64,000 nt of DNA, taken from the NCBI GenBank assembly GCA_905221085.1, contig CAJNBT010000006.1, positions 62,001 through 126,000 of the forward strand, written 5' to 3'. The DNA is from a bacterium (GTDB taxonomy: Bacteria > Bacillota > Bacilli > Lactobacillales > Streptococcaceae). The notes below the pieces were generated by a model. That model was not told where the DNA came from, did not search any database, and saw only the letters and a list, made by a program, of their open reading frames with translations. Below are positions 1-64,000 of this stretch, piece after piece (positions within the stretch are counted from its first letter, which is position 1; each line of letters begins with the position of its first letter). Both the position numbers and the translations under genes were made by a program.

Positions 1-2190
1 CCGTCCTTCGCACCATAAACCTTGATAGTTGCCTTGTAGCTGTGAGTTCCATTTTGTTTCAAAAGGTCAAGAAGCTCTTTATCTGATTTGCCTTGAGTAC
101 CTGCCAAATCTACTTCGTAGAAGTAAAGACCTTTGCCTAATTTTTCTACTGGTGGAAGAGCTGGATTTTTAGCTGAGCCGTTGTCTGACCATGGAGCCTT
201 GTCTGAAGCTTTCAAGATAAGGCGAGTCAACATACCGTCACCAGCGAAGAGTTCGTATGGAATGACTTGGTTGACACCAGCTGTGAATGGGCCAGGGAAG
301 TTAGCCTTGTCCAAGTAAGTGGCTGGAACATCTACTATGTCTTTAGTATTGTTAGCCACACCTTTTTGCACTTCAGCTGGAGTGGTCAAACCATTCAAGT
401 TTACTGTCAAATCCTTAGTCGCTACAAGATTGCTCAAGTCTGCCTTGCCATCTTTTGCACCGTACACTTTAATAGTAGCTTTATAGCTTTGTGTACCGTT
501 TTGTTTCAAAAGGTCAAGAAGCTCTTTATCTGATTTGCCTTGAGTACCTGCCAAGTCCACTTCGTAGAAGTAGAGACCTTTGCCCAATTTTTCTACTGGT
601 GGGAGAGCAGGGTTTTTAGCTGAACCGTTATCTGACCATGGAGCTTTGTCGGATGCTTTCAAGATAAGGCGAGTCAACATACCGTCACCAGCGAAGAGTT
701 CGTATGGAATAACTTGGTTGACACCAGCTGTGAATGGACCAGGGAAGTTGGCTTTGTCCAAGTAAGTGGCTGGGACGTCTACTGTGTCTTTAGTGTTGTC
801 AGCCACGCCTTTTTGCACTTCAGCTGGGGTGGTCAAGCCATTCAAATTGATATTCAATTCTTTTGTCGCTACGAGATTGCTCAAATCAGCCTTGCCGTCT
901 TTTGCACCGTACACCTTGATAGTAGCTTTATAGCTTTGTGTACCATTTTGTTTCAAGAGGTCAAGAAGTTCTTTGTCAGATTTTCCTTGAGTACCTGCCA
1001 AGTCCACTTCGTAGAAGTAGAGTCCTTTGCCCAATTTCTCTACTGGTGGAAGGGCGGGATTTTTAGCTGAACCATTGTCTGACCATGGAGCCTTGTCTGA
1101 AGCTTTCAAAATCAAACGAGTTAACATACCGTCTCCGGCGAAGAATTCGTATGGAATAACTTGGTTAACACCAGCTGTGAATGGACCTGGGAAGTTAGCT
1201 TTATCTAGGTAAGTAGCTGGAACATCCACTGTGTCTTTAGTATTGTCAGCCACACCTTTTTGAACTTCAGCTGGAGTGGTCAAACCATTCAAGTTTACTG
1301 TCAAATCCTTAGTCGCTACAAGATTGCTCAAGTCTGCCTTGCCATCTTTTGCACCGTACACTTTAATAGTAGCTTTATAGCTTTGTGTACCGTTTTGTTT
1401 CAAAAGGTCAAGAAGCTCTTTATCTGATTTGCCTTGAGTACCTGCCAAGTCCACTTCGTAGAAGTAGAGACCTTTGCCCAATTTTTCTACTGGTGGGAGA
1501 GCAGGGTTTTTAGCTGAACCGTTATCTGACCATGGAGCTTTGTCGGATGCTTTCAAGATAAGACGAGTCAACATACCGTCACCAGCGAAGAATTCATATG
1601 GAATGACTTGGTTGACGCCGGCTGTGAATGGCCCTGGGAAGTTGGCTTTATCAAGGTAGCTAGCTGGAACATCTACTGTGTCTTTGGTGTTGTCAGCTAC
1701 ACCTTTTTGTACTTCAGCTGGGGTAGTTAAGCCATTCAAGTTGACATCCAATTCTTTTGTCGCTACAAGATTGCTCAAGTCTGCCTTACCATCTTTAGCA
1801 CCGTACACTTTGATGGTAGCTTTATAGCTTTGTGTACCATTTTGTTTCAAGAGGTCTAGAAGCTCTTTATCAGATTTACCTTGGGTACCTGCCAAATCTA
1901 CTTCGTAGAAGTAAAGACCTTTGCCTAATTTTTCTACTGGTGGAAGAGCTGGATTTTTTGCTGAACCGTTATCTGACCATGGAGCCTTGTCTGAGGCCTT
2001 CAAGATAAGGCGTGTTAACATACCATCACCAGCGAAGAATTCATATGGAATGACTTGGTTGACACCAGCTGTGAATGGGCCAGGGAAGTTAGCCTTGTCC
2101 AAGTAAGTGGCTGGGACGTCTACTGTGTCTTTGGTATTTTCGGCCACGCCTTTTTGGACTTCAGCTGGAGTGGTTGCTGGTTGAGCTTCA
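1..2190 (-). repeat. Tandem SSURE-coding repeats, 447-bp unit, about five copies visible
   Basis: The same landmark (coding for part of each SSURE unit) recurs at 133, 580, 1027, 1474 and 1921, exactly 447 bp apart, so each unit is 149 codons. The units are close but not identical. The block 369-668 is identical to 1263-1562, two units away, which suggests a recent two-unit exchange or duplication. Confidence 0.93.
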
Positions 2191-2618
2191 TTTGCTTCAC
2201 GGTCTTGTCCAGAAACTGTTGTCGCAGGTTTAACCGCATCTTCTGTTTCTTTCTTAGATTCTGGTTTTGCTTGCACTTCTTCTTTTGGCGCTACCACTTG
2301 GTCTTTATCAGCTACATTCACTTTTTCTGGAGAGCTCGTAGCATCCAAGCTTGCTTTAGGTATTGAGTCTACCTGTTCTGAAGGAAGAGCTGTATCAACT
2401 GCTTTCTTGAGAACCTCTGCTGGCAAGTCGCTCTTTTCACTCACCGAATCTGCGTCTGGCCCAACTTGAGCAGGGGTTGGATTGACCACATCAGCACGTA
2501 CAGAACTTGGTTGACCAACTAGGACAAAGAAGCCACTAGCCACAACAACTGAGGCAACACCGACACTAAGACGGCGAATAGACCAACGAGTATATCTTTG
2601 ATTTGGATTGAATTTCAT
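1..2618 (-). CDS. pavB: PavB/PfbB-type SSURE-repeat surface adhesin (5' part only)
   Basis: This is a surface protein of the PavB/PfbB family, which binds fibronectin and plasminogen. The reading frame is open from the ATG at 2618 to the window start, so about 872 residues are visible and the cell-wall anchor end is missing. The ATG follows a strong AAGGAG. The N-terminus has a YSIRK-type signal peptide (RWSIRRLSVGVASVVVASG), followed by a Pro/Glu/Ala-rich linker to about residue 145. After that come SSURE repeats of 149 residues, seen as a 447-bp periodicity in the DNA. The family usually ends in LPXTG, which cannot be checked here. The assignment rests on the repeats, the signal peptide and the position next to trkA/trkH, as in pneumococcus. 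Confidence 0.9.
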   Translation of the reverse strand, partial: MKFNPNQRYTRWSIRRLSVGVASVVVASGFFVLVGQPSSVRADVVNPTPAQVGPDADSVSEKSDLPAEVLKKAVDTALPSEQVDSIPKASLDATSSPEKVNVADKDQVVAPKEEVQAKPESKKETEDAVKPATTVSGQDREANEAQPATTPAEVQKGVAENTKDTVDVPATYLDKANFPGPFTAGVNQVIPYEFFAGDGMLTRLILKASDKAPWSDNGSAKNPALPPVEKLGKGLYFYEVDLAGTQGKSDKELLDLLKQNGTQSYKATIKVYGAKDGKADLSNLVATKELDVNLNGLTTPAEVQKGVADNTKDTVDVPASYLDKANFPGPFTAGVNQVIPYEFFAGDGMLTRLILKASDKAPWSDNGSAKNPALPPVEKLGKGLYFYEVDLAGTQGKSDKELLDLLKQNGTQSYKATIKVYGAKDGKADLSNLVATKDLTVNLNGLTTPAEVQKGVADNTKDTVDVPATYLDKANFPGPFTAGVNQVIPYEFFAGDGMLTRLILKASDKAPWSDNGSAKNPALPPVEKLGKGLYFYEVDLAGTQGKSDKELLDLLKQNGTQSYKATIKVYGAKDGKADLSNLVATKELNINLNGLTTPAEVQKGVADNTKDTVDVPATYLDKANFPGPFTAGVNQVIPYELFAGDGMLTRLILKASDKAPWSDNGSAKNPALPPVEKLGKGLYFYEVDLAGTQGKSDKELLDLLKQNGTQSYKATIKVYGAKDGKADLSNLVATKDLTVNLNGLTTPAEVQKGVANNTKDIVDVPATYLDKANFPGPFTAGVNQVIPYELFAGDGMLTRLILKASDKAPWSDNGSAKNPALPPVEKLGKGLYFYEVDLAGTQGKSDKELLDLLKQNGTHSYKATIKVYGAKD

Positions 2619-2682
2619 AGGATTCTCCTTAGAGTTTTTCTTTATTTGATGACTCTAGTATAATCTCCTAAAATTAAAAAGG

Positions 2683-2698
2683 ATTAAGAAAAAGTTAA
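2683..2698 (+). promoter_or_regulatory. Possible SaeR-like direct repeat upstream of pavB
   Basis: The sequence ATTAAGAAAAAGTTAA fits the SaeR-type pattern GTTAA-N6-GTTAA with one mismatch. It lies about 70 bp upstream of the pavB start. In pneumococcus pavB is reported to be controlled by TCS08, a SaeRS-like system; that this site is used here is inference. Confidence 0.3.
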
Positions 2699-2741
2699 AA
2701 TTTTTCTTAAATCTCTCTTATAAAATACTTATATTAATTTT

Positions 2742-3407
2742 TTACGAATTTAATTCTGCTAAGTCATCTAGATACTGGTTGTTAATGACCGCCAAGATAT
2801 AGGCATCTGCTTTCAAGAGGTCATTAGGACCAAACTGGACATCCAGCGGTGAATTTTCCTGTTCACGAAATCCTAGGACATTAAGGTTGTATTTGCCACG
2901 TAGATCTAGCTGGCTTAGGCTTTGACCAGCCCAGACACTAGGGATTTTCATCTCCACGATAGATACATTTTTATCTAATTGAAAGACATCAACATTGTTA
3001 TGAAAGAGAATGGTCTGCGCTAGAGACTGCCCCATTTCATACTCTGGCGAGATCACCGAATCGGCACCGATTTTTTCTAGTACCTTCTTGGCTGTCTGGC
3101 TCTTGACCTTGGCAATAACTCTTGGTACACCTAGACTCTTACAATGCATAACTGCAAGCACACTAGACTCCAAATTTTCCCCTGTTGCGACTACAACCGT
3201 GTCACAGGTATCAATCCCTGCAGTTCTGAGGAGTTCCTCATCTGTGATATCACCAACAACTCCACGCGCCAAAACAGGCTCAAATTGATTGATGTGCTCT
3301 GCGTGGTCATCAATAGCAATGATATTCATATCTTGCTTGGCGAGGGCCGTCAGGACACTACTCCCGAAAATCCCCAAGCCTAAAATTCCAATCGTACGAT
3401 CTGACAT
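2742..3407 (-). CDS. trkA: Potassium uptake regulatory subunit, TrkA/KtrA family
   Basis: This is the cytosolic gating subunit of a K+ channel-type transporter. An RCK_N Rossmann domain starts at residue 5 with the nucleotide-binding motif GLGIFG, and the second half is an RCK_C domain. The 221-residue length is normal for the family; streptococcal homologues bind c-di-AMP in RCK_C. The start at 3407 was chosen over the upstream in-frame codon at 3428 because GGAAG lies at proper spacing before it and the extra residues would overlap the previous gene. It follows the membrane subunit by 13 bp, so the two form one operon. It is not clear from the sequence whether to name it ktrA or trkA. Confidence 0.9.
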   Translation of the reverse strand: MSDRTIGILGLGIFGSSVLTALAKQDMNIIAIDDHAEHINQFEPVLARGVVGDITDEELLRTAGIDTCDTVVVATGENLESSVLAVMHCKSLGVPRVIAKVKSQTAKKVLEKIGADSVISPEYEMGQSLAQTILFHNNVDVFQLDKNVSIVEMKIPSVWAGQSLSQLDLRGKYNLNVLGFREQENSPLDVQFGPNDLLKADAYILAVINNQYLDDLAELNS

Positions 3408-3420
3408 CGTTCTTCCTTTC

Positions 3421-4800
3421 TTATCCAATGCTAATATCTGCCTTCATATACTGAATCAAATCTTTCTTATCAGGCTGGTAATCCGCTAGACTAACCAGCA
3501 AGGTCAAGGGACCGATACGGCCGATAAACATGAGCACCATGACAATGCTAAGAGCTAGCTTGCCCAATTCTGGTGTCAGATTTGCCGTTACCCCAACTGT
3601 CGCAAGAGCTGAAATGGTCTCAAACATGAGGTAGATAAATCGCGGTGTTCCTTCTGCTGTAATTCCCAACAACATCAAGCCCAATAAGAAGGTCATCAAA
3701 AAGATAATGAAGACACTAAAGGATTTTTGGACTGTTCGAGCCTCAATGGTTCTCTGCGCAACATTGGCATGAGGCAAGCCCAGCAATTCACTACGCGCAA
3801 AGACTAATAAGACAAAGAAAGTCGTAATCTTGAGCCCCCCAGCCGTCCCGCCAGGAGCCCCACCGAGAAACATCTGTAGGATATAGATAAACAAGGTCAC
3901 AGGCCGAGCTTGGGTATAGTCAATAGAAGCAAAACCAGCTGTTCTCATACTGACGGTTTGGAAAAAGCTGACTAGCACTTTCTCTGGAACACTAAGATTG
4001 CCAATTGTGCCTGGATTGTGCCACTCCGTAAAGAGTGTAGCTACTGTCCCAAACAGCAAAATCCCTGCAGTCAAAAAGAGGACCAGCTTGGTGTGGAAAC
4101 GCAGACGACGTTTTTTCTTCTTGTCAAACTGGGTTGCCAAGTCAAACCAGACCATAAAGCCAAGACCACCTGTGATAATCAAGCCAGCAATGACCAGATT
4201 GATCAAGGGATCGGTCTGAAAAGCCACTAAACTGCTACTGCCGAAATTATCAAAACCAGCATTACAAAAGGCTGAAATAGCTAAGAAGATAGAGGTAAAC
4301 ATGCCCCGTCCCCAGCCGAACTCAGGAATAAAACGGAAACTTAACAGAAAGGCACCCAAGCCCTCCACCAGAAAAGTCGTCAAAAAGATGGACCGTATAA
4401 AAGCCCTCAACGACCGAGTCTCCCCGTAACTGAAGCTCTCCTGAATGGTTTCACGACTGCGAAGACTAAGCTTCTGCTTCCCCTGAATATAAAAGACCCC
4501 GATAAAGGTCATGAGCCCCAGACCACCAATCTGTATCAAGAGCATACAAATCAACTGACCCCAGACATTATAGGCAGTAGCCACTGGTTGCGTAAAAAGG
4601 CCGGTCACACAGACCATAGAAACCGTCGTAAAGAGATGGTCAAAATAAGTAGCCTGCGAACCACTTGCCTGAACAAAAGGTAAGCTCAAAAGGAGAGAGC
4701 CTATAAAAATAACTCCAGCGAAACTTAAAAAAATCCGACGTGCTGGCGAAAGTCCACCAAAGACTCTTTCAAGTTTTTTCACAAATAATTTGAATAACAT
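3421..4800 (-). CDS. trkH: Potassium uptake membrane subunit, TrkH/KtrB family
   Basis: This 459-residue integral membrane protein forms the K+ translocating pore. It shows the repeated membrane-pore-membrane layout of the superfamily, with the filter-like glycines visible in segments such as MVCVTGLFT, NAGFDNFG, RTAGF and ATVGVT. It is read with the downstream trkA-like regulatory subunit. The start codon lies close to the N-terminal basic segment VKKLERVFGGLSPARR, typical for this family, although its ribosome binding site is weak. K+ uptake of this type is important in osmotic adaptation. I am confident of the family, less so of Trk versus Ktr naming. Confidence 0.9.
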   Translation of the reverse strand: MLFKLFVKKLERVFGGLSPARRIFLSFAGVIFIGSLLLSLPFVQASGSQATYFDHLFTTVSMVCVTGLFTQPVATAYNVWGQLICMLLIQIGGLGLMTFIGVFYIQGKQKLSLRSRETIQESFSYGETRSLRAFIRSIFLTTFLVEGLGAFLLSFRFIPEFGWGRGMFTSIFLAISAFCNAGFDNFGSSSLVAFQTDPLINLVIAGLIITGGLGFMVWFDLATQFDKKKKRRLRFHTKLVLFLTAGILLFGTVATLFTEWHNPGTIGNLSVPEKVLVSFFQTVSMRTAGFASIDYTQARPVTLFIYILQMFLGGAPGGTAGGLKITTFFVLLVFARSELLGLPHANVAQRTIEARTVQKSFSVFIIFLMTFLLGLMLLGITAEGTPRFIYLMFETISALATVGVTANLTPELGKLALSIVMVLMFIGRIGPLTLLVSLADYQPDKKDLIQYMKADISIG

Positions 4801-4833
4801 ACATCCATTGTACCATAAAAAGTAGGAGAGGAG

Positions 4834-5598
4834 TTAGATCTGAAAGGCTATCTCAAGACAGAGTTCCAAGGCCTTCTCGAAAGCTTCTGAACCCCAGTCA
4901 CGACTATCGTACTGGTCCAAGTCTGCTAAGGAATCAGCTGTGAACAACAACTCTCCCCAGAGAACGCCACGCAGTTGGGCTACTGCCGCAAGTGCAGAAC
5001 ACTCCATCTCCACAACAGCACAGCCTTCTTCCTTGCGATAAGCCACCTTTTCAGCCGTTTCTCGGTAAAAACCGTCTGTCGTCCAGGTCATGACTTCTTC
5101 ATAAGGAATTCCTCTAGCTTCCAAAACTCGCTCAATAGCAGCAATAGCCTCTGGCTGAATTTCCATATAACGAGAAGGTGCCACATAGTGATAACTAGCT
5201 CCTTCATCTCGTAGAGCGCGAGCAGGGACTAGAAAGGCGTTTTCTTCTATATCAGCCAGCACACCACAGGTTCCGGTTGAAATAATCTGCTCCACACCAT
5301 AGCCAATCAACCAATCCATAAACTGGGCCGCTGGAGCAGAACCCACGGGCGCCTGGGTCAGACAAATCTCCTCGCCCTTGTAGTTCACGACATAGACTGG
5401 ATAGGTTTTGGTGGCAGAAACGAACTCACCGACACAATCCGCCCCTACTTCCTGAGCATAGCGGTCAATCTCCTCTTCCAAAAATGCATAGATGCACTTC
5501 TTTGGTAACTTTAAATCCAAGCCTTCATGATTCGGCATAATGACTGCCTCAGGATTATCATCAAACTCTAAAATAGGAATAGCGTGTTTTTGAATCAT
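4834..5598 (-). CDS. Nucleoside phosphorylase (PNP/UDP superfamily)
   Basis: This 254-residue protein has the layout of the hexameric nucleoside phosphorylase / nucleosidase superfamily. Visible hallmarks are the glycine-rich stretch IGYGVEQIISTGTCGVL in the middle and the C-terminal VVEMECSALAAVA, which contains the Met-Glu pair that contacts the ribose. The usual final aspartate region is seen as LLFTADSLAD. The likely reaction is phosphorolysis of a nucleoside in salvage; whether the base is uracil or a purine cannot be told. The GGAG before ATG 5598 supports the start. It stands 34 bp upstream of trkH and could be co-transcribed. Confidence 0.8.
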   Translation of the reverse strand: MIQKHAIPILEFDDNPEAVIMPNHEGLDLKLPKKCIYAFLEEEIDRYAQEVGADCVGEFVSATKTYPVYVVNYKGEEICLTQAPVGSAPAAQFMDWLIGYGVEQIISTGTCGVLADIEENAFLVPARALRDEGASYHYVAPSRYMEIQPEAIAAIERVLEARGIPYEEVMTWTTDGFYRETAEKVAYRKEEGCAVVEMECSALAAVAQLRGVLWGELLFTADSLADLDQYDSRDWGSEAFEKALELCLEIAFQI

Positions 5599-5723
5599 AG
5601 AATACCTCCTCTAATTTTGTACTATTGTATCAAAAGCGGACCGAATGTCAAGGAGGAAGCTGAGGAACCGAGGAGAAAAACAATACAATCGCAACCAATC
5701 TCCACCAAGTCAAAACAACTTGC

Positions 5724-5771
5724 TTGACAAAAGCTTGACTTCATGGTTTAATATACCCCATAAGGGTATAT
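5724..5771 (+). promoter_or_regulatory. Promoter with CstR-type operator for the persulfide operon
   Basis: A -35 TTGACA (5724-5729) and a -10 TTTAAT (5747-5752) stand 17 bp apart. They are followed by the palindrome ATACCCCATAAGGGTAT inside 5751-5771, which overlaps the start region and ends just before the GGAGG of the first gene. ATACCC...GGGTAT is the operator type of CsoR/CstR-family repressors. The cstR-like gene 2.5 kb away is the likely repressor. Confidence 0.72.
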
Positions 5772-5783
5772 TTGGAGGTGCCT

Positions 5784-6089
5784 ATGTTTCACTTATTTAC
5801 AAAAATTGACAGTATTTCTACCAGCGAGTTAGAAGCTAAACTCAAGGAACCAATTCAGCTACTGGATGTTCGGACGCCGATGGAATTTCGTAGAGGTCAT
5901 ATCAAAAATGCCAAAAATGTTCCTCTGACCGAAATTGGTTCCTACACACCAACAACAAAAGAAACACTTTATGTCATTTGTCATTCTGGTGTGCGTAGTA
6001 AGATGGCTGCTAAAAAGCTAAAGAAAAAAGGATACGATGTCATCAATGTCCGAGGTGGTATGAGCGCTTGGACAGGAAAAATCATCTAG
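5784..6089 (+). CDS. Single-domain rhodanese (sulfurtransferase)
   Basis: This 101-residue rhodanese domain would move sulfane sulfur as a cysteine persulfide. The active-site loop is CHSGVRS with the catalytic Cys at residue 66, and the usual LLDVRTPMEFRRGHI motif precedes it. The start at ATG 5784, seven bases after GGAGG, is preferred to the upstream in-frame TTG, which lies inside the operator. It is the first gene of a three-gene operon with a CoA-disulfide-reductase/rhodanese fusion and another rhodanese. Control by persulfide sensing is inferred from the operator and the nearby CstR-like gene. Confidence 0.88.
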   Translation: MFHLFTKIDSISTSELEAKLKEPIQLLDVRTPMEFRRGHIKNAKNVPLTEIGSYTPTTKETLYVICHSGVRSKMAAKKLKKKGYDVINVRGGMSAWTGKII

Positions 6090-6109
6090 AAGCATAAAGG
6101 AGAAAATCA

Positions 6110-7765
6110 ATGAAAATTATCATTGTCGGGGGAGTTGCAGGCGGAATGTCAGCAGCAACCCGTCTCAGACGTCTCATGGAAGACGCTGAAATCACTATTT
6201 TTGAGAAAGGTCCCTTTGTTTCCTTTGCAAACTGCGGGCTTCCTTACTATGTTTCAGGAGAAATTGCAAACCGTGATAGTTTATTGGTCCAAACTCCTGA
6301 AAGTCTCAAAGCACGCTTTAATCTGGATGTTCGTCCTTTTCATGAGGTCATCAGCATTTCCCCAGCAGAGCACATTGTGACCGTACGCCATGATGGACAG
6401 GAATTCACAGAAAGCTACGACAAGTTGATTCTCTCTCCAGGAGCTAAACCATTTGTTCCTGCCATTGAGGGTTTGGCAGAAACTAAGAATACCTACACGC
6501 TTCGCAACGTTCCCGATCTCGATGAAATTATGGCAGCCTTGGACAATCATCCAAAAGAAGCTGTCGTTATCGGTGCAGGTTTTATCGGGCTTGAAATGGC
6601 TGAAAACCTAGCGAAACGGGGATTGCAAGTTACTATCGTGGAGAAAGCACCCCATGTCTTGCCGCCATTAGATCAGGAAATGGCAGCCTTTGTCCAAGCA
6701 GAATTGGTCAAAAATGGCGTTCGCGTCATCACTTCTCAGTCTGCGGTTCGATTTGAAGACCAAGGAAATATCATCGTTCTAGAAAATGGTCAAAAGATTG
6801 CTTCTGACCTCACCATTCTTTCTGTCGGTGTTGAACCTGAAAACGGACTGGCTAAATCTGCGGGGATTGAACTGGGACTTAGAGATGGAATCCTGGTCGA
6901 TGAACGTTACGAAACCAGTCAAAAAGATATCTTTGCAGTTGGGGATGCCATCGTCGTCAAGCAAGAGATTACAGGCCAAGATGCTCTCATCTCTCTCGCT
7001 TCTCCTGCCAATCGTCAGGGACGCCAAGTGGCAGACGTCATCGCAGGACTCGGGCGTACAAACAAGGGCAGTATCGGCACTGCTATCGTTCGTGCCTTTG
7101 ATATGACAGCTGCTTCGACTGGTCTCAGCGAACGTATCCTTAGCAGGAATCAGTTTCCTTACAAGTCCCTTCATGTCAGCGGTAAAGACCACGCTGGTTA
7201 TTATCCAGGCGCTACTGATATGACCTTGAAGCTCCTCTTTGACCCAACCACTGGAAAAATCTACGGTGCCCAAGGAGTTGGGAAGAAAGGTGTTGACAAG
7301 CGAATCGATATCCTAGCAACTGCTATCAAGGGAAATCTCACCGTCTTTGACTTGCCAGAATTGGAGTTCACCTATGCGCCACCATTTGGTTCTGCCAAGG
7401 ATCCCGTCAATATGCTAGGCTACGCAGCCTTGAATCTTATCGAAGGTCTCAGTGACAATGTTCAATGGTACCAGCTCGAAGACGAACTAGCTGCTGGAAA
7501 GAAATTCCTTGATGTACGGACAAGTGGCGAATTTCAGAGTGGTCGACTCAAAGTCGATACCATCCACATCCCCCTAAACGAACTACGGGAACGCTTGGAC
7601 GAACTGGACAAGAACCAAGCCTACATCGTTAGCTGCCACAGTGGTTTGCGCAGCTATATCGCAGAGCGTATCCTAAAACAAGCAGGATTTACCGTCCAAA
7701 ACCTTGACGGCGCTTATTCACTATACAAAATGGCTAAGCCAGAAGGAGTAGAATATGGAAACTAA
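6110..7765 (+). CDS. CoA-disulfide/persulfide reductase with C-terminal rhodanese domain
   Basis: This 551-residue flavoprotein of the pyridine nucleotide-disulfide reductase family begins with the FAD motif VGGVAGGMSAA. Its single redox cysteine is Cys42 in FANCGLPYY, the pattern of CoA-disulfide reductases and NADH-dependent persulfide reductases. A second Rossmann motif (GAGFIGLEMAE) binds the NAD(P)H. From about residue 460 a rhodanese domain follows, with active loop CHSGLRS. The fusion links persulfide reduction to sulfur transfer. It lies 20 bp after the first rhodanese and overlaps the third gene by 11 bp, so translation is probably coupled. The precise substrate (CoA-SSH, polysulfide or CoA disulfide) is not decided by sequence. 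Confidence 0.9.
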   Translation: MKIIIVGGVAGGMSAATRLRRLMEDAEITIFEKGPFVSFANCGLPYYVSGEIANRDSLLVQTPESLKARFNLDVRPFHEVISISPAEHIVTVRHDGQEFTESYDKLILSPGAKPFVPAIEGLAETKNTYTLRNVPDLDEIMAALDNHPKEAVVIGAGFIGLEMAENLAKRGLQVTIVEKAPHVLPPLDQEMAAFVQAELVKNGVRVITSQSAVRFEDQGNIIVLENGQKIASDLTILSVGVEPENGLAKSAGIELGLRDGILVDERYETSQKDIFAVGDAIVVKQEITGQDALISLASPANRQGRQVADVIAGLGRTNKGSIGTAIVRAFDMTAASTGLSERILSRNQFPYKSLHVSGKDHAGYYPGATDMTLKLLFDPTTGKIYGAQGVGKKGVDKRIDILATAIKGNLTVFDLPELEFTYAPPFGSAKDPVNMLGYAALNLIEGLSDNVQWYQLEDELAAGKKFLDVRTSGEFQSGRLKVDTIHIPLNELRERLDELDKNQAYIVSCHSGLRSYIAERILKQAGFTVQNLDGAYSLYKMAKPEGVEYGN

Positions 7766-8051
7766 TATCAGCATGGCTGACTTTTATGAAAAATATCAAA
7801 ATGAAAATCTAGAGCTTATCGATGTCCGTGAAGTACATGAATTCCAAGCAGGACATGCACCAGGTGCCAAAAATCTTCCGTTAAGTACCTTGGAACAAGG
7901 ATACAAAGAACTCAAACCTGACCATGAATACCATGTCATCTGTCAAGGTGGAGTGCGTTCTGCCTCTGCCTGCCAATTTCTCAGCGCACAAGGCCTCACC
8001 GTTATCAATGTAGAAGGTGGCATGAATGCTTGGCCTGGTCAAGTAGAATAA
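7755..8051 (+). CDS. Single-domain rhodanese
   Basis: This is a second stand-alone rhodanese of 98 residues. The loop CQGGVRS places the catalytic cysteine at residue 63, and the LIDVREVHEFQAGHAPGA motif is intact. Its ATG is inside the 3' end of the reductase gene, which makes it the last member of the operon. A hairpin terminator follows 57 bp downstream. The loop differs from that of the first rhodanese (CQGGVRS versus CHSGVRS), so the two may accept sulfur from different donors; this is inference. Confidence 0.88.
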   Translation: METNISMADFYEKYQNENLELIDVREVHEFQAGHAPGAKNLPLSTLEQGYKELKPDHEYHVICQGGVRSASACQFLSAQGLTVINVEGGMNAWPGQVE

Positions 8052-8107
8052 TCAAAAGGAGCTGGGCAAAAACTCAATTTCAGGAGAAAGTGAAGTAAAT
8101 TTCCCCA

Positions 8108-8163
8108 CAATAAAACGCATACTATCAAGTTTTTCAACACCTGATAGTATGCATTTTTTTTAA
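8108..8163 (+). terminator. Hairpin terminator within a small dispersed repeat
   Basis: The inverted repeat CGCATACTATCA / TGATAGTATGCA is followed by a run of T and closes the rhodanese operon. The same element recurs at 9592-9700 after galM. Confidence 0.75.
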
Positions 8164-8243
8164 TTTTAAAGATTTTTTACAACTTCTTTTGACTCACATT
8201 AAACTATTCTAATAGTAAATAGACTTTTGCAACTCTCATCTCT

Positions 8244-8501
8244 TTATTTCCGTTTAATCAAGTATCGGATAGCCTTTTCTAGACGTTCCTTTTGAGCTTC
8301 AGGATCGTCTAACGGCTGATTAATACATTCAGTAAGGTTTTCGGTAATTATCATCTCAATCACGCGCTCTACACTAGATTTCACGGCTGTCAGTTGCGTC
8401 ACAATATCAGCACAGTCACGATCCTCTTCAATCATCTTTTGAATCCCACGCAACTGGCCCTCTGAACGTTTCAGACGAGTGATATACTTTGAGTTTGTCA
8501 T
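8244..8501 (-). CDS. cstR: CsoR/FrmR-family repressor, CstR-like persulfide sensor
   Basis: This 85-residue all-helical DNA-binding protein belongs to the CsoR/RcnR/FrmR family (RLKRSEGQLRGIQKMIEEDRDC). The two conserved cysteines are at 30 and 59. The His found four residues before the second Cys in copper-binding CsoR is an Asn here. A two-cysteine set without that His is the CstR pattern, which senses persulfides by Cys-Cys crosslinking. The gene converges on the rhodanese operon, whose promoter holds a matching operator. It has its own consensus promoter. Persulfide sensing is well supported by residues and context but not proven. Confidence 0.85.
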   Translation of the reverse strand: MTNSKYITRLKRSEGQLRGIQKMIEEDRDCADIVTQLTAVKSSVERVIEMIITENLTECINQPLDDPEAQKERLEKAIRYLIKRK

Positions 8502-8528
8502 TTCTTTTTCCTTGCTCGATTTTTCTTC

Positions 8529-8557
8529 ATTATATCTCTAATCAGCTTCTTTGTCAA
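8529..8557 (-). promoter_or_regulatory. Consensus promoter of the cstR-like gene
   Basis: On the minus strand TTGACA and TATAAT are separated by exactly 17 bp, a full sigma-70 type consensus. No ATACCC-type operator is seen here, so the repressor gene is probably not autoregulated through that site. Confidence 0.8.
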
Positions 8558-8650
8558 AATTCTCGCCCATCCGTCTCACACAGTTCTGTTACCAAAGACT
8601 TTTCAAAAGGTAAACTAGCCATGCTGATAACTTGATAGAAATTCCTAGTT

Positions 8651-9505
8651 TTATCTATCTAAGCGAACACGAGTCACAATTCCATCTGGGTCTGTGATTT
8701 CCAACTGGCTCGATGTCAGCCACTTGATTGGTACATCAACTTCTTGTGCTCGTTGCGCAATCGTTAACAGTTCTTCTTTACTCGAAATCTCAATGACATA
8801 GTAGGCCAAGCCTGGCAAGCCTTGCTTACGTGTAGCCAGACTTTTTCCTCCCCATTCATTGACTGCTAAGTGATGATGGTAGTCTCCAGCCGCAATCCAA
8901 CTAGCGCTAGGTACACTGAATTTATCCTCTAGATCTAACACCTTTTGATAAAACTGGCTGGACTTTCGACTATCCTTGACAGAAAGATGAATATGGCCCA
9001 TTCTCGTACCCTCGGCTAGGATAAAGGGCTCTACTCTTTCCCCCAACTCATAGATATCCTGCGCCTCAAGGGCCTCCGTCACTCCGATAATTCGTCCATC
9101 GTCTCGAATATCCCATGTGGAAACCGGCTTATCTCGATAGAGTTCAATGCCATTTCCCTCCAAATCTTCCAAGTAAATAGCTTCACTGTAACCATGGTCT
9201 GCACCGCCGACAAGAGGAATCTGTAAATCTGTCAGGTGTTTCAAGACATCAGCCAAAGCCTTTCGTGTCGGCAAGAGAATAGCCAGATGGTAAAGACCAT
9301 AATGTTCTCTTACTTGTCCATTCTCTTGTGTTTGAATTAGCTGTACCAAGGCTTTTCCACCAAGACCTAGAATGGCCTCTGTCTCAGTTTGAGATAAGAT
9401 TTCTAAGCCAATAATTTGCTGATAAAAGGCTGTTTGACTTACCAAATCCTTTACATTTAAAACTGCCTCTGCCAAATAAATGTGACTCTTGTATTCATAG
9501 GTCAT
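8651..9505 (-). CDS. VOC-family (glyoxalase/extradiol dioxygenase fold) protein, CatE-like
   Basis: This 284-residue protein has two vicinal-oxygen-chelate modules, about residues 8-125 and 165-280. Metal-ligand-like positions can be seen in EHYGLYHLAI, GNGIELY and MGHIHLSV. The two-module size fits CatE/MhqO-type ring-cleaving dioxygenases or glyoxalase-like proteins that handle quinones or electrophiles. The substrate cannot be read from the sequence. It is a single gene, and its promoter carries a perfect inverted repeat, which suggests its own repressor of the MarR/YodB class encoded elsewhere. Confidence 0.75.
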   Translation of the reverse strand: MTYEYKSHIYLAEAVLNVKDLVSQTAFYQQIIGLEILSQTETEAILGLGGKALVQLIQTQENGQVREHYGLYHLAILLPTRKALADVLKHLTDLQIPLVGGADHGYSEAIYLEDLEGNGIELYRDKPVSTWDIRDDGRIIGVTEALEAQDIYELGERVEPFILAEGTRMGHIHLSVKDSRKSSQFYQKVLDLEDKFSVPSASWIAAGDYHHHLAVNEWGGKSLATRKQGLPGLAYYVIEISSKEELLTIAQRAQEVDVPIKWLTSSQLEITDPDGIVTRVRLDR

Positions 9506-9521
9506 AAATGGTCCTCTTTTT

Positions 9522-9552
9522 GTTGTAATTGTTATTATTACAACTATTATAT
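9522..9552 (-). promoter_or_regulatory. Inverted-repeat operator and -10 region of the VOC gene
   Basis: The perfect repeat GTTGTAAT-N7-ATTACAAC (9522-9544) directly follows a TATAAT-like -10 on the minus strand. It is placed where a repressor would block transcription start. The regulator is not in this window. Confidence 0.6.
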
Positions 9553-9591
9553 AATATCCATCAAGAAAGTCAAGTCAGACAACTCAAAAAT

Positions 9592-9700
9592 AAGGCCATT
9601 TCAGGATAAGATAAAGTAAATCTTTTCATAATAAAACGCATATTATCAAACTTTTCAGCACCTGACAATATGCGTTATTTTAATTTTAAAGACTTTTTGA
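9592..9700 (-). terminator. Hairpin repeat, second copy, downstream of galM
   Basis: This element is closely similar to 8061-8163 and has the same hairpin with compensating changes (CGCATATTATCA / TGACAATATGCG). Read on the minus strand it follows the galM stop and ends in T-rich sequence, so it probably terminates galM. The element may be a small streptococcal mobile repeat. Confidence 0.6.
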
Positions 9701-9709
9701 CCAGCTTTT

Positions 9710-10747
9710 TTACTTAACAACAAGTTCATAACGTGTCTTACTGGTGAAGGTTTGACCGGCTTTGAGAATGACTTGGTCTTTGAAGTCACTGTGAATGGCA
9801 TCTGGTAAAGCTTGCGCTTCAAGGGCAATCCCATTGTGCTGTAGCATTGGCTGACCTCCTATGATGACACTTTCATCCACAAAGTTTGCTGTATAGACAA
9901 CAAAACAAGGAGCCTCTGTCTTGAAAAGCAGGAAGCGACCTGAGTTTTGGTCATAAAGGAATCCAGCATTGTCATGACCTGCAGGAAGGGCAAATGGATG
10001 ATCCAAACCAGATACCAGTTGGATTTGCTCATCTTCTTCTGCAAAGATGTCTTTCAACAAGGCACCATTGTAGATGTGTTTGACAACATCACGATTTGCA
10101 TCTGGAGTTTTGGCCGGAACACCGTCGGAAGCGATTGGATAAATGCCTTCTGTGTTTAGTTGGAAGACATGGCGGTCAATCGTCTGCGTGAAATCACCAG
10201 ACAAGTTAAAATAGCTGTGGTTGGTTGGATTGACAAGCGTATCCTGATCTGTTGTTACCTTGTAGCTGATTTCATAGGCACCAGTTTCTTCCAAGCGGTA
10301 ACTGATCCAAATCTTGAGATTACCAGGGAATCCTCCTGTCCCATCTGTACGCTCTGTATAGAGGGTCAAGCCATGGTCGCTTACCTCGGTCAGTTCAAAC
10401 AAGCTCGAATCCCAACCTGTTGAACCACTGTGGTTACAGTTGCTAGCATTGTTGACTTCAAGGTCATAAGTCTTGCCATTGAGCTCAAATGTCGCACCTG
10501 CAATACGACCCGCTACAGGACCTACGCTAGCTCCATGCTTGGGACTATTGCCTACATAGCTATCAAAGTCATCAAATCCCAAAATAACATTGGCAAAATT
10601 TCCATCTTTGTCAGGCGTGACATAGCGCAAGATGGTCGCACCATAAGTCATAACCTCAAGCTGGTAGCCACCGTCAGTTTCAAATCGATAGGCCAAGACA
10701 TCTTGTCCCTCAACATTTCCAAATACATGCTCTGTGTATGCTTTCAT
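9710..10747 (-). CDS. galM: Aldose 1-epimerase (galactose mutarotase)
   Basis: This 345-residue enzyme interconverts the alpha and beta forms of galactose or related aldoses. The family motifs are visible: the substrate-binding NPTNHSYFNLSG with the catalytic histidine, and GIALEAQALPDAIH containing the catalytic glutamate. The N-terminal GASVGPVAGRI is also typical. It is the last gene of the bgaC-PTS-agaS cluster, separated from agaS by a BOX element. Beta-galactose released by BgaC would need mutarotation before galactokinase, which explains its place. Confidence 0.93.
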   Translation of the reverse strand: MKAYTEHVFGNVEGQDVLAYRFETDGGYQLEVMTYGATILRYVTPDKDGNFANVILGFDDFDSYVGNSPKHGASVGPVAGRIAGATFELNGKTYDLEVNNASNCNHSGSTGWDSSLFELTEVSDHGLTLYTERTDGTGGFPGNLKIWISYRLEETGAYEISYKVTTDQDTLVNPTNHSYFNLSGDFTQTIDRHVFQLNTEGIYPIASDGVPAKTPDANRDVVKHIYNGALLKDIFAEEDEQIQLVSGLDHPFALPAGHDNAGFLYDQNSGRFLLFKTEAPCFVVYTANFVDESVIIGGQPMLQHNGIALEAQALPDAIHSDFKDQVILKAGQTFTSKTRYELVVK

Positions 10748-10864
10748 TCTGTTCTCCTTTTACTATTTCTCTCAAGCAAACAAACCATAGAAAGTGCCTT
10801 GACAATCTATGGTTTATCTGATAATTTACAAATCCTCTTGTCAAGAATTCATAAACACTGCCTT

Positions 10865-10970
10865 ATACTCAATGAAAATCAAAGAGCAAACTAGGAAGCT
10901 AGCCGTAGGCTGTACTTGAGTACGGCAAGGCGAAGCTGACGTGGTTTGAATTTGATTTTCGAAGAGTATT
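10865..10970 (-). repeat. BOX element (no boxB)
   Basis: This copy has the boxA core ACGGCAAGGCGAAGCTGACG, close to the BOXA1R primer sequence, and ends in the terminal inverted repeat ATACTC...GAGTAT. The boxB part is absent. It fills the agaS-galM gap and touches the agaS stop codon. Confidence 0.88.
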
Positions 10971-12135
10971 ACTTTTGATATTCGTGGATGATAACACCTT
11001 GTACCACACGATTTACTGTACCTGTAGGAGACGGTGTATCTGGTTTATTTTCTACCTTGAGTGAAGTCAATAGGGCAAAGAGTTGAGCATAAACAATGTA
11101 AGGGAAGACACGGTAAATGTCATTCAAGACACCGCCACAACCAAGGGCCACTTCTTTGACATTTTCAAGACCAAAAGCTTGATCACTCAAAAGCACAACA
11201 CGGCGAGCAATCTGGTCACCAGCAACTTCACGAACCAAGTCCAAGTCGTACTTACGAGTGTAGTCTGTCGTTGTACCAAAGACCAAAACAACTGTATCTT
11301 CGTTGATAAGAGATTTTGGACCGTGACGGAAACCAACTGGGCTTTCATACATGGTCGCCACTTGACCAGCAGTTAGTTCCAAAATCTTGAGCTGAGCTTC
11401 ATGAGCAAGTCCAAAGAAAGGACCAGCGCCTAGATAGATGACACGGTTAAAGTCTAGGTCAACAAGTTCTTTGACATCTTCTGCATTGTCTAGAATTTTA
11501 CGGGCAAGACTAGATACAACTTCAAAACGTTCAGCTTTCACAGCAAATTCTGCAGGGTCAAAGACCAAGAGAGCTGTCAACATCATAGACGTAAAGCTAG
11601 AAGTCATGGCAAATCCAGCGTCATTAGAGGCAGCTGGTTGCAAAAGCAAGAGATTGCGGTCATCTCCATGAGCTTGAAGAGCCAACTTACCGTCCGCCGC
11701 ACAAGTAATCGTCACTTGATAAAGCTCAGCCACCAAGGCTTTGGCCAAATCAACAGTCGCCACACTTTCAGGCGAATTTCCACTACGAGCAAAAGATACA
11801 AGGACAGTCGCCACATCTTTTTTCAAATAAGTTTCTGGATTGGCAACGATATCTGTTGTCGCAATGGCATTAAAATTCCATTTGCGTTCGTCGTAGACTT
11901 CCTTAAAGTAAGGTACCAAGGTATCTCCCACATAAGCAGAAGTCCCAGCACCTGTCAAGATAACCTTGATATAGTCATGTTTATCAGCAATCCCTTGTAG
12001 GAAAGCTGCAATTTCATCACGGCGTGCTTGGTATGATTCAAAAGCTTCCTTCCAAACATCTGGTTGTTGGTAGATTTCACGTGTAGTGATTTCTGCACCC
12101 AATTCGAGCAAGTCTTCTTCTGTATAATGTAACAT
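10969..12135 (-). CDS. agaS: SIS-domain sugar isomerase/deaminase, AgaS family
   Basis: This 388-residue protein has two SIS phosphosugar-binding domains (GAGTSAYVGDTL near residue 65; YLGAGPFFGLAHEAQLK near residue 235), the AgaS/GlmS-C layout. AgaS proteins deaminate and isomerise galactosamine 6-phosphate, so it would process amino sugars brought in by the adjacent PTS. It lies between the PTS EIIA gene and galM with a BOX element on each side. The start at 12135 is supported by GAGG at about eight bases upstream. The substrate is inferred from the family and the neighbours. Confidence 0.88.
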   Translation of the reverse strand: MLHYTEEDLLELGAEITTREIYQQPDVWKEAFESYQARRDEIAAFLQGIADKHDYIKVILTGAGTSAYVGDTLVPYFKEVYDERKWNFNAIATTDIVANPETYLKKDVATVLVSFARSGNSPESVATVDLAKALVAELYQVTITCAADGKLALQAHGDDRNLLLLQPAASNDAGFAMTSSFTSMMLTALLVFDPAEFAVKAERFEVVSSLARKILDNAEDVKELVDLDFNRVIYLGAGPFFGLAHEAQLKILELTAGQVATMYESPVGFRHGPKSLINEDTVVLVFGTTTDYTRKYDLDLVREVAGDQIARRVVLLSDQAFGLENVKEVALGCGGVLNDIYRVFPYIVYAQLFALLTSLKVENKPDTPSPTGTVNRVVQGVIIHEYQK

Positions 12136-12236
12136 TGAGTTCCTCTTTTTCTATTAAATATGGGAATGGGAGTAAGCCCCATTCCCATGTATATTCTATA
12201 TAAAATGCTCTAACGATTTTCACGTTGTCACATCTT

Positions 12237-12342
12237 ATACTCAATGAAAATCAAAGAGCAAACTAGGAAACTAGCCGCAGGCTGTACTTGAGTACGGCAA
12301 GGCGACGTTGACGTAGTTTGAATTTGATTTTCGAAGAGTATT
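12237..12342 (-). repeat. BOX element (no boxB)
   Basis: This copy is closely similar to the one at 10865, with core ACGGCAAGGCGACGTTGACG and terminal ATACTC...GAGTAT. It lies between the EIIA stop codon and agaS, so agaS is bracketed by two BOX copies in the same orientation. Confidence 0.88.
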
Positions 12343-12745
12343 ATTCATCTTCGTCATCATCGAAGCCCGCTAACAGGTCATTAACTTTCACAATGCTTTC
12401 TGCAGCACGGTTCTTATAGTCCGCATCTGCGCCTGTAAGGCTCGCATTGATAAATTCAATCACCATTGGAAGATTCATCCCTGCGTAAAGTTCGATGTCA
12501 CGACCTTCCATAATCAAACGGCTTACCACGTTACATGGTGTTCCACCGAGAAGATCCGCAAAGACTAGGAAATCATCTAATCCTTCAATAGCAGCTTCAA
12601 ATTTTGCAGTAAATTCTTCTGGGCCATCTTCTGGAAGAAGAGCCACTGCATGAATGTTGTCTTGTGGACCCATGATCATTTCAGTGCTACCTTTAAGTTC
12701 TTCACAGAAGCGACCATGACTCACCAAAATTAATGATTTAGCCAT
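12341..12745 (-). CDS. PTS EIIA, mannose/sorbose (Man) family
   Basis: This 134-residue EIIA component passes phosphate from HPr to EIIB. The phosphorylated histidine is His10 in LILVSHGRF, and the FADLLGGTPCN motif is typical of the mannose family. It is the last of four PTS genes encoded as EIIB, EIIC, EIID and EIIA in transcription order after bgaC. Its C-terminus is an acidic tail (DDDEDE) immediately next to a BOX element. Confidence 0.92.
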   Translation of the reverse strand: MAKSLILVSHGRFCEELKGSTEMIMGPQDNIHAVALLPEDGPEEFTAKFEAAIEGLDDFLVFADLLGGTPCNVVSRLIMEGRDIELYAGMNLPMVIEFINASLTGADADYKNRAAESIVKVNDLLAGFDDDEDE

Positions 12746-12748
12746 AAA

Positions 12749-13570
12749 TTATGCGCCCATTCCAAGTACAAATTTACCAAAGGCAGAAAGAGCCAAAGCA
12801 AGTACGATAATAATACCGATAGCTTTAGTAGAGTTCATACCTTTCTTACCAAGCAACCAGAAGATAAAGGCAGTAAAGATTGCTGGAAGCAAGCGTGGGA
12901 AGATTTGGTTCAAGATATCTTGGAAGTCAATCATCTTCTCACCGATTGCCCATTTGTAAGAAATTTCAAAGTTAATTACTGTTGCTACAAGAGCACCCAT
13001 CATGAAGACACCAAGTACAGATGCAGCGTCAATCAAAGCTGTCAAGGTACTTTGCATGTTGTTGATGAGGTTAACCCCTTCTTTGTAAGCAAATTCCAAC
13101 TGTTTCCAACGGAAGATGTCATACGCTACTGCAACTGCAATCCAAAGGAAGATCCCCCAAGGTTGACCAGCGATAGCCATAGTTGCTGCGACTGACCCCA
13201 TGATAGCAGGTACAAGTGAACCAAAGATTGTATCCCCAAGAGGAGCGAATGGTCCCATCAAACCTGTCTTGATACCGTTAACGGCGTCTTTTGAACCCAC
13301 ACCATCTTTTTCTTCCATGGCAAGGTCAAAACCAGCGATAATGGTATGGAAGAATGGTGAAGTATTGAAGAATTGAGTATGAACTTTCATCATTTCTTTC
13401 AATTCAGGAGTGCCATCCCCATACATTTTACGCAATTGAGGCAAGATCATGTAAAGGTAACCAGAAGCTTGCATACGTTCGTAGTTCCAACCTAGTTGGA
13501 AAGTAAACAAGCTACGTTTGTTGATTTGATTAAAATCTTCTTTTGTAAGTTTGTAATTAGAATTCGTCAT
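12749..13570 (-). CDS. PTS EIID, mannose/sorbose family
   Basis: This 273-residue membrane component forms the sugar channel with EIIC. It starts with the EIID pattern (KLTKEDFNQINKRSLFTFQLGWNYE, which continues into an ERMQ helix) and has the GVGSKDAVNGIKTGLMGPFAPLGDT loop characteristic of the family, plus C-terminal membrane segments. The ATG at 13570 is preferred over the in-frame GTG at 13585, and it lies inside the end of the EIIC gene, giving a 14-bp overlap and probable coupled translation. Confidence 0.9.
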   Translation of the reverse strand: MTNSNYKLTKEDFNQINKRSLFTFQLGWNYERMQASGYLYMILPQLRKMYGDGTPELKEMMKVHTQFFNTSPFFHTIIAGFDLAMEEKDGVGSKDAVNGIKTGLMGPFAPLGDTIFGSLVPAIMGSVAATMAIAGQPWGIFLWIAVAVAYDIFRWKQLEFAYKEGVNLINNMQSTLTALIDAASVLGVFMMGALVATVINFEISYKWAIGEKMIDFQDILNQIFPRLLPAIFTAFIFWLLGKKGMNSTKAIGIIIVLALALSAFGKFVLGMGA

Positions 13571-14462
13571 CTTCGATTTCCCCACTTTCTGATGGTGTAG
13601 AAGGTGCTGCTACAGCTACTTTTTGGCTATTTTTGAAGTGAAGCACTGCAAGGAAAATACCTACGATAGAAATACCAATCATAGACAAACCTTTGAAGTT
13701 GTTCACGAAACCAATTTTTTCAGCAACTTCAGCAGGAAGAGTACCTACGATACCAGCAACAGCACCACCAAGACCTGTTACATATGAGTAAAGAACAGTC
13801 AACATAGCTGTCAAACCAAATCCCATAGCAAGATAGTGAAGGTTACGTTTAACTGGAAGGTAACGAAGCAAGATTGCAAATCCAAGACCTGGAAGCATAC
13901 GTCCTGCGAGTGTCAAGCCATCTGCAACCCATTTGTAGGCTTCAACGAAGTCTACTACTGATTGTACAAAGGCACCACCAAAAGCAAGGGCAAAGAAGAC
14001 TGGAAGGGCACGAGATAGAGCCCAAGGAATCGCACCAAGTAGGTAGTTGCGTTCAATACCTTTATAGTCAAAGCGTTCGATTGCAGCATCCACACGGTGA
14101 GCGAAGAAGGTAGTAGTCATACGTCCAAGAACGTCGAAGTAAGTCAAGAGAGCTGCTACTGGTACAGCGATTGTAGTAATTGCAAGCGGTGCATCAATTC
14201 CTTGTGAAACAGAGAATGCTGTCGCAAGAACCGCACCAGAAGTTGCGTCGATACGAGAAGCACCACCGAAGGTACCAACCCCAAGAACGAACAGTTGCAA
14301 GTTACCACCGATAAGTAGACCAGTAGTCACATCTCCCATAATTAAACCAGTAATGAAACCAGCAAATACAGGGGAACCTGCAGATGAAACGATCGTCAAC
14401 TCATCACAGATTTGATAAGCTGAGTACAAAGTGAGAAGTAAAATTTGCCACCATTGTATCAT
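13557..14462 (-). CDS. PTS EIIC, mannose/sorbose family
   Basis: This 301-residue membrane permease begins with a hydrophobic helix and has the EIIC-Man signature (GVGTFGGASRIDATSGAV) near residue 80. It makes the translocation pore with EIID. The tail is acidic (SESGEIEDDEF) and its codons overlap the EIID start. The substrate is likely a galactose- or N-acetylhexosamine-containing sugar released by BgaC or StrH, judged only from context. Confidence 0.9.
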   Translation of the reverse strand: MIQWWQILLLTLYSAYQICDELTIVSSAGSPVFAGFITGLIMGDVTTGLLIGGNLQLFVLGVGTFGGASRIDATSGAVLATAFSVSQGIDAPLAITTIAVPVAALLTYFDVLGRMTTTFFAHRVDAAIERFDYKGIERNYLLGAIPWALSRALPVFFALAFGGAFVQSVVDFVEAYKWVADGLTLAGRMLPGLGFAILLRYLPVKRNLHYLAMGFGLTAMLTVLYSYVTGLGGAVAGIVGTLPAEVAEKIGFVNNFKGLSMIGISIVGIFLAVLHFKNSQKVAVAAPSTPSESGEIEDDEF

Positions 14463-14488
14463 AACAATGACCTCCTAAAAATTTTTTC

Positions 14489-14965
14489 CTATTTTAATAA
14501 GCTCAAAAAGTCTGAAATTGGATCATTTGGAACCATTTGAGCAGTAAGTTTAACACCTTTTTCTGCCAATTTGTGGAAATCTTCCACATCCTTATCCACT
14601 ACGTTGATAGAACGTGTGATAGCGCGAGTTTCTGGTGTTTGAGACATATTCCCAACATTAAGGGTTTCAAGTGGTACACCTGCTTCGACCAAACCAAGGA
14701 AGCGGTCTGGTTTACGAGCCACGATAAAGAGACGTTGGCTATCGTATTTACCAGCAAGAATATTGGCTGCCGCTTTCTCAATTGGCAAAATACTCAATTT
14801 TACACCTGGTGGTGTCGCAAGTTTCAAACCACTCTTTTCAACGTCGTTGTTGACAACTTCGTCATCTACAACCATAATACGTGAAACATTTAGTTTCCCA
14901 GCCCAAAGATTGGCTACTTGTCCGTGGATCAAACGTCCATCGATACGGCATCCTACAATTGTCAT
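14489..14965 (-). CDS. PTS EIIB, mannose/sorbose family
   Basis: This 158-residue EIIB has the phosphorylated histidine at residue 14 in RIDGRLIHGQVA, the family hallmark. It receives phosphate from EIIA and gives it to the incoming sugar. Its ATG overlaps the bgaC stop (ATGA), so enzyme and transporter are translationally linked. A GGGGG-type ribosome binding site precedes it. Confidence 0.92.
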   Translation of the reverse strand: MTIVGCRIDGRLIHGQVANLWAGKLNVSRIMVVDDEVVNNDVEKSGLKLATPPGVKLSILPIEKAAANILAGKYDSQRLFIVARKPDRFLGLVEAGVPLETLNVGNMSQTPETRAITRSINVVDKDVEDFHKLAEKGVKLTAQMVPNDPISDFLSLLK

Positions 14966-16749
14966 AAGTTTTCCCCCTTTATGTGTTTTAGTGTAGGTTT
15001 ACGAGTTAAATGAATTTCTTCTTTATATTGGCCCTCTGTCTCAAAGATGATGATGCGATTGGCACCTTCCTTGAGATAGCTATGAGGGATATAAAGCGAG
15101 AGGGTTGGGCCGACGTTCCAAAAACGTCCTAGATTCTGCCCATTGACAAAGGCAACTCCTTTCCCAAACTCAGACAAGTCTAGGTAGGTATCTTTTGGCT
15201 CTTGAACAGTAAAATCATAAGCGTAAAAGGCTGGTTGTCCTTCTGTCCATCCTTTTGAAAAATCAATTTTCTCAGGATTATCTAGTGGGAGTGGATAGTG
15301 TTTCCAGTTTAGTAAGAAGTGCAAATCCTTACAAACCCCTGTCCGAATTCCCTTACGTTGCGTATCCGCTAAGAACTTGTGACCATAGTTGACACGCCCC
15401 ATATTTTCTATCAAGATATCCAATCTAGACAGCGCTTTCTTTTCACCTTGATAAAAAATATCTTCCCCAATCTCTGTCTGATATTGGGTTTCAACCCACT
15501 GACCATCGACATAAAGCTGAGCTCTATCTCGACCGTCAATGATACGAAGTCTTTCTTCTTCTGCATCCCAGTTTGTTTCTGTTCGATAGAGTAGGTAGCC
15601 ATAACTTTGTCCCAACTCCTCCATCTTTTTAGGATAAAGGCTTTCTACAGGACTTGATAGACTATCCAAGGTTTCAAACAAGGAAACTTTTTCAACTAGT
15701 GGAATCGCGTCCAACTCCATACTCTCTTTGTAGAGTGGTTCTAACTGCGGATACTCTGGGAAATGTGTCGCCATCATCTTCTTGACTGCCAGATATTTGG
15801 CAGTTGGATTTCCTTCTTCATCAAGAAGAGCGTCGTAGTCATACGATGTAACTTGTGGCAAGTCCAAAGTTCCTCGAGCTGAGCAACCATTCATGAAACC
15901 AAAGTTTGTACCACCGTGGAACATGTAAAGATTGATAGAGCCTTGTTCCAAAACCTCTCGAACTGCATCTGCCAACTCTTTTGGATCCCGTGTGATAATT
16001 GGTTCTTTCCAACGATTGAACCAGCCATCCCAGAACTCCATACACATGAGCGGCCATTTCTTACCATGCTCATCAAAGAATTCCTGCATCTGTGAAAAGT
16101 TGTACGGAGCTTTAGAACCAAAATTTCCTGTCACAAAGAGATCATCTTCGATTAAGGTTCCAGCTTTCAGAGTAGCTCGCCATGGACCATCTGATGTAAA
16201 GAGAGGACAGGTTACGCCACGCTCCTCCATCAACTGTCGAATTGCTCTCAGATAAGCCTTATCTTCTCCATAAGAACCATACTCATTTTCAACCTGCATC
16301 ATGAGGATATTGCCACCATTGTCCAACAAATGTGGAACCAATCGTGCCAAGAGCTGATCATAGTAGCGACCCACAGCTTCAATATAGGCTGGGTCAGATG
16401 AGCGGATTCTCATATCTTTGGTTAAGAGCCAAGCCGGTAAGCCACCGAATTCCCACTCCGCACAGATGAAGGGAGAGGGACGTACAATAGCATAGAGACC
16501 CAAATCTTGCGCTGTCTGGAGAAACCGTTCCAAATCCAGAGCTCCTTCAAAGTTAAACTCACCCTCACTGGGTTCGTGTAGATTCCAAGCAACATAAGTC
16601 TCTACCGTATTAAAACCAAGAGCCTTCAAGTTGTAGAGCGAATGATACCAATCTTCTGGAGGAATCCTAAAATAATGAATGGCGCCAGATAAAATCTTAA
16701 ATGATTTTCCATCGAGATAAAAATCATCCCGTATCTCAAATCGTGTCAT
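14962..16749 (-). CDS. bgaC: Beta-galactosidase BgaC, glycoside hydrolase family 35
   Basis: This 595-residue GH35 enzyme matches pneumococcal BgaC in length and context; BgaC cleaves terminal Gal-beta-1,3-GlcNAc. The TIM-barrel motifs are clear: NTVETYVAWNLHEPSEGEFNF, RPSPFICAEWEFGGLPAWL, QVENEYGSYGE with the acid/base glutamate, and CMEFWDGWFNRW with the nucleophile glutamate. There is no signal peptide or anchor, as in other BgaC proteins, although surface location has been reported. The start at 16749 (AGAAGG upstream) gives the known length; the in-frame TTG at 16767 is not needed. It is the first gene of the PTS operon and is divergent from its GntR regulator. Confidence 0.94.
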   Translation of the reverse strand: MTRFEIRDDFYLDGKSFKILSGAIHYFRIPPEDWYHSLYNLKALGFNTVETYVAWNLHEPSEGEFNFEGALDLERFLQTAQDLGLYAIVRPSPFICAEWEFGGLPAWLLTKDMRIRSSDPAYIEAVGRYYDQLLARLVPHLLDNGGNILMMQVENEYGSYGEDKAYLRAIRQLMEERGVTCPLFTSDGPWRATLKAGTLIEDDLFVTGNFGSKAPYNFSQMQEFFDEHGKKWPLMCMEFWDGWFNRWKEPIITRDPKELADAVREVLEQGSINLYMFHGGTNFGFMNGCSARGTLDLPQVTSYDYDALLDEEGNPTAKYLAVKKMMATHFPEYPQLEPLYKESMELDAIPLVEKVSLFETLDSLSSPVESLYPKKMEELGQSYGYLLYRTETNWDAEEERLRIIDGRDRAQLYVDGQWVETQYQTEIGEDIFYQGEKKALSRLDILIENMGRVNYGHKFLADTQRKGIRTGVCKDLHFLLNWKHYPLPLDNPEKIDFSKGWTEGQPAFYAYDFTVQEPKDTYLDLSEFGKGVAFVNGQNLGRFWNVGPTLSLYIPHSYLKEGANRIIIFETEGQYKEEIHLTRKPTLKHIKGENL

Positions 16750-17068
16750 GTTACTACCTTCTGACAATTAAAGTTCACGCTTTCATTTGTTGATATAGTA
16801 AATATATCTCAATATCCTACATTTGTCAATAGGTTTTCACAATTTTTTTCATTTTTTACCAACTTTTACACAAAAAACTTATAAAGATATAGATTTTACA
16901 GACAGATAGCTTCAAGTAGTGAGCATGTATAAAAATGTATAAAATCTCCTTTTTTATATGTAAATTAACCTTATAGCCTATTATTCTAATTTTTTTATTC
17001 AAAAGACTACTATTCTTTCCTTTTTTATGGTAAAATCTTTAACGGAGAAGGAAAATCGAGGTGAAATT
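16750..17068. promoter_or_regulatory. Divergent bgaC / GntR promoter region
   Basis: This 319-bp gap has no gene. It holds a direct repeat ATGTATAAAA-ATGTATAAAA (16925-16944), a candidate operator for the GntR protein, and a TAAAAT -10 for bgaR at about 17030. The cre-like site near bgaC is listed separately. Base composition is strongly A+T rich. Confidence 0.45.
16772..16785 (-). promoter_or_regulatory. Probable cre site for CcpA upstream of bgaC
   Basis: On the minus strand TGAAAGCGTGAACT matches the cre consensus TGWAANCGNTNWCA except at two positions. It lies 22 bp before the bgaC start, so CcpA binding would repress the operon. Confidence 0.55.
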
Positions 17069-17785
17069 ATGGCAATTCCAAAATATCAATATATAAAAGA
17101 TGAATTAAAGAACAAAATCATATCTGGGCAATTTGCAAGTGGAGATAAATTTTACACTGAAGCTGAATTGATTGCAATGTATGATGTTAGTTCTATCACA
17201 GTTGTCCGCGCCTTAAACGACCTTGCCAAAGACGGTTATATTGTCCGCCAACAAGGAAAGGGTACATTCGTTTCACGCGCGCGCAAACACAAACTCGTAG
17301 AGTTTTCAGATGTAGAAGTTTTTGAAACTAAAGATGATAAAGTGACCGTCCTTTCTATTGAGCGTGGAAACAAACTAAGCTACTTAGAAAAACTTGGACT
17401 ACGCGGTAATCAATTCTACTACAAGATTGAACGCGTACGCGAAACAAATGGTGTCGCATATATCTACCACACATCTTATATTCCAGAACAATACATCAAC
17501 GCAAATTATCCAAATCTTGAATATTATAGCTCTATCTATAACCGTTTCAAATTGGATTATCACATTCACATGAATGATGAACATTTTGAAGAAATCAATG
17601 AAATAACATTCCCAACTCCAGAACATGCGGCTTCGGTCCTCGGAGTCGATGAACAATTCCCAACCGTTTTACAAACCAAGACTACTAAACTAGAGTCTAC
17701 TGGTCAAGTTCTCGCTTACAGCGAAACTTATAAACGAGCGGATTACTACAAAATCAAATTCATTTCATGTGACCGTGATCACTAA
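17069..17785 (+). CDS. bgaR: GntR/UTRA-family transcriptional regulator of the bgaC locus
   Basis: This 238-residue regulator has an N-terminal winged helix of the GntR/HutC type (YQYIKDELKNKIISGQFASG and TVVRALNDLAKDGYIVRQQGKGTFV) and a C-terminal UTRA ligand-binding domain from about residue 75. The start at 17069 follows GAGGTG and gives the usual length; the longer frame from 17027 has no good ribosome binding site. It is divergent from bgaC and is the expected repressor of bgaC and the PTS genes. The ligand is probably a phosphosugar. Confidence 0.88.
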   Translation: MAIPKYQYIKDELKNKIISGQFASGDKFYTEAELIAMYDVSSITVVRALNDLAKDGYIVRQQGKGTFVSRARKHKLVEFSDVEVFETKDDKVTVLSIERGNKLSYLEKLGLRGNQFYYKIERVRETNGVAYIYHTSYIPEQYINANYPNLEYYSSIYNRFKLDYHIHMNDEHFEEINEITFPTPEHAASVLGVDEQFPTVLQTKTTKLESTGQVLAYSETYKRADYYKIKFISCDRDH

Positions 17786-17820
17786 GAAGAAAGCCTGAGC
17801 ACCGCTTAGGCTTTCTTCTA
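17784..17820 (+). terminator. Hairpin after bgaR
   Basis: A 15-bp inverted repeat (AGAAGAAAGCCTGAG / CTTAGGCTTTCTTCT) begins at the bgaR stop codon. The T tract is short. Confidence 0.7.
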
Positions 17821-17953
17821 TACATATTATACCACAATAACAAGAAAACGCTTACTTTTTGTATGACCTTCTATATTTTGTAGAATATTTTATAGAAATG
17901 GGATTGAATTATACTATATATGCATATGTCAATAAATAGAATTCTTTATTTAA

Positions 17954-22087
<4,134 letters not shown>

Positions 22088-22096
22088 GTCTTTTCG

Positions 22097-22140
22097 ATAA
22101 ACAATAAACAGCGAGATTGAAGCTCGCTGTTTATTGTTTA
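22097..22140. terminator. Bidirectional terminator between strH and purB
   Basis: The long inverted repeat AAACAATAAACAGCGAG / CTCGCTGTTTATTGTTT serves strH on the plus strand and purB on the minus strand. Confidence 0.85.
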
Positions 22141-22141
22141 A

Positions 22142-23440
22142 TTAATCACCCAGTCCCAGACGTTCAAAGATATCGTCCACTCGTTTAGTGTAATAAAGAG
22201 GGTTGAAGATCTCATCGATTTCCTCTTGAGTCAGGCGTGAGGTTACTTCTGGATCTGCTTCCAGAAGTGGTTTAAAGTCTACTTGGTTGTCCCAAGAGTA
22301 GGCTGTTTTTGGTTGAACAAGGTCATAAGCTTGCTCACGGGTCATCCCTTTTTCAATCAAGGTCAACATAGCTCGTTGGCTAAAGATAAGACCGAAAGTT
22401 GAGTTCATGTTGCGGATCATGTTTTCTGGGAAGACTGTCAAGTTCTTGACGATATTTCCAAAACGGTTGAGCATGTAGTCAATCAAGATGGTCGTATCTG
22501 GTGTGATGATGCGCTCAGCTGATGAGTGAGAGATGTCACGTTCGTGCCAGAGAGCCACGTTCTCATAGGCTGTAATCATGTGACCACGGATAACACGCGC
22601 AAGACCTGTCATGTTCTCAGAACCGATAGGGTTGCGTTTGTGAGGCATAGCAGATGAACCTTTTTGCCCTTTGGCAAAGAACTCTTCCACTTCGCGCTGC
22701 TCAGATTTTTGCAGACCACGAATCTCAGTCGCCATACGCTCGATAGAAGTCGCGATGCTGGCAAGAACCGCAAAGTACTCAGCGTGAAGGTCGCGAGGAA
22801 GGACCTGTGTAGAGATTTCTTGGGCACGGATACCCAATTTGTCGCAGACGTATTGCTCTACGAATGGTGGGATGTTGGCAAAGTTCCCAACCGCACCAGA
22901 AATCTTACCAGCTTCAACACCAGCAGCCGCATGCTCGAAACGCTCGATATTGCGCTTCATTTCGCTATACCAAGTCGCCAATTTCAGACCAAAGGTTGTA
23001 GGTTCAGCGTGCACACCGTGGGTACGACCCATCATGATGGTGAACTTGTGCTCCTTAGCCTTATCAGCGATGATGTTGGTGAAGTTTTCAAGGTCACGAC
23101 GAATAATGTCGTTGGCCTGTTTGTAGAGGTAGCCGTAGGCCGTATCCACCACGTCGGTAGAAGTCAAACCATAGTGGACCCACTTACGCTCTTCACCAAG
23201 CGTCTCAGAAACCGCACGCGTGAAGGCCACCACATCGTGACGCGTCTCCTGCTCAATCTCCAAAATACGGTCGATGTCAAAATCCGCCTTCTCTCGAATC
23301 AAAGCTACATCTTCCTTAGGGATTTCCCCCAACTCAGCCCATGCCTCGTCAGCTAAGATTTCCACCTCAAGCCAAGCACGGTATTTATTTTCTTCACTCC
23401 AAATATTCGCCATCTCAGGGCGAGAGTAACGGTTGATCAT
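22142..23440 (-). CDS. purB: Adenylosuccinate lyase
   Basis: This 432-residue enzyme cleaves SAICAR to AICAR and adenylosuccinate to AMP. It shows the fumarase/aspartase superfamily signature [15 protein letters not shown] and the catalytic-His region [14 protein letters not shown]. Length is normal. It is the most distal of the purine genes in this run and is separated from purK by accessory open reading frames and duplication remnants. AGGAAAAA precedes ATG 23440. Confidence 0.96.
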
Positions 23441-23503
23441 GTTGTTAATTTTTCCTTTCTTCTTAAGCTGTTGGGAATAAGCTATCTAGGTAAAACAAGA
23501 TTT

Positions 23504-23731
23504 CTACTCAAACTCCTCTTTCCCAATAAACACAGACGGATAATGATCTAGTGTATTCAAATCCGTATCCAGCGGTAAATCATAGATAGCTAAATAGTTT
23601 TCAGGGTATTGTGCAGTTAGTTCTTTATATTTAGCTTGTACCTTATCTTGGTCAGCACTAGCATACAAGACTTCCACGACTACTCCAGTCTTATCCTTTT
23701 CAACAAAAGCGTTAACGATAATTTGTATCAT
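23504..23731 (-). CDS. Small conserved protein, function unknown
   Basis: This 75-residue protein (starts MIQIIVNAFVEKDKTG) is not assigned to a known function. It appears to be a compact alpha/beta protein with no membrane segment. A paralogue that has lost its frame lies at 24535-24761, so this gene is one arm of a local duplication. It follows a fragment of purK, which shows how the duplication was made. Confidence 0.65.
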   Translation of the reverse strand: MIQIIVNAFVEKDKTGVVVEVLYASADQDKVQAKYKELTAQYPENYLAIYDLPLDTDLNTLDHYPSVFIGKEEFE

Positions 23732-23740
23732 AGACTTGTC

Positions 23741-23842
23741 CTAAAAATCTATCCCTTTCCCAAACTCAATCACACTATCCAGCGCATCACTAAACAAATT
23801 TATATGCCCTACCCTACGGTTGTGCTTGTCTTCTATAATCAT
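23741..23842 (-). pseudogene. Duplicated 3' end of purK
   Basis: About 100 bp is closely similar to 25048-25147, the last codons of purK, with several substitutions. No start or frame is kept. It lies directly upstream of the small gene at 23504, as purK does to the related copies. Confidence 0.75.
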
Positions 23843-24531
23843 TTATTTACCCCCCACTCCGCCGCTTTCTCTGCATGAATCACTGTTGTGTCGTAGAGAG
23901 GCAGGTCGGTGTCTGATTGCTTGACGAGGAGACCAATCTCGGTACACCCCAAGATAACAGCTTCAGCGCCTGCTTTTTTCAAATCATCTATAACGGCAAG
24001 ATAAGTCTGCTTTGAGCTTTCTTTGATATTCCCTAGGCAAAGTTCGTCATAAATGATTCGATTGACCTCTGTAATACCAGCTTGGTCTGGAATCAGCACT
24101 TCTAACCCAGACTCTATTAATTTCTCCTTGTAAAAATATTGAGTCATGGTGTACTTGGTCCCTAGAAGGCCGACTTTTTGAATACCGTCAGCCAACAAGG
24201 CCTGCGCAGTTGCCTGCGCAATATGCAAGATTGGAATCGTAATCTGCTCCTGTATCTGCGAAGCAACCTTGTGCATAGTATTGGTACAAATAACGATGAA
24301 ATCTGCACCAGCTTGCTCCAAGCGCTGAGCAATATCTGCCAAAAGTTGACCGCTTTTCTCCCAGTCTCCGACTGCTTGATAATGCTCAATCTCTGCAAAA
24401 TCAACACTATAAAGTAGAATCTTAGCTGAATGCAAGCCACCCAGCTCTTTTTTGATGGTTTCGTTGATGATTTGGTAGTAAGATGTGGTGCTTTCCCAAC
24501 TCATACCACCAATCAGACCGATAGTTTTCAT
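23839..24531 (-). CDS. Aspartate/glutamate racemase family protein
   Basis: This 230-residue protein belongs to the cofactor-independent Asp/Glu racemase superfamily. The two catalytic cysteines are visible in FIVICTNTMHK (about residue 83) and AVILGCTEIGLL (about residue 195), and the start MKTIGLIGGMSWEST is typical of RacX/YgeA-type aspartate racemases. It would make D-aspartate or another D-amino acid. It sits between a broken and an intact copy of a small duplicated gene inside the purine cluster, so it may have been inserted with the duplication. Confidence 0.87.
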   Translation of the reverse strand: MKTIGLIGGMSWESTTSYYQIINETIKKELGGLHSAKILLYSVDFAEIEHYQAVGDWEKSGQLLADIAQRLEQAGADFIVICTNTMHKVASQIQEQITIPILHIAQATAQALLADGIQKVGLLGTKYTMTQYFYKEKLIESGLEVLIPDQAGITEVNRIIYDELCLGNIKESSKQTYLAVIDDLKKAGAEAVILGCTEIGLLVKQSDTDLPLYDTTVIHAEKAAEWGVNK

Positions 24532-24534
24532 AGG

Positions 24535-24761
24535 CTAATTAAACTCCTCCTTGCTTATCGCCACCGACGGATAATACAGCAAACTACTTAGATCCGTATC
24601 CAATGGCGAATCATAGATAACCAGATAATTGTTTTGATATTGAATCTTTAATTCCTGATATTGGCTTTTACTTTTTCATGGTCGGCACTGGCAAAGAGCA
24701 CTTCCACAACGGCGATTTCTTTTCCTTCCTCCACAAAAGCGTTGACAATAATTTGAATCAT
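24535..24761 (-). pseudogene. Frameshifted paralogue of the 75-residue protein at 23504
   Basis: The frame starts MIQIIVNAFVEEGKEIAVVE and matches the gene at 23504. A missing base after about codon 35 (in GTAAAAGCCAA.TATCAGG) leads to an early stop. If one base is restored, the frame continues through YDSPLDTDLSSL to SKEEFN, parallel to the intact copy. Its TAG lies 3 bp before the racemase ATG. Confidence 0.8.
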
Positions 24762-24781
24762 AAACTGGTCTCCATTTAGCT

Positions 24782-25024
24782 TTAAAGATTATCATTTTCT
24801 GAGTCTTCATGTATAGAAAATTCAAATGAAATTCTCTCAGGATGTCTAGGCAGGCCGTAACTACTCAGATAATCCTTAACTTCCTTCACGGAACAAGAAT
24901 ATTCTAAGACTAGCTGATTGCCAGCTCTCTCTAAAATATGAATCCCCTCTCTATCCGAAATCTCTGGAACAACCAAATCGTCCGTATAAGTAAGTGTTGC
25001 GGTCGTTATTTCATCATCTAGCAA
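24782..25024 (-). CDS. Hypothetical protein between purK and racemase
   Basis: This 80-residue acidic protein has no recognised domain, signal peptide or membrane segment. It begins MLDDEITTATLTYTDDLVV. It follows purK by 22 bp and is in line with the purine genes, a position where pneumococci also carry a short hypothetical gene. Function unknown. Confidence 0.55.
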   Translation of the reverse strand: MLDDEITTATLTYTDDLVVPEISDREGIHILERAGNQLVLEYSCSVKEVKDYLSSYGLPRHPERISFEFSIHEDSENDNL

Positions 25025-25046
25025 TTCATCAAATTCTTATGTCATT

Positions 25047-26138
25047 TCAAAAATCAATCCCTTTCCCAAACTCATCCACACTATCCGGCACATCACTAAA
25101 CAGAGTCACATGTCCCATCTTGCGGTTGTGCTTCGCTTCTATTTTACCATACATGTGGAGGTGGGCGCTTGGATTTTCTGTGACATATTTTTCAGCAGCC
25201 TCGACGTGCTGGCCGAGGACATTGAGCATAACGGCTGGAGAATGTAGTTTGATAGCTGGTAATGGTGCCCCCAGAACACCCAAAATATGGGTATCAAACT
25301 GAGAGAAGTCGCAGGCTTCGATTGAATAGTGACCAGAGTTATGTGGGCGTGGGGCAATCTCATTGACAATGATGTTATCAGCCGTCGCAAACATTTCCAC
25401 GCAAAGGGTTCCAGACAAGTTGAGTTGTTCTGCAATTCGCACTGCCATAGATTTGGCCTTTTCAGCTAGACTTTCTGAAATGCGGGCAGGCACAATCGTC
25501 TTAGAGAGGATGTTGTTACGGTGGATATTTTCCTGAACTGGGAAAACCGTCACATCCTTGCCATTTCCAGACACGATGACAGAAATTTCAAGGTCAAAAT
25601 TGACGAATTCCTCTAAAACGCAGGCTGCTGAGTCAGCTAACGCATAGGCTTCTTCCAAATCTGCTTCTGAGCGAATGACCTTTTGCCCATGTCCATCGTA
25701 GCCGCCCGTCGCAGTCTTGAGGACATAGGCTTTCGACAGGTCAATATCTGTCAAGTCTTGGCTAGAAGTCACAACCTTGTAAGGTGCCACCGTTACTTGA
25801 GCCTTGTTTGACAAAAAGTCCTTTTCAAAGATGCGATTTTGCGAAATACGGAGCAGGTCGGTCCCTTGAGGGAGTTGACCATCCTTGATGACAGCATCTA
25901 AACCATCTGCATCAACATTTTCGAATTCATAAGTGAGAACATCACAGTGCTCTGCCAATTGACGAAGTGCGTCAACATCATTATAAGGCGCCACAATGAT
26001 TTCCGCTACGCGAGAGGCTGGGCAATCCGCCGCAGGATCCAGCGCGATAAGCTTGTGGCCCATGTAGATAGCAGAAATAGCCATCATTTGACCCAGCTGG
26101 CCGCCACCGATAATTCCGATTGTTTTAGATGAGCTCAT
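25047..26138 (-). CDS. purK: N5-carboxyaminoimidazole ribonucleotide synthase
   Basis: This 363-residue ATP-grasp enzyme converts AIR to N5-CAIR. It begins with the glycine-rich [13 protein letters not shown] and has the ATP-grasp core with [14 protein letters not shown] and the metal-binding [13 protein letters not shown]. Its start overlaps the purE 3' end by 14 bp. The 3' end of this gene was copied to 23741-23842. Confidence 0.96.
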
Positions 26139-26616
26139 TTGTAGACTCCTCTGCGATTTTTCCTTGTTCTTCTGCGAAATCTGCCAATGCTGTCGCGATA
26201 GACTGATCTTCTACTGATAGGAGACGGAGAGCGAAGAGGGCAGCGTTGGTCGCACCTGCTTCACCAATAGCCATAGTTGCGACTGGCACACCACCTGGCA
26301 TTTGAACGATAGAATAGAGCGAGTCCACACCACTAAGAGTGCGCGACTTGACCGGCACACCGATGACAGGAAGAGTTGTTTTAGCTGCGACCATTCCTGG
26401 CAAATGGGCTGCGCCACCTGCACCTGCGATGATGACCTTGATGCCACGGCTACGAGCTTCTTCGGCATGTCTGAACATGAGGTCTGGTGTGCGGTGTGCA
26501 GAGACAACCTTCTTTTCGTAGGCTACACCGAAGCGGTTTAAGACTTCGGCGGTTTTTTGCATGGTTGCCCAGTCGGATTTTGAGCCCATGATGATGGAAA
26601 TAATTGGTTTAGTCAT
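26125..26616 (-). CDS. purE: N5-CAIR mutase
   Basis: This 163-residue class I PurE converts N5-CAIR to CAIR. The motif [10 protein letters not shown] and the flexible loop [11 protein letters not shown] are intact. The ATG at 26616 follows AAGGAAAAAT and gives the usual length. The upstream extension to 26673 runs into the structured leader and is not coding. It overlaps purK. Confidence 0.95.
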
Positions 26617-26640
26617 AATTTTTCCTTTTTCTTCTTTTTT

Positions 26641-26771
26641 GATAATGGTCTTAGGTGGTGGGGACGGAAGCAAACCTTCGGTTTCATTCCTAAACTTTGA
26701 GCCTAAGGTATCAAATTTTTCCTAGACCAGAACAGATACTGTTCTGCTCTTCTCACCACGGCGACCATTAT
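26641..26771 (-). other. Structured 131-bp leader between purD and purE
   Basis: The ends form a perfect 10-bp inverted repeat (GATAATGGTC / GACCATTATC), continued inward by GTGGTG / CACCAC. Inside are two more hairpins: AGAACAG-TAT-CTGTTCT, and GAAACC-GAA-GGTTT with flanking GGAA/TTCC. The result would be a multi-branched RNA just before the purE ribosome binding site. It could be a cis-regulatory RNA, a processing site or a small mobile element with terminal inverted repeats. Confidence 0.5.
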
Positions 26772-26807
26772 CGTGTTTGACAACTGCGTCGCTTTTTTCT
26801 TATACCT

Positions 26808-28070
26808 TTATCTAATTGCCTTGCTTCCGATATCGGTTCGGTAGAAGAGGCCTTCTGTGTTTTGTTGGGAGAGTTCTTGGTAGATAGTTTCTTGGGCTTC
26901 TTTAACGGTATCGGATGTGGTAACGAGCATATAGACACGTCCACCGTTTGATAGCAGTGCTCTGCTCTTTTCCGCAAACTTAGCTCCTGCATAGTAGGTG
27001 ATTGTGTCGCCATCGGTTTTGGCTGGAAGCTTGACGCCCTTCTCATAAGCCAGTGGGTAACCGTTTGATGCGACAACAACACCCAGAGTCACACCCTTGT
27101 CCGTCCAAGTGATGGCTGGTTCTTTACCTTCCAAAATATCAGTAATATTTTGCGCAAAGTCAGATGTCAAACGAGGCAGGATAATCTGGGTTTCAGGATC
27201 TCCAAAGCGAGCATTAAACTCGATAACCTTAGGTCCATCAGCTGTCAAGATAAGCCCTGCGTAAAGAACTCCCAGATAAAGGCGACCTTCTTGAATCATA
27301 CCTTCTAGGACTGGCTTGAAAATGGTGCCTACCGCTGTATCAACTACACTCTGTGGTAAGTGTTGAACTGGCGCATAGGCACCCATCCCACCAGTGTTAG
27401 GCCCCTTATCGCCATCATAGGCACGTTTGTGGTCTTGCGCTGTCGGCATGATATAGAACTTGTCGCCATTGACAAAGGCAAAGAGTGAAAACTCCTCTCC
27501 TTCAAGGAATTCCTCAATAACTACACGTGCACCTGAGTCACCAAATTTATTGTCCAAAAGCATCTCATGAGCGGCTTCGACCGCTTGCTCAACCGTCTCA
27601 GCAACGACGACACCCTTCCCAAGCGCCAAGCCATCCGCCTTGACTACGATAGGCGCACCCTGCTTTTCGATATAGGCCTTGGCTTCCTCAAAGTCCGAGA
27701 ATGTACCATAGGCTGCTGTCGGAACGCCGTATTTGACCATGACTTCCTTGGCAAAATCCTTGGACCACTCCAACTCCGCTGCCAATCTTGTCGGACCAAA
27801 AGCCTTGAGCCCAGCTTTGTTAAAATCATCCACAATCCCAGCCGCAAGAGCATCATCTGGCCCGATAAAGGACCAAGCGATATCATTGGCTTTTGCAAAC
27901 TCAATCAATTTAGAATGTTCGGAAATAGAGATATTTACCAATTCCAAACCGTCCAGAGTCATCCCGTCATTCCCAGGAGCTACAAAGACTTTTTCAACGT
28001 CTTTTGATTCAAGCAACTTCTTGGCAATCGCATGTTCACGACCACCCGAACCGACAACTAACAGCTTCAT
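26808..28070 (-). CDS. purD: Phosphoribosylamine-glycine ligase
   Basis: This 420-residue ATP-grasp enzyme makes GAR. The start MKLLVVGSGGREHAIAKKL and the motifs GPNTGGMGAYAP and EFNARFGDPETQ are diagnostic. It has its own TATAAT about 37 bp upstream with a PurBox-like AACGAACGTTT next to it, so it may be a separate PurR-regulated transcript from purH. Confidence 0.96.
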   Translation of the reverse strand: MKLLVVGSGGREHAIAKKLLESKDVEKVFVAPGNDGMTLDGLELVNISISEHSKLIEFAKANDIAWSFIGPDDALAAGIVDDFNKAGLKAFGPTRLAAELEWSKDFAKEVMVKYGVPTAAYGTFSDFEEAKAYIEKQGAPIVVKADGLALGKGVVVAETVEQAVEAAHEMLLDNKFGDSGARVVIEEFLEGEEFSLFAFVNGDKFYIMPTAQDHKRAYDGDKGPNTGGMGAYAPVQHLPQSVVDTAVGTIFKPVLEGMIQEGRLYLGVLYAGLILTADGPKVIEFNARFGDPETQIILPRLTSDFAQNITDILEGKEPAITWTDKGVTLGVVVASNGYPLAYEKGVKLPAKTDGDTITYYAGAKFAEKSRALLSNGGRVYMLVTTSDTVKEAQETIYQELSQQNTEGLFYRTDIGSKAIR

Positions 28071-28152
28071 TTCTCAACCTCTTTTGCGAATTATTTATTA
28101 ATATTATAACACAAACGTTCGTTTTAATCTTGTTTTATTAAGCATTTTTAAG

Positions 28153-28190
28153 CAAAAAAGGAAAGAAACTGTTTTCTTCCCTTTAGCGTT
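28153..28190 (-). terminator. Terminator after purH
   Basis: The hairpin AAAGGGAAGAAA / TTTCTTTCCTTTTTT directly follows the purH stop on the minus strand and ends in T residues. Confidence 0.75.
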
Positions 28191-28191
28191 C

Positions 28192-29739
28192 TTAATGTCT
28201 AAAATGTCTCACGCCTGTGAAGACCATGGTCATGCCATATTTGTCAGCAGCTTCGATAGATTCTTGGTCACGGACCGATCCACCTGGCTGGATGATGGCC
28301 TTGATACCTGCTTTGGCGATTTCTTCCACGTTATCTGCAAATGGGAAGAAGGCATCGGAAGCAAGCACAGCGCCGTCAAGGCGGTCCTTAGCTTGTTCAA
28401 TCGCAATACGAACAGAAGCCACACGGTTGGTTTGACCTGGGCCAACGCCAAGTGTCATGTGGTCATTGGTCACGATGATACCGTTTGATTTGACGTATTT
28501 AATAGCCTTCCAAGAAAACTCAAGGGCAGTCGCTTCTGTCTCAGTTGGTTGGCGTTTGGTCACCACTTGCCAGTCAGCTGGGCTTTCTTTGACCACGTCT
28601 TGATTTTGCACAAGAAGTCCACCAACAACACCTGTGTATTCTGCTTCTGCTTCACTGGCATCTTGTGCGTCAAATGGCAAGGCAAGGATACGCAAGTTTT
28701 TCTTTTTATTAGTCAAAATAGCTAGCGCTTCATCCGTATAGCTTGGTGCGATGATGATTTCAAGGAAAACACCATGCATCTTTTCAGCTGTCGCAGCATC
28801 TACCTCACGGTTAAGAACGACAATCCCACCAAAGATAGAAACTGGGTCAGACTCATAAGCGTAGTCCCAAGCAGTTTCGATATCATCAGCTTGACCGATA
28901 CCGCACGGGTTCATGTGTTTGAGAGCCACAACGGTTGGACGGTCTTTAAAATCACGGATAATACGGATAGCAGCATCCGCGTCACGAATATTGTTGAAGG
29001 ATAGTTCCTTACCATTGAGCTGTTTGGCTAAAGCAATGGAGTAATCAGTCGGCAAAGCTTTCTGGTAAAAGTCCGCGTCTTGTTGAGGGTTCTCACCGTA
29101 ACGCATAGCTTGTTTGAGGTCATAGGTCAAAGTGAGCTTTTCAGGTTTGCTTTCTCCGACTTGAGCTGTGAAATACTCTGCAATCAAGGCATCATAAGCC
29201 GCTGTGTGACGGAAAACTTTGGCTGCCAAACGTTGACGCATTTCGTAAGTTGTTTCGCCATTTGCTGCCAATTCGTCCAAAACCACAGCATAGTCAGATG
29301 GATCTACCACAACCGTCACGCTGGCATGATTTTTTGCTGCTGAACGAAGCATAGATGGCCCACCGATATCAATGTTTTCAACTGCATCAGCGTAAGTCAC
29401 GTCTGGTTTGAGAATCGTTTCTTTAAAGGGATAGAGATTGACCACTACAAGGTCAATGAGCTCAATTTGATTATCTTTGGTTGCTTCCAAATGGCTATCT
29501 AAATCACGACGAGCGAGGAGCCCACCGTGGATATTTGGATGAAGGGTCTTGACACGACCGTCCATCATTTCTGGAAAACCAGTCACATCATCGATTGCAA
29601 TGGTCTCCACCCCAGCTGTATCAAGGGCAACCTTTGTTCCACCTGTCGAGATAATTTCCCAACCAAGTTTTTTGAGTTCTTGGGCAAATTCAACAATGCC
29701 CGCTTTGTCTGAGACGCTGATTAAAGCGCGTTTAGTCAT
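28192..29739 (-). CDS. purH: Bifunctional AICAR transformylase / IMP cyclohydrolase
   Basis: This 515-residue enzyme carries out the last two steps to IMP. The N-terminal MGS-like cyclohydrolase domain ([15 protein letters not shown]) and the transformylase with [11 protein letters not shown] are both intact. ATG 29739, after GGAAG, gives the standard length; the frame upstream to 29760 is not needed. Confidence 0.96.
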
Positions 29740-29765
29740 GTTACTTCCTTTCATTTTCAAACTCT

Positions 29766-29939
29766 CTACTTAGGCAATTTTCTTTTCATAAAGTATAGGG
29801 AGACGATTACCAAGACTCCTAAAATCACTGTCAGTAAAAATCTCCCCCAATAGGGAAACTCTGGGAAGAAGAAATTTACCAGTAAACGTAGAACGATTAC
29901 CAAGCTAATCAAAGCAAATGTTTCTAACCATTTTTTCAT
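29766..29939 (-). CDS. Small two-helix membrane protein between purN and purH
   Basis: This 57-codon gene starts with ATG immediately after the purN TAA. The product begins [20 protein letters not shown] and has two predicted membrane helices (about 7-25 and 34-51) with basic ends (KRKLPK). No family is recognised. Pneumococci have a VanZ-like gene in this position, but this is much shorter and not evidently a remnant of it. It ends 27 bp before purH and is surely transcribed with the operon. Confidence 0.65.
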
Positions 29940-30485
29940 TTACTTGTCCAACAATTCTCTAATAACCTCTGGATACAACTTGTACTCTGCCTCATGAATC
30001 CGAGTTTCAAAACTGTCAATCGTATCATCAGCCAGCCGTGGTACACGTACTTGTTTGATGACCTTTCCTGTATCCACACCCGAATCCACCCAATGAATGG
30101 TCACACCAGACTGATCCACGTCAGCATTCCAAGCATCCTCAATCCCATGAGCTCCTGGGAATTCTGGCAGGTAGGCTGGGTGAATGTTGATAATCCGACC
30201 TTCATAAGCCGCCAATAAGGTTGGCCCAACGATTTTCATGTAGCCTGCTAGACAAACCAAGTCAATCTGGTGCTCTTCCAAGAGTTCAACAAGGGCTGCT
30301 TCGTAGTCTGTCTTGCTCTCAAACTCCTTGAGTTCAAAAGCATAGGACAGAACGCCGAGCTTGTCTGCACGTTCGAGCACATAGGCGTCACGATGGTCTG
30401 AAAAGACAAACTCTACTGGAAATTGTTCCGCTATTACCTGAAAATTTGAGCCATTACCAGAGGCAAAAACCGCTATTTTTTTCAT
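29940..30485 (-). CDS. purN: Phosphoribosylglycinamide formyltransferase
   Basis: This 181-residue enzyme formylates GAR with 10-formyl-THF. Conserved positions include the start [40 protein letters not shown] with the catalytic Asn and His, and [10 protein letters not shown] with the catalytic Asp. It overlaps purM by 4 bp. Confidence 0.96.
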
Positions 30486-31504
30486 TTAATGATGACACTT
30501 TCGTTTTCTTTCTTGACGATACGACCAATTTCATAGACTGGTTCATCCAACAATTCCTTGACACGACTTACATTTTCAGGGCTAACTGCAAACATAAGTC
30601 CCACACCCATATTGAAGATTTCAAACATTTCCTCATGCTTGATTTCACCGTATTTTTCAAGGGCTTTGAAAATCGGTAACACTGGAACCTTGTCTTCCTC
30701 AATCTCAGCAGCCAAGTCAGCTGCAAACATACGAGGGACATTTTCGATAAAGCCACCACCAGTGATGTGGGCAATGCCGTTGACCAAACCTTCCTTGATA
30801 AGTGGCAAAACAGCCTTGACATAGATACGAGTTGGCTCAAGAAGAACATCCTTGAGTTGCTTGCCTTCCAATTCTGGAAGGACTTCCTCACCTGTGTAAT
30901 CGGCAAAGACACGACGGACGAGAGAGTAACCATTGGAATGAATCCCACTTGAAGCAAGTCCGAGAAGAATATCTCCTTCTGCCACCTTTGAACCGTCAAT
31001 GATTTGAGATTTTTCAGCCACACCAACCGCAAAACCAGCCAAGTCATAGTCATCTTCGCCGTACATGCCAGGCATTTCAGCCGTTTCCCCACCAATGAGG
31101 GCAGCGCCTGCCTGCACACAACCTTCTGCCACACCAGCGACAACTTGCTCTAGCTTAGCTGGTTCATTCTTACCTGTCGCTACGTAGTCAAGGAAATAGA
31201 GGGGCTCCGCACCTGCAGCGATGATGTCGTTGACACACATGGCCACACAGTCTTGACCAATGGTATCGTGCTTGTCGTATTTGATAGCCAACATGAGTTT
31301 GGTTCCGACACCGTCAGTCCCTGAAATCAAGACGGGTTCTTTAACCCCAGTCTTTGAAAGGTCAAACATACCACCAAAGCCACCCAGAGCTCCCATGACA
31401 CCTGCACGCTCCGTACGAGCTACGTGCTTTTTAATCCGTTCAACAACTTCATAACCCGCTTCAACATCCACACCAGATTGAGCGTACGCATTTTTATTTG
31501 CCAT
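30482..31504 (-). CDS. purM: Phosphoribosylformylglycinamidine cyclo-ligase
   Basis: This 340-residue AIR synthetase has the motifs GVGTKLMLA, the core [11 protein letters not shown] and [12 protein letters not shown]. It closes the imidazole ring in step five. Its 3' end is coupled to purN through an ATGA overlap. Confidence 0.96.
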
Positions 31505-31542
31505 TTCTTTATTCCTTTTCTTTTATGGAGAATCTCAGTAAC

Positions 31543-32985
31543 TCACTTGTAAAAACTAGTCTTTTCTTCTAAACTTCTACGATAGTCTTCTTCATAGTCG
31601 TAGAGAGGCGTTGGGTAATTACCATCAAAATAAGCGACACAGAGACCACCATTTGGCGCATCTGTTTCAATCCCAATCGAATCAATCAACCCCTCAACAG
31701 AAAGGTAGGTCAGACTGTCCGCACCAATGATTTGGCGAGTTTCTTCGACCGTATGATTAGCCGCAATCAGCTCCTGACGTGTCTGGATATCAATCCCGTA
31801 GAAACATGGATAAGCTAGCGCTGGACTACCAATGGCAACATGAACTTCAGTCGCACCCGCTTCTTTCAAAAGCTGAACGATACGACGAGAGGTTGTTCCA
31901 CGTACAATAGAGTCATCAATCATTACCACACGCTTGCCTTTGACAACACCAGAAACTGCAGACAGTTTCATCCGCACCCCTTGCTCCCGCAATTCTTGAG
32001 TCGGTTGGATAAAGGTACGTTGGGTGTATTGGTTCTTGATGAGGCCCATTTCGTTTGGTAAACCTGATTCTTCCGCAAATCCCATAGCCGCGCTGAGGGA
32101 AGAATTGGGCACACCGACCACGATATCCGCCTCGTGCTTGAATTCACGCGCCAATTGGGCACCCATACGTTTACGTGCCGTATGGACATTGACACCATGA
32201 ATGTTAGAATCAGGGCGGGCAAAATAGATATACTCCATAGAACAGATTGCTAACTGAGTATCATCTGTATAGCTATCATACTGGATGCCCTTGTCATCAA
32301 TGATCACAATCTCACCTGGCTTCAAATCACGAATCCATTCAGCACCAATAACCTCAAAAGCACAGGTTTCAGAGGAAACAACCACCGCTCCGTTGGCCAT
32401 TTTCCCGATAGAAAGTGGACGGAAACCATTGGGGTCAAGAGCCGCAATCAACTTGTCCTCAAACAGCAAGATATAGGCAAAACCACCTTTGACAAGACTG
32501 AGCGCTTCCTTGATTTTTCCCATCAAGTTCGGATTGTGACTGCGACGAATGAGATGAGCCAATATTTCCGAGTCCGAAGTCGCGCTGAAAATCGCTCCTC
32601 TATCTTCCAATTCTTTCTTGAGAGAGGCCGCATTGGTCAAGTTTCCATTATGAGCCAATCCAAACTGCATATCGTGAAAACGGAAGAGGAAGGGCTGAAT
32701 GTTATCTACAGAAGCTTCGCCAGCAGTCGCATAACGCACATGCCCAATCGCACTAGTTCCCGTCAATTTATCCAAATTAGCAGGATTTCTGAAGACTTCT
32801 GATAAAAGTCCCATGTCACGATGGCGCTTCAATTGTCCCTGATCATTGGAGAGGATTCCTGCCCCCTCCTGACCACGGTGCTGAAGACTATGGAGACCAA
32901 AATAGGTCAATTTAGCAGCATCTGGATGTCCCCAGATACCGAAAACACCACATTCTTCATTAAGAGATTTTACTTCGTATGTCAT
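31543..32985 (-). CDS. purF: Amidophosphoribosyltransferase
   Basis: This 480-residue enzyme makes phosphoribosylamine from PRPP and glutamine, the committed step. An 11-residue propeptide (MTYEVKSLNEE) precedes Cys12 in CGVFGIWG, which becomes the N-terminal nucleophile after processing. The PRPP-binding motif VVMIDDSIVRGTTS is intact. The protein is a target of feedback inhibition by purine nucleotides. Confidence 0.96.
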   Translation of the reverse strand: MTYEVKSLNEECGVFGIWGHPDAAKLTYFGLHSLQHRGQEGAGILSNDQGQLKRHRDMGLLSEVFRNPANLDKLTGTSAIGHVRYATAGEASVDNIQPFLFRFHDMQFGLAHNGNLTNAASLKKELEDRGAIFSATSDSEILAHLIRRSHNPNLMGKIKEALSLVKGGFAYILLFEDKLIAALDPNGFRPLSIGKMANGAVVVSSETCAFEVIGAEWIRDLKPGEIVIIDDKGIQYDSYTDDTQLAICSMEYIYFARPDSNIHGVNVHTARKRMGAQLAREFKHEADIVVGVPNSSLSAAMGFAEESGLPNEMGLIKNQYTQRTFIQPTQELREQGVRMKLSAVSGVVKGKRVVMIDDSIVRGTTSRRIVQLLKEAGATEVHVAIGSPALAYPCFYGIDIQTRQELIAANHTVEETRQIIGADSLTYLSVEGLIDSIGIETDAPNGGLCVAYFDGNYPTPLYDYEEDYRRSLEEKTSFYK

Positions 32986-33146
32986 TTTTTATACCTAATT
33001 TTTATTTGTGTATCATTCCTTCAGTAGAGCGGAATAATACGGTAGGAGCTCGTTTCACTCACAAAATAAATCCTTCGCAATCATCATGAGCTAGAGCTAC
33101 ACGACTTTTACATTACTGATACTATCTATTAGAAAATCTGTAAGTC

Positions 33147-36100
33147 CTATTTTCCAGTAAAGTATTTAACCGCCGATGCGAAGAGGTGCTGGTCTTTATT
33201 TCCTGGGATGTTTTGGAAAAGACCGTCCTCATAGCGTTCTGAGTGACCCATCTTACCGATGATTTGGCCGTTCTTGCTGGTAATTCCTTCGATAGCATGG
33301 ACAGAACCATTCGGATTGTACTTAGAATCCATACTTGGTTTTCCATCAAAGTCAACATATTGGCTGAAGATTTGTCCATTGTCACGGAGTTCAGCGAATT
33401 CCTCAGCCGTCACGACAAACTTCCCTTCACCATGCGAAACAGGAATAGCGTGGATATCGCCTACTTGCACACCAGCTAACCATGGTGAGTTGGTATTGGC
33501 AATACGGGTTTCCACCATCTTGGCCACGTGTTGATTGGCATCATTGTAGAAGAGGGTTGGACTCGTACTGCTGGCATCCTCGAAGTTTCCGTATGGAAGA
33601 AGACCTGATTTAACAAGAGCCTGGAATCCATTACAGATACCGATAATCAAGCCACCACGGACGATAAAGCTATCAATAGCCACACGGACTTTTTCATTGA
33701 GCAGGATATTGACAATAAACTTAGCTGAACCATCTGGTTCGTCCGCAGCTGAGAAGCCACCTGCAAAGAAGAGAATGTTAGCTTTACTGATGTTGTCAAC
33801 CATAGTTTCAACTGAATTGACAATGGCTTCTTCATTCAAGGTCACAAATGGCACCAAGTTGACCTCTGCACCTTCTTTCTCAAATGCCTTGGCTGAGTCA
33901 TATTCTGAGTTGGTTCCTGGGAAGACTGGGATGTAAACCACAGGTTTTTCAACCTTTTCTTTGGCTTTAATCACAACATCTGATGCCACAGCTGGTACTT
34001 CAGCCAGTTCTTTCGCTTGGGTAAATTCTGTTGGGTAAACTTCTTCCAGTTTTCCTTGGAAGGCACTGTCAAGTTTCTGTCCATCTAGCTTCACACCGTT
34101 GACAAGGAGTGTAAAGTTTGCACTTGTTTGACCGATTTTCTCTACTCCAACAATTTCTTCAGGAGATGTGAAGACAAATCCACCCAATTGAGCTATCAAA
34201 GCCGTTTCAAGTTCAGGCAAGGTTACTTCTGCACCGATATGATTTCCAAAAGTAGCAAGTGCCAAACTTTCAACCACACCACCATATTTGACAGCTGATG
34301 CAGATGTCACTTTGTGACCAGCTTGGATGTCTTCAAACTGAGCAAAATTAGACTTAATCAAGTCAAAATCAATCTCTGTAGAGAGGGCTTGACCTGGGAT
34401 GTAGTAGATATTTTCTCCAGCAGCTTTAAATTCTGGAGAGAGCACATTACGGCTATCTGCCGTCGTCACCCCAAAGGCAACCAAGGTTGGCGGAACGGTC
34501 AATTCTTCAAAAGTACCAGACATGGAGTCCTTACCACCGATAGATGGCAAACCAAGCTGAATTTGTGCCTCGATAGAGCCTAGGAGAGCTGCTACTGGCT
34601 GACCAAAACGCTCAGCTTGTTTATCCATGCGCTCGAAATACTCTTGGTAAGAGAAACGAGCCTTAGACCAGTTTGCACCAGCAGCCACCAAACGAGCAGT
34701 TGCTTCGATAACCGCATAAGCAGCACCATGGTATGGAGACCATTCTGCCACATAAGGGTTGAAACCTTGGGCCATGACTGACGCAGTATGAGTCACACCG
34801 TGTTGAACTGGTAATTTCTGCACAGATGCCTCAGTTGGTGTGAGTTGGTAGCGTCCGCCAAGTGGGTGATTGACTGTTGAACGACCAACAGAGCAATCAA
34901 AGATAGTCTGCAATCCTTTTTGACTCGCATGGTTGAGGTCAGATAGAACCGTAAGGGTATCTGCTTCAAGGGTGTCAGCAGATGTTTGACGTTCTTCTGG
35001 AAGCTTGACATCTTTGTCCACAACCTTGGCATCAACAACGACACGCACACCGTTGGTATCTAGGAAACGACGTTCCAAGTCGACAATCGTTTCACCATTC
35101 CAGTGCATGACTAGATTTGGTTTTTCAGTCACTGTCGCAACCACAACAGCATCAATATTCTCTTTGTTACATTCTACAACAAAGGCATCTACGTCCTCAG
35201 GACGAACCACCACAGCCATCCGTTCTTGAGATTCAGAGATGGCAATTTCGGTACCATTCAAGCCCTGGTATTTAAGAGGCACCTTGTTGAGGTCGATTTC
35301 AAGACCGTCTGCCAATTCACCGATGGCTACACAGACACCACCAGCACCAAAGTCGTTGGATTTCTTGATGAGACGAGTGACAGCACCATTACGGAAGAGG
35401 CGCTGAATCTTACGTTCTTCGATGGCATTCCCTTTTTGAACCTCAGCTCCAGCAGTTTCCACAGACTCAACCGTTTGAACCTTAGAAGAGCCCGTCGCAC
35501 CACCGACACCATCACGTCCAGTCTTACCTCCAAGGAGGATAATGACATCACCAGCTTCCGGTTTTTCACGGACCACATTGCCCTTAGGAGCCGCACCGAC
35601 AACAGCACCTAGCTCCATACGTTTAGCTACAAATCCTGGGTGGAAGTACTCGCGAACATAGGTCGTCGCAAGCCCAATCTGGTTACCATATGAAGAATAA
35701 CCATGAGCCGCTGTTTTAGAAATGACTTGTTGTGGCAGCTTACCAGCACGCGTTCCCGAAATCGGTGCTGTAATATCACCCGCACCTGAGATACGCATAG
35801 CTTGGTAAACATATGAGCGACCTGACAATGGGTCACGAATGGCTCCACCGATACAGGTAGCAGCACCACCAAATGGCTCAATCTCAGTTGGGTGGTTATG
35901 AGTTTCATTTTTAAACATGAGGAGCCATGGTTCTTTCACACCATCAACGTCCACTTCGATTTCTACTGAGCAAGCATTGATTTCATCTGACACTTCCATA
36001 TCATCCAAACGTCCATTAGCACGCTCATATCGACCGAAAATAGTCGCCATATCCATCAAGGTTTGAGGTTTTTCAGAACGCCCCAACTCCTCACGCATGG

Positions 36101-36872
36101 CAATATACTTATCATAGGTCGCCTGCAATTGCTTTTGGAATTTAGAAGCTGAAAAGTCGATGTGTTTCAACTCTGTCTCAAAAGTTGTATGACGGCAGTG
36201 GTCAGACCAGTAAGTGTCCAAAACCTTGAGTTCTGTTTCCGTCGGCACGCGCCCGATTGATTTGAAATAGTCTTGGATAAAGAGCAAATCATCCACTTCC
36301 ATGGCCATCCCTTGCTCGGCCTTGTAGCGGGCAAAGTCTTCTGCTGTATAGCTTTCAAAGAAAGTCAATTTAGGAATGGTCTTGTCTGACTCTGAAAATT
36401 CCTGCTTGGCAATCCCTGTCGTAATGTCCTTGAAACGAGAATCAACTGGATTAAGCAAGTAGTTTTTGACTGCTTCTAACTCCGTCGCGTCAATATCTTT
36501 ATTGACCAAGTAAAGTTGGGCTGTATTAACTGTCACATCACTCGAACTTCCTAGTAAAAGCAAGGCTTCCTGTGAAGATACTGCACGCTGGTCAAACTGC
36601 CCTGGCAGGCTTTCAATAGCAAAGAAAGCATAGTTAGCCAGATCCGCCTGCACAGTCGCTTCGTCCAAGACATGGTCTGTCACCTGCTCAGAGAAGATGT
36701 GTTTCTCTGCAGGCGCAAACAAGTCCTCTGCCAAATCAAATACATCATACACTTGCACGATGCGAATACTTTTCAAACTTGACAGTCCCAAGTTGTGCTG
36801 GAGCTCTCTTACCAAACTCTCTGACTTGACCTGAAAATCAGCCTTTTTTTCAACAAAAATACGTTTATCCAT
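33147..36872 (-). CDS. purL: Phosphoribosylformylglycinamidine synthase, single-chain
   Basis: This 1241-residue protein is the large fused PurL that contains both synthase and glutaminase domains. The synthase half has NETHNHPTEIEPFGGAATCIGG split over the ATP-binding site, and the C-terminal class I glutaminase has the nucleophile Cys in GICNGFQ and the His/Glu pair near SHGEGKF. The ATG at 36872 is used rather than the TTG immediately before it. It lies between purC and purF in the same direction. Confidence 0.96.
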   Translation of the reverse strand: MDKRIFVEKKADFQVKSESLVRELQHNLGLSSLKSIRIVQVYDVFDLAEDLFAPAEKHIFSEQVTDHVLDEATVQADLANYAFFAIESLPGQFDQRAVSSQEALLLLGSSSDVTVNTAQLYLVNKDIDATELEAVKNYLLNPVDSRFKDITTGIAKQEFSESDKTIPKLTFFESYTAEDFARYKAEQGMAMEVDDLLFIQDYFKSIGRVPTETELKVLDTYWSDHCRHTTFETELKHIDFSASKFQKQLQATYDKYIAMREELGRSEKPQTLMDMATIFGRYERANGRLDDMEVSDEINACSVEIEVDVDGVKEPWLLMFKNETHNHPTEIEPFGGAATCIGGAIRDPLSGRSYVYQAMRISGAGDITAPISGTRAGKLPQQVISKTAAHGYSSYGNQIGLATTYVREYFHPGFVAKRMELGAVVGAAPKGNVVREKPEAGDVIILLGGKTGRDGVGGATGSSKVQTVESVETAGAEVQKGNAIEERKIQRLFRNGAVTRLIKKSNDFGAGGVCVAIGELADGLEIDLNKVPLKYQGLNGTEIAISESQERMAVVVRPEDVDAFVVECNKENIDAVVVATVTEKPNLVMHWNGETIVDLERRFLDTNGVRVVVDAKVVDKDVKLPEERQTSADTLEADTLTVLSDLNHASQKGLQTIFDCSVGRSTVNHPLGGRYQLTPTEASVQKLPVQHGVTHTASVMAQGFNPYVAEWSPYHGAAYAVIEATARLVAAGANWSKARFSYQEYFERMDKQAERFGQPVAALLGSIEAQIQLGLPSIGGKDSMSGTFEELTVPPTLVAFGVTTADSRNVLSPEFKAAGENIYYIPGQALSTEIDFDLIKSNFAQFEDIQAGHKVTSASAVKYGGVVESLALATFGNHIGAEVTLPELETALIAQLGGFVFTSPEEIVGVEKIGQTSANFTLLVNGVKLDGQKLDSAFQGKLEEVYPTEFTQAKELAEVPAVASDVVIKAKEKVEKPVVYIPVFPGTNSEYDSAKAFEKEGAEVNLVPFVTLNEEAIVNSVETMVDNISKANILFFAGGFSAADEPDGSAKFIVNILLNEKVRVAIDSFIVRGGLIIGICNGFQALVKSGLLPYGNFEDASSTSPTLFYNDANQHVAKMVETRIANTNSPWLAGVQVGDIHAIPVSHGEGKFVVTAEEFAELRDNGQIFSQYVDFDGKPSMDSKYNPNGSVHAIEGITSKNGQIIGKMGHSERYEDGLFQNIPGNKDQHLFASAVKYFTGK

Positions 36873-36928
36873 CAATCCTTATTCCTTTATTTCAGCTCTT
36901 GCAATATCCCCAAACAGCCTTGAGGTTG

Positions 36929-37636
36929 TTATTTCAATTCCTGCAACTTTTCCCAAACAATCTCGTAAACGTCTGTTAGCTCTCCCAATCCTCTACGGAA
37001 AACATCCTTATCCATGTGATTACCATCCGCATCCCACAAACGGCAGTTATCTGGTGAAAATTCGTCTGCCAAGATAATCTTGCCATCCTTATCAAAACCG
37101 AACTCTAGCTTAAAGTCAATCAACTTAAGCCCAATCTCAGCAAACCAGGCCTTCAAAAGTTCATTGATTAGACGAGTTTCTTCCTTCAAGTAGGAAATCT
37201 GCTGGTCATCCGCAATCTTTAGGAATTTCACATGCTCGTCATTGATAAATGGATCATCCAAATCATCATTTTTATAGTAAAATTCGACAATCGGAGTCTC
37301 AAATGCGATACCTTCGTCTACGCCAAAACGTTTTGAAAAGGAACCAGCCGTGTAGTTGCGAAGCACAACCTCGAGAGGAATAATCTTAACCTTTTTATTG
37401 AGTTGTTCCGTATCTGAAAGTTTCTCCACAAAGTGAGTCGCCACACCAGCCGCATTTAATTTCTCAAAAATAAAAGATGAAATCTGATTATTCAAGACTC
37501 CCTTACCTGCAATCTGCTCCTTCTTGACACCATTGAAAGCAGTCGCCTGATCCTTGTAAGTTGAAATAATAAGATTTTCATCCTCTGTTGTATAGATATC
37601 TTTAGCTTTTCCCGAATAGATCAATTGTTTTGACAT
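36929..37636 (-). CDS. purC: SAICAR synthetase
   Basis: This 235-residue enzyme joins CAIR and aspartate. [19 protein letters not shown] at the start and [15 protein letters not shown] in the middle are diagnostic. The start was set at 37636; the longer open frame up to 37807 crosses the promoter. It is the first gene of the purine run and has a clear promoter with PurBox-like sequences. Confidence 0.96.
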
Positions 37637-37668
37637 TTTAAAGTTCGCCTTTCGTATTACTTGAGCAC

Positions 37669-37714
37669 ATTCTACCACAAAAAAACTAAAATTACAAGGA
37701 TTTAACCGAATAAA
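37669..37714 (-). promoter_or_regulatory. purC promoter with a PurBox-like site
   Basis: On the minus strand -35 TTGTAA (37692-37697) and -10 TAGAAT (37669-37674) are 17 bp apart. Upstream, AACCGAATAAA (37704-37714, plus strand) resembles the PurR-binding PurBox AWWWCCGAACWWT with a T in place of C. PurR control of the purine operon is established in related cocci and inferred here. Confidence 0.65.
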
Positions 37715-37806
37715 TAACGTAGCGCCCTCAAAAATCATAAAGAAAAAAACTGCAAGAAGAATCTTTCTCACAGTTTTAAAATCATTTAACTCTAAAAACA
37801 CGAACA

Positions 37807-39156
37807 TTACTCTTTGTTCAAAAATTGATCCAAATAATAACGCAGGTAACTTTTCTTGCCCGTAATCATCTGTAGGCGGCCTTCCACCCCGTAACGAAGT
37901 CTTTCAGCCTGCTCAGAAGTTAGATTAGTCTCCGCCTCAATTTTAAAGAAATTTCCTTTCTCAGTCTTAGTTGCTGTCGCATCAATACTTGTAATAGTAG
38001 AATCTAGGAAAAGTTGATTCTTGGCATCATGAGTCGTCGTATAGCGAACAGAATCACCGACCTTGATTCTTGCTACATCTTTTGAACTTAGATAAGCTGT
38101 GAGTTTGGCTTTCCCTTCTTTTTCCAAGGACGGATAGAGTTGGGCTAGTAGGGCGCCTTCTGCAACCATGGTAGAGTCACTGGTTTCAGGATTAAGATGA
38201 AGCACCCCATCCTCACTCGCCGTAATTTTCCCCTTGTCTAAAAGATTTCCCTGTACCTTCTTGCCTGACTCTGCTTCCAAGATTTTCTGGTCTAGAAGGG
38301 TCAATTCCTGACCAACCTTTGCCAAGTGTTGGGATTTAAGGGATTCCAATTGACTGCTTAAGCCTGACGCATAGGCTTGCTGGGTACCTGAACCTGCATA
38401 CTGGACACGGTAAGTAGCGAGACTAGATTCTAACTGAGAAAGCTGCGCTTCAACCTGCGCAACTGCTTGTGCCTTAGCTTGCGGATTTTCCTCACCCTGA
38501 GACTTGTAGGACTGGTAGAGAGAGTAGGCTAGATTCTGACTGGCCAAGGAAGCACCTGTTTCAATAGCTGACTTAGCTGTCTGGTAATCGCGAATTTTAG
38601 CCTCTGTTTGACTAATGAGGTTCCCGATTTCAGCTTGGGTTTGACTAGCTGCTGCATTCTGGGACGCGATGGTCTCATTTTGTTGCGATGTACTAGCCCT
38701 AAGACTACCTGCTTGACTGATGTAGTCGCGAAAGGTGGCTTGGTAGCCAAATTTATCCTCCTCTGGAAAGTGGTTCTCCCCTTCTTGCAGGCTCTTTTGC
38801 AAATACTCCAATTGCTTTTTTTGATCCTTAAGCATGTCCAACTGACTGCCATAAGCCTCTGCTTGGACACCTTCTGCCCCTTCCTGGTATTGAACAAGAA
38901 GCTCCCCCTTCTTGACCAGCTTATTTTCTTCCAAATGATTGACAAGAATACGATTGTTGCTAGTAGACTGGATATTTGCAAGGATACGACTAGGCTCGAC
39001 AGTAGCTCTAGTAGACAAACTCATCTCCTTCTCTGCAAATGTTGCAAAGCCAAGCAAAAACACGAGCAGAAGGGACATGGGGACAATCACCCGACTGGAA
39101 AAATTATGGTAACGACGGTTATAAAACTCCGCACTTTCTAAAAATTCTGGTTTCAT
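37807..39156 (-). CDS. comB: Competence-factor transport accessory protein ComB
   Basis: This 449-residue HlyD-family membrane fusion protein works with ComA in export of the competence peptide and, in several strains, of bacteriocins. It has one N-terminal membrane helix ([19 protein letters not shown]), a long coiled-coil middle rich in Gln/Ala/Glu (about 100-290), and a beta-rich C-terminal region. It starts 12 bp after comA ends. Length and neighbours match pneumococcal ComB. Confidence 0.95.
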
Positions 39157-39168
39157 CCTCTCCTCTTT

Positions 39169-41322
39169 CTAGCTATTTACCAAATGGGCATAAAATCCAC
39201 CCTGTGCAAGCAAATCAGCATGATTTCCTTCTTCAACAATCTTGCCCTGATCCAAGACAACAACCTTCTCTGTCCGCTCTGCAATGGTCAAGCGGTGGGC
39301 GATGAAAATCAAGGTCTTGTCTAAAGCCATGAGATTATCGACAATTCGCTTCTCTGTCAAAATATCCAAACTGCTGGTCGCTTCATCCAAAATCAAGACC
39401 GGTGCATCTGTCAAGAGAGCACGCGCCAGAGCGATTCTCTGACGTTGACCACCTGAAATCCCTGCTCCATCCGAAGTCAATTCCGTCTGGTAATTCAGAG
39501 GCATGCGCTCAATGTCCTCCCGAATCTCTGCCAATTCGACCGCCCGTAAGATATCCTCTTGAGTCGTCCCTTCCTTGGCCCCAAGGAGAAGATTCTCCAA
39601 AATCGTTCCGTTAAAGACATAAGGATGTTGAGGCAGATAGTTGATATACTGACGCAGAGCCTTTTTATCAATCTGATTGAGATTGACACCACCCAGACTA
39701 ATCTCTCCCTGACTTGGGTCGTAAAAATTAACCATCATCTTGGCCAAGGTCGTCTTACCTGACCCTGAAATTCCCACAAAAGCCACCTTAGAGCCTTGGG
39801 GAATAGTCAAATTGATATCCGACAAGACATCTCGACCATAGCCATACTTGTAGGAAACCTGCTTGAAGGTCATCTCTCCCTTCATCAAGCTCAAATCCTC
39901 AACTGTTTTCTTCTCCTCAAACTCAGAAGCTACCAGATAAACCTCATTCAGACGGTTATTAGCAACTTGCGCTGTCTGAAGCTTGGTTTGCAGGTTGATG
40001 ATATTTTCCAAAGGATTGGTAAAGTAAACAAGCAAGGTATTATAGGTAATCAACTGTCCCAAACTCATCTTGCCATCCATGACCAGAACAGCCCCCATCC
40101 AGAGAATGCCGACATTGAGCAAGAGATGGGCAACTTTTTTCAGAGCCTTTTGCTGACTCTCTGCTCGACTATAGGTAAAGGATTTTTTCAGATAATCCAC
40201 AAATTCCTTGTCAATCTTTTGGTAGCGTGAACTTTCACTAGTCAAGGACTTGATAGTCTCAATACCGTTGATGTCCTCGATGATAGAAGAAGACAGAACC
40301 GCATTGGCTTCCATGGTGTCCCGATTCATCTTTTCAAACGGCTTCATAAAGGCAAAGATAATCACTGTGTAGATAGGCAGCGCCAATAAGGTCATGAAAA
40401 AGAGATTGGTATTTTGTGAAAATAAAACAAGGGAAATAATGACAACCGTTGACACATCTAGGAAAATCGAAAGGATGGTCGAAGCCAGCGCATCGATAAT
40501 ACTGTTAGCATCTGTAAAACGAGACACGATTTCCCCTGTCCGACGTGTCGCAAAAAAAGACATAGGCAGGTGAAAAACATGCTTGATATAGGACAAAATC
40601 ACGTCAATCGACAAGCGTTGCCCCAAAACAAGTAAGAGATACTCCTGAGCGTAAGACAAGACCTGCTGGAGAATATAGACGATAACCAGCCCAATAGAAA
40701 TAATCCCAAGCGTCGAACGCATCTGATCTGGCACATAGGTATCAATGATAGACTGCAGATAATAAGAACCCACAATATTAATCAAGGTTACCAAGAGTGT
40801 CGCCAAAACGATATTGGCAATCAAGCCACGCTGCTTCACTAATATAGGGATAAAAGAGAGCAAACCATTCTTTTGATCCTTATGAGGCTTGTAGTCTGGA
40901 CTAGGTGCCATAAACAGAGTCACTCCTGTCCATTCTTCCGCAAAACGCTCACGTGGCAGTTTAGTCAACTTCACCCCAGGATCTGGATCGGCAATATGAA
41001 TGCTATTCTTGTCCTGCCCAGTCACCACATAGTAGTGGAGCAATTTTCCTTCCTTAAGCACATGAGCAACAAAAGGAAAAGTCAAATCTGGCAAGTCAAA
41101 GAGCGTCATATCCGCCTTAATTGCTCGCGTCTCAAAACCAATCTCCTCTGCCACCTTGACCAAGCCCAAAGCCGTCGTCCCATCCATGGTCGTCTTGGCC
41201 AATTCTCGCAAGTGAGCCAAAGAATAATAGCTACCATAGTAACCAAAAACCATGGCTAATGAAGCTACACCGCAATCCATCTGATCCACCTGCGGACGAT
41301 AGTGACGTTTCCCAAATTTCAT
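39169..41322 (-). CDS. comA: Competence/bacteriocin ABC exporter-protease ComA
   Basis: This 717-residue transporter cleaves double-glycine leaders and exports the mature peptide. The C39 peptidase domain has catalytic Cys17 in QVDQMDCGVASL and His in KLLHYYVVTG, then Asp in IADPDPG. Six membrane helices follow (about 160-430), then the nucleotide-binding domain with Walker A GISGSGKTT, signature ISGGQRQR and Walker B VLILDEATSS. The second ATG, at 41322, gives the pneumococcal length and correct spacing from AAGGAG. It lies at the end of the bacteriocin cluster and is preceded by a ComE-type repeat. Confidence 0.97.
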   Translation of the reverse strand: MKFGKRHYRPQVDQMDCGVASLAMVFGYYGSYYSLAHLRELAKTTMDGTTALGLVKVAEEIGFETRAIKADMTLFDLPDLTFPFVAHVLKEGKLLHYYVVTGQDKNSIHIADPDPGVKLTKLPRERFAEEWTGVTLFMAPSPDYKPHKDQKNGLLSFIPILVKQRGLIANIVLATLLVTLINIVGSYYLQSIIDTYVPDQMRSTLGIISIGLVIVYILQQVLSYAQEYLLLVLGQRLSIDVILSYIKHVFHLPMSFFATRRTGEIVSRFTDANSIIDALASTILSIFLDVSTVVIISLVLFSQNTNLFFMTLLALPIYTVIIFAFMKPFEKMNRDTMEANAVLSSSIIEDINGIETIKSLTSESSRYQKIDKEFVDYLKKSFTYSRAESQQKALKKVAHLLLNVGILWMGAVLVMDGKMSLGQLITYNTLLVYFTNPLENIINLQTKLQTAQVANNRLNEVYLVASEFEEKKTVEDLSLMKGEMTFKQVSYKYGYGRDVLSDINLTIPQGSKVAFVGISGSGKTTLAKMMVNFYDPSQGEISLGGVNLNQIDKKALRQYINYLPQHPYVFNGTILENLLLGAKEGTTQEDILRAVELAEIREDIERMPLNYQTELTSDGAGISGGQRQRIALARALLTDAPVLILDEATSSLDILTEKRIVDNLMALDKTLIFIAHRLTIAERTEKVVVLDQGKIVEEGNHADLLAQGGFYAHLVNS

Positions 41323-41340
41323 ATCCATCTCCTTTTCCTA

Positions 41341-41492
41341 ATACTCAATGAAAATCAAAGAGCAAACTAGGAAACTAGCCGCAGGCTGCTCAAAACACTG
41401 TTTTGAGGTTGTAGATAGGACTGACGAAGTCAGTCACATCTATACAGCAAGGCGACGTTGACGTGGTTTGAATTTGATTTTCGAAGAGTATA
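41341..41492 (-). repeat. BOX element with boxA, boxB and boxC
   Basis: This 152-bp copy has the core GCAAGGCGACGTTGACGTGG at one end and ATACTCAATGAAAATCAAAG at the other. Inside is a boxB-like part that includes GACTGACGAAGTCAGTC. It separates the comA ribosome binding site from the com promoter. Confidence 0.88.
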
Positions 41493-41511
41493 AACTCATC
41501 TGATAACAACT

Positions 41512-41579
41512 ATCTTACCCCAATTCTCAAACAAAAACTGGACTTCCTTCCCAAATGCACCTATCTCCCTCCCAAATGC
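41512..41579 (-). promoter_or_regulatory. ComE-type direct repeat and -10 of the comAB promoter
   Basis: Two identical 9-mers GCATTTGGG (minus strand; 41571-41579 and 41550-41558) are separated by exactly 12 bp, the 9-12-9 spacing of ComE sites. A -10 TAAGAT (41512-41517) lies 32 bp further, a typical distance for early competence genes. comAB is known to be ComE-activated in pneumococcus; this site differs from the usual repeat and might be read by the local regulator at 44910. Confidence 0.75.
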
Positions 41580-41590
41580 ACTTTTGGGAT

Positions 41591-41621
41591 AAAAAAATAG
41601 GTAGAACAAACGCCCTACCTA
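41591..41621 (-). terminator. Terminator between bacteriocin cluster and comA
   Basis: On the minus strand TAGGTAG-N10-CTACCTA is followed by seven T. It directly follows the small membrane protein gene at 41632 and insulates comAB. A second, slightly altered copy is at 41927-41956. Confidence 0.85.
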
Positions 41622-41631
41622 AAATATATAT

Positions 41632-41820
41632 TTATTTCTTTTTCTTCCTAACTTTTTTGTCAATCATGTACAAAACGATAATCGAAAACAGCGGTGGTAC
41701 AATATAACTCTTTTCACTCATTGTCAGCTGAAATCCCAGAGTTGCTAGTATCTTAAAGATGAAAATATTCATTAAAAATAGAAAAACAAATACTAAAAAA
41801 TATTTTAAAATCTTATTCAT
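41632..41820 (-). CDS. Small membrane protein, possible immunity protein
   Basis: This 62-residue protein has two membrane helices (starting MNKILKYFLVFVFLFLMNIF) and a strongly basic end (DKKVRKKKK). Small two-helix proteins with basic ends next to bacteriocin genes are commonly immunity proteins, which is the inferred role. The ATG at 41820 follows GGAAG with 7-bp spacing; the in-frame TTG 21 bp upstream lacks one. It is flanked by two copies of the same terminator and partial ComE-type repeats, so it may form its own transcript. Confidence 0.6.
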   Translation of the reverse strand: MNKILKYFLVFVFLFLMNIFIFKILATLGFQLTMSEKSYIVPPLFSIIVLYMIDKKVRKKKK

Positions 41821-41904
41821 TTTTTTCTTCCACTTTCCCAATTTCTATACCTATTTTATCATATTTTATCAAAAAATACATGTACCCCCCAAAAAAATAA
41901 ACAC

Positions 41905-41956
41905 CTCAACTGCACTTTTTTTGGCAAAAAATAGGCAGAACAAACGTCCTACCTAC
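41905..41956 (-). repeat. Second terminator plus ComE-like half site
   Basis: The hairpin AGGTAG...CTGCCT followed by TTTTTT (minus strand, 41927-41956) is a diverged copy of the one at 41598-41621. It is followed, as in the comA copy, by GCAGTTGAG (41905-41913), which fits a ComE half site; a second half is not recognisable at the 12-bp distance. Confidence 0.5.
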
Positions 41957-42038
41957 TAAAAATATGGTATGAAAGGAAATTGATGTTTTACTGTCATCCT
42001 AGGCAAGCTTGGGACAAATAAATCATTGATAGTAACCT

Positions 42039-42152
42039 TTACGACATCCTATATATTACTTCAATTTTTAATGTCCCTGCTATTTCTAAGCCACCTCTGG
42101 TATAATCTATTCATAGTCAGAATAGATAACACCGTTCTAAATTACGATTCAT
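42039..42152 (-). pseudogene. Remnant of a double-glycine bacteriocin gene
   Basis: An AAAAAAAGGAG box precedes ATG 42152, and the frame starts MNRNLERC. The DNA aligns with the intact precursor at 42985-43161 (MNLEQFYQLSDDE...), but small length changes and a TAG break it. After the breaks a frame with R-GG-LEIAGTLKIEVIYRMS ending at 42039 can be seen, resembling a leader end plus a mature part. Confidence 0.65.
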
Positions 42153-42220
42153 AGTTACTCCTTTTTTTGATTCGTTACTATAAGACACCTATACCCTATA
42201 GAGCGTCTACTGCTTCAAAT

Positions 42221-42427
42221 TTATCTATTCTTTTTTTCTTTACTTCTATATAAAAGAATGAATACCATCACAAATAATGCAATCGTTGGTATATTGAAAC
42301 TATCAAGCCAAGTAGGTAAAGATACTTTATTCATGTCAGCTACTAATCTGATGATGATATAGGACATTGAACTAAGTAATACCATAATTTCAGGCCAAAC
42401 TTTCAGTATTGATTTAACGAATTTCAT
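42221..42427 (-). CDS. Small membrane protein, possible bacteriocin immunity protein
   Basis: This 68-residue protein has two membrane helices (about 13-31 and 46-61) and a basic tail (RSKEKKNR). GGAG precedes the ATG by about seven bases. No family is recognised. It lies downstream of a two-gene stretch of similar membrane proteins and upstream of a bacteriocin remnant, so it may once have paired with that remnant. Confidence 0.6.
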   Translation of the reverse strand: MKFVKSILKVWPEIMVLLSSMSYIIIRLVADMNKVSLPTWLDSFNIPTIALFVMVFILLYRSKEKKNR

Positions 42428-42505
42428 ATTAAACTCCGATGTGATGCATTCTTAGATTCTAGCCTAGCTATTTTCAGCGCAGACTAACAAGTCATTCTTA
42501 ACTGT

Positions 42506-42685
42506 TTACTCTACTCGCTTTTTATTGACCTTATATCCTAGATAAAAGAGCCCAAATAAAACGGGGTAAATTTCTGGATAAAATAGGGTATTGATTGGAT
42601 TTCTCAAAATCAAATACGTTGCGATGTAGATTATGAGCGATACGGTAAAATAACCCTCAGCAAAACCTAATAAAAATGTTTTCAT
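42506..42685 (-). CDS. Small membrane protein, possible immunity protein
   Basis: This 59-codon gene has a good ribosome binding site (TAGGAG, six bases before ATG 42685). The product begins MKTFLLGFAEGYFTVSLIIY, has two membrane helices and ends in VNKKRVE. No close family is recognised. Placement within the bacteriocin cluster suggests self-protection, but this is inference. Confidence 0.6.
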   Translation of the reverse strand: MKTFLLGFAEGYFTVSLIIYIATYLILRNPINTLFYPEIYPVLFGLFYLGYKVNKKRVE

Positions 42686-42765
42686 AAGAAACTCCTATTT
42701 GCCTGACAAGAATAGCGGAAAAACGCTACCATTCACATACACAAAATCCTTTTGATTCATGTTCT

Positions 42766-42981
42766 TCATTTATAGTTTTGATTATTTTTTGACAAATCTT
42801 TGCGAAAAATACCAAAATATCCTGAGAAAAGCAACCCAACCAAAGTCCATTGCCAATTAAAGTATACTAACGAACCTGTACGAATCACATGAAGCGCGAG
42901 ATTAAGAGTTATTCCCAACAAAGGAAATATAGTAGCTAGTTTAGGTAACAATGTATTGAGATTAAGGTTGCGACTGTTCAT
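42766..42981 (-). CDS. Small membrane protein next to bacteriocin gene, probable immunity protein
   Basis: This 71-residue protein starts 3 bp after the bacteriocin gene at 42985. It has two membrane helices (about 14-32 and 44-58) and ends RKDLSKNNQNYK. The tight spacing to the bacteriocin gene makes it the best immunity candidate for that peptide. No known immunity family is recognised. Confidence 0.65.
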   Translation of the reverse strand: MNSRNLNLNTLLPKLATIFPLLGITLNLALHVIRTGSLVYFNWQWTLVGLLFSGYFGIFRKDLSKNNQNYK

Positions 42982-42984
42982 TAT

Positions 42985-43161
42985 CTAACGCCCACGGCGA
43001 GCAAAATCTGAACCAAATTTGTAACCAGCATTAAAAATCTGTACAGCAGCATTCAGTACTCCTGCAATCCCAACTGCTTCCGCAAGACCAAAACCACCTT
43101 TTGTTCCCACTAATTCATCGTCAGATAATTGATAAAATTGTTCTAAGTTCATGTTCGTCAT
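42985..43161 (-). CDS. Double-glycine class II bacteriocin precursor
   Basis: This 58-residue precursor has a typical leader MTNMNLEQFYQLSDDELVGTKGG (given as positions 1-23, with Leu, Leu and the GG at the end). The mature 35-residue peptide (24-58) is rich in Ala/Gly with GIAGVLNAAVQ and a basic C-terminus FARRGR. The ATG at 43161 overlaps the stop of the upstream membrane protein (TAATG); the second ATG at 43152 is an alternative start. ComA would cleave after GG. No exact known bacteriocin is recognised. Confidence 0.85.
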   Translation of the reverse strand: MTNMNLEQFYQLSDDELVGTKGGFGLAEAVGIAGVLNAAVQIFNAGYKFGSDFARRGR

Positions 43162-43361
43162 TACTCCTTTATATTATATTTTATTGCTATGTAAATGATT
43201 AAAATGAGTATTGGATAAGTAAATACTTCTGAAATATCCATAAAATTTACACTATACTGTCCAGATAATATTTTATAGTCAATTAAAATTTGAACGATAG
43301 TAAAAATAATACGTAGCGATAACAATACCCCTAATAATATCACTTCTTTTTTTAAAAACAT
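43161..43361 (-). CDS. Small membrane protein upstream of bacteriocin gene
   Basis: This 66-residue protein (MFLKKEVILLGVLLSLRIIF...) has two membrane helices and a short polar tail ending KYNIKE. Its TAA overlaps the ATG of the bacteriocin gene at 43161, so the two are translationally coupled. It may be an immunity protein for a lost or preceding bacteriocin. No family is recognised. Confidence 0.6.
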   Translation of the reverse strand: MFLKKEVILLGVLLSLRIIFTIVQILIDYKILSGQYSVNFMDISEVFTYPILILIIYIAIKYNIKE

Positions 43362-43462
43362 AGAAATGCCTCTCTGACTACAATCAGATTATGGTCTATT
43401 CGCATAATACCCTATAGCTACTGTAATGATCCTTTGATAACAATTAATAAACCTGCTCCAAC

Positions 43463-43507
43463 TTATTCACTTTGCTCTACGATTTCAAATTGATTCAAAT
43501 TTTGCAT
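43463..43507 (-). pseudogene. Truncated bacteriocin leader
   Basis: Behind GAGGGG an ATG opens a 14-codon frame MQNLNQFEIVEQSE, which ends at TAA. The sequence is like the start of a double-glycine leader (QFEI... is common in Blp-type leaders). The codons after the stop give VGAGLLIVIKGSLQ, similar to a mature bacteriocin start, so the gene appears to be damaged by a small loss. Confidence 0.6.
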
Positions 43508-43520
43508 GTTATACCCCTCT

Positions 43521-43616
43521 TTAAATAATACTAGCTAAGCCAATAGTGACTCCCACTAATAAACCTACCATCCCTGAGGCTGATATAATAGCCACAAATT
43601 CGTTTGAAAAATTCAT
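43521..43616 (-). CDS. 31-residue hydrophobic peptide, leaderless
   Basis: A GGAG box stands six bases before ATG 43616. The peptide begins MNFSNEFVAIISASGMVGLL and continues with a Gly/Val/Ile-rich end (VTIGLASII). It has no double-glycine leader and no charged residue beyond one Glu. It lies 23 bp after a bacteriocin gene. Possible roles are a leaderless bacteriocin component or the second peptide of a two-peptide pair; neither can be decided. Confidence 0.55.
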   Translation of the reverse strand: MNFSNEFVAIISASGMVGLLVGVTIGLASII

Positions 43617-43639
43617 TGATTTCTCCAAAGTGTTTTATC

Positions 43640-43819
43640 TTATCTGAAGTAACCCCATGCAACTAGCCCTACAGCAGATAAACCACCGACAACATACCCT
43701 GCAACCTTGATTCCTACTGGAACTGCTACTACCGCTGCAGGAAGTACTCCTCCATCAACTGTTGCTAGTTCTTTTTCTGTCATTTCTGTAAACTGATTAT
43801 CATTTACTAAAATATTCAT
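43640..43819 (-). CDS. Double-glycine class II bacteriocin precursor
   Basis: This 59-residue precursor starts at ATG 43819, which overlaps the stop of the preceding gene (ATGA), after AAGGAG. The leader (1-24) reads MNILVNDNQF...KELATVDGG, matching the double-glycine consensus. The mature 35-residue part starts VLPAAVVAVPVGIKVAG and ends VAWGYFR; it has GxxxG-like glycine pairs typical of class II membrane peptides. It would be exported by ComAB or a Blp-type transporter. No named family member is recognised. Confidence 0.85.
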   Translation of the reverse strand: MNILVNDNQFTEMTEKELATVDGGVLPAAVVAVPVGIKVAGYVVGGLSAVGLVAWGYFR

Positions 43820-44010
43820 TTTAAGTTCTCCTTGCTCTTATTCACTTTTGCTTTAAATATTTCTTTTTTATTAATATAGTATGTCAATGCTACTAACAAA
43901 ATACAGCTTTCCAACGATACCTTTTCTAAATTAAGTAGAGAATAAATTAATAATATGCTGTAAGATATTAAAGCAGATCCTATATATATTTTTTTTAATA
44001 TTCTATTCAT
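43816..44010 (-). CDS. Small membrane protein, probable immunity protein for the bacteriocin at 44028
   Basis: This 64-residue protein has two membrane helices (about 8-27 and 34-48) and a highly basic C-terminal tail (KKEIFKAKVNKSKENLK). It follows the bacteriocin gene by 17 bp and overlaps the next one by 4 bp. Two-helix proteins with basic tails are common bacteriocin immunity proteins. No specific family is recognised. Confidence 0.68.
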   Translation of the reverse strand: MNRILKKIYIGSALISYSILLIYSLLNLEKVSLESCILLVALTYYINKKEIFKAKVNKSKENLK

Positions 44011-44027
44011 AAAACTTACTCAAAGTC

Positions 44028-44216
44028 TTATTTCAGATTTTTACCAACTTGATAAAGACCTGCTCCCAGTATAATAGCCCCTCCTGTTACAGAAAAACCT
44101 TTAAACGCAGCTACTCCAAACGCAACTACTAGTGGTGCAATTCCCCCATCTACATTCATCAACTCTTCTTCTGTAAGAGCTACAAAGTTCTGTTCCATTT
44201 TGTCAAAATTTGTCAT
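44028..44216 (-). CDS. Double-glycine class II bacteriocin precursor
   Basis: This 62-residue precursor has a 25-residue leader MTNFDKMEQNF...EEELMNVDGG with all consensus positions. The mature 37-residue peptide (26-62) starts IAPLVVAFGVAAFKG and ends LYQVGKNLK; it is cationic with several glycines. A clear AAAGGAG precedes ATG 44216. It is the first full-size gene after the tandem micro-ORF array and is probably co-transcribed with it. It resembles pneumococcal Blp/Cib-type peptides in organisation, but no name can be given. Confidence 0.9.
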   Translation of the reverse strand: MTNFDKMEQNFVALTEEELMNVDGGIAPLVVAFGVAAFKGFSVTGGAIILGAGLYQVGKNLK

Positions 44217-44246
44217 CTTTTTTCTCCTTTATTTCTATTTTTTAGT

Positions 44247-44294
44247 TTACGATTTCTGGCTCTTAAACCATTTTAAAAACCAGAATAGATAAAT
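44247..44294 (-). CDS. Fifth micro-ORF of the tandem array, with ATT in place of ATG
   Basis: The module has the same upstream block (AGATAAGTGAGACGAAAAGGA) as its neighbours. The frame reads ATT-YLFWFLKWFKSQKS, 15 codons. The initiation codon would be ATT, so it is either weakly translated or dead. The Trp, Phe and Lys pattern is kept, which argues for common descent with the other four. Confidence 0.4.
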   Translation of the reverse strand: MYLFWFLKWFKSQKS

Positions 44295-44361
44295 TACTGA
44301 ATTCCTTTTCGTCTCACTTATCTATTTGAGAAGTGATTTAAAATGAACAGGTAAATTTCAT

Positions 44362-44412
44362 TTATTTCAAATACCATTTGATAAACCATGGCAATAAGAT
44401 TGGTAAATACAT
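44362..44412 (-). CDS. 16-residue micropeptide, array member 4
   Basis: GGAAGGAG stands eight bases before ATG 44412. The product is MYLPILLPWFIKWYLK, hydrophobic, with net charge about +2 and Trp at 9 and 13. It has no leader, so any export would not use the double-glycine route. The protein family is not known to me. Confidence 0.6.
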   Translation of the reverse strand: MYLPILLPWFIKWYLK

Positions 44413-44486
44413 CGCGTAGTCTCCTTCCTTTTCGTCTCACTTATTTATTCGAAAAATAATTCTAAAATGAACAACTAAATTAAATT

Positions 44487-44537
44487 TTATTTAAAAAATA
44501 ATTTAATGTACCATGAATAGAAAATCGGCAGATACAT
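44487..44537 (-). CDS. 16-residue micropeptide, array member 3
   Basis: AAAGGAG lies eight bases before ATG 44537. The product MYLPIFYSWYIKLFFK is identical to that of member 2, but the third codon is CTG instead of CTA. Net charge about +2. Confidence 0.62.
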   Translation of the reverse strand: MYLPIFYSWYIKLFFK

Positions 44538-44614
44538 AAACCAGACTCCTTTCTTTTCCCTCTTACTTATCTATTCGAAAAAAAATTTTCGAAAATGTAC
44601 AACTAAATTAAATT

Positions 44615-44665
44615 TTATTTAAAAAATAATTTAATGTACCATGAATAGAAAATCGGTAGATACAT
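44615..44665 (-). CDS. 16-residue micropeptide, array member 2
   Basis: AAAGGAG lies eight bases before ATG 44665. The product is MYLPIFYSWYIKLFFK, amphipathic and aromatic-rich. The module is nearly identical to member 3 over its whole length, so one arose recently from the other. Confidence 0.62.
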   Translation of the reverse strand: MYLPIFYSWYIKLFFK

Positions 44666-44739
44666 AAACCAGGCTCCTTTCTTTTTTCTCTCACTTATTT
44701 ATTCGAAAAACAATTCGAAAATGTACAACTAAATTAAAT

Positions 44740-44790
44740 TTATTTAAAAAATAACTCAGTGAACCATGGGTAGAACATTGATATAAACAT
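44740..44790 (-). CDS. 16-residue micropeptide, array member 1
   Basis: GGAAGGG lies about ten bases before ATG 44790. The product is MFISMFYPWFTELFFK. It keeps the length, Trp9 and the C-terminal LFFK, but has Glu where members 2-4 have Lys, so it is neutral. It is the first module after the regulator's terminator. Confidence 0.58.
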   Translation of the reverse strand: MFISMFYPWFTELFFK

Positions 44791-44845
44791 GAACTAGAAT
44801 CCCTTCCTTTTCCTCTTACCTATCTATTCGAAAAAGAAGTCAAAA

Positions 44846-44880
44846 AAATAAGAATATCAGAAAATTTTCCGACATTCTTA
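44846..44880 (-). terminator. Terminator after the response regulator gene
   Basis: On the minus strand AAGAATGTCGG-AAAATT-TTCTGATATTCTT is followed by seven T. It separates the two-component genes from the micro-ORF array. Confidence 0.75.
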
Positions 44881-44909
44881 TTGATAAACTCATCCAAGTC
44901 TAACAGATA

Positions 44910-45641
44910 TTAGACATTGAGATGTTTTTTAAGGGTTCTTCTGGCTGTTCGTGATACGGGGAAGTGCAAGCCTTCTAACAGGGTCACTTCTGTCGCAGTC
45001 ATCTCTTCAATGGCCTGTAAACTAACCAACGTATTGCGATTGGCATAGACAAAGTAATCTTTTTCAGCCTTGGCAGCAATATCTTTGAGACTGCCATAAA
45101 TGGTCTTGATAGAATGATTGGCATAATAGACCTTGATACGATGAGATTCAACTGAAGTTTCAAAGGCTAAAATCTCATGGTAGGGCAGAGTAAAGCCCCG
45201 TCTTCCCTCAAAACTATAGGTGAAGAGACACATATTTTCCCTCTTATCCACTGCTAATACATAGTCCAAACAGCGCTCCAGCTGATAACGGTAATCCTCC
45301 TCAGACTGATCCTTGGAAATAAAATCCAAGGCAGACAAGTGGTAGCGAAAAGCTAGAGGCAAGGCCTCCGAGTGCGTAGACACAAAGACAATGCTTGTAA
45401 AAGGATCCTGCTCCCGAACCTGCTGAGCAACCTGAAAGCCTCGTTCACGCTCTCCATCAATCTCTAAATCCAATAAATAGAGTTGGTAATGATCAAAATA
45501 CTGAGAATACTTTTCAACATCTCCATAGTTTTTGGCAATATCAATTTCCAATCTTAAATTGCGAGAGCGACCGATATCTAGTAAAGTCTGCTCTATCCGT
45601 CCTTGCTGGACTCTATCATCTTCCAAAACTAAAATTCTCAT
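44910..45641 (-). CDS. ComE/BlpR-family response regulator (LytTR)
   Basis: This 243-residue regulator has a receiver domain with the acidic pocket LEDD at 7-9 and phosphoacceptor Asp58 in LYLLDLE. A LytTR DNA-binding domain starts near residue 140 and includes RNTLVSLQAIEE and FPVSRTARRTLKKHL. ComE, BlpR and AgrA have this layout and bind paired 9-bp direct repeats. It overlaps the kinase gene by 4 bp. It is clearly related to ComE/BlpR but not obviously either, so it may be a third peptide-sensing system controlling the bacteriocin cluster. Confidence 0.87.
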   Translation of the reverse strand: MRILVLEDDRVQQGRIEQTLLDIGRSRNLRLEIDIAKNYGDVEKYSQYFDHYQLYLLDLEIDGERERGFQVAQQVREQDPFTSIVFVSTHSEALPLAFRYHLSALDFISKDQSEEDYRYQLERCLDYVLAVDKRENMCLFTYSFEGRRGFTLPYHEILAFETSVESHRIKVYYANHSIKTIYGSLKDIAAKAEKDYFVYANRNTLVSLQAIEEMTATEVTLLEGLHFPVSRTARRTLKKHLNV

Positions 45642-46972
45642 TCCTCTCCCCCTCGTTTCTCATCCTTAAATGGCAATTCTAAATCTTGTCTAAAGGTCGT
45701 CTCTCCTAGCTGGGTATCTAAGTTTAAATCATAATGAAAAACCATATCCTCCAAGGTTGCTAAGCCCAGTCCACTGTGGTTTCCCTTGGTAGAGTAACCC
45801 TTTTGACTGAGAATGCTGGGATTCAGTTCTTCTTTCTTACGAGTGTTTTCAATGATAAAACGGACACTCCTATCGCCTGCCAATAAAGCAACCCGAATCT
45901 GCGGATTTTCCGCCTCACTGGCTGCCTCTAAAGCATTTGTCGTGAGGATAGAGAGGATACGAATAGCCTCTAACATCGGCAAAACCAGCTCTTCAACAAC
46001 CCCCACCGTCTCCAAACTAAAATGAATTCCCTGATTATCTGCCACAATCATGGCTTTTGCCAAGGTATTGCGAATGGCTATATCATGGATATTGTGAAGA
46101 TTAAAGGCCGTGTAATCCGCCTTCCTCAGCTTTTCATTGGTCTTTAGAAAGACATCTTGATAAATGGTAGAAACTTCAGCCATGTCTTGATTAGCTATGG
46201 CAGGCTCCATGCTAGCGACAATTCCCGCAAAATCATGACGGAAACCTCGCACTTCATCATAGAGATGACCTAGCTTGTCCACCATCCCTTGCAAGGAACG
46301 ATTTTCTTCTTCCTGTCTCTGAATGGTCTGCTCATCACGATAAACCTGCTCCAAATGCTTGATGTAAAAGAGCCAAGAGAAAAAAAGAATGAAAATCAGA
46401 AGAGAGATGGTCGTGTCAAAACGAACGTAGAAAGGATTACATCCCCCAGACATGATGGATGAAAATAGTCTGAAACCAAACAATAAGGATAAAATCCACA
46501 TACTTTTCATCACTAACGATTGAAATTTATCTAAAAATAATATATTGAAATCAATCCCCCATCGTCTTAAAATGACAACAGACAAAAACAACGAAATCAA
46601 ACTAAATACAGAATTAAATCCACTATGCAAAAAATCAGATAGTTCAGAGTAGTCAAATATCAATCGTATTATAAATGTCAAAACCAAATATCGAATACTT
46701 TGATAAAACACAAATAGATAAAGGGCAAGAAATATAGCTTCCTTCTTCTTTTTCTTTAACACAATCCAAAATATTATATAAAAGAATAATAAATTGGCAA
46801 CATGCGAGAAACTCGGAAAAACGAAGGTAGCAAATAGCTGAAAAACTACCAAAAGAAATATAGAACGTTTGTCATAAAATGCTTTAGAGAGTTGACTACC
46901 TAGATAAATCGGAGGAGCTAAAATATTGATTAAAATCAATATAAACACTAAAAATTCAAGTAATATAATCAT
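45638..46972 (-). CDS. ComD/BlpH/AgrC-type peptide-sensing histidine kinase
   Basis: This 444-residue kinase has six or seven hydrophobic segments in the first 210 residues, the peptide-receptor region of HPK10 kinases. The H-box is DEVRGFRHDFAGIV (His near residue 245), the N-box is ILTTNALEAA, and the G-box is KGNHSGLGLATLED; there is no conventional HAMP or D-box-rich HK domain, as in ComD. Its ATG follows a candidate pheromone gene in the place where comC or blpC would lie. The signal cannot be deduced. Confidence 0.87.
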   Translation of the reverse strand: MIILLEFLVFILILINILAPPIYLGSQLSKAFYDKRSIFLLVVFQLFATFVFPSFSHVANLLFFYIIFWIVLKKKKKEAIFLALYLFVFYQSIRYLVLTFIIRLIFDYSELSDFLHSGFNSVFSLISLFLSVVILRRWGIDFNILFLDKFQSLVMKSMWILSLLFGFRLFSSIMSGGCNPFYVRFDTTISLLIFILFFSWLFYIKHLEQVYRDEQTIQRQEEENRSLQGMVDKLGHLYDEVRGFRHDFAGIVASMEPAIANQDMAEVSTIYQDVFLKTNEKLRKADYTAFNLHNIHDIAIRNTLAKAMIVADNQGIHFSLETVGVVEELVLPMLEAIRILSILTTNALEAASEAENPQIRVALLAGDRSVRFIIENTRKKEELNPSILSQKGYSTKGNHSGLGLATLEDMVFHYDLNLDTQLGETTFRQDLELPFKDEKRGGEE

Positions 46973-46984
46973 AAATCCGTTTAA

Positions 46985-47090
46985 TTAACCCATTAGTAGC
47001 AAAACACTAGCTTTGCTTTGGAAATCGATATTACCAACTGTAAATATCTTCAAATTGTTCCAATTCTACAAATGTATTTTTCATTTTCAT
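46985..47090 (-). pseudogene. Decayed ComC-like pheromone precursor gene
   Basis: AAAAGGAG precedes ATG 47090. The frame MKMKNTFVELEQFEDIYSW stops after 19 codons. The first part matches double-glycine leaders of ComC (MKNTVKLEQF...). In the +1 frame the sequence continues TVGNIDFQSKASVLLLMG and stops at 46985, 13 bp before the kinase ATG. A single-base shift could join a leader to a short mature peptide. It might instead be an active 19-residue product; loss of function is more likely. Confidence 0.5.
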
Positions 47091-47141
47091 GACAAACTCC
47101 TTTTCATAATTTTATATCCTCTCTATCCCCTTATAAATCCA

Positions 47142-47190
47142 CAAAAGGCTTTAGTTTCTTTTAAAGTACAAGAAATCTAAAGCCTCTTGA
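47142..47190 (-). terminator. Terminator after the choline-binding protein gene
   Basis: The inverted repeat AGGCTTTAG(A)TTTCTT / AAGAAACTAAAGCCTTTTG on the minus strand ends in T-rich sequence. Confidence 0.7.
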
Positions 47191-47243
47191 AAATGATTTG
47201 CACGTTTTATTTTTTATATTCGTTGTGAAGATTGCTTATCTAT

Positions 47244-48428
47244 TTATTTTACCACAAGAACCTTGTAATATTCATACTTATTTGGCTGTGTAATCTTAAT
47301 TTTTTGACCATAGAAACCATCGATTTCTTTATCAAAATAATCTGAAAATCCTGATGGCAAGCGTTTCATCTTAAGAACCTCTCCAGATTGGTCTGCATAT
47401 ACAAGGAAATGATAGTGGGTTGTAGACATACCGTCATCAATCAATACAAAGTAACCTGTTTTAAGCTTACCATTAACTTCATCTAAATAGTATAATTTAT
47501 TGTTATTGATTGTGAAGCTAGTAGATGGAAGTCTAAGTCGTACACCTGGGTTTTCTAGATAAAGATCATTACCAACTTTTTTGATTTCTGATCTAGTTGT
47601 CATCTCTGGAAGTGGTGTCACTCTACGACCATCTGCTCCAAAGTAATATCGACCTGGTAGATTTTGGAAATTACGAATGACAGCTTTAGGATCAATTTCT
47701 TGTCCTTCTTCTTTATTATCTACTAAAGCTAAGGTAGTATTTGCAACCTCATCCCCATATTTGTCGGAAAACTTCTTAAACTCTGGTTTGATATACCAAG
47801 TGTTTTTATCCACGATAACATCAGTATAGTTATGTCCGTCAAATTTTGCTGTAATTAGATATTCATAGCCATCGCCTAAACGAACAATGTCACCATTTTT
47901 ATAAGGGCTATTTCGTAAAGTGAACATATGGCCATCCTTGCTGAGAATATAGCCTGTCCCATCACTAGAATTTACAACTCTATCAGAGGCCATTGCACCT
48001 GATTGTTCAAAATAATACCAATTACCATTTATGAACTCCCAACCTGTCATCATAGAACCACTAAAATGAAGATAGTACCAAGTAGCTCCTTCTTTGTACC
48101 AACCTGTACGCATGGCACCACTATCTGCTAGTGAGTACCAGGTGTTGCCTTCCTTGTACCAACCTGTGCGCATAGCACCACTATCTGCTAGTGAGTACCA
48201 GGTATCACCGTCTTTGAGCCAACCTGTCTGCATTTTACCAGAACCGTCAAAGTGGTACCAAGAGCCAGCATTTTGTACCCATTTATTTTTAGCAAGACTG
48301 CCATCTTGAGAAAGATTCCAGTCAGAACCATTTTTAACCCAAGTATCTGCAGCCTTTGCTTGATTGATAGACAAAAGTAGACCAGCACCTACAAGCAAAC
48401 CAAGTGTGAGTAATTTAGATTTTTTCAT
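47244..48428 (-). CDS. Choline-binding protein with an unrecognised C-terminal domain
   Basis: This 394-residue protein has a signal peptide (MKKSKLLTLGLLVGAGLLLS...AKAA), then about six choline-binding repeats (GW..DGDTWYSLADSGAMRTGWY type, 30-165), which attach it to phosphocholine on teichoic acid. From about residue 175 to the end is a domain that I do not recognise; it has YYFGADGRRV and LPSGFSDYFDKEIDGFYG. The repeats come before the unknown domain, the reverse of LytA. The second ATG (48428) has the better spacing from AAAGGAGG. A paralogue lies at 49583-50773. Confidence 0.85.
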   Translation of the reverse strand: MKKSKLLTLGLLVGAGLLLSINQAKAADTWVKNGSDWNLSQDGSLAKNKWVQNAGSWYHFDGSGKMQTGWLKDGDTWYSLADSGAMRTGWYKEGNTWYSLADSGAMRTGWYKEGATWYYLHFSGSMMTGWEFINGNWYYFEQSGAMASDRVVNSSDGTGYILSKDGHMFTLRNSPYKNGDIVRLGDGYEYLITAKFDGHNYTDVIVDKNTWYIKPEFKKFSDKYGDEVANTTLALVDNKEEGQEIDPKAVIRNFQNLPGRYYFGADGRRVTPLPEMTTRSEIKKVGNDLYLENPGVRLRLPSTSFTINNNKLYYLDEVNGKLKTGYFVLIDDGMSTTHYHFLVYADQSGEVLKMKRLPSGFSDYFDKEIDGFYGQKIKITQPNKYEYYKVLVVK

Positions 48429-48625
48429 AGCCATTTCCTCCTTTATTGAATAGTTATAAAAAGATATTTTTCCATCATAAACATTCTACATAACTCCTAA
48501 TAATCCTTAAGAGTCAAGCAACACCTTCTTTCTATCATCATTGCCCACCCCACACCTTTATGATATACTAAATATAAATATTTTCCTAAAACTTCTACTT
48601 TTGGAACATTTTTGGAGGCAAAAAT

Positions 48626-49501
48626 ATGCGGTGGGATATTGGTTCAGTTTATAAATACATTCGTAAGTCAAAAGGGATTACACAAAATGAGGTCTGTGGT
48701 GACTACATTACTCATTCTAACTTATCTAAGTTTGAAAATAATCATTCTACTCCTAGGTATGATACTATGGAGTTGCTTTTGAGGCAAATTGATATGAGTT
48801 TCGATGAATTTCATTATATTTGTCAACATTACCAAACGGATTCTCGTAAGAAATTATTTTCAGAATATTATCAAGTCATTTCTTCACCTAATCTAGAAGA
48901 AATGAAGGCACTGCTATCAAAATGTCAAATTTATCTAGATGAAGTGCAGAATGATATCCCAATAGAACATGCTGTGAAAGAACTAACCATTTTTATATAA
49001 GTAATTGAAAATCAGTTTTCCGATAAAGCTCAAGCCTTGGCTGAGGAATTATGGAAAGAATTGGAAAAAAGAGATCAGTGGTTCCTCTCAGATTTACGAT
49101 TGCTAGTGATGATCATTTTCCATTTCCCTATTGATTCACTAGAAATGCTACGTCAAAGACTTGTAAAATCTCTAAATAAATACACAGATTATCGTCCAAT
49201 TCAAAGTATTCATTACTCCATTCTAGCCAATATGACACGAATGTACCTTGAAGCAGGGAAGAAAGATGACTGTCTATGCTTAATTCAAGAATGTCTTGAT
49301 TTAGCAAAAATATTGAAACGATACGATTTATTAGGTGTAGTTCAAGTACGTCTGGGAATTGTTAATGAAGATCATACTATGATTAATAAAGGATTATCCT
49401 TACTCGAATCAACAGATGAAAGTCGATTACTAGAAGAAATGAAAAGAGAAGTTAGTGATTATTATCAAGCAGATTTTTTTGAAACAGAGACCAAACAGTA
49501 A
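48626..49501 (+). pseudogene. Rgg/GadR/MutR-type regulator interrupted by a stop codon
   Basis: The first part (48626-49000) encodes an HTH of the Rgg/PlcR group (SVYKYIRKSKGITQNEVCGDY). In the same frame after a TAA (48998-49000) the protein continues as VIENQFSDKAQALAEELWKEL to 49501, with the helical repeat domain that binds peptides. A single substitution could have made TAA from AAA. Total would be about 291 residues, full Rgg length. It lies between two choline-binding protein genes transcribed away from or toward it, and may have regulated them. Confidence 0.8.
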
Positions 49502-49517
49502 CTATTACTTTATGAAT

Positions 49518-49566
49518 AAAAGCGAACATGACTTCCTAGTAAACAAAGCTGTTCGCTTTTTCGTTT
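49518..49566. terminator. Terminator between the broken Rgg gene and the choline-binding gene
   Basis: AAAAGCGAACA and TGTTCGCTTTT form an inverted repeat with a 21-nt loop and T residues on the plus strand. It could also serve the converging gene at 49583. Confidence 0.65.
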
Positions 49567-49582
49567 TGCTCTGTCAGATAGT

Positions 49583-50773
49583 TTATTTCACAACAGAAAC
49601 ATTTCCTGTTGAACTGTCATATCTAACAGTTTCTCCATAAAAACCGGAAATTCCTTTTTCAATATAATCACGGAAATCATTAGGCAAAACTTTCATCTTC
49701 ACGATTTCACCAGATTCATCTGCATAGCCCAAAATATGGTGATCTTTAGATAATAATCCATCCATAAACATTGTAAAATATCCAGTTACAAGTTTACCAT
49801 TATGATCATTGGCACCTCTTAGATAAAGTTTATTGTCATTAATTGTCAATCCAGATGAGTCTAGACTAATAACTGGACTTGAGTTTTTAAGATAAAGTTC
49901 AGACCCAACTTTTTGAATAGGGAAGTGAGTAGTGAATTCTGGTAGATTCGCAACCTTACGTCCATCTGCTCCAAAGTAATACTTATTTGGTAAGTTTTGG
50001 AAATTCTTTATGACAGCTTTAGGATCAATTTCTTCCCCTGGTTTTTTATTATCAGTAATTGCATCTAAAGTATTTCGTTTTATATCGCCAATCTTTTGAT
50101 AAGAAAAACGTTCAACAATAGGTTTGATATACCAGGCATTCTTTTCGATAACAACTCCATCTTTCTTATGAACAAGGTGATAGTCATAACCATCAGACAA
50201 AGTAACGATATCTGTAATAACTGTATCATCAAAAGGATCTTGTTCAACTTCACTTGGAAGTCTGGTTAACATATAGCCATTCTTACCAATGACATAACTT
50301 TCCCCATCACTGGCTGGAACAGCTCTATCTGCGACCATAGCACCTGATTTTTCAAAGTAAGACCATTTACCATTGGCAGTCGCCCATCCTGTTGCCATAG
50401 CGCCACTGCCTTTGAGGTAATACCATGTAGATCCTTCTTTGTACCAGCCAGTACGCATAGCGCCACTACTTGCGAGCGAGTACCATGTGTTACCTTCCTT
50501 GTACCAGCCAGTTCGCATAGCACCACTATCTGCTAGAGAATACCATGTATCACCGTCTTTGAGCCAGCCTGTCTGCATTTTACCAGTGCTGTCGAAGTGA
50601 TACCATGAGCCAGCATTTTGTACCCATTTATCCTTAGCGAGACTGCCATCTTGTGAAAGATTCCAGTCAGCACCATTTTTAACCCAAGTATCTGCAGCTT
50701 GTGCTTGGTTAATAGACAAAAGCAGACCAGCACCTGCAAGCAAACCAAGAGTAAGTAGTTTAGATTTTTTCAT
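49583..50773 (-). CDS. Choline-binding protein, paralogue of 47244-48428
   Basis: This 396-residue protein has the same plan: signal peptide, about six choline-binding repeats (30-165), and a C-terminal unknown domain. The repeats are nearly identical to those of the paralogue; the C-terminal domains are more diverged but share KAVIKNFQNLPNKYYFGADGR (motif at about 255-275) and a final FYGE. The second ATG (50773) after AAAGGAGG is taken as start. The upstream A+T-rich gap (50774-51059) shows no gene. Confidence 0.85.
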   Translation of the reverse strand: MKKSKLLTLGLLAGAGLLLSINQAQAADTWVKNGADWNLSQDGSLAKDKWVQNAGSWYHFDSTGKMQTGWLKDGDTWYSLADSGAMRTGWYKEGNTWYSLASSGAMRTGWYKEGSTWYYLKGSGAMATGWATANGKWSYFEKSGAMVADRAVPASDGESYVIGKNGYMLTRLPSEVEQDPFDDTVITDIVTLSDGYDYHLVHKKDGVVIEKNAWYIKPIVERFSYQKIGDIKRNTLDAITDNKKPGEEIDPKAVIKNFQNLPNKYYFGADGRKVANLPEFTTHFPIQKVGSELYLKNSSPVISLDSSGLTINDNKLYLRGANDHNGKLVTGYFTMFMDGLLSKDHHILGYADESGEIVKMKVLPNDFRDYIEKGISGFYGETVRYDSSTGNVSVVK

Positions 50774-51059
50774 AGCCATTTCCTCCTTTATTGAATAGCT
50801 ATAAGAGGACTTCCCTCTTTATTTAGCTATATTCTAATACTTTTCATTGTCAAAGTCAATAATATTGTGAAAAATTAGACAATATTACCAATATCTACGA
50901 ATTGTATTTTGAGTAATACCGTATTGATACAACTCTATAAAAATCCTTTCTTTTTTCTCCTTTTTGGAGATTGATTTTTCTGATTCCATTATATCCCTTA
51001 TTTGTCCTCAGATTTCTACTGTCCCTAGAAAGACTAAATCTGTTCCTAAACTGTCACTT

Positions 51060-51173
51060 ATACTCAATGAAAATCAAAGAGCAAACTAGGAAGCTAGCCG
51101 CAGGTTGCTCAAAGCACGGATTTGAGGTTGTAGATAGAGCTAACGTGGTTTGAAGAGATTTTCGAAGAGTATT
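51060..51173 (-). repeat. BOX-like element, shortened
   Basis: The ends ATACTCAATGAAAATCAAAG and TTTTCGAAGAGTATT are as in other BOX copies. The middle contains GGTTGTAGATAGAGC, and the GCAAGGCGACG core is missing, so it is a deleted or alternative form. Confidence 0.78.
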
Positions 51174-51182
51174 AAGCCAAAT

Positions 51183-51212
51183 AAAAAATTCCAAAGCAAC
51201 TGCCTTGGAACT
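51183..51212 (-). terminator. Terminator after acpP
   Basis: On the minus strand TTCCAAGGCA-GTT-GCTTTGGAA is followed by TTTTTTATT, directly after the acpP stop. Confidence 0.85.
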
Positions 51213-51219
51213 CCGATTT

Positions 51220-51453
51220 CTATTTTGCTTGAATGATCTTGATAACATCCCCTACACTTTGGAGTTGATCAATTTCCTCGTCACTGATTTCGATATTAAA
51301 TTCATCTTCCAGTGTCAAGATAAACTCCATCAAGTCAACTGAGTCAGCATCCAAATCGTCTTTCAAACTCAAGGATTCTGTCACGACAAAGTCCTCTCCC
51401 TGTCGCTCTTGGATAATGGTCACAATACGGTCAAAAATTTCTTTTTCTGTCAT
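51220..51453 (-). CDS. acpP: Acyl carrier protein, plsX-linked
   Basis: This 77-residue acidic protein has the 4'-phosphopantetheine attachment serine at position 38 in DLDADSVDLMEF. It follows plsX with a short gap. It is probably the ACP that serves phospholipid synthesis with PlsX rather than the one in the fab cluster, a distinction inferred from context in pneumococci. Confidence 0.93.
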   Translation of the reverse strand: MTEKEIFDRIVTIIQERQGEDFVVTESLSLKDDLDADSVDLMEFILTLEDEFNIEISDEEIDQLQSVGDVIKIIQAK

Positions 51454-51458
51454 CTCTT

Positions 51459-52451
51459 TTATTCTCCTGAAAATTCACGCGCAGTCTGGGCAACTACGTC
51501 TGTTTCTAGCATAGTACGAATCTGGCGGATTGTACTATACACAGCTTTGGCATCGCTTGAGCCATGAGTCTTGACAACAGGTGCCTTGACACCAAACAAG
51601 ACTGCTCCACCAACATCTGAGTAATTGAGCTGTTTTTTCAAACCTCTGAGGCTGTCCTTGAGAAGGAGGGCGCCTAGTTTCGCTCGAAGACCACCACCTG
51701 TAATAGCTGTCTTGAGCAAGCCCATGATTCCCATGGCTGTCCCTTCAATGGATTTGAGCACAGCGTTTCCCGTGAAACCATCTGCCACAACAACATCTGC
51801 AACGCCATTCATCAAATCACGTGCTTCCACGTTTCCGATAAAGTTCAAACTTTCATCAGCCGCTAGTAATTCATAGGTTTCCTTACGAAGCGGGTCGCCC
51901 TTACTACTCTCTGTTCCGTTGTTGAGCAAGCCAACACGTGGTTGCGCAATTCCACGAACATTTTTAGCATAGAAGGAACCTAGAACCGCATATTGATGGA
52001 GGTGCTGGGCTGTATTTTCCGCATTAGCACCGAGGTCCAGCATGTCAAAACCTTTCCCATCAATAGTCGGCAAAGTCGACATAAGCCCAGGACGGTCAAT
52101 ATTCTTGATACGACCCACGATGAAGAATCCTGCAGCCAATAAAGCACCTGTATTCCCAGCCGATAGGACAGCGTCTGCTTCTCCTTCTTTGACAGCCTTG
52201 GCCGCCAATACCATACTGGCATTTTTCTTCTTCCGAATAGCTCTCGTAGGTTCAGCGTCTGAATCAATCTTCTCGTCCGTATGGATAATGCTGACGCGCT
52301 CTGTCGCTGTCAGATATTGCTTGATTTTGCTTTCATCTCCGTAGAGTTGAACCTCGATATCTGAAAAGTCAGCTAGGGCTTGATTGACACCCTCGACGAT
52401 GGCTTGGGGTGCGTAATCGCCCCCCATGGCATCTACTGCGATTTTTTTCAT
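51459..52451 (-). CDS. plsX: Phosphate acyltransferase PlsX
   Basis: This 330-residue enzyme forms acyl-phosphate from acyl-ACP for phosphatidic acid synthesis. The start [16 protein letters not shown] and the motif [12 protein letters not shown] are typical. The ATG at 52451 overlaps the recO stop region by 4 bp and is preferred over the extended frame to 52481. Confidence 0.95.
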
Positions 52452-53218
52452 TTCTTTTCCTCTTTTAGTAATTGTCCCCAATCTGCTAGGGAATCAATAA
52501 ATTTCTTTGATTTTAGGTGAATCCCAACGTACTCTTCATAGAGTTGATCCATAAATTGGCGTAGCTCTTGCTTGATTTCAGGCTTGAGCGAAATGGTCTC
52601 CAAAGTCTCAAAATCAATAGCTTGAAATTGATTGAGCAGATAAGGGATATTGGGATTCAGATGACATCGTTTCTCATCCTCATGATAATGCTCTGGACAG
52701 AGGCAGGCTCCATATTTGAAAGAAAAGTCAAAAGCCTTACCTACCCGATGGCAAAAGACACACTCATTAAAATTGAGGCTAATACCAAATCGGGTCAAGA
52801 TTTGAATTTCAAAAATATTAGTCAAAACTTGATAATCCAAGCCAGCTTCCATCAATTCCAAAGTCTTTTGCAAAAAAGCAAACAAGGAAGCATCCTGCTG
52901 ATTGTCCTGCAAACTAGCATCTGCGAGAGCTGCCACATAGGTCGCATAGGCCATGACAAAGAGGTCACTATTAATCTTGGGAAAAGTCATGACCTCATGA
53001 TAGTCCTCGATGTAGCTGAGGCCATCATCATTGATTCGCAAGAGAAATCGTGCCAGCACCAAGGGCTGAATAACAGGCGCCAGTTTGGACTGCCCAGCAT
53101 GTTTAACGAAAAACATCCGTTTACCAGCCTGCTCTGTAAAAATCTTGACGAGCTTGTCATCCTCACGAAAATTGCGATTATAGAGCACCAAGCCTTGACT
53201 CGTGATAGACTGAATCAT
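52448..53218 (-). CDS. recO: DNA repair protein RecO
   Basis: This 256-residue recombination mediator loads RecA with RecR. An OB-fold N-terminus ([20 protein letters not shown]) is followed by a helical part with a zinc-type cluster of cysteines ([11 protein letters not shown]...CLCPEHY). It overlaps araT by 4 bp. Confidence 0.94.
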
Positions 53219-54384
53219 GCTTCTCTCATGTACTCCTCAAGTCGTTTCATAGCTTCTTTGATAGTCTCCATGCTGGCTGCATAAGACAGGCGAACATAAC
53301 CTTCTCCATAACGCCCAAAGGCAGCACCAGGAATAAAGGCAACAGCCTTCTTCTGAGCAAAATCCTTCAGAAAAGCAAAGGAGTCCTGATTGTAACCAGC
53401 TGGAATCTTAGCAAAGATATAGAAGGCACCGTCTGGTTTGATAATCTCAAAACCAAGAGCAGTCATTTTCTCGATAATATAATCTCGACGCTGGATGTAT
53501 TCCTTCTTCATCGGTTCCGCATCGTTTTTACCAGCCGTCAAGGCTTCTACCGCAGCATGTTGAGCCATAGTATTTGCGGCAGTAACCAAGTACTGGTGAC
53601 TCTTAATCAACTGAGCTGTAAAGGCTGCAGGAGCGAAAATCAGTCCCAAACGCCAACCTGTCATGGCATGTGATTTAGATAGACCATTGATAATAATAGC
53701 CTGATCTCTCAACATAGTTCCCAGAGACACATGGGCTTCGCCTGTATAGGTCAATTCTGAGTAAACCTCATCACAGACAACGAAAATTTCGTATTTGCGT
53801 AAAACAGCTGCCAAGGCTTCCAACTGCTCTCGACTATAGGTAATTCCTGTCGGATTTGCTGGATAGTTGAGAATAACCGCTTTGAGTTTGTCACCCTGCT
53901 CCAAAATGGCCTTTTCCAACATCTCAGGAGTCAAGACAAACCCATTTTCAGTTGTGTCAATCTCGACAACCTCTGCTCCAACTAGATTGACAATCGGTTC
54001 ATAACCTGGATAAGCAGGAGCTGGCAAGAGCACCTTGTCTCCCTCTTCTAAAATAGCTGTCAAAGTAGCAGATAAGGCCTCTGTCGCCCCAATTGTAACC
54101 AAAATTTCATTCTCAGGAGCATAGTCCAGTTGGTACTTTTCCTTAACAAAGTCACTGGCTGCCTGACGTAAAGTCAGCAGACCACTCATCCCTGTATAGT
54201 AGGATTGGTTCTGGTCAATAGCTCGCTTGGCCGCCTCCTTGACATGATCTGGCGTTGTAAAATCAGGTTCCCCCAAGGTCAAACGCAAAACCCCAGGAAT
54301 CTCAGAAATAGCCTGGTCAAACTGACGAATCAACGAAACTTGAATCTTATCTAACTGTTTATTAAAGCGCTTAGTTAGGTCCAT
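53215..54384 (-). CDS. araT: Aromatic amino acid aminotransferase (class I, PLP)
   Basis: This 389-residue aminotransferase has the PLP lysine in [15 protein letters not shown], the NYPANPTG motif and the [13 protein letters not shown] segment. AraT in related cocci acts on aromatic and some branched amino acids. The gene lies before recO, as in pneumococci. Substrate is inferred from similarity. Confidence 0.85.
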
Positions 54385-54499
54385 AGATACCTCCTACTTT
54401 CAAAACGTATCTCTATTATACTACAAAAGCCCCCCGACCGCAAAAATACATGATAGAATAACGCTAGCATAACAAATTGAAGTATGTTAAAATGGATTT

Positions 54500-54539
54500 G
54501 TCGCAACTCCACTAACGAACTTAGTTTGGAGGTGAGTTT
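54500..54539 (+). promoter_or_regulatory. 5' leader hairpin of the Fst-like toxin mRNA
   Basis: CTCCACTAA and TTAGTTTGGAG can pair, covering the GGAGG ribosome binding site of the toxin. Such a leader stem is typical of fst/par RNA I and restrains translation. Confidence 0.55.
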
Positions 54540-54653
54540 TTGCTAATCTTCGTTACAGTTATTCTAGCACCATTACTGATTACTATTACCGGTAATGTCA
54601 TTTCTGAGTGGATAGTCAGAAAGTGGTTAGATAAGCGCGACAAAAAAATATAA
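54540..54653 (+). CDS. Fst/Ldr-family type I toxin
   Basis: This 37-codon gene begins with TTG after GGAGGTGAG. The product is MLIFVTVILAPLLITITGNV followed by ISEWIVRKWLDKRDKKI. The family pattern (hydrophobic helix with conserved APL, then a WL-KR tail) fits Fst toxins. Toxin overproduction would damage membranes. The matching antisense unit lies directly downstream: a convergent promoter, a shared bidirectional terminator and two copies of a direct repeat (CTTCGTTACAGTT), one inside the toxin gene. This is the par/fst layout. Confidence 0.85.
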   Translation: MLIFVTVILAPLLITITGNVISEWIVRKWLDKRDKKI

Positions 54654-54687
54654 CCTGAGTTTAGTTTTAATATAACTGGACAAAAAG

Positions 54688-54720
54688 AAATACCAGAGGT
54701 GGAGCTCTGGTATTTTTGTT
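54688..54720. terminator. Bidirectional terminator of the toxin and its antisense RNA
   Basis: AAATACCAGAG / CTCTGGTATTT form a stem with A residues on one side and T residues on the other, so both transcripts can end here. Confidence 0.85.
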
Positions 54721-54783
54721 TTTGCCAAGACTTCGTTACAGTTCTTGTAAGATTATTATTACATAATTAGCACTACTTGTCAA
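54688..54783 (-). ncRNA. Antisense RNA (RNA II-like) of the Fst module, with promoter
   Basis: On the minus strand -35 TTGACA (54778-54783) and -10 TAATAA (54756-54761) stand 16 bp apart and face the toxin gene. The short transcript would carry the complement of CTTCGTTACAGTT (54730-54742), which is also in the toxin mRNA (54549-54561), and end at the shared terminator. These two interaction regions are the DR elements of par systems. Confidence 0.7.
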
Positions 54784-54863
54784 ATAATTGTTAGCTCCAC
54801 TTTCTATTTTACTTTTCCTCTTTACAGGTCTATAATGGTAACAGATTCTATTTGGAGGTTTTT

Positions 54864-55874
54864 ATGTCATTTCTATCAAAAAATGGAGCAGGCATCTTGG
54901 CCTGCCTTCTGATTTCACTACTTGCTTGGTATCTGGGCGGATTCTTTCCTGTGATTAGCGCGCCCGTTTTTGCAATTTTCATAGGCATGCTTCTCCATCC
55001 CTTTCTCTCATCCTATAAACAACTGGATGCTGGATTGACCTTTAGTTCTAAAAAATTGCTCCAGTATGCCGTTATCTTGCTTGGTTTTGGTCTCAATATC
55101 TCGCAAGTCTTCGCAGTTGGGCAATCTTCACTCCCTGTCATCCTGTCCACCATCTCAATAGCCTTGATTGTTGCCTACCTCTTCCAGCGTTTCTTTGCAC
55201 TGGACACAAAATTGGCTACCTTGATTGGAGTAGGTTCTTCCATCTGTGGGGGCTCTGCCATTGCAGCGACAGCGCCCGTTATCCATGCCAAGGAAAAGGA
55301 AGTAGCACAAGCCATCTCCGTTATCTTTTTCTTCAATGTCTTGGCTGCACTTATCTTTCCAACGCTAGGTACCTGGCTTCATCTATCCAATGACGGCTTC
55401 GCCCTCTTTGCAGGAACAGCAGTCAATGACACTTCCTCTGTAACAGCCACAGCCAGCGCCTGGGACAGTCTCTACCAGACCAATACCCTCGAATCCGCAA
55501 CCATTGTTAAACTCACACGAACCCTGGCTATCATCCCCATCACTCTCTTTCTCTCCTACTGGCAAAGTCGCGAGCAAAAAAATAAGCAAGGCTTTCAACT
55601 GAAAAAAGTCTTCCCAATTTTTATCCTTTACTTTATCCTTGCATCTCTCCTAACAACTCTACTGACCCCTCTCGGTGTGTCCAGTAGTTTCTTTACCCCA
55701 CTCAAACAACTCTCCAAATTCCTCATTATCATGGCCATGAGTGCTATCGGGCTTAAAACCAATCTAGTAGCTATGGTCAAATCCAGCGGAAAATCCATTG
55801 TGCTCGGAGCCATCTGCTGGATTGCCATCATCCTCACTAGTCTTGGTATGCAGACCCTTATCGGCATTTTCTAA
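54864..55874 (+). CDS. YeiH-family (UPF0324) membrane protein
   Basis: This 336-residue protein has about nine or ten membrane helices and the family motifs [17 protein letters not shown] and [16 protein letters not shown]. The family is annotated as putative sulfate exporters, but the function is not established. The ATG at 54864 follows GGAGG. It is a single gene read opposite to its neighbours and ends in a BOX element. Confidence 0.88.
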
Positions 55875-56014
55875 CACTCTTCGAAAATCTCTTCAAACCA
55901 CGTCAACGTCGCCTTGCCGTATATATGTGACTGACTTCGTCAGTCTTATCTACAACCTCAAAACTGTGTTTTGAGCAACCTGCAGCTAGTTTTCTATGAT
56001 TTTCATTGAGTATA
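55875..56014 (+). repeat. BOX element with boxA, boxB and boxC
   Basis: ACTCTTCGAAAATCTCTTCA at the left, the core CGTCAACGTCGCCTTGCCGT, a boxB-like GACTGACTTCGTCAGTC, and GATTTTCATTGAGTAT at the right. It is in the opposite orientation from the other four copies and lies between two converging genes. Confidence 0.88.
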
Positions 56015-56046
56015 ACACAAAAGGTAGCCCACCAGCTACCTTTTTC

Positions 56047-56484
56047 TTATGCTTCCTTAATCAAGCGAGTATGTTCTCTCTTGATGCAACGATTCATCAC
56101 AATGTCATCGCATCCACCAGCACGCAAAATCTCTTCCGCTTCTAGATTTTCAAGTCCTAGCTGTGCCCAAAAAATCTTAGCATCAGCCTTGAGAAAATCA
56201 CGCGCCACATCTGGCAAAAACTCACTGCGACGGTAAACATTGACAATATCTACAGGAAAAGGAATCTCTGCTAGGCTAGCATAAGCCTTTTCACCCAAGA
56301 TTTCTCCACCTGCAACCTTAGGATTGACTGGGATGATTTTATAACCCCGAGCCTGCATTTCCTTGGTAACTCGATTGCTGGTTGTTTCCTCACGGTCTGA
56401 CAAACCTACCACAGCAAGGGTTTTACTCGCTGTTAGATACTGACGAATCACGCCATCACTTGGATTGATAAATTCTTGACTCAT
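56047..56484 (-). CDS. CoA-binding domain protein (YccU-like)
   Basis: This 145-residue protein is a stand-alone CoA-binding Rossmann domain (TLAVVGLSDREETTSNRVTKEM and DIVNVYRRSEFLPDVA). The ATG at 56484 after AAGGAGGA fits the family length. The function is unknown; such proteins may bind CoA in redox or acylation control. Confidence 0.85.
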   Translation of the reverse strand: MSQEFINPSDGVIRQYLTASKTLAVVGLSDREETTSNRVTKEMQARGYKIIPVNPKVAGGEILGEKAYASLAEIPFPVDIVNVYRRSEFLPDVARDFLKADAKIFWAQLGLENLEAEEILRAGGCDDIVMNRCIKREHTRLIKEA

Positions 56485-56567
56485 AAAAATCCTCCTTTTC
56501 ATCAGTATAACACATTTTGAAAAGGCTTGCAAAATTCTACTACAAAAAAGGAAGACTAGCTCCCTTT

Positions 56568-59201
56568 TTATTTAGCCTCGTACCAGGTTGCCCCTTCATT
56601 CTCATCTGCGATGAGGGGAACACTGAGTTGAATAGCTTCTTCCATAGTTTCTTTCACCAATTTTTTCATCTCTGCCAATTCAGATTTAGGAACTTCAAGA
56701 ACGATTTCATCGTGCACTTGCAGAAGCATCTTGGTCTGATACCCCCCTGCAACCAAGGCTTTATCCAGCTGAATCATGGCAATCTTGAGAATATCTGCTG
56801 CCGAACCCTGGATAGGAGAGTTGATGGCAGTTCGCTCCGCAAAACCACGAATATTAAAGTTGCGCGAATTGATATCTGGCAACTCACGACGACGCTTGAA
56901 GAGGGTCTCCACATAGCCCTTATCACGCGCCCCACGCACCACTTCATCCATGTAGTTTTTAATACCTGGGAAGCGTTCAAAGTAGGTATCAATATAAGCT
57001 TTGGCTTCCTTACGGCTAATGCCCAAATTATTAGACAAGCCAAAGTCTGAAATTCCATAAACCACTCCAAAGTTGACAGCCTTGGCATTACGACGGTCGT
57101 TTGCAGTCACATCCTCAGGACGCTCAATGCCAAAGACCCGCATGGCTGTCGAAGTATGGATATCCGCTCCCTCTTGGAAGGCCTTAATCAAGTGCTCATC
57201 CTTAGAAATATGCGCCAAAACGCGCAATTCAATCTGTGAATAGTCGGAGCTGAGAAGGACACTATCCTCCCACTCAGGCACAAAAGCCTTCCGAATGAGA
57301 CGGCCCTGCTCCAAACGCACAGGAATATTTTGCAGGTTAGGATCCACACTAGACAGACGACCTGTTTGGGTCAAATCCTGCACATAGCGCGTATGAATCT
57401 TGCCATCAGCCAAAATCCAGTCCTGCAAGCCAATCACATAAGTAGATTGAATCTTGGCAATCTGACGGTAATCCAGTATTTTCTTAACAATTGGCGCAAT
57501 AGGAGCCAGGCGCTCCAAGACATCCACCGCTGTCGAATAACCTGTCTTGGTTTTCTTGGTGTATTCTAGAGGAAGTCCCAACTTTTCAAAAAGAAGCACG
57601 CCCAACTGCTTAGGCGAGTTGATATTAAACTCCTCACCAGCCAGGTCGTAAATCTCCTGAGTGAGTTTTTCAATGACAAGCTCATTTTCAGCCTGCATCT
57701 CAAGCAAGGTCTCTTTCTTGACCGTAATTCCAGCAATTTCCATCTTAGCAAGGACAAAGGCTAGAGGTTGCTCCATATCATAAAGAAGCTCTAATTGTCC
57801 ATTTTCACTGAGTTTTTCAAGCAAAATAGGCTCTGTTTCAACCAAAACAGCAAGCTTACGCGCCAAATGTTCCAAGAATTTCTCACGTTCAGGAATGGCT
57901 TTCTTGACACCCTTACCATAGAAGGTCTCATCATCAACCAAGTAAGTCTGACCATAAAGACTAGCAATAGTCGCAATTTCATTGTCCTCCACAGTCGAAA
58001 GTAGGTATTTAGCCAAACGGCTGTCAAAAGCAGGCGCCTGCAAATCCAGACCAAAACGATGCAAGAGAACTTTAACCTTCTTAAAGTCATAAACTTTCAG
58101 AGGTGTTTTTTCTAAAAAATCCTTGAAAATAGGCTCTTGCAAAAGTTCAAGTTTATCTGTAGCGTAAAGTTTATCCCCACAAGACCAGGCAAATCCAACC
58201 AAATCATCCGTATGGTAATTCTCACCAAAGAGTTCAAAGTGGAAGATAGATTCTTCACTCAGCATATCTTGACTGACTTGGTCAACGATAGTAAAGTCCA
58301 AACTTTCAGTCACATCGCCTGAAGATACATTTAAAGCCTGCTTGAGCTGTTTGAAGCCCATCTCATCGTAGAATTTCCCGAGATTTTCCACATCTGGACC
58401 ACTATAGACCAAATCCTCCAAACCAATCTCAATCGGTGCCTTGGTATCAATGGTCGCCAGTGTTTTCGATAAAAATGCCTGTTCCTTATCATTGATGAGA
58501 TTTTCCTTCATCTTAGAAGCCTTCATCCCATCAATATTTTCATAAATCCCCTCGAGCGAACCATGCTCCAGCAAGAGTTTGATACCCGTCTTTTCACCAA
58601 TCTTGGTCACCCCAGGGATATTATCCGACTTATCACCCATGAGCGCCTTGAGATCGATAAACTGAGCTGGTGTAATGCCCATCTTTTCCATAAGATAGTC
58701 TGGCGTAAAGGCCTCAAACTCAGCTACACCTTTCTTGGAAATTTCAACCACCGTATGCTCATCCGTCAGCTGAATCAAATCCTTGTCCCCACTGACAATG
58801 GTAATATCAAAACCATCCTGCTCTGCTAGCTTATCCAGCGTCCCAATGATGTCATCTGCCTCATATTGAGCCAACTCATAGTGACGAATCCCCATATGAT
58901 CCAGCAACTCACGAATGAAAGGAAATTGCTCACGAAACTCATCAGGAGTCTTAGCCCGGCCACCCTTATAGTCCGCATACATCTCAGTACGGAAGGTCGT
59001 CTTCCCCGCATCAAAAGCTACCAAAATATGACTGGGCTCAACCCGTTCCAACAAATGACTCAACATCAATTGAAAGCCATAAATCGCATTGGTATGCAAA
59101 CCAGCCGCATTCTTAAAACGGTCCAACTGCTGATAGAGCGCAAAAAACGCCCGAAAAGCTACAGAAGACCCATCAATCAATAATAATTTTTTCTTATCCA
59201 T
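56568..59201 (-). CDS. polA: DNA polymerase I
   Basis: This 877-residue enzyme fills gaps and removes primers. Residues 1-290 form the 5' nuclease domain (LLLIDGSSVAFRAFFAL; VSGDKDLIQL), followed by a 3'-5' exonuclease-like domain that in pneumococcus is inactive, then the polymerase domain with DYSQIELRVLAH and VHDEIVLEVP. The start at 59201 gives the pneumococcal length; the extended frame to 59237 is not supported. Confidence 0.96.
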   Translation of the reverse strand: MDKKKLLLIDGSSVAFRAFFALYQQLDRFKNAAGLHTNAIYGFQLMLSHLLERVEPSHILVAFDAGKTTFRTEMYADYKGGRAKTPDEFREQFPFIRELLDHMGIRHYELAQYEADDIIGTLDKLAEQDGFDITIVSGDKDLIQLTDEHTVVEISKKGVAEFEAFTPDYLMEKMGITPAQFIDLKALMGDKSDNIPGVTKIGEKTGIKLLLEHGSLEGIYENIDGMKASKMKENLINDKEQAFLSKTLATIDTKAPIEIGLEDLVYSGPDVENLGKFYDEMGFKQLKQALNVSSGDVTESLDFTIVDQVSQDMLSEESIFHFELFGENYHTDDLVGFAWSCGDKLYATDKLELLQEPIFKDFLEKTPLKVYDFKKVKVLLHRFGLDLQAPAFDSRLAKYLLSTVEDNEIATIASLYGQTYLVDDETFYGKGVKKAIPEREKFLEHLARKLAVLVETEPILLEKLSENGQLELLYDMEQPLAFVLAKMEIAGITVKKETLLEMQAENELVIEKLTQEIYDLAGEEFNINSPKQLGVLLFEKLGLPLEYTKKTKTGYSTAVDVLERLAPIAPIVKKILDYRQIAKIQSTYVIGLQDWILADGKIHTRYVQDLTQTGRLSSVDPNLQNIPVRLEQGRLIRKAFVPEWEDSVLLSSDYSQIELRVLAHISKDEHLIKAFQEGADIHTSTAMRVFGIERPEDVTANDRRNAKAVNFGVVYGISDFGLSNNLGISRKEAKAYIDTYFERFPGIKNYMDEVVRGARDKGYVETLFKRRRELPDINSRNFNIRGFAERTAINSPIQGSAADILKIAMIQLDKALVAGGYQTKMLLQVHDEIVLEVPKSELAEMKKLVKETMEEAIQLSVPLIADENEGATWYEAK

Positions 59202-59348
59202 ACACCCATTATAAAGGAAAGCACCAAAAAATACCATTGGGAAGAGCCAGACCGAGTATTTTTCATACTTTTTCCGAATAAATAGATAGAGCCAGATAAT
59301 CTAGTAAATCTAGATTTAAAAATGTGCTATAATGAAAGGAGAAAGAAT

Positions 59349-60284
59349 ATGACTGTACGTCATCCGGGCATCAGCCCGACCAATGACTTAGTTGCTAAGA
59401 AAATCTTTAGCAATCCAGAAATCACTTGTCAATTTATCCGCGATATGCTGGATTTACCAGCAAAAAATGTGACCATTTTGGAGGGAAGCAATATTCATGT
59501 ATTACCCTCCATGCCTTATTCAGCGCAGGATTTCTATACCAGTATAGATGTCTTGGCGGAGTTGGATAATGGCACGCAGGTTATTATCGAAATCCAAGTT
59601 CATCATCAGAATTTTTTCATTAATCGTTTGTGGGCTTACCTATGCAGTCAGGTCAATCAAAACCTTGAAAAAATTCGCCAACGAGAAGGTGATACCCACC
59701 AGAGCTACAAACACATCGCACCAGTATACGCTATCGCAATTGTCGATAGCAATTACTTCTCGGATGACTTGGCTTTTCACAGTTTTAGCATGCGCGAGGA
59801 TACGACAGGTGAGGTTTTAACCATCACCAATAATGGACAAGAAAACCATCTGGTCAAGATGGCATTCTTGGAACTAAAAAAATACAGAGAAACCAGCAAA
59901 GACGAGGTTCGCAAACCGTGGTTGGAGTTTTTTGGGAATAAACCCTTTACCCAAGAACCCGAGCGAGCCATTAGCCAAGCAGATCAACTGCTGGACTACA
60001 AGAGCTGGTCTGAGGAGGACAGGAAAATGTTTAGTCAACTACGTATGCGCGAAGAACAAGCGTTATTGGCTCAGGATTATGCCTTGGAGACTGCTAGGGC
60101 GGAAGGTATTGAACAGGGACTGGAACGAGGCCGAGCGGAAGGTATTGAAAAAGGTTTAGAGCGTGGGAAAGTTGAGGGAGGTTTTGCTATGTTAGCAAAT
60201 CTTGTTCGTCAAGGTCTTCTTACTTCGGAGGTTGCCAGCCAGCAGTTAGGTATGACTATAGCTGAGTTCGAAGCGTTGTTGTAA
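59349..60284 (+). CDS. Rpn family PD-(D/E)XK nuclease / putative transposase
   Basis: This 312-residue protein belongs to the Rpn (recombination-promoting nuclease) family. The nuclease motif is seen as TSIDVLAELDNG and VIIEIQVHH, giving the D...E-X-Q pattern. A charged, repetitive tail (EGIEQGLERGRAEGIEKGLERG) and a C-terminal LGMTIAEFEALL follow. ATG 59349, after GGAG, is used. The protein may act in recombination or defence. A remnant follows immediately, and a third copy lies inverted at 63076. Confidence 0.88.
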   Translation: MTVRHPGISPTNDLVAKKIFSNPEITCQFIRDMLDLPAKNVTILEGSNIHVLPSMPYSAQDFYTSIDVLAELDNGTQVIIEIQVHHQNFFINRLWAYLCSQVNQNLEKIRQREGDTHQSYKHIAPVYAIAIVDSNYFSDDLAFHSFSMREDTTGEVLTITNNGQENHLVKMAFLELKKYRETSKDEVRKPWLEFFGNKPFTQEPERAISQADQLLDYKSWSEEDRKMFSQLRMREEQALLAQDYALETARAEGIEQGLERGRAEGIEKGLERGKVEGGFAMLANLVRQGLLTSEVASQQLGMTIAEFEALL

Positions 60285-60299
60285 GACCAGCACTAACAG

Positions 60300-60711
60300 T
60301 CAAGAAAACCATCTGGTCAAGATGGCGTTCTTGGAACTAAAAAAATACAGAGAAACCAGCAAAGACGAGGTTCGCAAACCGTGGTTGGAGTTTTTCGGTA
60401 ACAAGCCCTTTACCCAACAACCTGAGTGAGCCATCAGCCAAGCAGACCAACTGCTGGACTACAAGAGCTGGTCCGAGGAGGACAGGAAGATGTTTAATCA
60501 ACTACGTATGCGCGAAGAACAAGCTTTGTTAGCACAGGACTATGCTTTGGAGCAAGCTGAAGAAAAGGGCTTAGAACGTGGTCGTGCAGAAGGGATTGAA
60601 GAGGGATTAAAAGTAGGTTTAATAAATCTAGTCCGTCAACAGCTACTGTCATCTGATGTTGCCAGTCAACAGCTAGGCATGACTGTCGCTGAGTTTGAGT
60701 CGCTATTATAA
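60300..60711 (+). pseudogene. Truncated duplicate of the Rpn gene
   Basis: From 60300 the DNA repeats the second half of the preceding gene (QENHLVKMAFLELKKYRET onward). A TGA stop replaces an Arg codon after KPFTQQPE at about 60427. A frame from 60490 remains open to the end and could give a 73-residue fragment with its own tail repeats. Confidence 0.85.
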
Positions 60712-60980
60712 GACCCTAGAATAATGAATAACATAAAAGTGAACAGAACTGAAATATTATCCTGTTCACTTCTTTCATTTACCCGAGACGATTCAGATTC
60801 ATCCCAAACTCAAAAGAGAAGGCAAAAAATCCTTCTCTTTCATATCTCTTAACTAATTGGATTTTACATTTGATAAATGGAAGAGCTCCTAGAGATACTA
60901 ATTATTTAACTGCAGTATTATCTTAATATCTGCTATAAAAACTAAGCTAAAAATCTCCTGGTGACATAAACAAATTCAAA

Positions 60981-61765
60981 CTACACCCACTCACCGTTAG
61001 CATTTACTGTGTAACCATCGATAGTTGTGTTCACCGCCAAAGCTCCTGATGGGTATGAATAGTACCATTTACCTCCAACTTGGTACCAACCTGTCTTCAT
61101 TGCACCTGAGCCATCTAGATAATACCATGTACCACTTTGGTTCAACCAGCCGGTTTGCATGGCACCTGAATTATTGAGATAATACCACTTACCATCTACA
61201 AGTTTCCAACCTGTCTGCATAGCACCTGAGCCATCTAGATAATACCATGTACCATTTTCTTTTATCCATCTAGTACTCATTTTACCTAAACTGTCGAGAT
61301 GGTACCAACTACCATTTATAAGTTTCCAACCTGTCTGCATGGCACCTGAGCCATCTAAATAATACCAATTACCATCAACTTGTTTCCAACCAGTTTCATC
61401 CAAGTAATACCATGAACCATCTTTCAGCCAACCTGTCTTCATTCCATCTTCTTTAGAGAAATAATACCAGTCACCGTCAATTTTCTTCCATCCAACAGAT
61501 CGGTTCCCTTCATTATCAATAAAGAATTTTTTACAATCAATTACAGCAATATTGGGTGTCAGAATACCATCTTTTAGATAGTAAGTTTTTTCTTCTGTTT
61601 TGATAAATCCAATTTTCTTCTCACCGTTTTCAACAAAATAATAAGTTTTATCAGCAACTTTTACCAATCCCAACGGTTTGAAGCCATCAGTTTCAAAGTA
61701 GTAGGTCTTACAATCAATTTTTTACCATCCAGTGATATAGACAAAACTCAACCCACTACCATTGT
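60981..61765 (-). pseudogene. Choline-binding protein remnant
   Basis: About 230 codons of choline-binding repeats (GW..DGSWYYLDETG and similar, about ten copies) remain open from 61673 to 60981. Upstream in the same frame are a TAA in place of a repeat codon (after YITGW) and no signal peptide or ribosome binding site; a terminator is 15 bp further. It is thus a 5'-truncated gene without its own start signals. Confidence 0.78.
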
Positions 61766-61775
61766 TAAAGCCAAA

Positions 61776-61802
61776 AAAAACAGGAGATTTCTCTCCTGTT
61801 AT
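61776..61802 (-). terminator. Terminator after the intact choline-binding protein
   Basis: On the minus strand ACAGGAG-AGAAAT-CTCCTGT is followed by eight T. Confidence 0.9.
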
Positions 61803-61819
61803 GATTCAATTATTTAAAA

Positions 61820-62704
61820 TTAAACCCATTCACCGTTTCCGTTTACAGTGTAACCATTTACAGTAGTGTTTACTGACAATGCACCTGAACTGTCAACGTG
61901 GTACCATTTGTCTTTTACTTGGAACCATTGGCTAGCTTTCATAGCACCTGATGCTTCAAGGAAGTACCATTTACCACCGTCAAGCAACCAACCTGTTTGC
62001 ATTTCACCTGAACCATTTAGGTAGTACCAAGTGTTACCATCTTTAACCCACCATTTTTGCATTACGCCTTCAGCGTTAAAGAAGTACCATTTACCATCAA
62101 TTTGTTTCCAGCTAGTAGCTTTTGTTCCTTTTTCATCAAGGACATAGCTCCATTGACCTTTAGCATCTTTAACCCATCCTGTAGAAGCTTGGTTAGCTTT
62201 AGTACCTTGGTTAGCTTGGTCTTCATTGATGCGAGTATTGTTTGGTTTATTATCTTCTACTGCATTAGCAAAGTATTTACCTGCATCTTTTGCACTTTTA
62301 CGATATTGTTCTTGCAATTTTTCAACATAGCGACTTTTCACTGTGTTGTAGATATCTTCAAATTTTTGGTTTGATTTTGCTGCGGCAATGTTTGCTTCCA
62401 ATGCTGCTTTTTTATCAGAAAAATCATGTCCGTAGTATCCTGAATCCAAGAAGTCTTTCAATGCTTTTTCTGCTGCTACAACTGTTTGACCACCTTGTTG
62501 AGCAAATTGACGTTCTGCTTCAACACGGATTTCACCATCATGCGCTGCTACTTGACGGTTAGCTTCTTCAGCAATATCACGTTCAGAAACATATTTCTTT
62601 TGAAGTAATTGGTTACTTGAAGCTGGGTTTTCACCATTTGCAAAAACAGGTGCAACTGTAAATACAGCAAGTGCTGCTGCGCTTGTCAATAAAACTTTTT
62701 TCAT
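61820..62704 (-). CDS. Choline-binding surface protein with helical N-terminal domain
   Basis: This 294-residue protein has a signal peptide (MKKVLLTSAAALAVFTVAPVFA), a charged helical domain (about 30-165, with EANRQVAAHDGEIRVEAERQF and a DIYNTVKSRYVEKLQEQYRK segment), and about five choline-binding repeats to the end (final VNGYTVNGNGEWV). It would be held on the cell wall through choline. The start at 62704 follows AAAGGAG. The N-terminal domain is not assigned to a named Cbp with certainty; it resembles pneumococcal CbpC/J-like or related surface proteins only in general plan. Confidence 0.85.
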   Translation of the reverse strand: MKKVLLTSAAALAVFTVAPVFANGENPASSNQLLQKKYVSERDIAEEANRQVAAHDGEIRVEAERQFAQQGGQTVVAAEKALKDFLDSGYYGHDFSDKKAALEANIAAAKSNQKFEDIYNTVKSRYVEKLQEQYRKSAKDAGKYFANAVEDNKPNNTRINEDQANQGTKANQASTGWVKDAKGQWSYVLDEKGTKATSWKQIDGKWYFFNAEGVMQKWWVKDGNTWYYLNGSGEMQTGWLLDGGKWYFLEASGAMKASQWFQVKDKWYHVDSSGALSVNTTVNGYTVNGNGEWV

Positions 62705-62763
62705 CGTTTTATCTCCTTTATTTTTCATTATATATTTTTCGTAAGACTATCTTACTACCATAC

Positions 62764-62792
62764 AGTATATAAATATTTGCAGGATTTGTCAA
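62764..62792 (-). promoter_or_regulatory. Consensus promoter of the choline-binding gene
   Basis: On the minus strand TTGACA (62787-62792) and TATACT (62764-62769) stand 17 bp apart. The rest of the gap 62793-63075 is A+T rich, and I see no gene in it. Confidence 0.75.
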
Positions 62793-63075
62793 GGGTTTTC
62801 TTCGAGTTTTTAAAGTTTTTACCTATTTTTAGAAAAAAAGGTGAAAAAAACATCTTTGTGAGAAAAATACCCGTCAAATACTGTATTTTTGAGTGAAAAT
62901 CTCACAAACTAATCATCCTTGAGTAAAATCATTCATATCTAATCTACATAGACAGTTGGATAGAACTCACTTCCTAAGTATTATCTTATAACCCCTCATA
63001 AAAGTCAAGTAAAAACGGCAAGTATTTTGATAACACTTACCATTTCATAAACTTTCTACTATATAAAGATTGAAC

Positions 63076-64000
63076 TCATAATAAAGCTTCAAACTCAGCA
63101 ACGGTCATACTCAATTGTTCACTCGCAAATTCGGAAGTTAAAACATGTTGGCGTACTAAATCTAGAAAGGTAAAGATTTGTCCTTCAACTTTCCCACGCT
63201 CTAAACCTTGTTCAATACCTTCTGCACGACCACGTTCTAAGCCTTTTTCAATACCTTCCGCCCTAGCTGTTTCCAAGGCATAGTCATGAGCCAATAATGC
63301 TTGTTCCTCACGCCTGCGTTGTTCACTAAACATTTTCCTGTCCTCCTCGGACCAGCTCTTATAGTCCAGCAGTTGGTCTGCTTGGCTGATGGCTCGCTGG
63401 GGGTTCTGGGTAAAGGGCTTATTCCCGAAAAACTCCAACCACGGCTTGCGAACCTCGTCTTTGCTGGTTTCTCTGTATTTTTTTAATTCCAAGAATGCCA
63501 TCTTAACCAGATGGTTTTCTTGACCGTTATTGGTGATGGTTAAGACATCACCTGTCGTGTCCTCTCGCATACTAAAGCTGTGGAAAGCCAAGTCATCTGA
63601 GAAGTAATTACTATCCACAATTGCGATAGCATATACTGGTGCGATATGCTTGTAACTCTGGTGTGTATTGCCTTCTTGCTGGCGAATTTTTTCTAGGTTT
63701 TGATTGACCTGACTGCATAGGTAAGCCCACAAACGATTAATGAAAAAATTCTGATGATGCACCTGAATCTCGATAATTACCTGAGTGCCATTATCCAACT
63801 CCGCCAAGACATCTATACTGGTATAGAAATCCTGCGCCGAGTAGGGCAGGGAAGGTAAGACGTGAATATTGCTTCTCTCCAAAATGGTCACATTTTTTGC
63901 TGGTAAATCCAACATATCGCGGATAAATTGACAAGTGATTTCTGGATTGCTAAAGATTTTCTTAGCAACCAAATCATTGGTTGGGCTGATGCCCGGATGT
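63076..64000 (-). CDS. Rpn family PD-(D/E)XK nuclease, cut by the window end
   Basis: This is a close paralogue of 59349-60284 in the opposite direction. The frame is open to the window edge (HPGISPTNDLVAKKIF...), so only the first few codons are missing. The D...E-X-Q nuclease motif (TSIDVLAELDNG, VIIEIQVHH) is intact. The charged tail and the last 35 residues differ most from the first copy. Confidence 0.9.
   Translation of the reverse strand, partial: HPGISPTNDLVAKKIFSNPEITCQFIRDMLDLPAKNVTILERSNIHVLPSLPYSAQDFYTSIDVLAELDNGTQVIIEIQVHHQNFFINRLWAYLCSQVNQNLEKIRQQEGNTHQSYKHIAPVYAIAIVDSNYFSDDLAFHSFSMREDTTGDVLTITNNGQENHLVKMAFLELKKYRETSKDEVRKPWLEFFGNKPFTQNPQRAISQADQLLDYKSWSEEDRKMFSEQRRREEQALLAHDYALETARAEGIEKGLERGRAEGIEQGLERGKVEGQIFTFLDLVRQHVLTSEFASEQLSMTVAEFEALL

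Follow-up and report, generated by a model that had tools for sequence, protein, structure and literature searches.

A tandem array in a streptococcal cab locus combines SigX-type promoter boxes with conserved 16-codon micro-ORFs

In a 64-kb stretch of streptococcal DNA (hereafter, the window), we observe a tandem array (positions 44247-44835, minus strand) in which each intact repeat, as read from the DNA, pairs a SigX (late-competence)-type box with a 16-codon frame that shows purifying selection on its peptide; a short 5′ stretch between the two carries the ribosome-binding site. Our preferred explanation, in which our confidence falls somewhat short of even, is that the repeats of the array are autonomous late-competence micro-genes that would encode leaderless aromatic membrane peptides for competence-linked predation, with the tandem promoters also driving the neighboring bacteriocins. 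This locus has been described before as the cab (competence-associated bacteriocin) cluster, located between plsX-acpP and comAB. As far as our searches go, the promoter repeats are already known, and what is new is a gene within each repeat, in a size class below those described for cab.

The array has a repeat period of 125 to 128 bp (Tandem Repeats Finder and a second repeat search) and contains four intact 16-codon frames on the minus strand, each preceded by a Shine-Dalgarno-like site and lying 125 to 128 bp apart, with ATGs at 44790, 44665, 44537, and 44412 (ORF script). In the direction of transcription, micro-ORF 1 (44740..44790) encodes MFISMFYPWFTELFFK and falls into type E in the type comparison, micro-ORFs 2 (44615..44665) and 3 (44487..44537) are of type D and encode the identical peptide MYLPIFYSWYIKLFFK with a CTA/CTG codon difference, and micro-ORF 4 (44362..44412) encodes MYLPILLPWFIKWYLK and is of type B. 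The corresponding SigX boxes were located by motif search at 44825..44832, 44700..44707, 44572..44579, and 44446..44453, also on the minus strand. The array, its spacing, the peptides, the CTA/CTG change, and the coordinates had been described in an earlier note on this DNA and proved correct with repeat finders, the ORF script, and shuffles. Absent from that note were the strand, the SigX boxes, and a terminator-like hairpin with a T-run (44847..44882, minus strand) just upstream of the array, between it and the two-component genes. The note had also counted a fifth module with a frame that starts with ATT. This IYLFWFLKWFKSQKS frame is indeed present, from ATT at 44294 to 44247, but, judged against relatives, whose intact last copies (consensus M(I)ISVIYPIW..KW..) have the ribosome-binding site and ATG that are lost here, the module is a relic of the last (type C) micro-ORF (44247..44294, minus strand). 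Its promoter box is altered too (CTCAAATA, with CAAATA, at 44323..44330, minus strand). The stretch formed by the relic module and the bacteriocin leader (44200-44330, minus strand) folds better than its shuffles (z = −3.08, a level reached by 2 of 200 shuffles), and a long hairpin spans the relic frame.

SigX control of the micro-genes is well supported. The box TTCGAATA lies 33 to 34 nt before each of the four intact frames, and all four modules show TNCGAATA, a T-rich upstream stretch, and the promoter distance by which a SigX box is recognized. The motif TTTTCGAATA has four occurrences in the window, all of them inside the array (100 shuffles: mean 0.27, largest 2), and the same holds for TTCGAATA followed after 30 to 36 nt by ATG (shuffles: mean 0.38, largest 3). 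Among relatives, the boxes read TTCGAATA, TACGAATA, TGCGAATA, and others, at a near-constant distance from the ATG (mostly 31 to 34 nt). When the array DNA was used as a BLAST query, 144 of 284 Streptococcus genomes matched at an E value of 0.001 or better and, besides the arrays, short matches (29 to 55 bases) were obtained in other genomes. Ten of these short-match loci were inspected, and seven lie directly upstream of ssbB (3), dprA (2), comGA (1), or a PC4-type gene (1), as confirmed with Pfam; of the remaining three, one precedes a 126-residue ORF without a Pfam match and one has no evident gene. Since the array DNA matches the promoters of ssbB, dprA, and comGA, we regard the promoter part of each module as SigX promoter sequence. 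Sigma-70-like sites were not found on either strand of 44000-45000 (0 versus a shuffle mean of 4.1). The third of the remaining short matches is, by eye, a SigX-type box before a small helix-turn-helix gene in another Streptococcus (locus L040, near 2813-2867), a possible candidate for a late-competence regulator.

These boxes agree with published cab promoters, as far as the available text of the three reports goes. TTCGAATA was matched there as the SigX box of bacteriocin genes upstream of comAB, which RT-PCR in a strain lacking both sigX copies confirmed (PMC6001120), the cab promoter of Streptococcus mitis strain G22 has five tandem SigX boxes and is CSP-induced and sigX-dependent (PMC13059744), and a consensus for the SigX box is given in PMC11921387. 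CSP- and sigX-dependent transcription is, in the text available, reported for S. mitis cab promoters of strains other than that of the window (PMC13059744, PMC6001120).

With respect to the frames themselves, purifying selection on the encoded peptides, and hence a coding role, is well supported by the comparison of copies. The fetched loci gave 230 intact copies (226 in 80 genomes plus the 4 in the window), so that the family is present in at least 80 of the 284 genomes, a lower bound, as the fetched places were those listed by BLAST, with 10 shorter-match loci inspected. Taken with their flanks, 206 copies are unique, and there are 69 unique main-type ORFs that encode 34 unique main-type peptides. 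ORF length is 16 codons (208 copies) or 17 codons (22 copies). All of the 69 unique main-type ORFs keep M1, K16, and the TAA stop, and 68 of them keep W9. Across these ORFs pN/pS is 0.286 in frame versus 1.08 and 1.40 in the two remaining sense frames, in line with the selection on the peptide that the earlier note had suggested. Permuting the alignment columns 60 times gave a mean of 0.83 and a minimum of 0.474, and the excess of third-position changes was matched by 96 of 100,000 permutations. One antisense frame also has a pN/pS of 0.29, presumably due to coinciding third positions, and is interrupted by a stop in 48 of the 69 ORFs. By type, pN/pS is 0.12 for E, 0.17 for D, 0.21 for both B and A, and highest, at 0.34 to 0.43, for C.

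Furthermore, 215 of 221 full-module matches to the main-type profile contain an intact family ORF, a count from which most broken last copies are excluded, as the profile derives from intact main-type copies and matches of fewer than 70 model positions were dropped. The other six comprise one that runs into Ns, two with a lost start, two with a premature stop, and one with an in-frame internal deletion. Near-complete retention is confined to the main types. Because the copies, being related, are not independent samples and one sequence could have been spread by recombination, which weighs against our preferred explanation, these counts are strong but are not exact probabilities.

The peptides have no leader, in keeping with the earlier note, and no Gly-Gly motif, and the seven consensus peptides contain four to seven aromatic residues; their net charge is 0 in type E and +2 in the other six. 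Leaderless, aromatic, and mostly cationic, they are probably membrane active, and a toxin or membrane activity is plausible. A classic amphipathic pore-former is not supported, since the hydrophobic moment does not exceed that of the peptide's own shuffles in any of the seven. An RNA element was likewise rejected: at its gathering thresholds, Rfam gave no match anywhere in the window, and folding does not set the four intact modules apart from their shuffles (z = 0.46, −0.72, 0.04, and −0.44).

Copy number ranges from one to seven per genome in the fetched stretches, with several diverged types coexisting. Type C or its remnant comes last wherever it is present, and type A nearly always comes first (83 loci with intact copies). 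Of 68 copies of the last-position type, 48 are intact with ATG, 1 is intact with GTG, and 19 are broken, many by a common start-region deletion and others by a lost start, a frame change, or an early stop; 13 of the 20 flagged copies (the 19 broken ones and the one with GTG) have the CAAATA box. This rate of breakage indicates that type C is dispensable in many strains, which counts against our preferred explanation for that type at least. The earlier note had named random breakage of the frames in related genomes as grounds for doubt; the main types escape it, but the last type, broken in several ways, shows it in part. In several loci (L041, L042, L057, L058, and others), a gene for a 42-residue Gly-Gly peptide (MKEHYYGFVELTSEELTDIQGG...) with its own SigX box lies 124 to 125 nt after the last micro-ORF, placed as if substituting for a micro-ORF.

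In the order of transcription, the locus reads plsX, acpP, two choline-binding proteins, the two-component genes, the array, the Gly-Gly bacteriocins, comA, comB, and purC. On the minus strand of the window, acpP and plsX (51220..52448; Pfam) form the upstream border, followed by the two similar choline-binding proteins (47244-48434 and 49583-50779) and by genes for a LytTR response regulator and a histidine kinase (44910..46972). Directly downstream of the array lies the first Gly-Gly bacteriocin (44028..44216), with no terminator-like site found between the two, and then come further Gly-Gly bacteriocins and small ORFs (42985..44010), the peptidase C39 ABC exporter gene comA (39169..41328), and comB (37807-39156). 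The S. mitis cab cluster shares this place between plsX-acpP and comAB, the tandem TTCGAATA boxes, and the downstream Gly-Gly bacteriocins, according to the text available (PMC13059744, PMC11921387, PMC6001120). The micro-ORFs, at 51 or 54 nt and without Gly-Gly, lie inside the cab locus though outside the definition of Cab bacteriocins, which is given in the accessible text of PMC13059744 as ORFs of 100 to 300 nt with a Gly-Gly leader. No dedicated exporter for the micro-peptides was recognized among the scanned cluster proteins.

In loci with intact copies, the fetched stretch includes comA in 75 of 83 cases and the kinase and response regulator genes in 24 of 83, which places the two-component pair outside the unit; the first intact copy begins 76 to 117 nt after acpP in 48 of the 79 loci in which the acpP motif was found. 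In seven chosen relatives, a Gly-Gly pheromone gene of several variants (44, 48, or 53 aa) lies upstream of the kinase, and we therefore rejected the micro-peptides as an unlikely pheromone of the adjacent kinase; the earlier note had named signals in general as one option. That note's interpretation stands in part: selection on the peptide and the lack of a leader hold, but it missed the SigX box of each copy and the cab identity of the locus, as well as the position of the two-component pair outside the unit. In the window, a 19-codon frame upstream of the kinase (MKMKNTFVELEQFEDIYSW, 47031-47090, minus strand) resembles a shortened remnant of this Gly-Gly pheromone gene, and the pair may be without its own signal in this strain. 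An Rgg-type regulator gene with one in-frame stop (48626-49501, plus strand) has an N-terminal HTH_3 domain and a C-terminal Rgg_C match just below the Pfam cut-off.

A search of genome contigs with the exact main-type ORF pattern, which was derived from the family itself and which diverged relatives would escape, returned 57 stretches, all of them titled Streptococcus (mitis, oralis, infantis, pseudopneumoniae, some titled pneumoniae, others, and many "sp."). The same pattern had no match in viral contigs, and spread of the micro-ORFs by phages was rejected on these grounds. In the genomes searched, the family is found at one locus, from acpP to comAB/purC, and comA and bacteriocin-type ORFs lie downstream, apart from stretches cut by a contig end and from two Streptococcus oralis genomes (G231 and G126). 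In these two, a pair of modules occupies the acpP-purC interval, which has neither a bacteriocin gene nor comAB; a comA relative (80 to 81%) is found elsewhere beside other Gly-Gly ORFs, with no SigX box in the fetched piece around it, and comGA is present. This arrangement could be due to recent losses, and the G126 genome is only 83% complete.

Several other readings of the array have to be weighed. In the published one, accumulated SigX boxes boost cab expression, and the frames would be passengers. The available text of PMC13059744 reports that cutting the G22 cab promoter to one box weakens expression and that box number scales with locus size, and the breakage of the last-type frame described above fits as well. 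We nevertheless consider promoter repeats alone very improbable, given the in-frame selection on the peptide, the 215 intact ORFs among 221 full modules, and an ORF length that stays at 16 or 17 codons despite an ATG-to-ATG spacing that varies from 113 to 165 inside arrays. Translation could instead matter irrespective of its product, with the micro-ORFs loading ribosomes on SigX transcripts or stabilizing a long tandem mRNA, as the ribosome-binding sites, the near-constant box-to-ATG distance, and the lack of a terminator-like site before the bacteriocin would allow. Such a role needs no amino acid conservation of the kind observed for Trp9, Lys16, and pN/pS (0.29), and shuffles fold as well as the four intact modules do; we judge it improbable. 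The small hydrophobic tandem frames of the array can also be likened to those of type I toxins and to short hydrophobic signal peptides, and the Rgg-type gene lies 4 kb away. Quite improbable, in our estimate, is either a type I toxin-antitoxin system, as the sigma-70-like type of promoter, the one scanned for, is absent from both strands of 44000-45000, or a signal for a regulator of the locus: the Gly-Gly pheromone gene by the kinase in the seven relatives speaks against the latter and, where an Rgg signal gene would be sought beside an intact rgg, we find the stop-interrupted gene 4 kb off on the opposite strand and a peptide with its charge near the C terminus.

A more serious rival, though still an unlikely one, is that the peptides are translated and important within the producing cell, where in competence they would serve as tiny regulators or protectors associated with the membrane and act, for example, on an exporter, an autolysin, or the divisome. 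It has to be taken seriously because conservation of the main types extends across species and because modules persist in the two S. oralis genomes without adjoining bacteriocins or comAB but with comGA and a comA relative elsewhere; the lack of a leader, the hydrophobic N-terminal part, and the C-terminal Lys are in line with it. Against this, one to seven copies per genome with coexisting diverged types resemble an arsenal, and comA and bacteriocin-type ORFs follow the array in all stretches save those two genomes and the ones cut by contig ends. Having Cab bacteriocins as neighbors and a varying copy number leads us to favor a role in competence-linked lysis, although whether the peptides would act in killing, as producer-side regulators, or otherwise is a matter of inference from sequence. 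The preferred explanation has to accommodate the absence of an amphipathic moment above shuffles, of a recognized exporter, and of the Gly-Gly leader taken by ComAB.

Under the preferred explanation of autonomous late-competence micro-genes, SigX made in competence would fire the promoter of every module, and ribosomes would produce leaderless, probably N-formylated aromatic 16-mers, mostly with a net charge of +2, while transcription from the array would continue into the Gly-Gly bacteriocins. The peptides would then target the membrane in a predation program, either killing or sensitizing neighbors together with the Cab bacteriocins or loosening the envelope of the producer itself. The narrower proposition that the tandem cab "promoter repeats" are micro-genes induced in competence, and that their leaderless 16-residue peptides act in their own right as effectors of competence-linked lysis, seems to us possible but doubtful. 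If it holds, the micro-genes would have been overlooked because bacteriocin searches at this locus took frames of at least 100 nt, and the peptides would be among the smallest unmodified bacteriocin-like gene products. Given that a competence promoter and a conserved 16-residue peptide go with each repeat, the repeats, hitherto explained as additional promoters, probably yield a product too.

A literature search by peptide sequences returned no description of the family. In what is available of the cab reports, supplements aside, boxes and Gly-Gly ORFs (100 to 300 nt in PMC13059744) are counted and the 16-codon frames are not mentioned (PMC13059744, PMC11921387, PMC6001120), although small unannotated ORFs were searched for in PMC11921387; to this extent, the statement in the earlier note that no such family has been described still stands. 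The two to three SigX boxes seen in PMC6001120 were left there without a clear explanation, and multiple boxes were later ascribed to promoter strength in PMC13059744, as far as the available text of both goes. The published truncation removed upstream repeats, presumably with both peptide genes and boxes, which makes a direct re-test easy. If each box has a selected 16-residue gene, the late-competence program of many oral streptococci would include an overlooked peptide product and would offer a clear case of conserved genes below the usual annotation size limit.

Leaderless multi-peptide bacteriocins such as aureocin A70 and garvicin KS, to which the array is likened by sequence, likewise comprise several homologous cationic peptides without a leader, some with Trp, but in the available table rows of PMC6131525 they have at least 30 residues, whereas the array peptides have 16 to 17 residues, are SigX driven, and have no recognized exporter or immunity gene. 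The array also shares a format of short leaderless peptides from tandem genes with another group. Phenol-soluble modulins of staphylococci have this format together with amphipathic helices and a dedicated exporter, whereas the seven array peptides show no excess hydrophobic moment. A last comparison concerns the pneumococcal gene SP_0042, which we take to be comA. Between SP_0041 and SP_0042 lies the sORF rio3, which is translated and matters for colonization in strain D39, according to the available text of PMC9426450; like the array frames, it is an unannotated micro-ORF near comA, but its sequence (11 aa) and place are different. The window has an exact match to the first 21 bases of rio3 at 42132-42152 (minus strand), on the upstream side of comA, and the same 11-residue peptide is encoded there.
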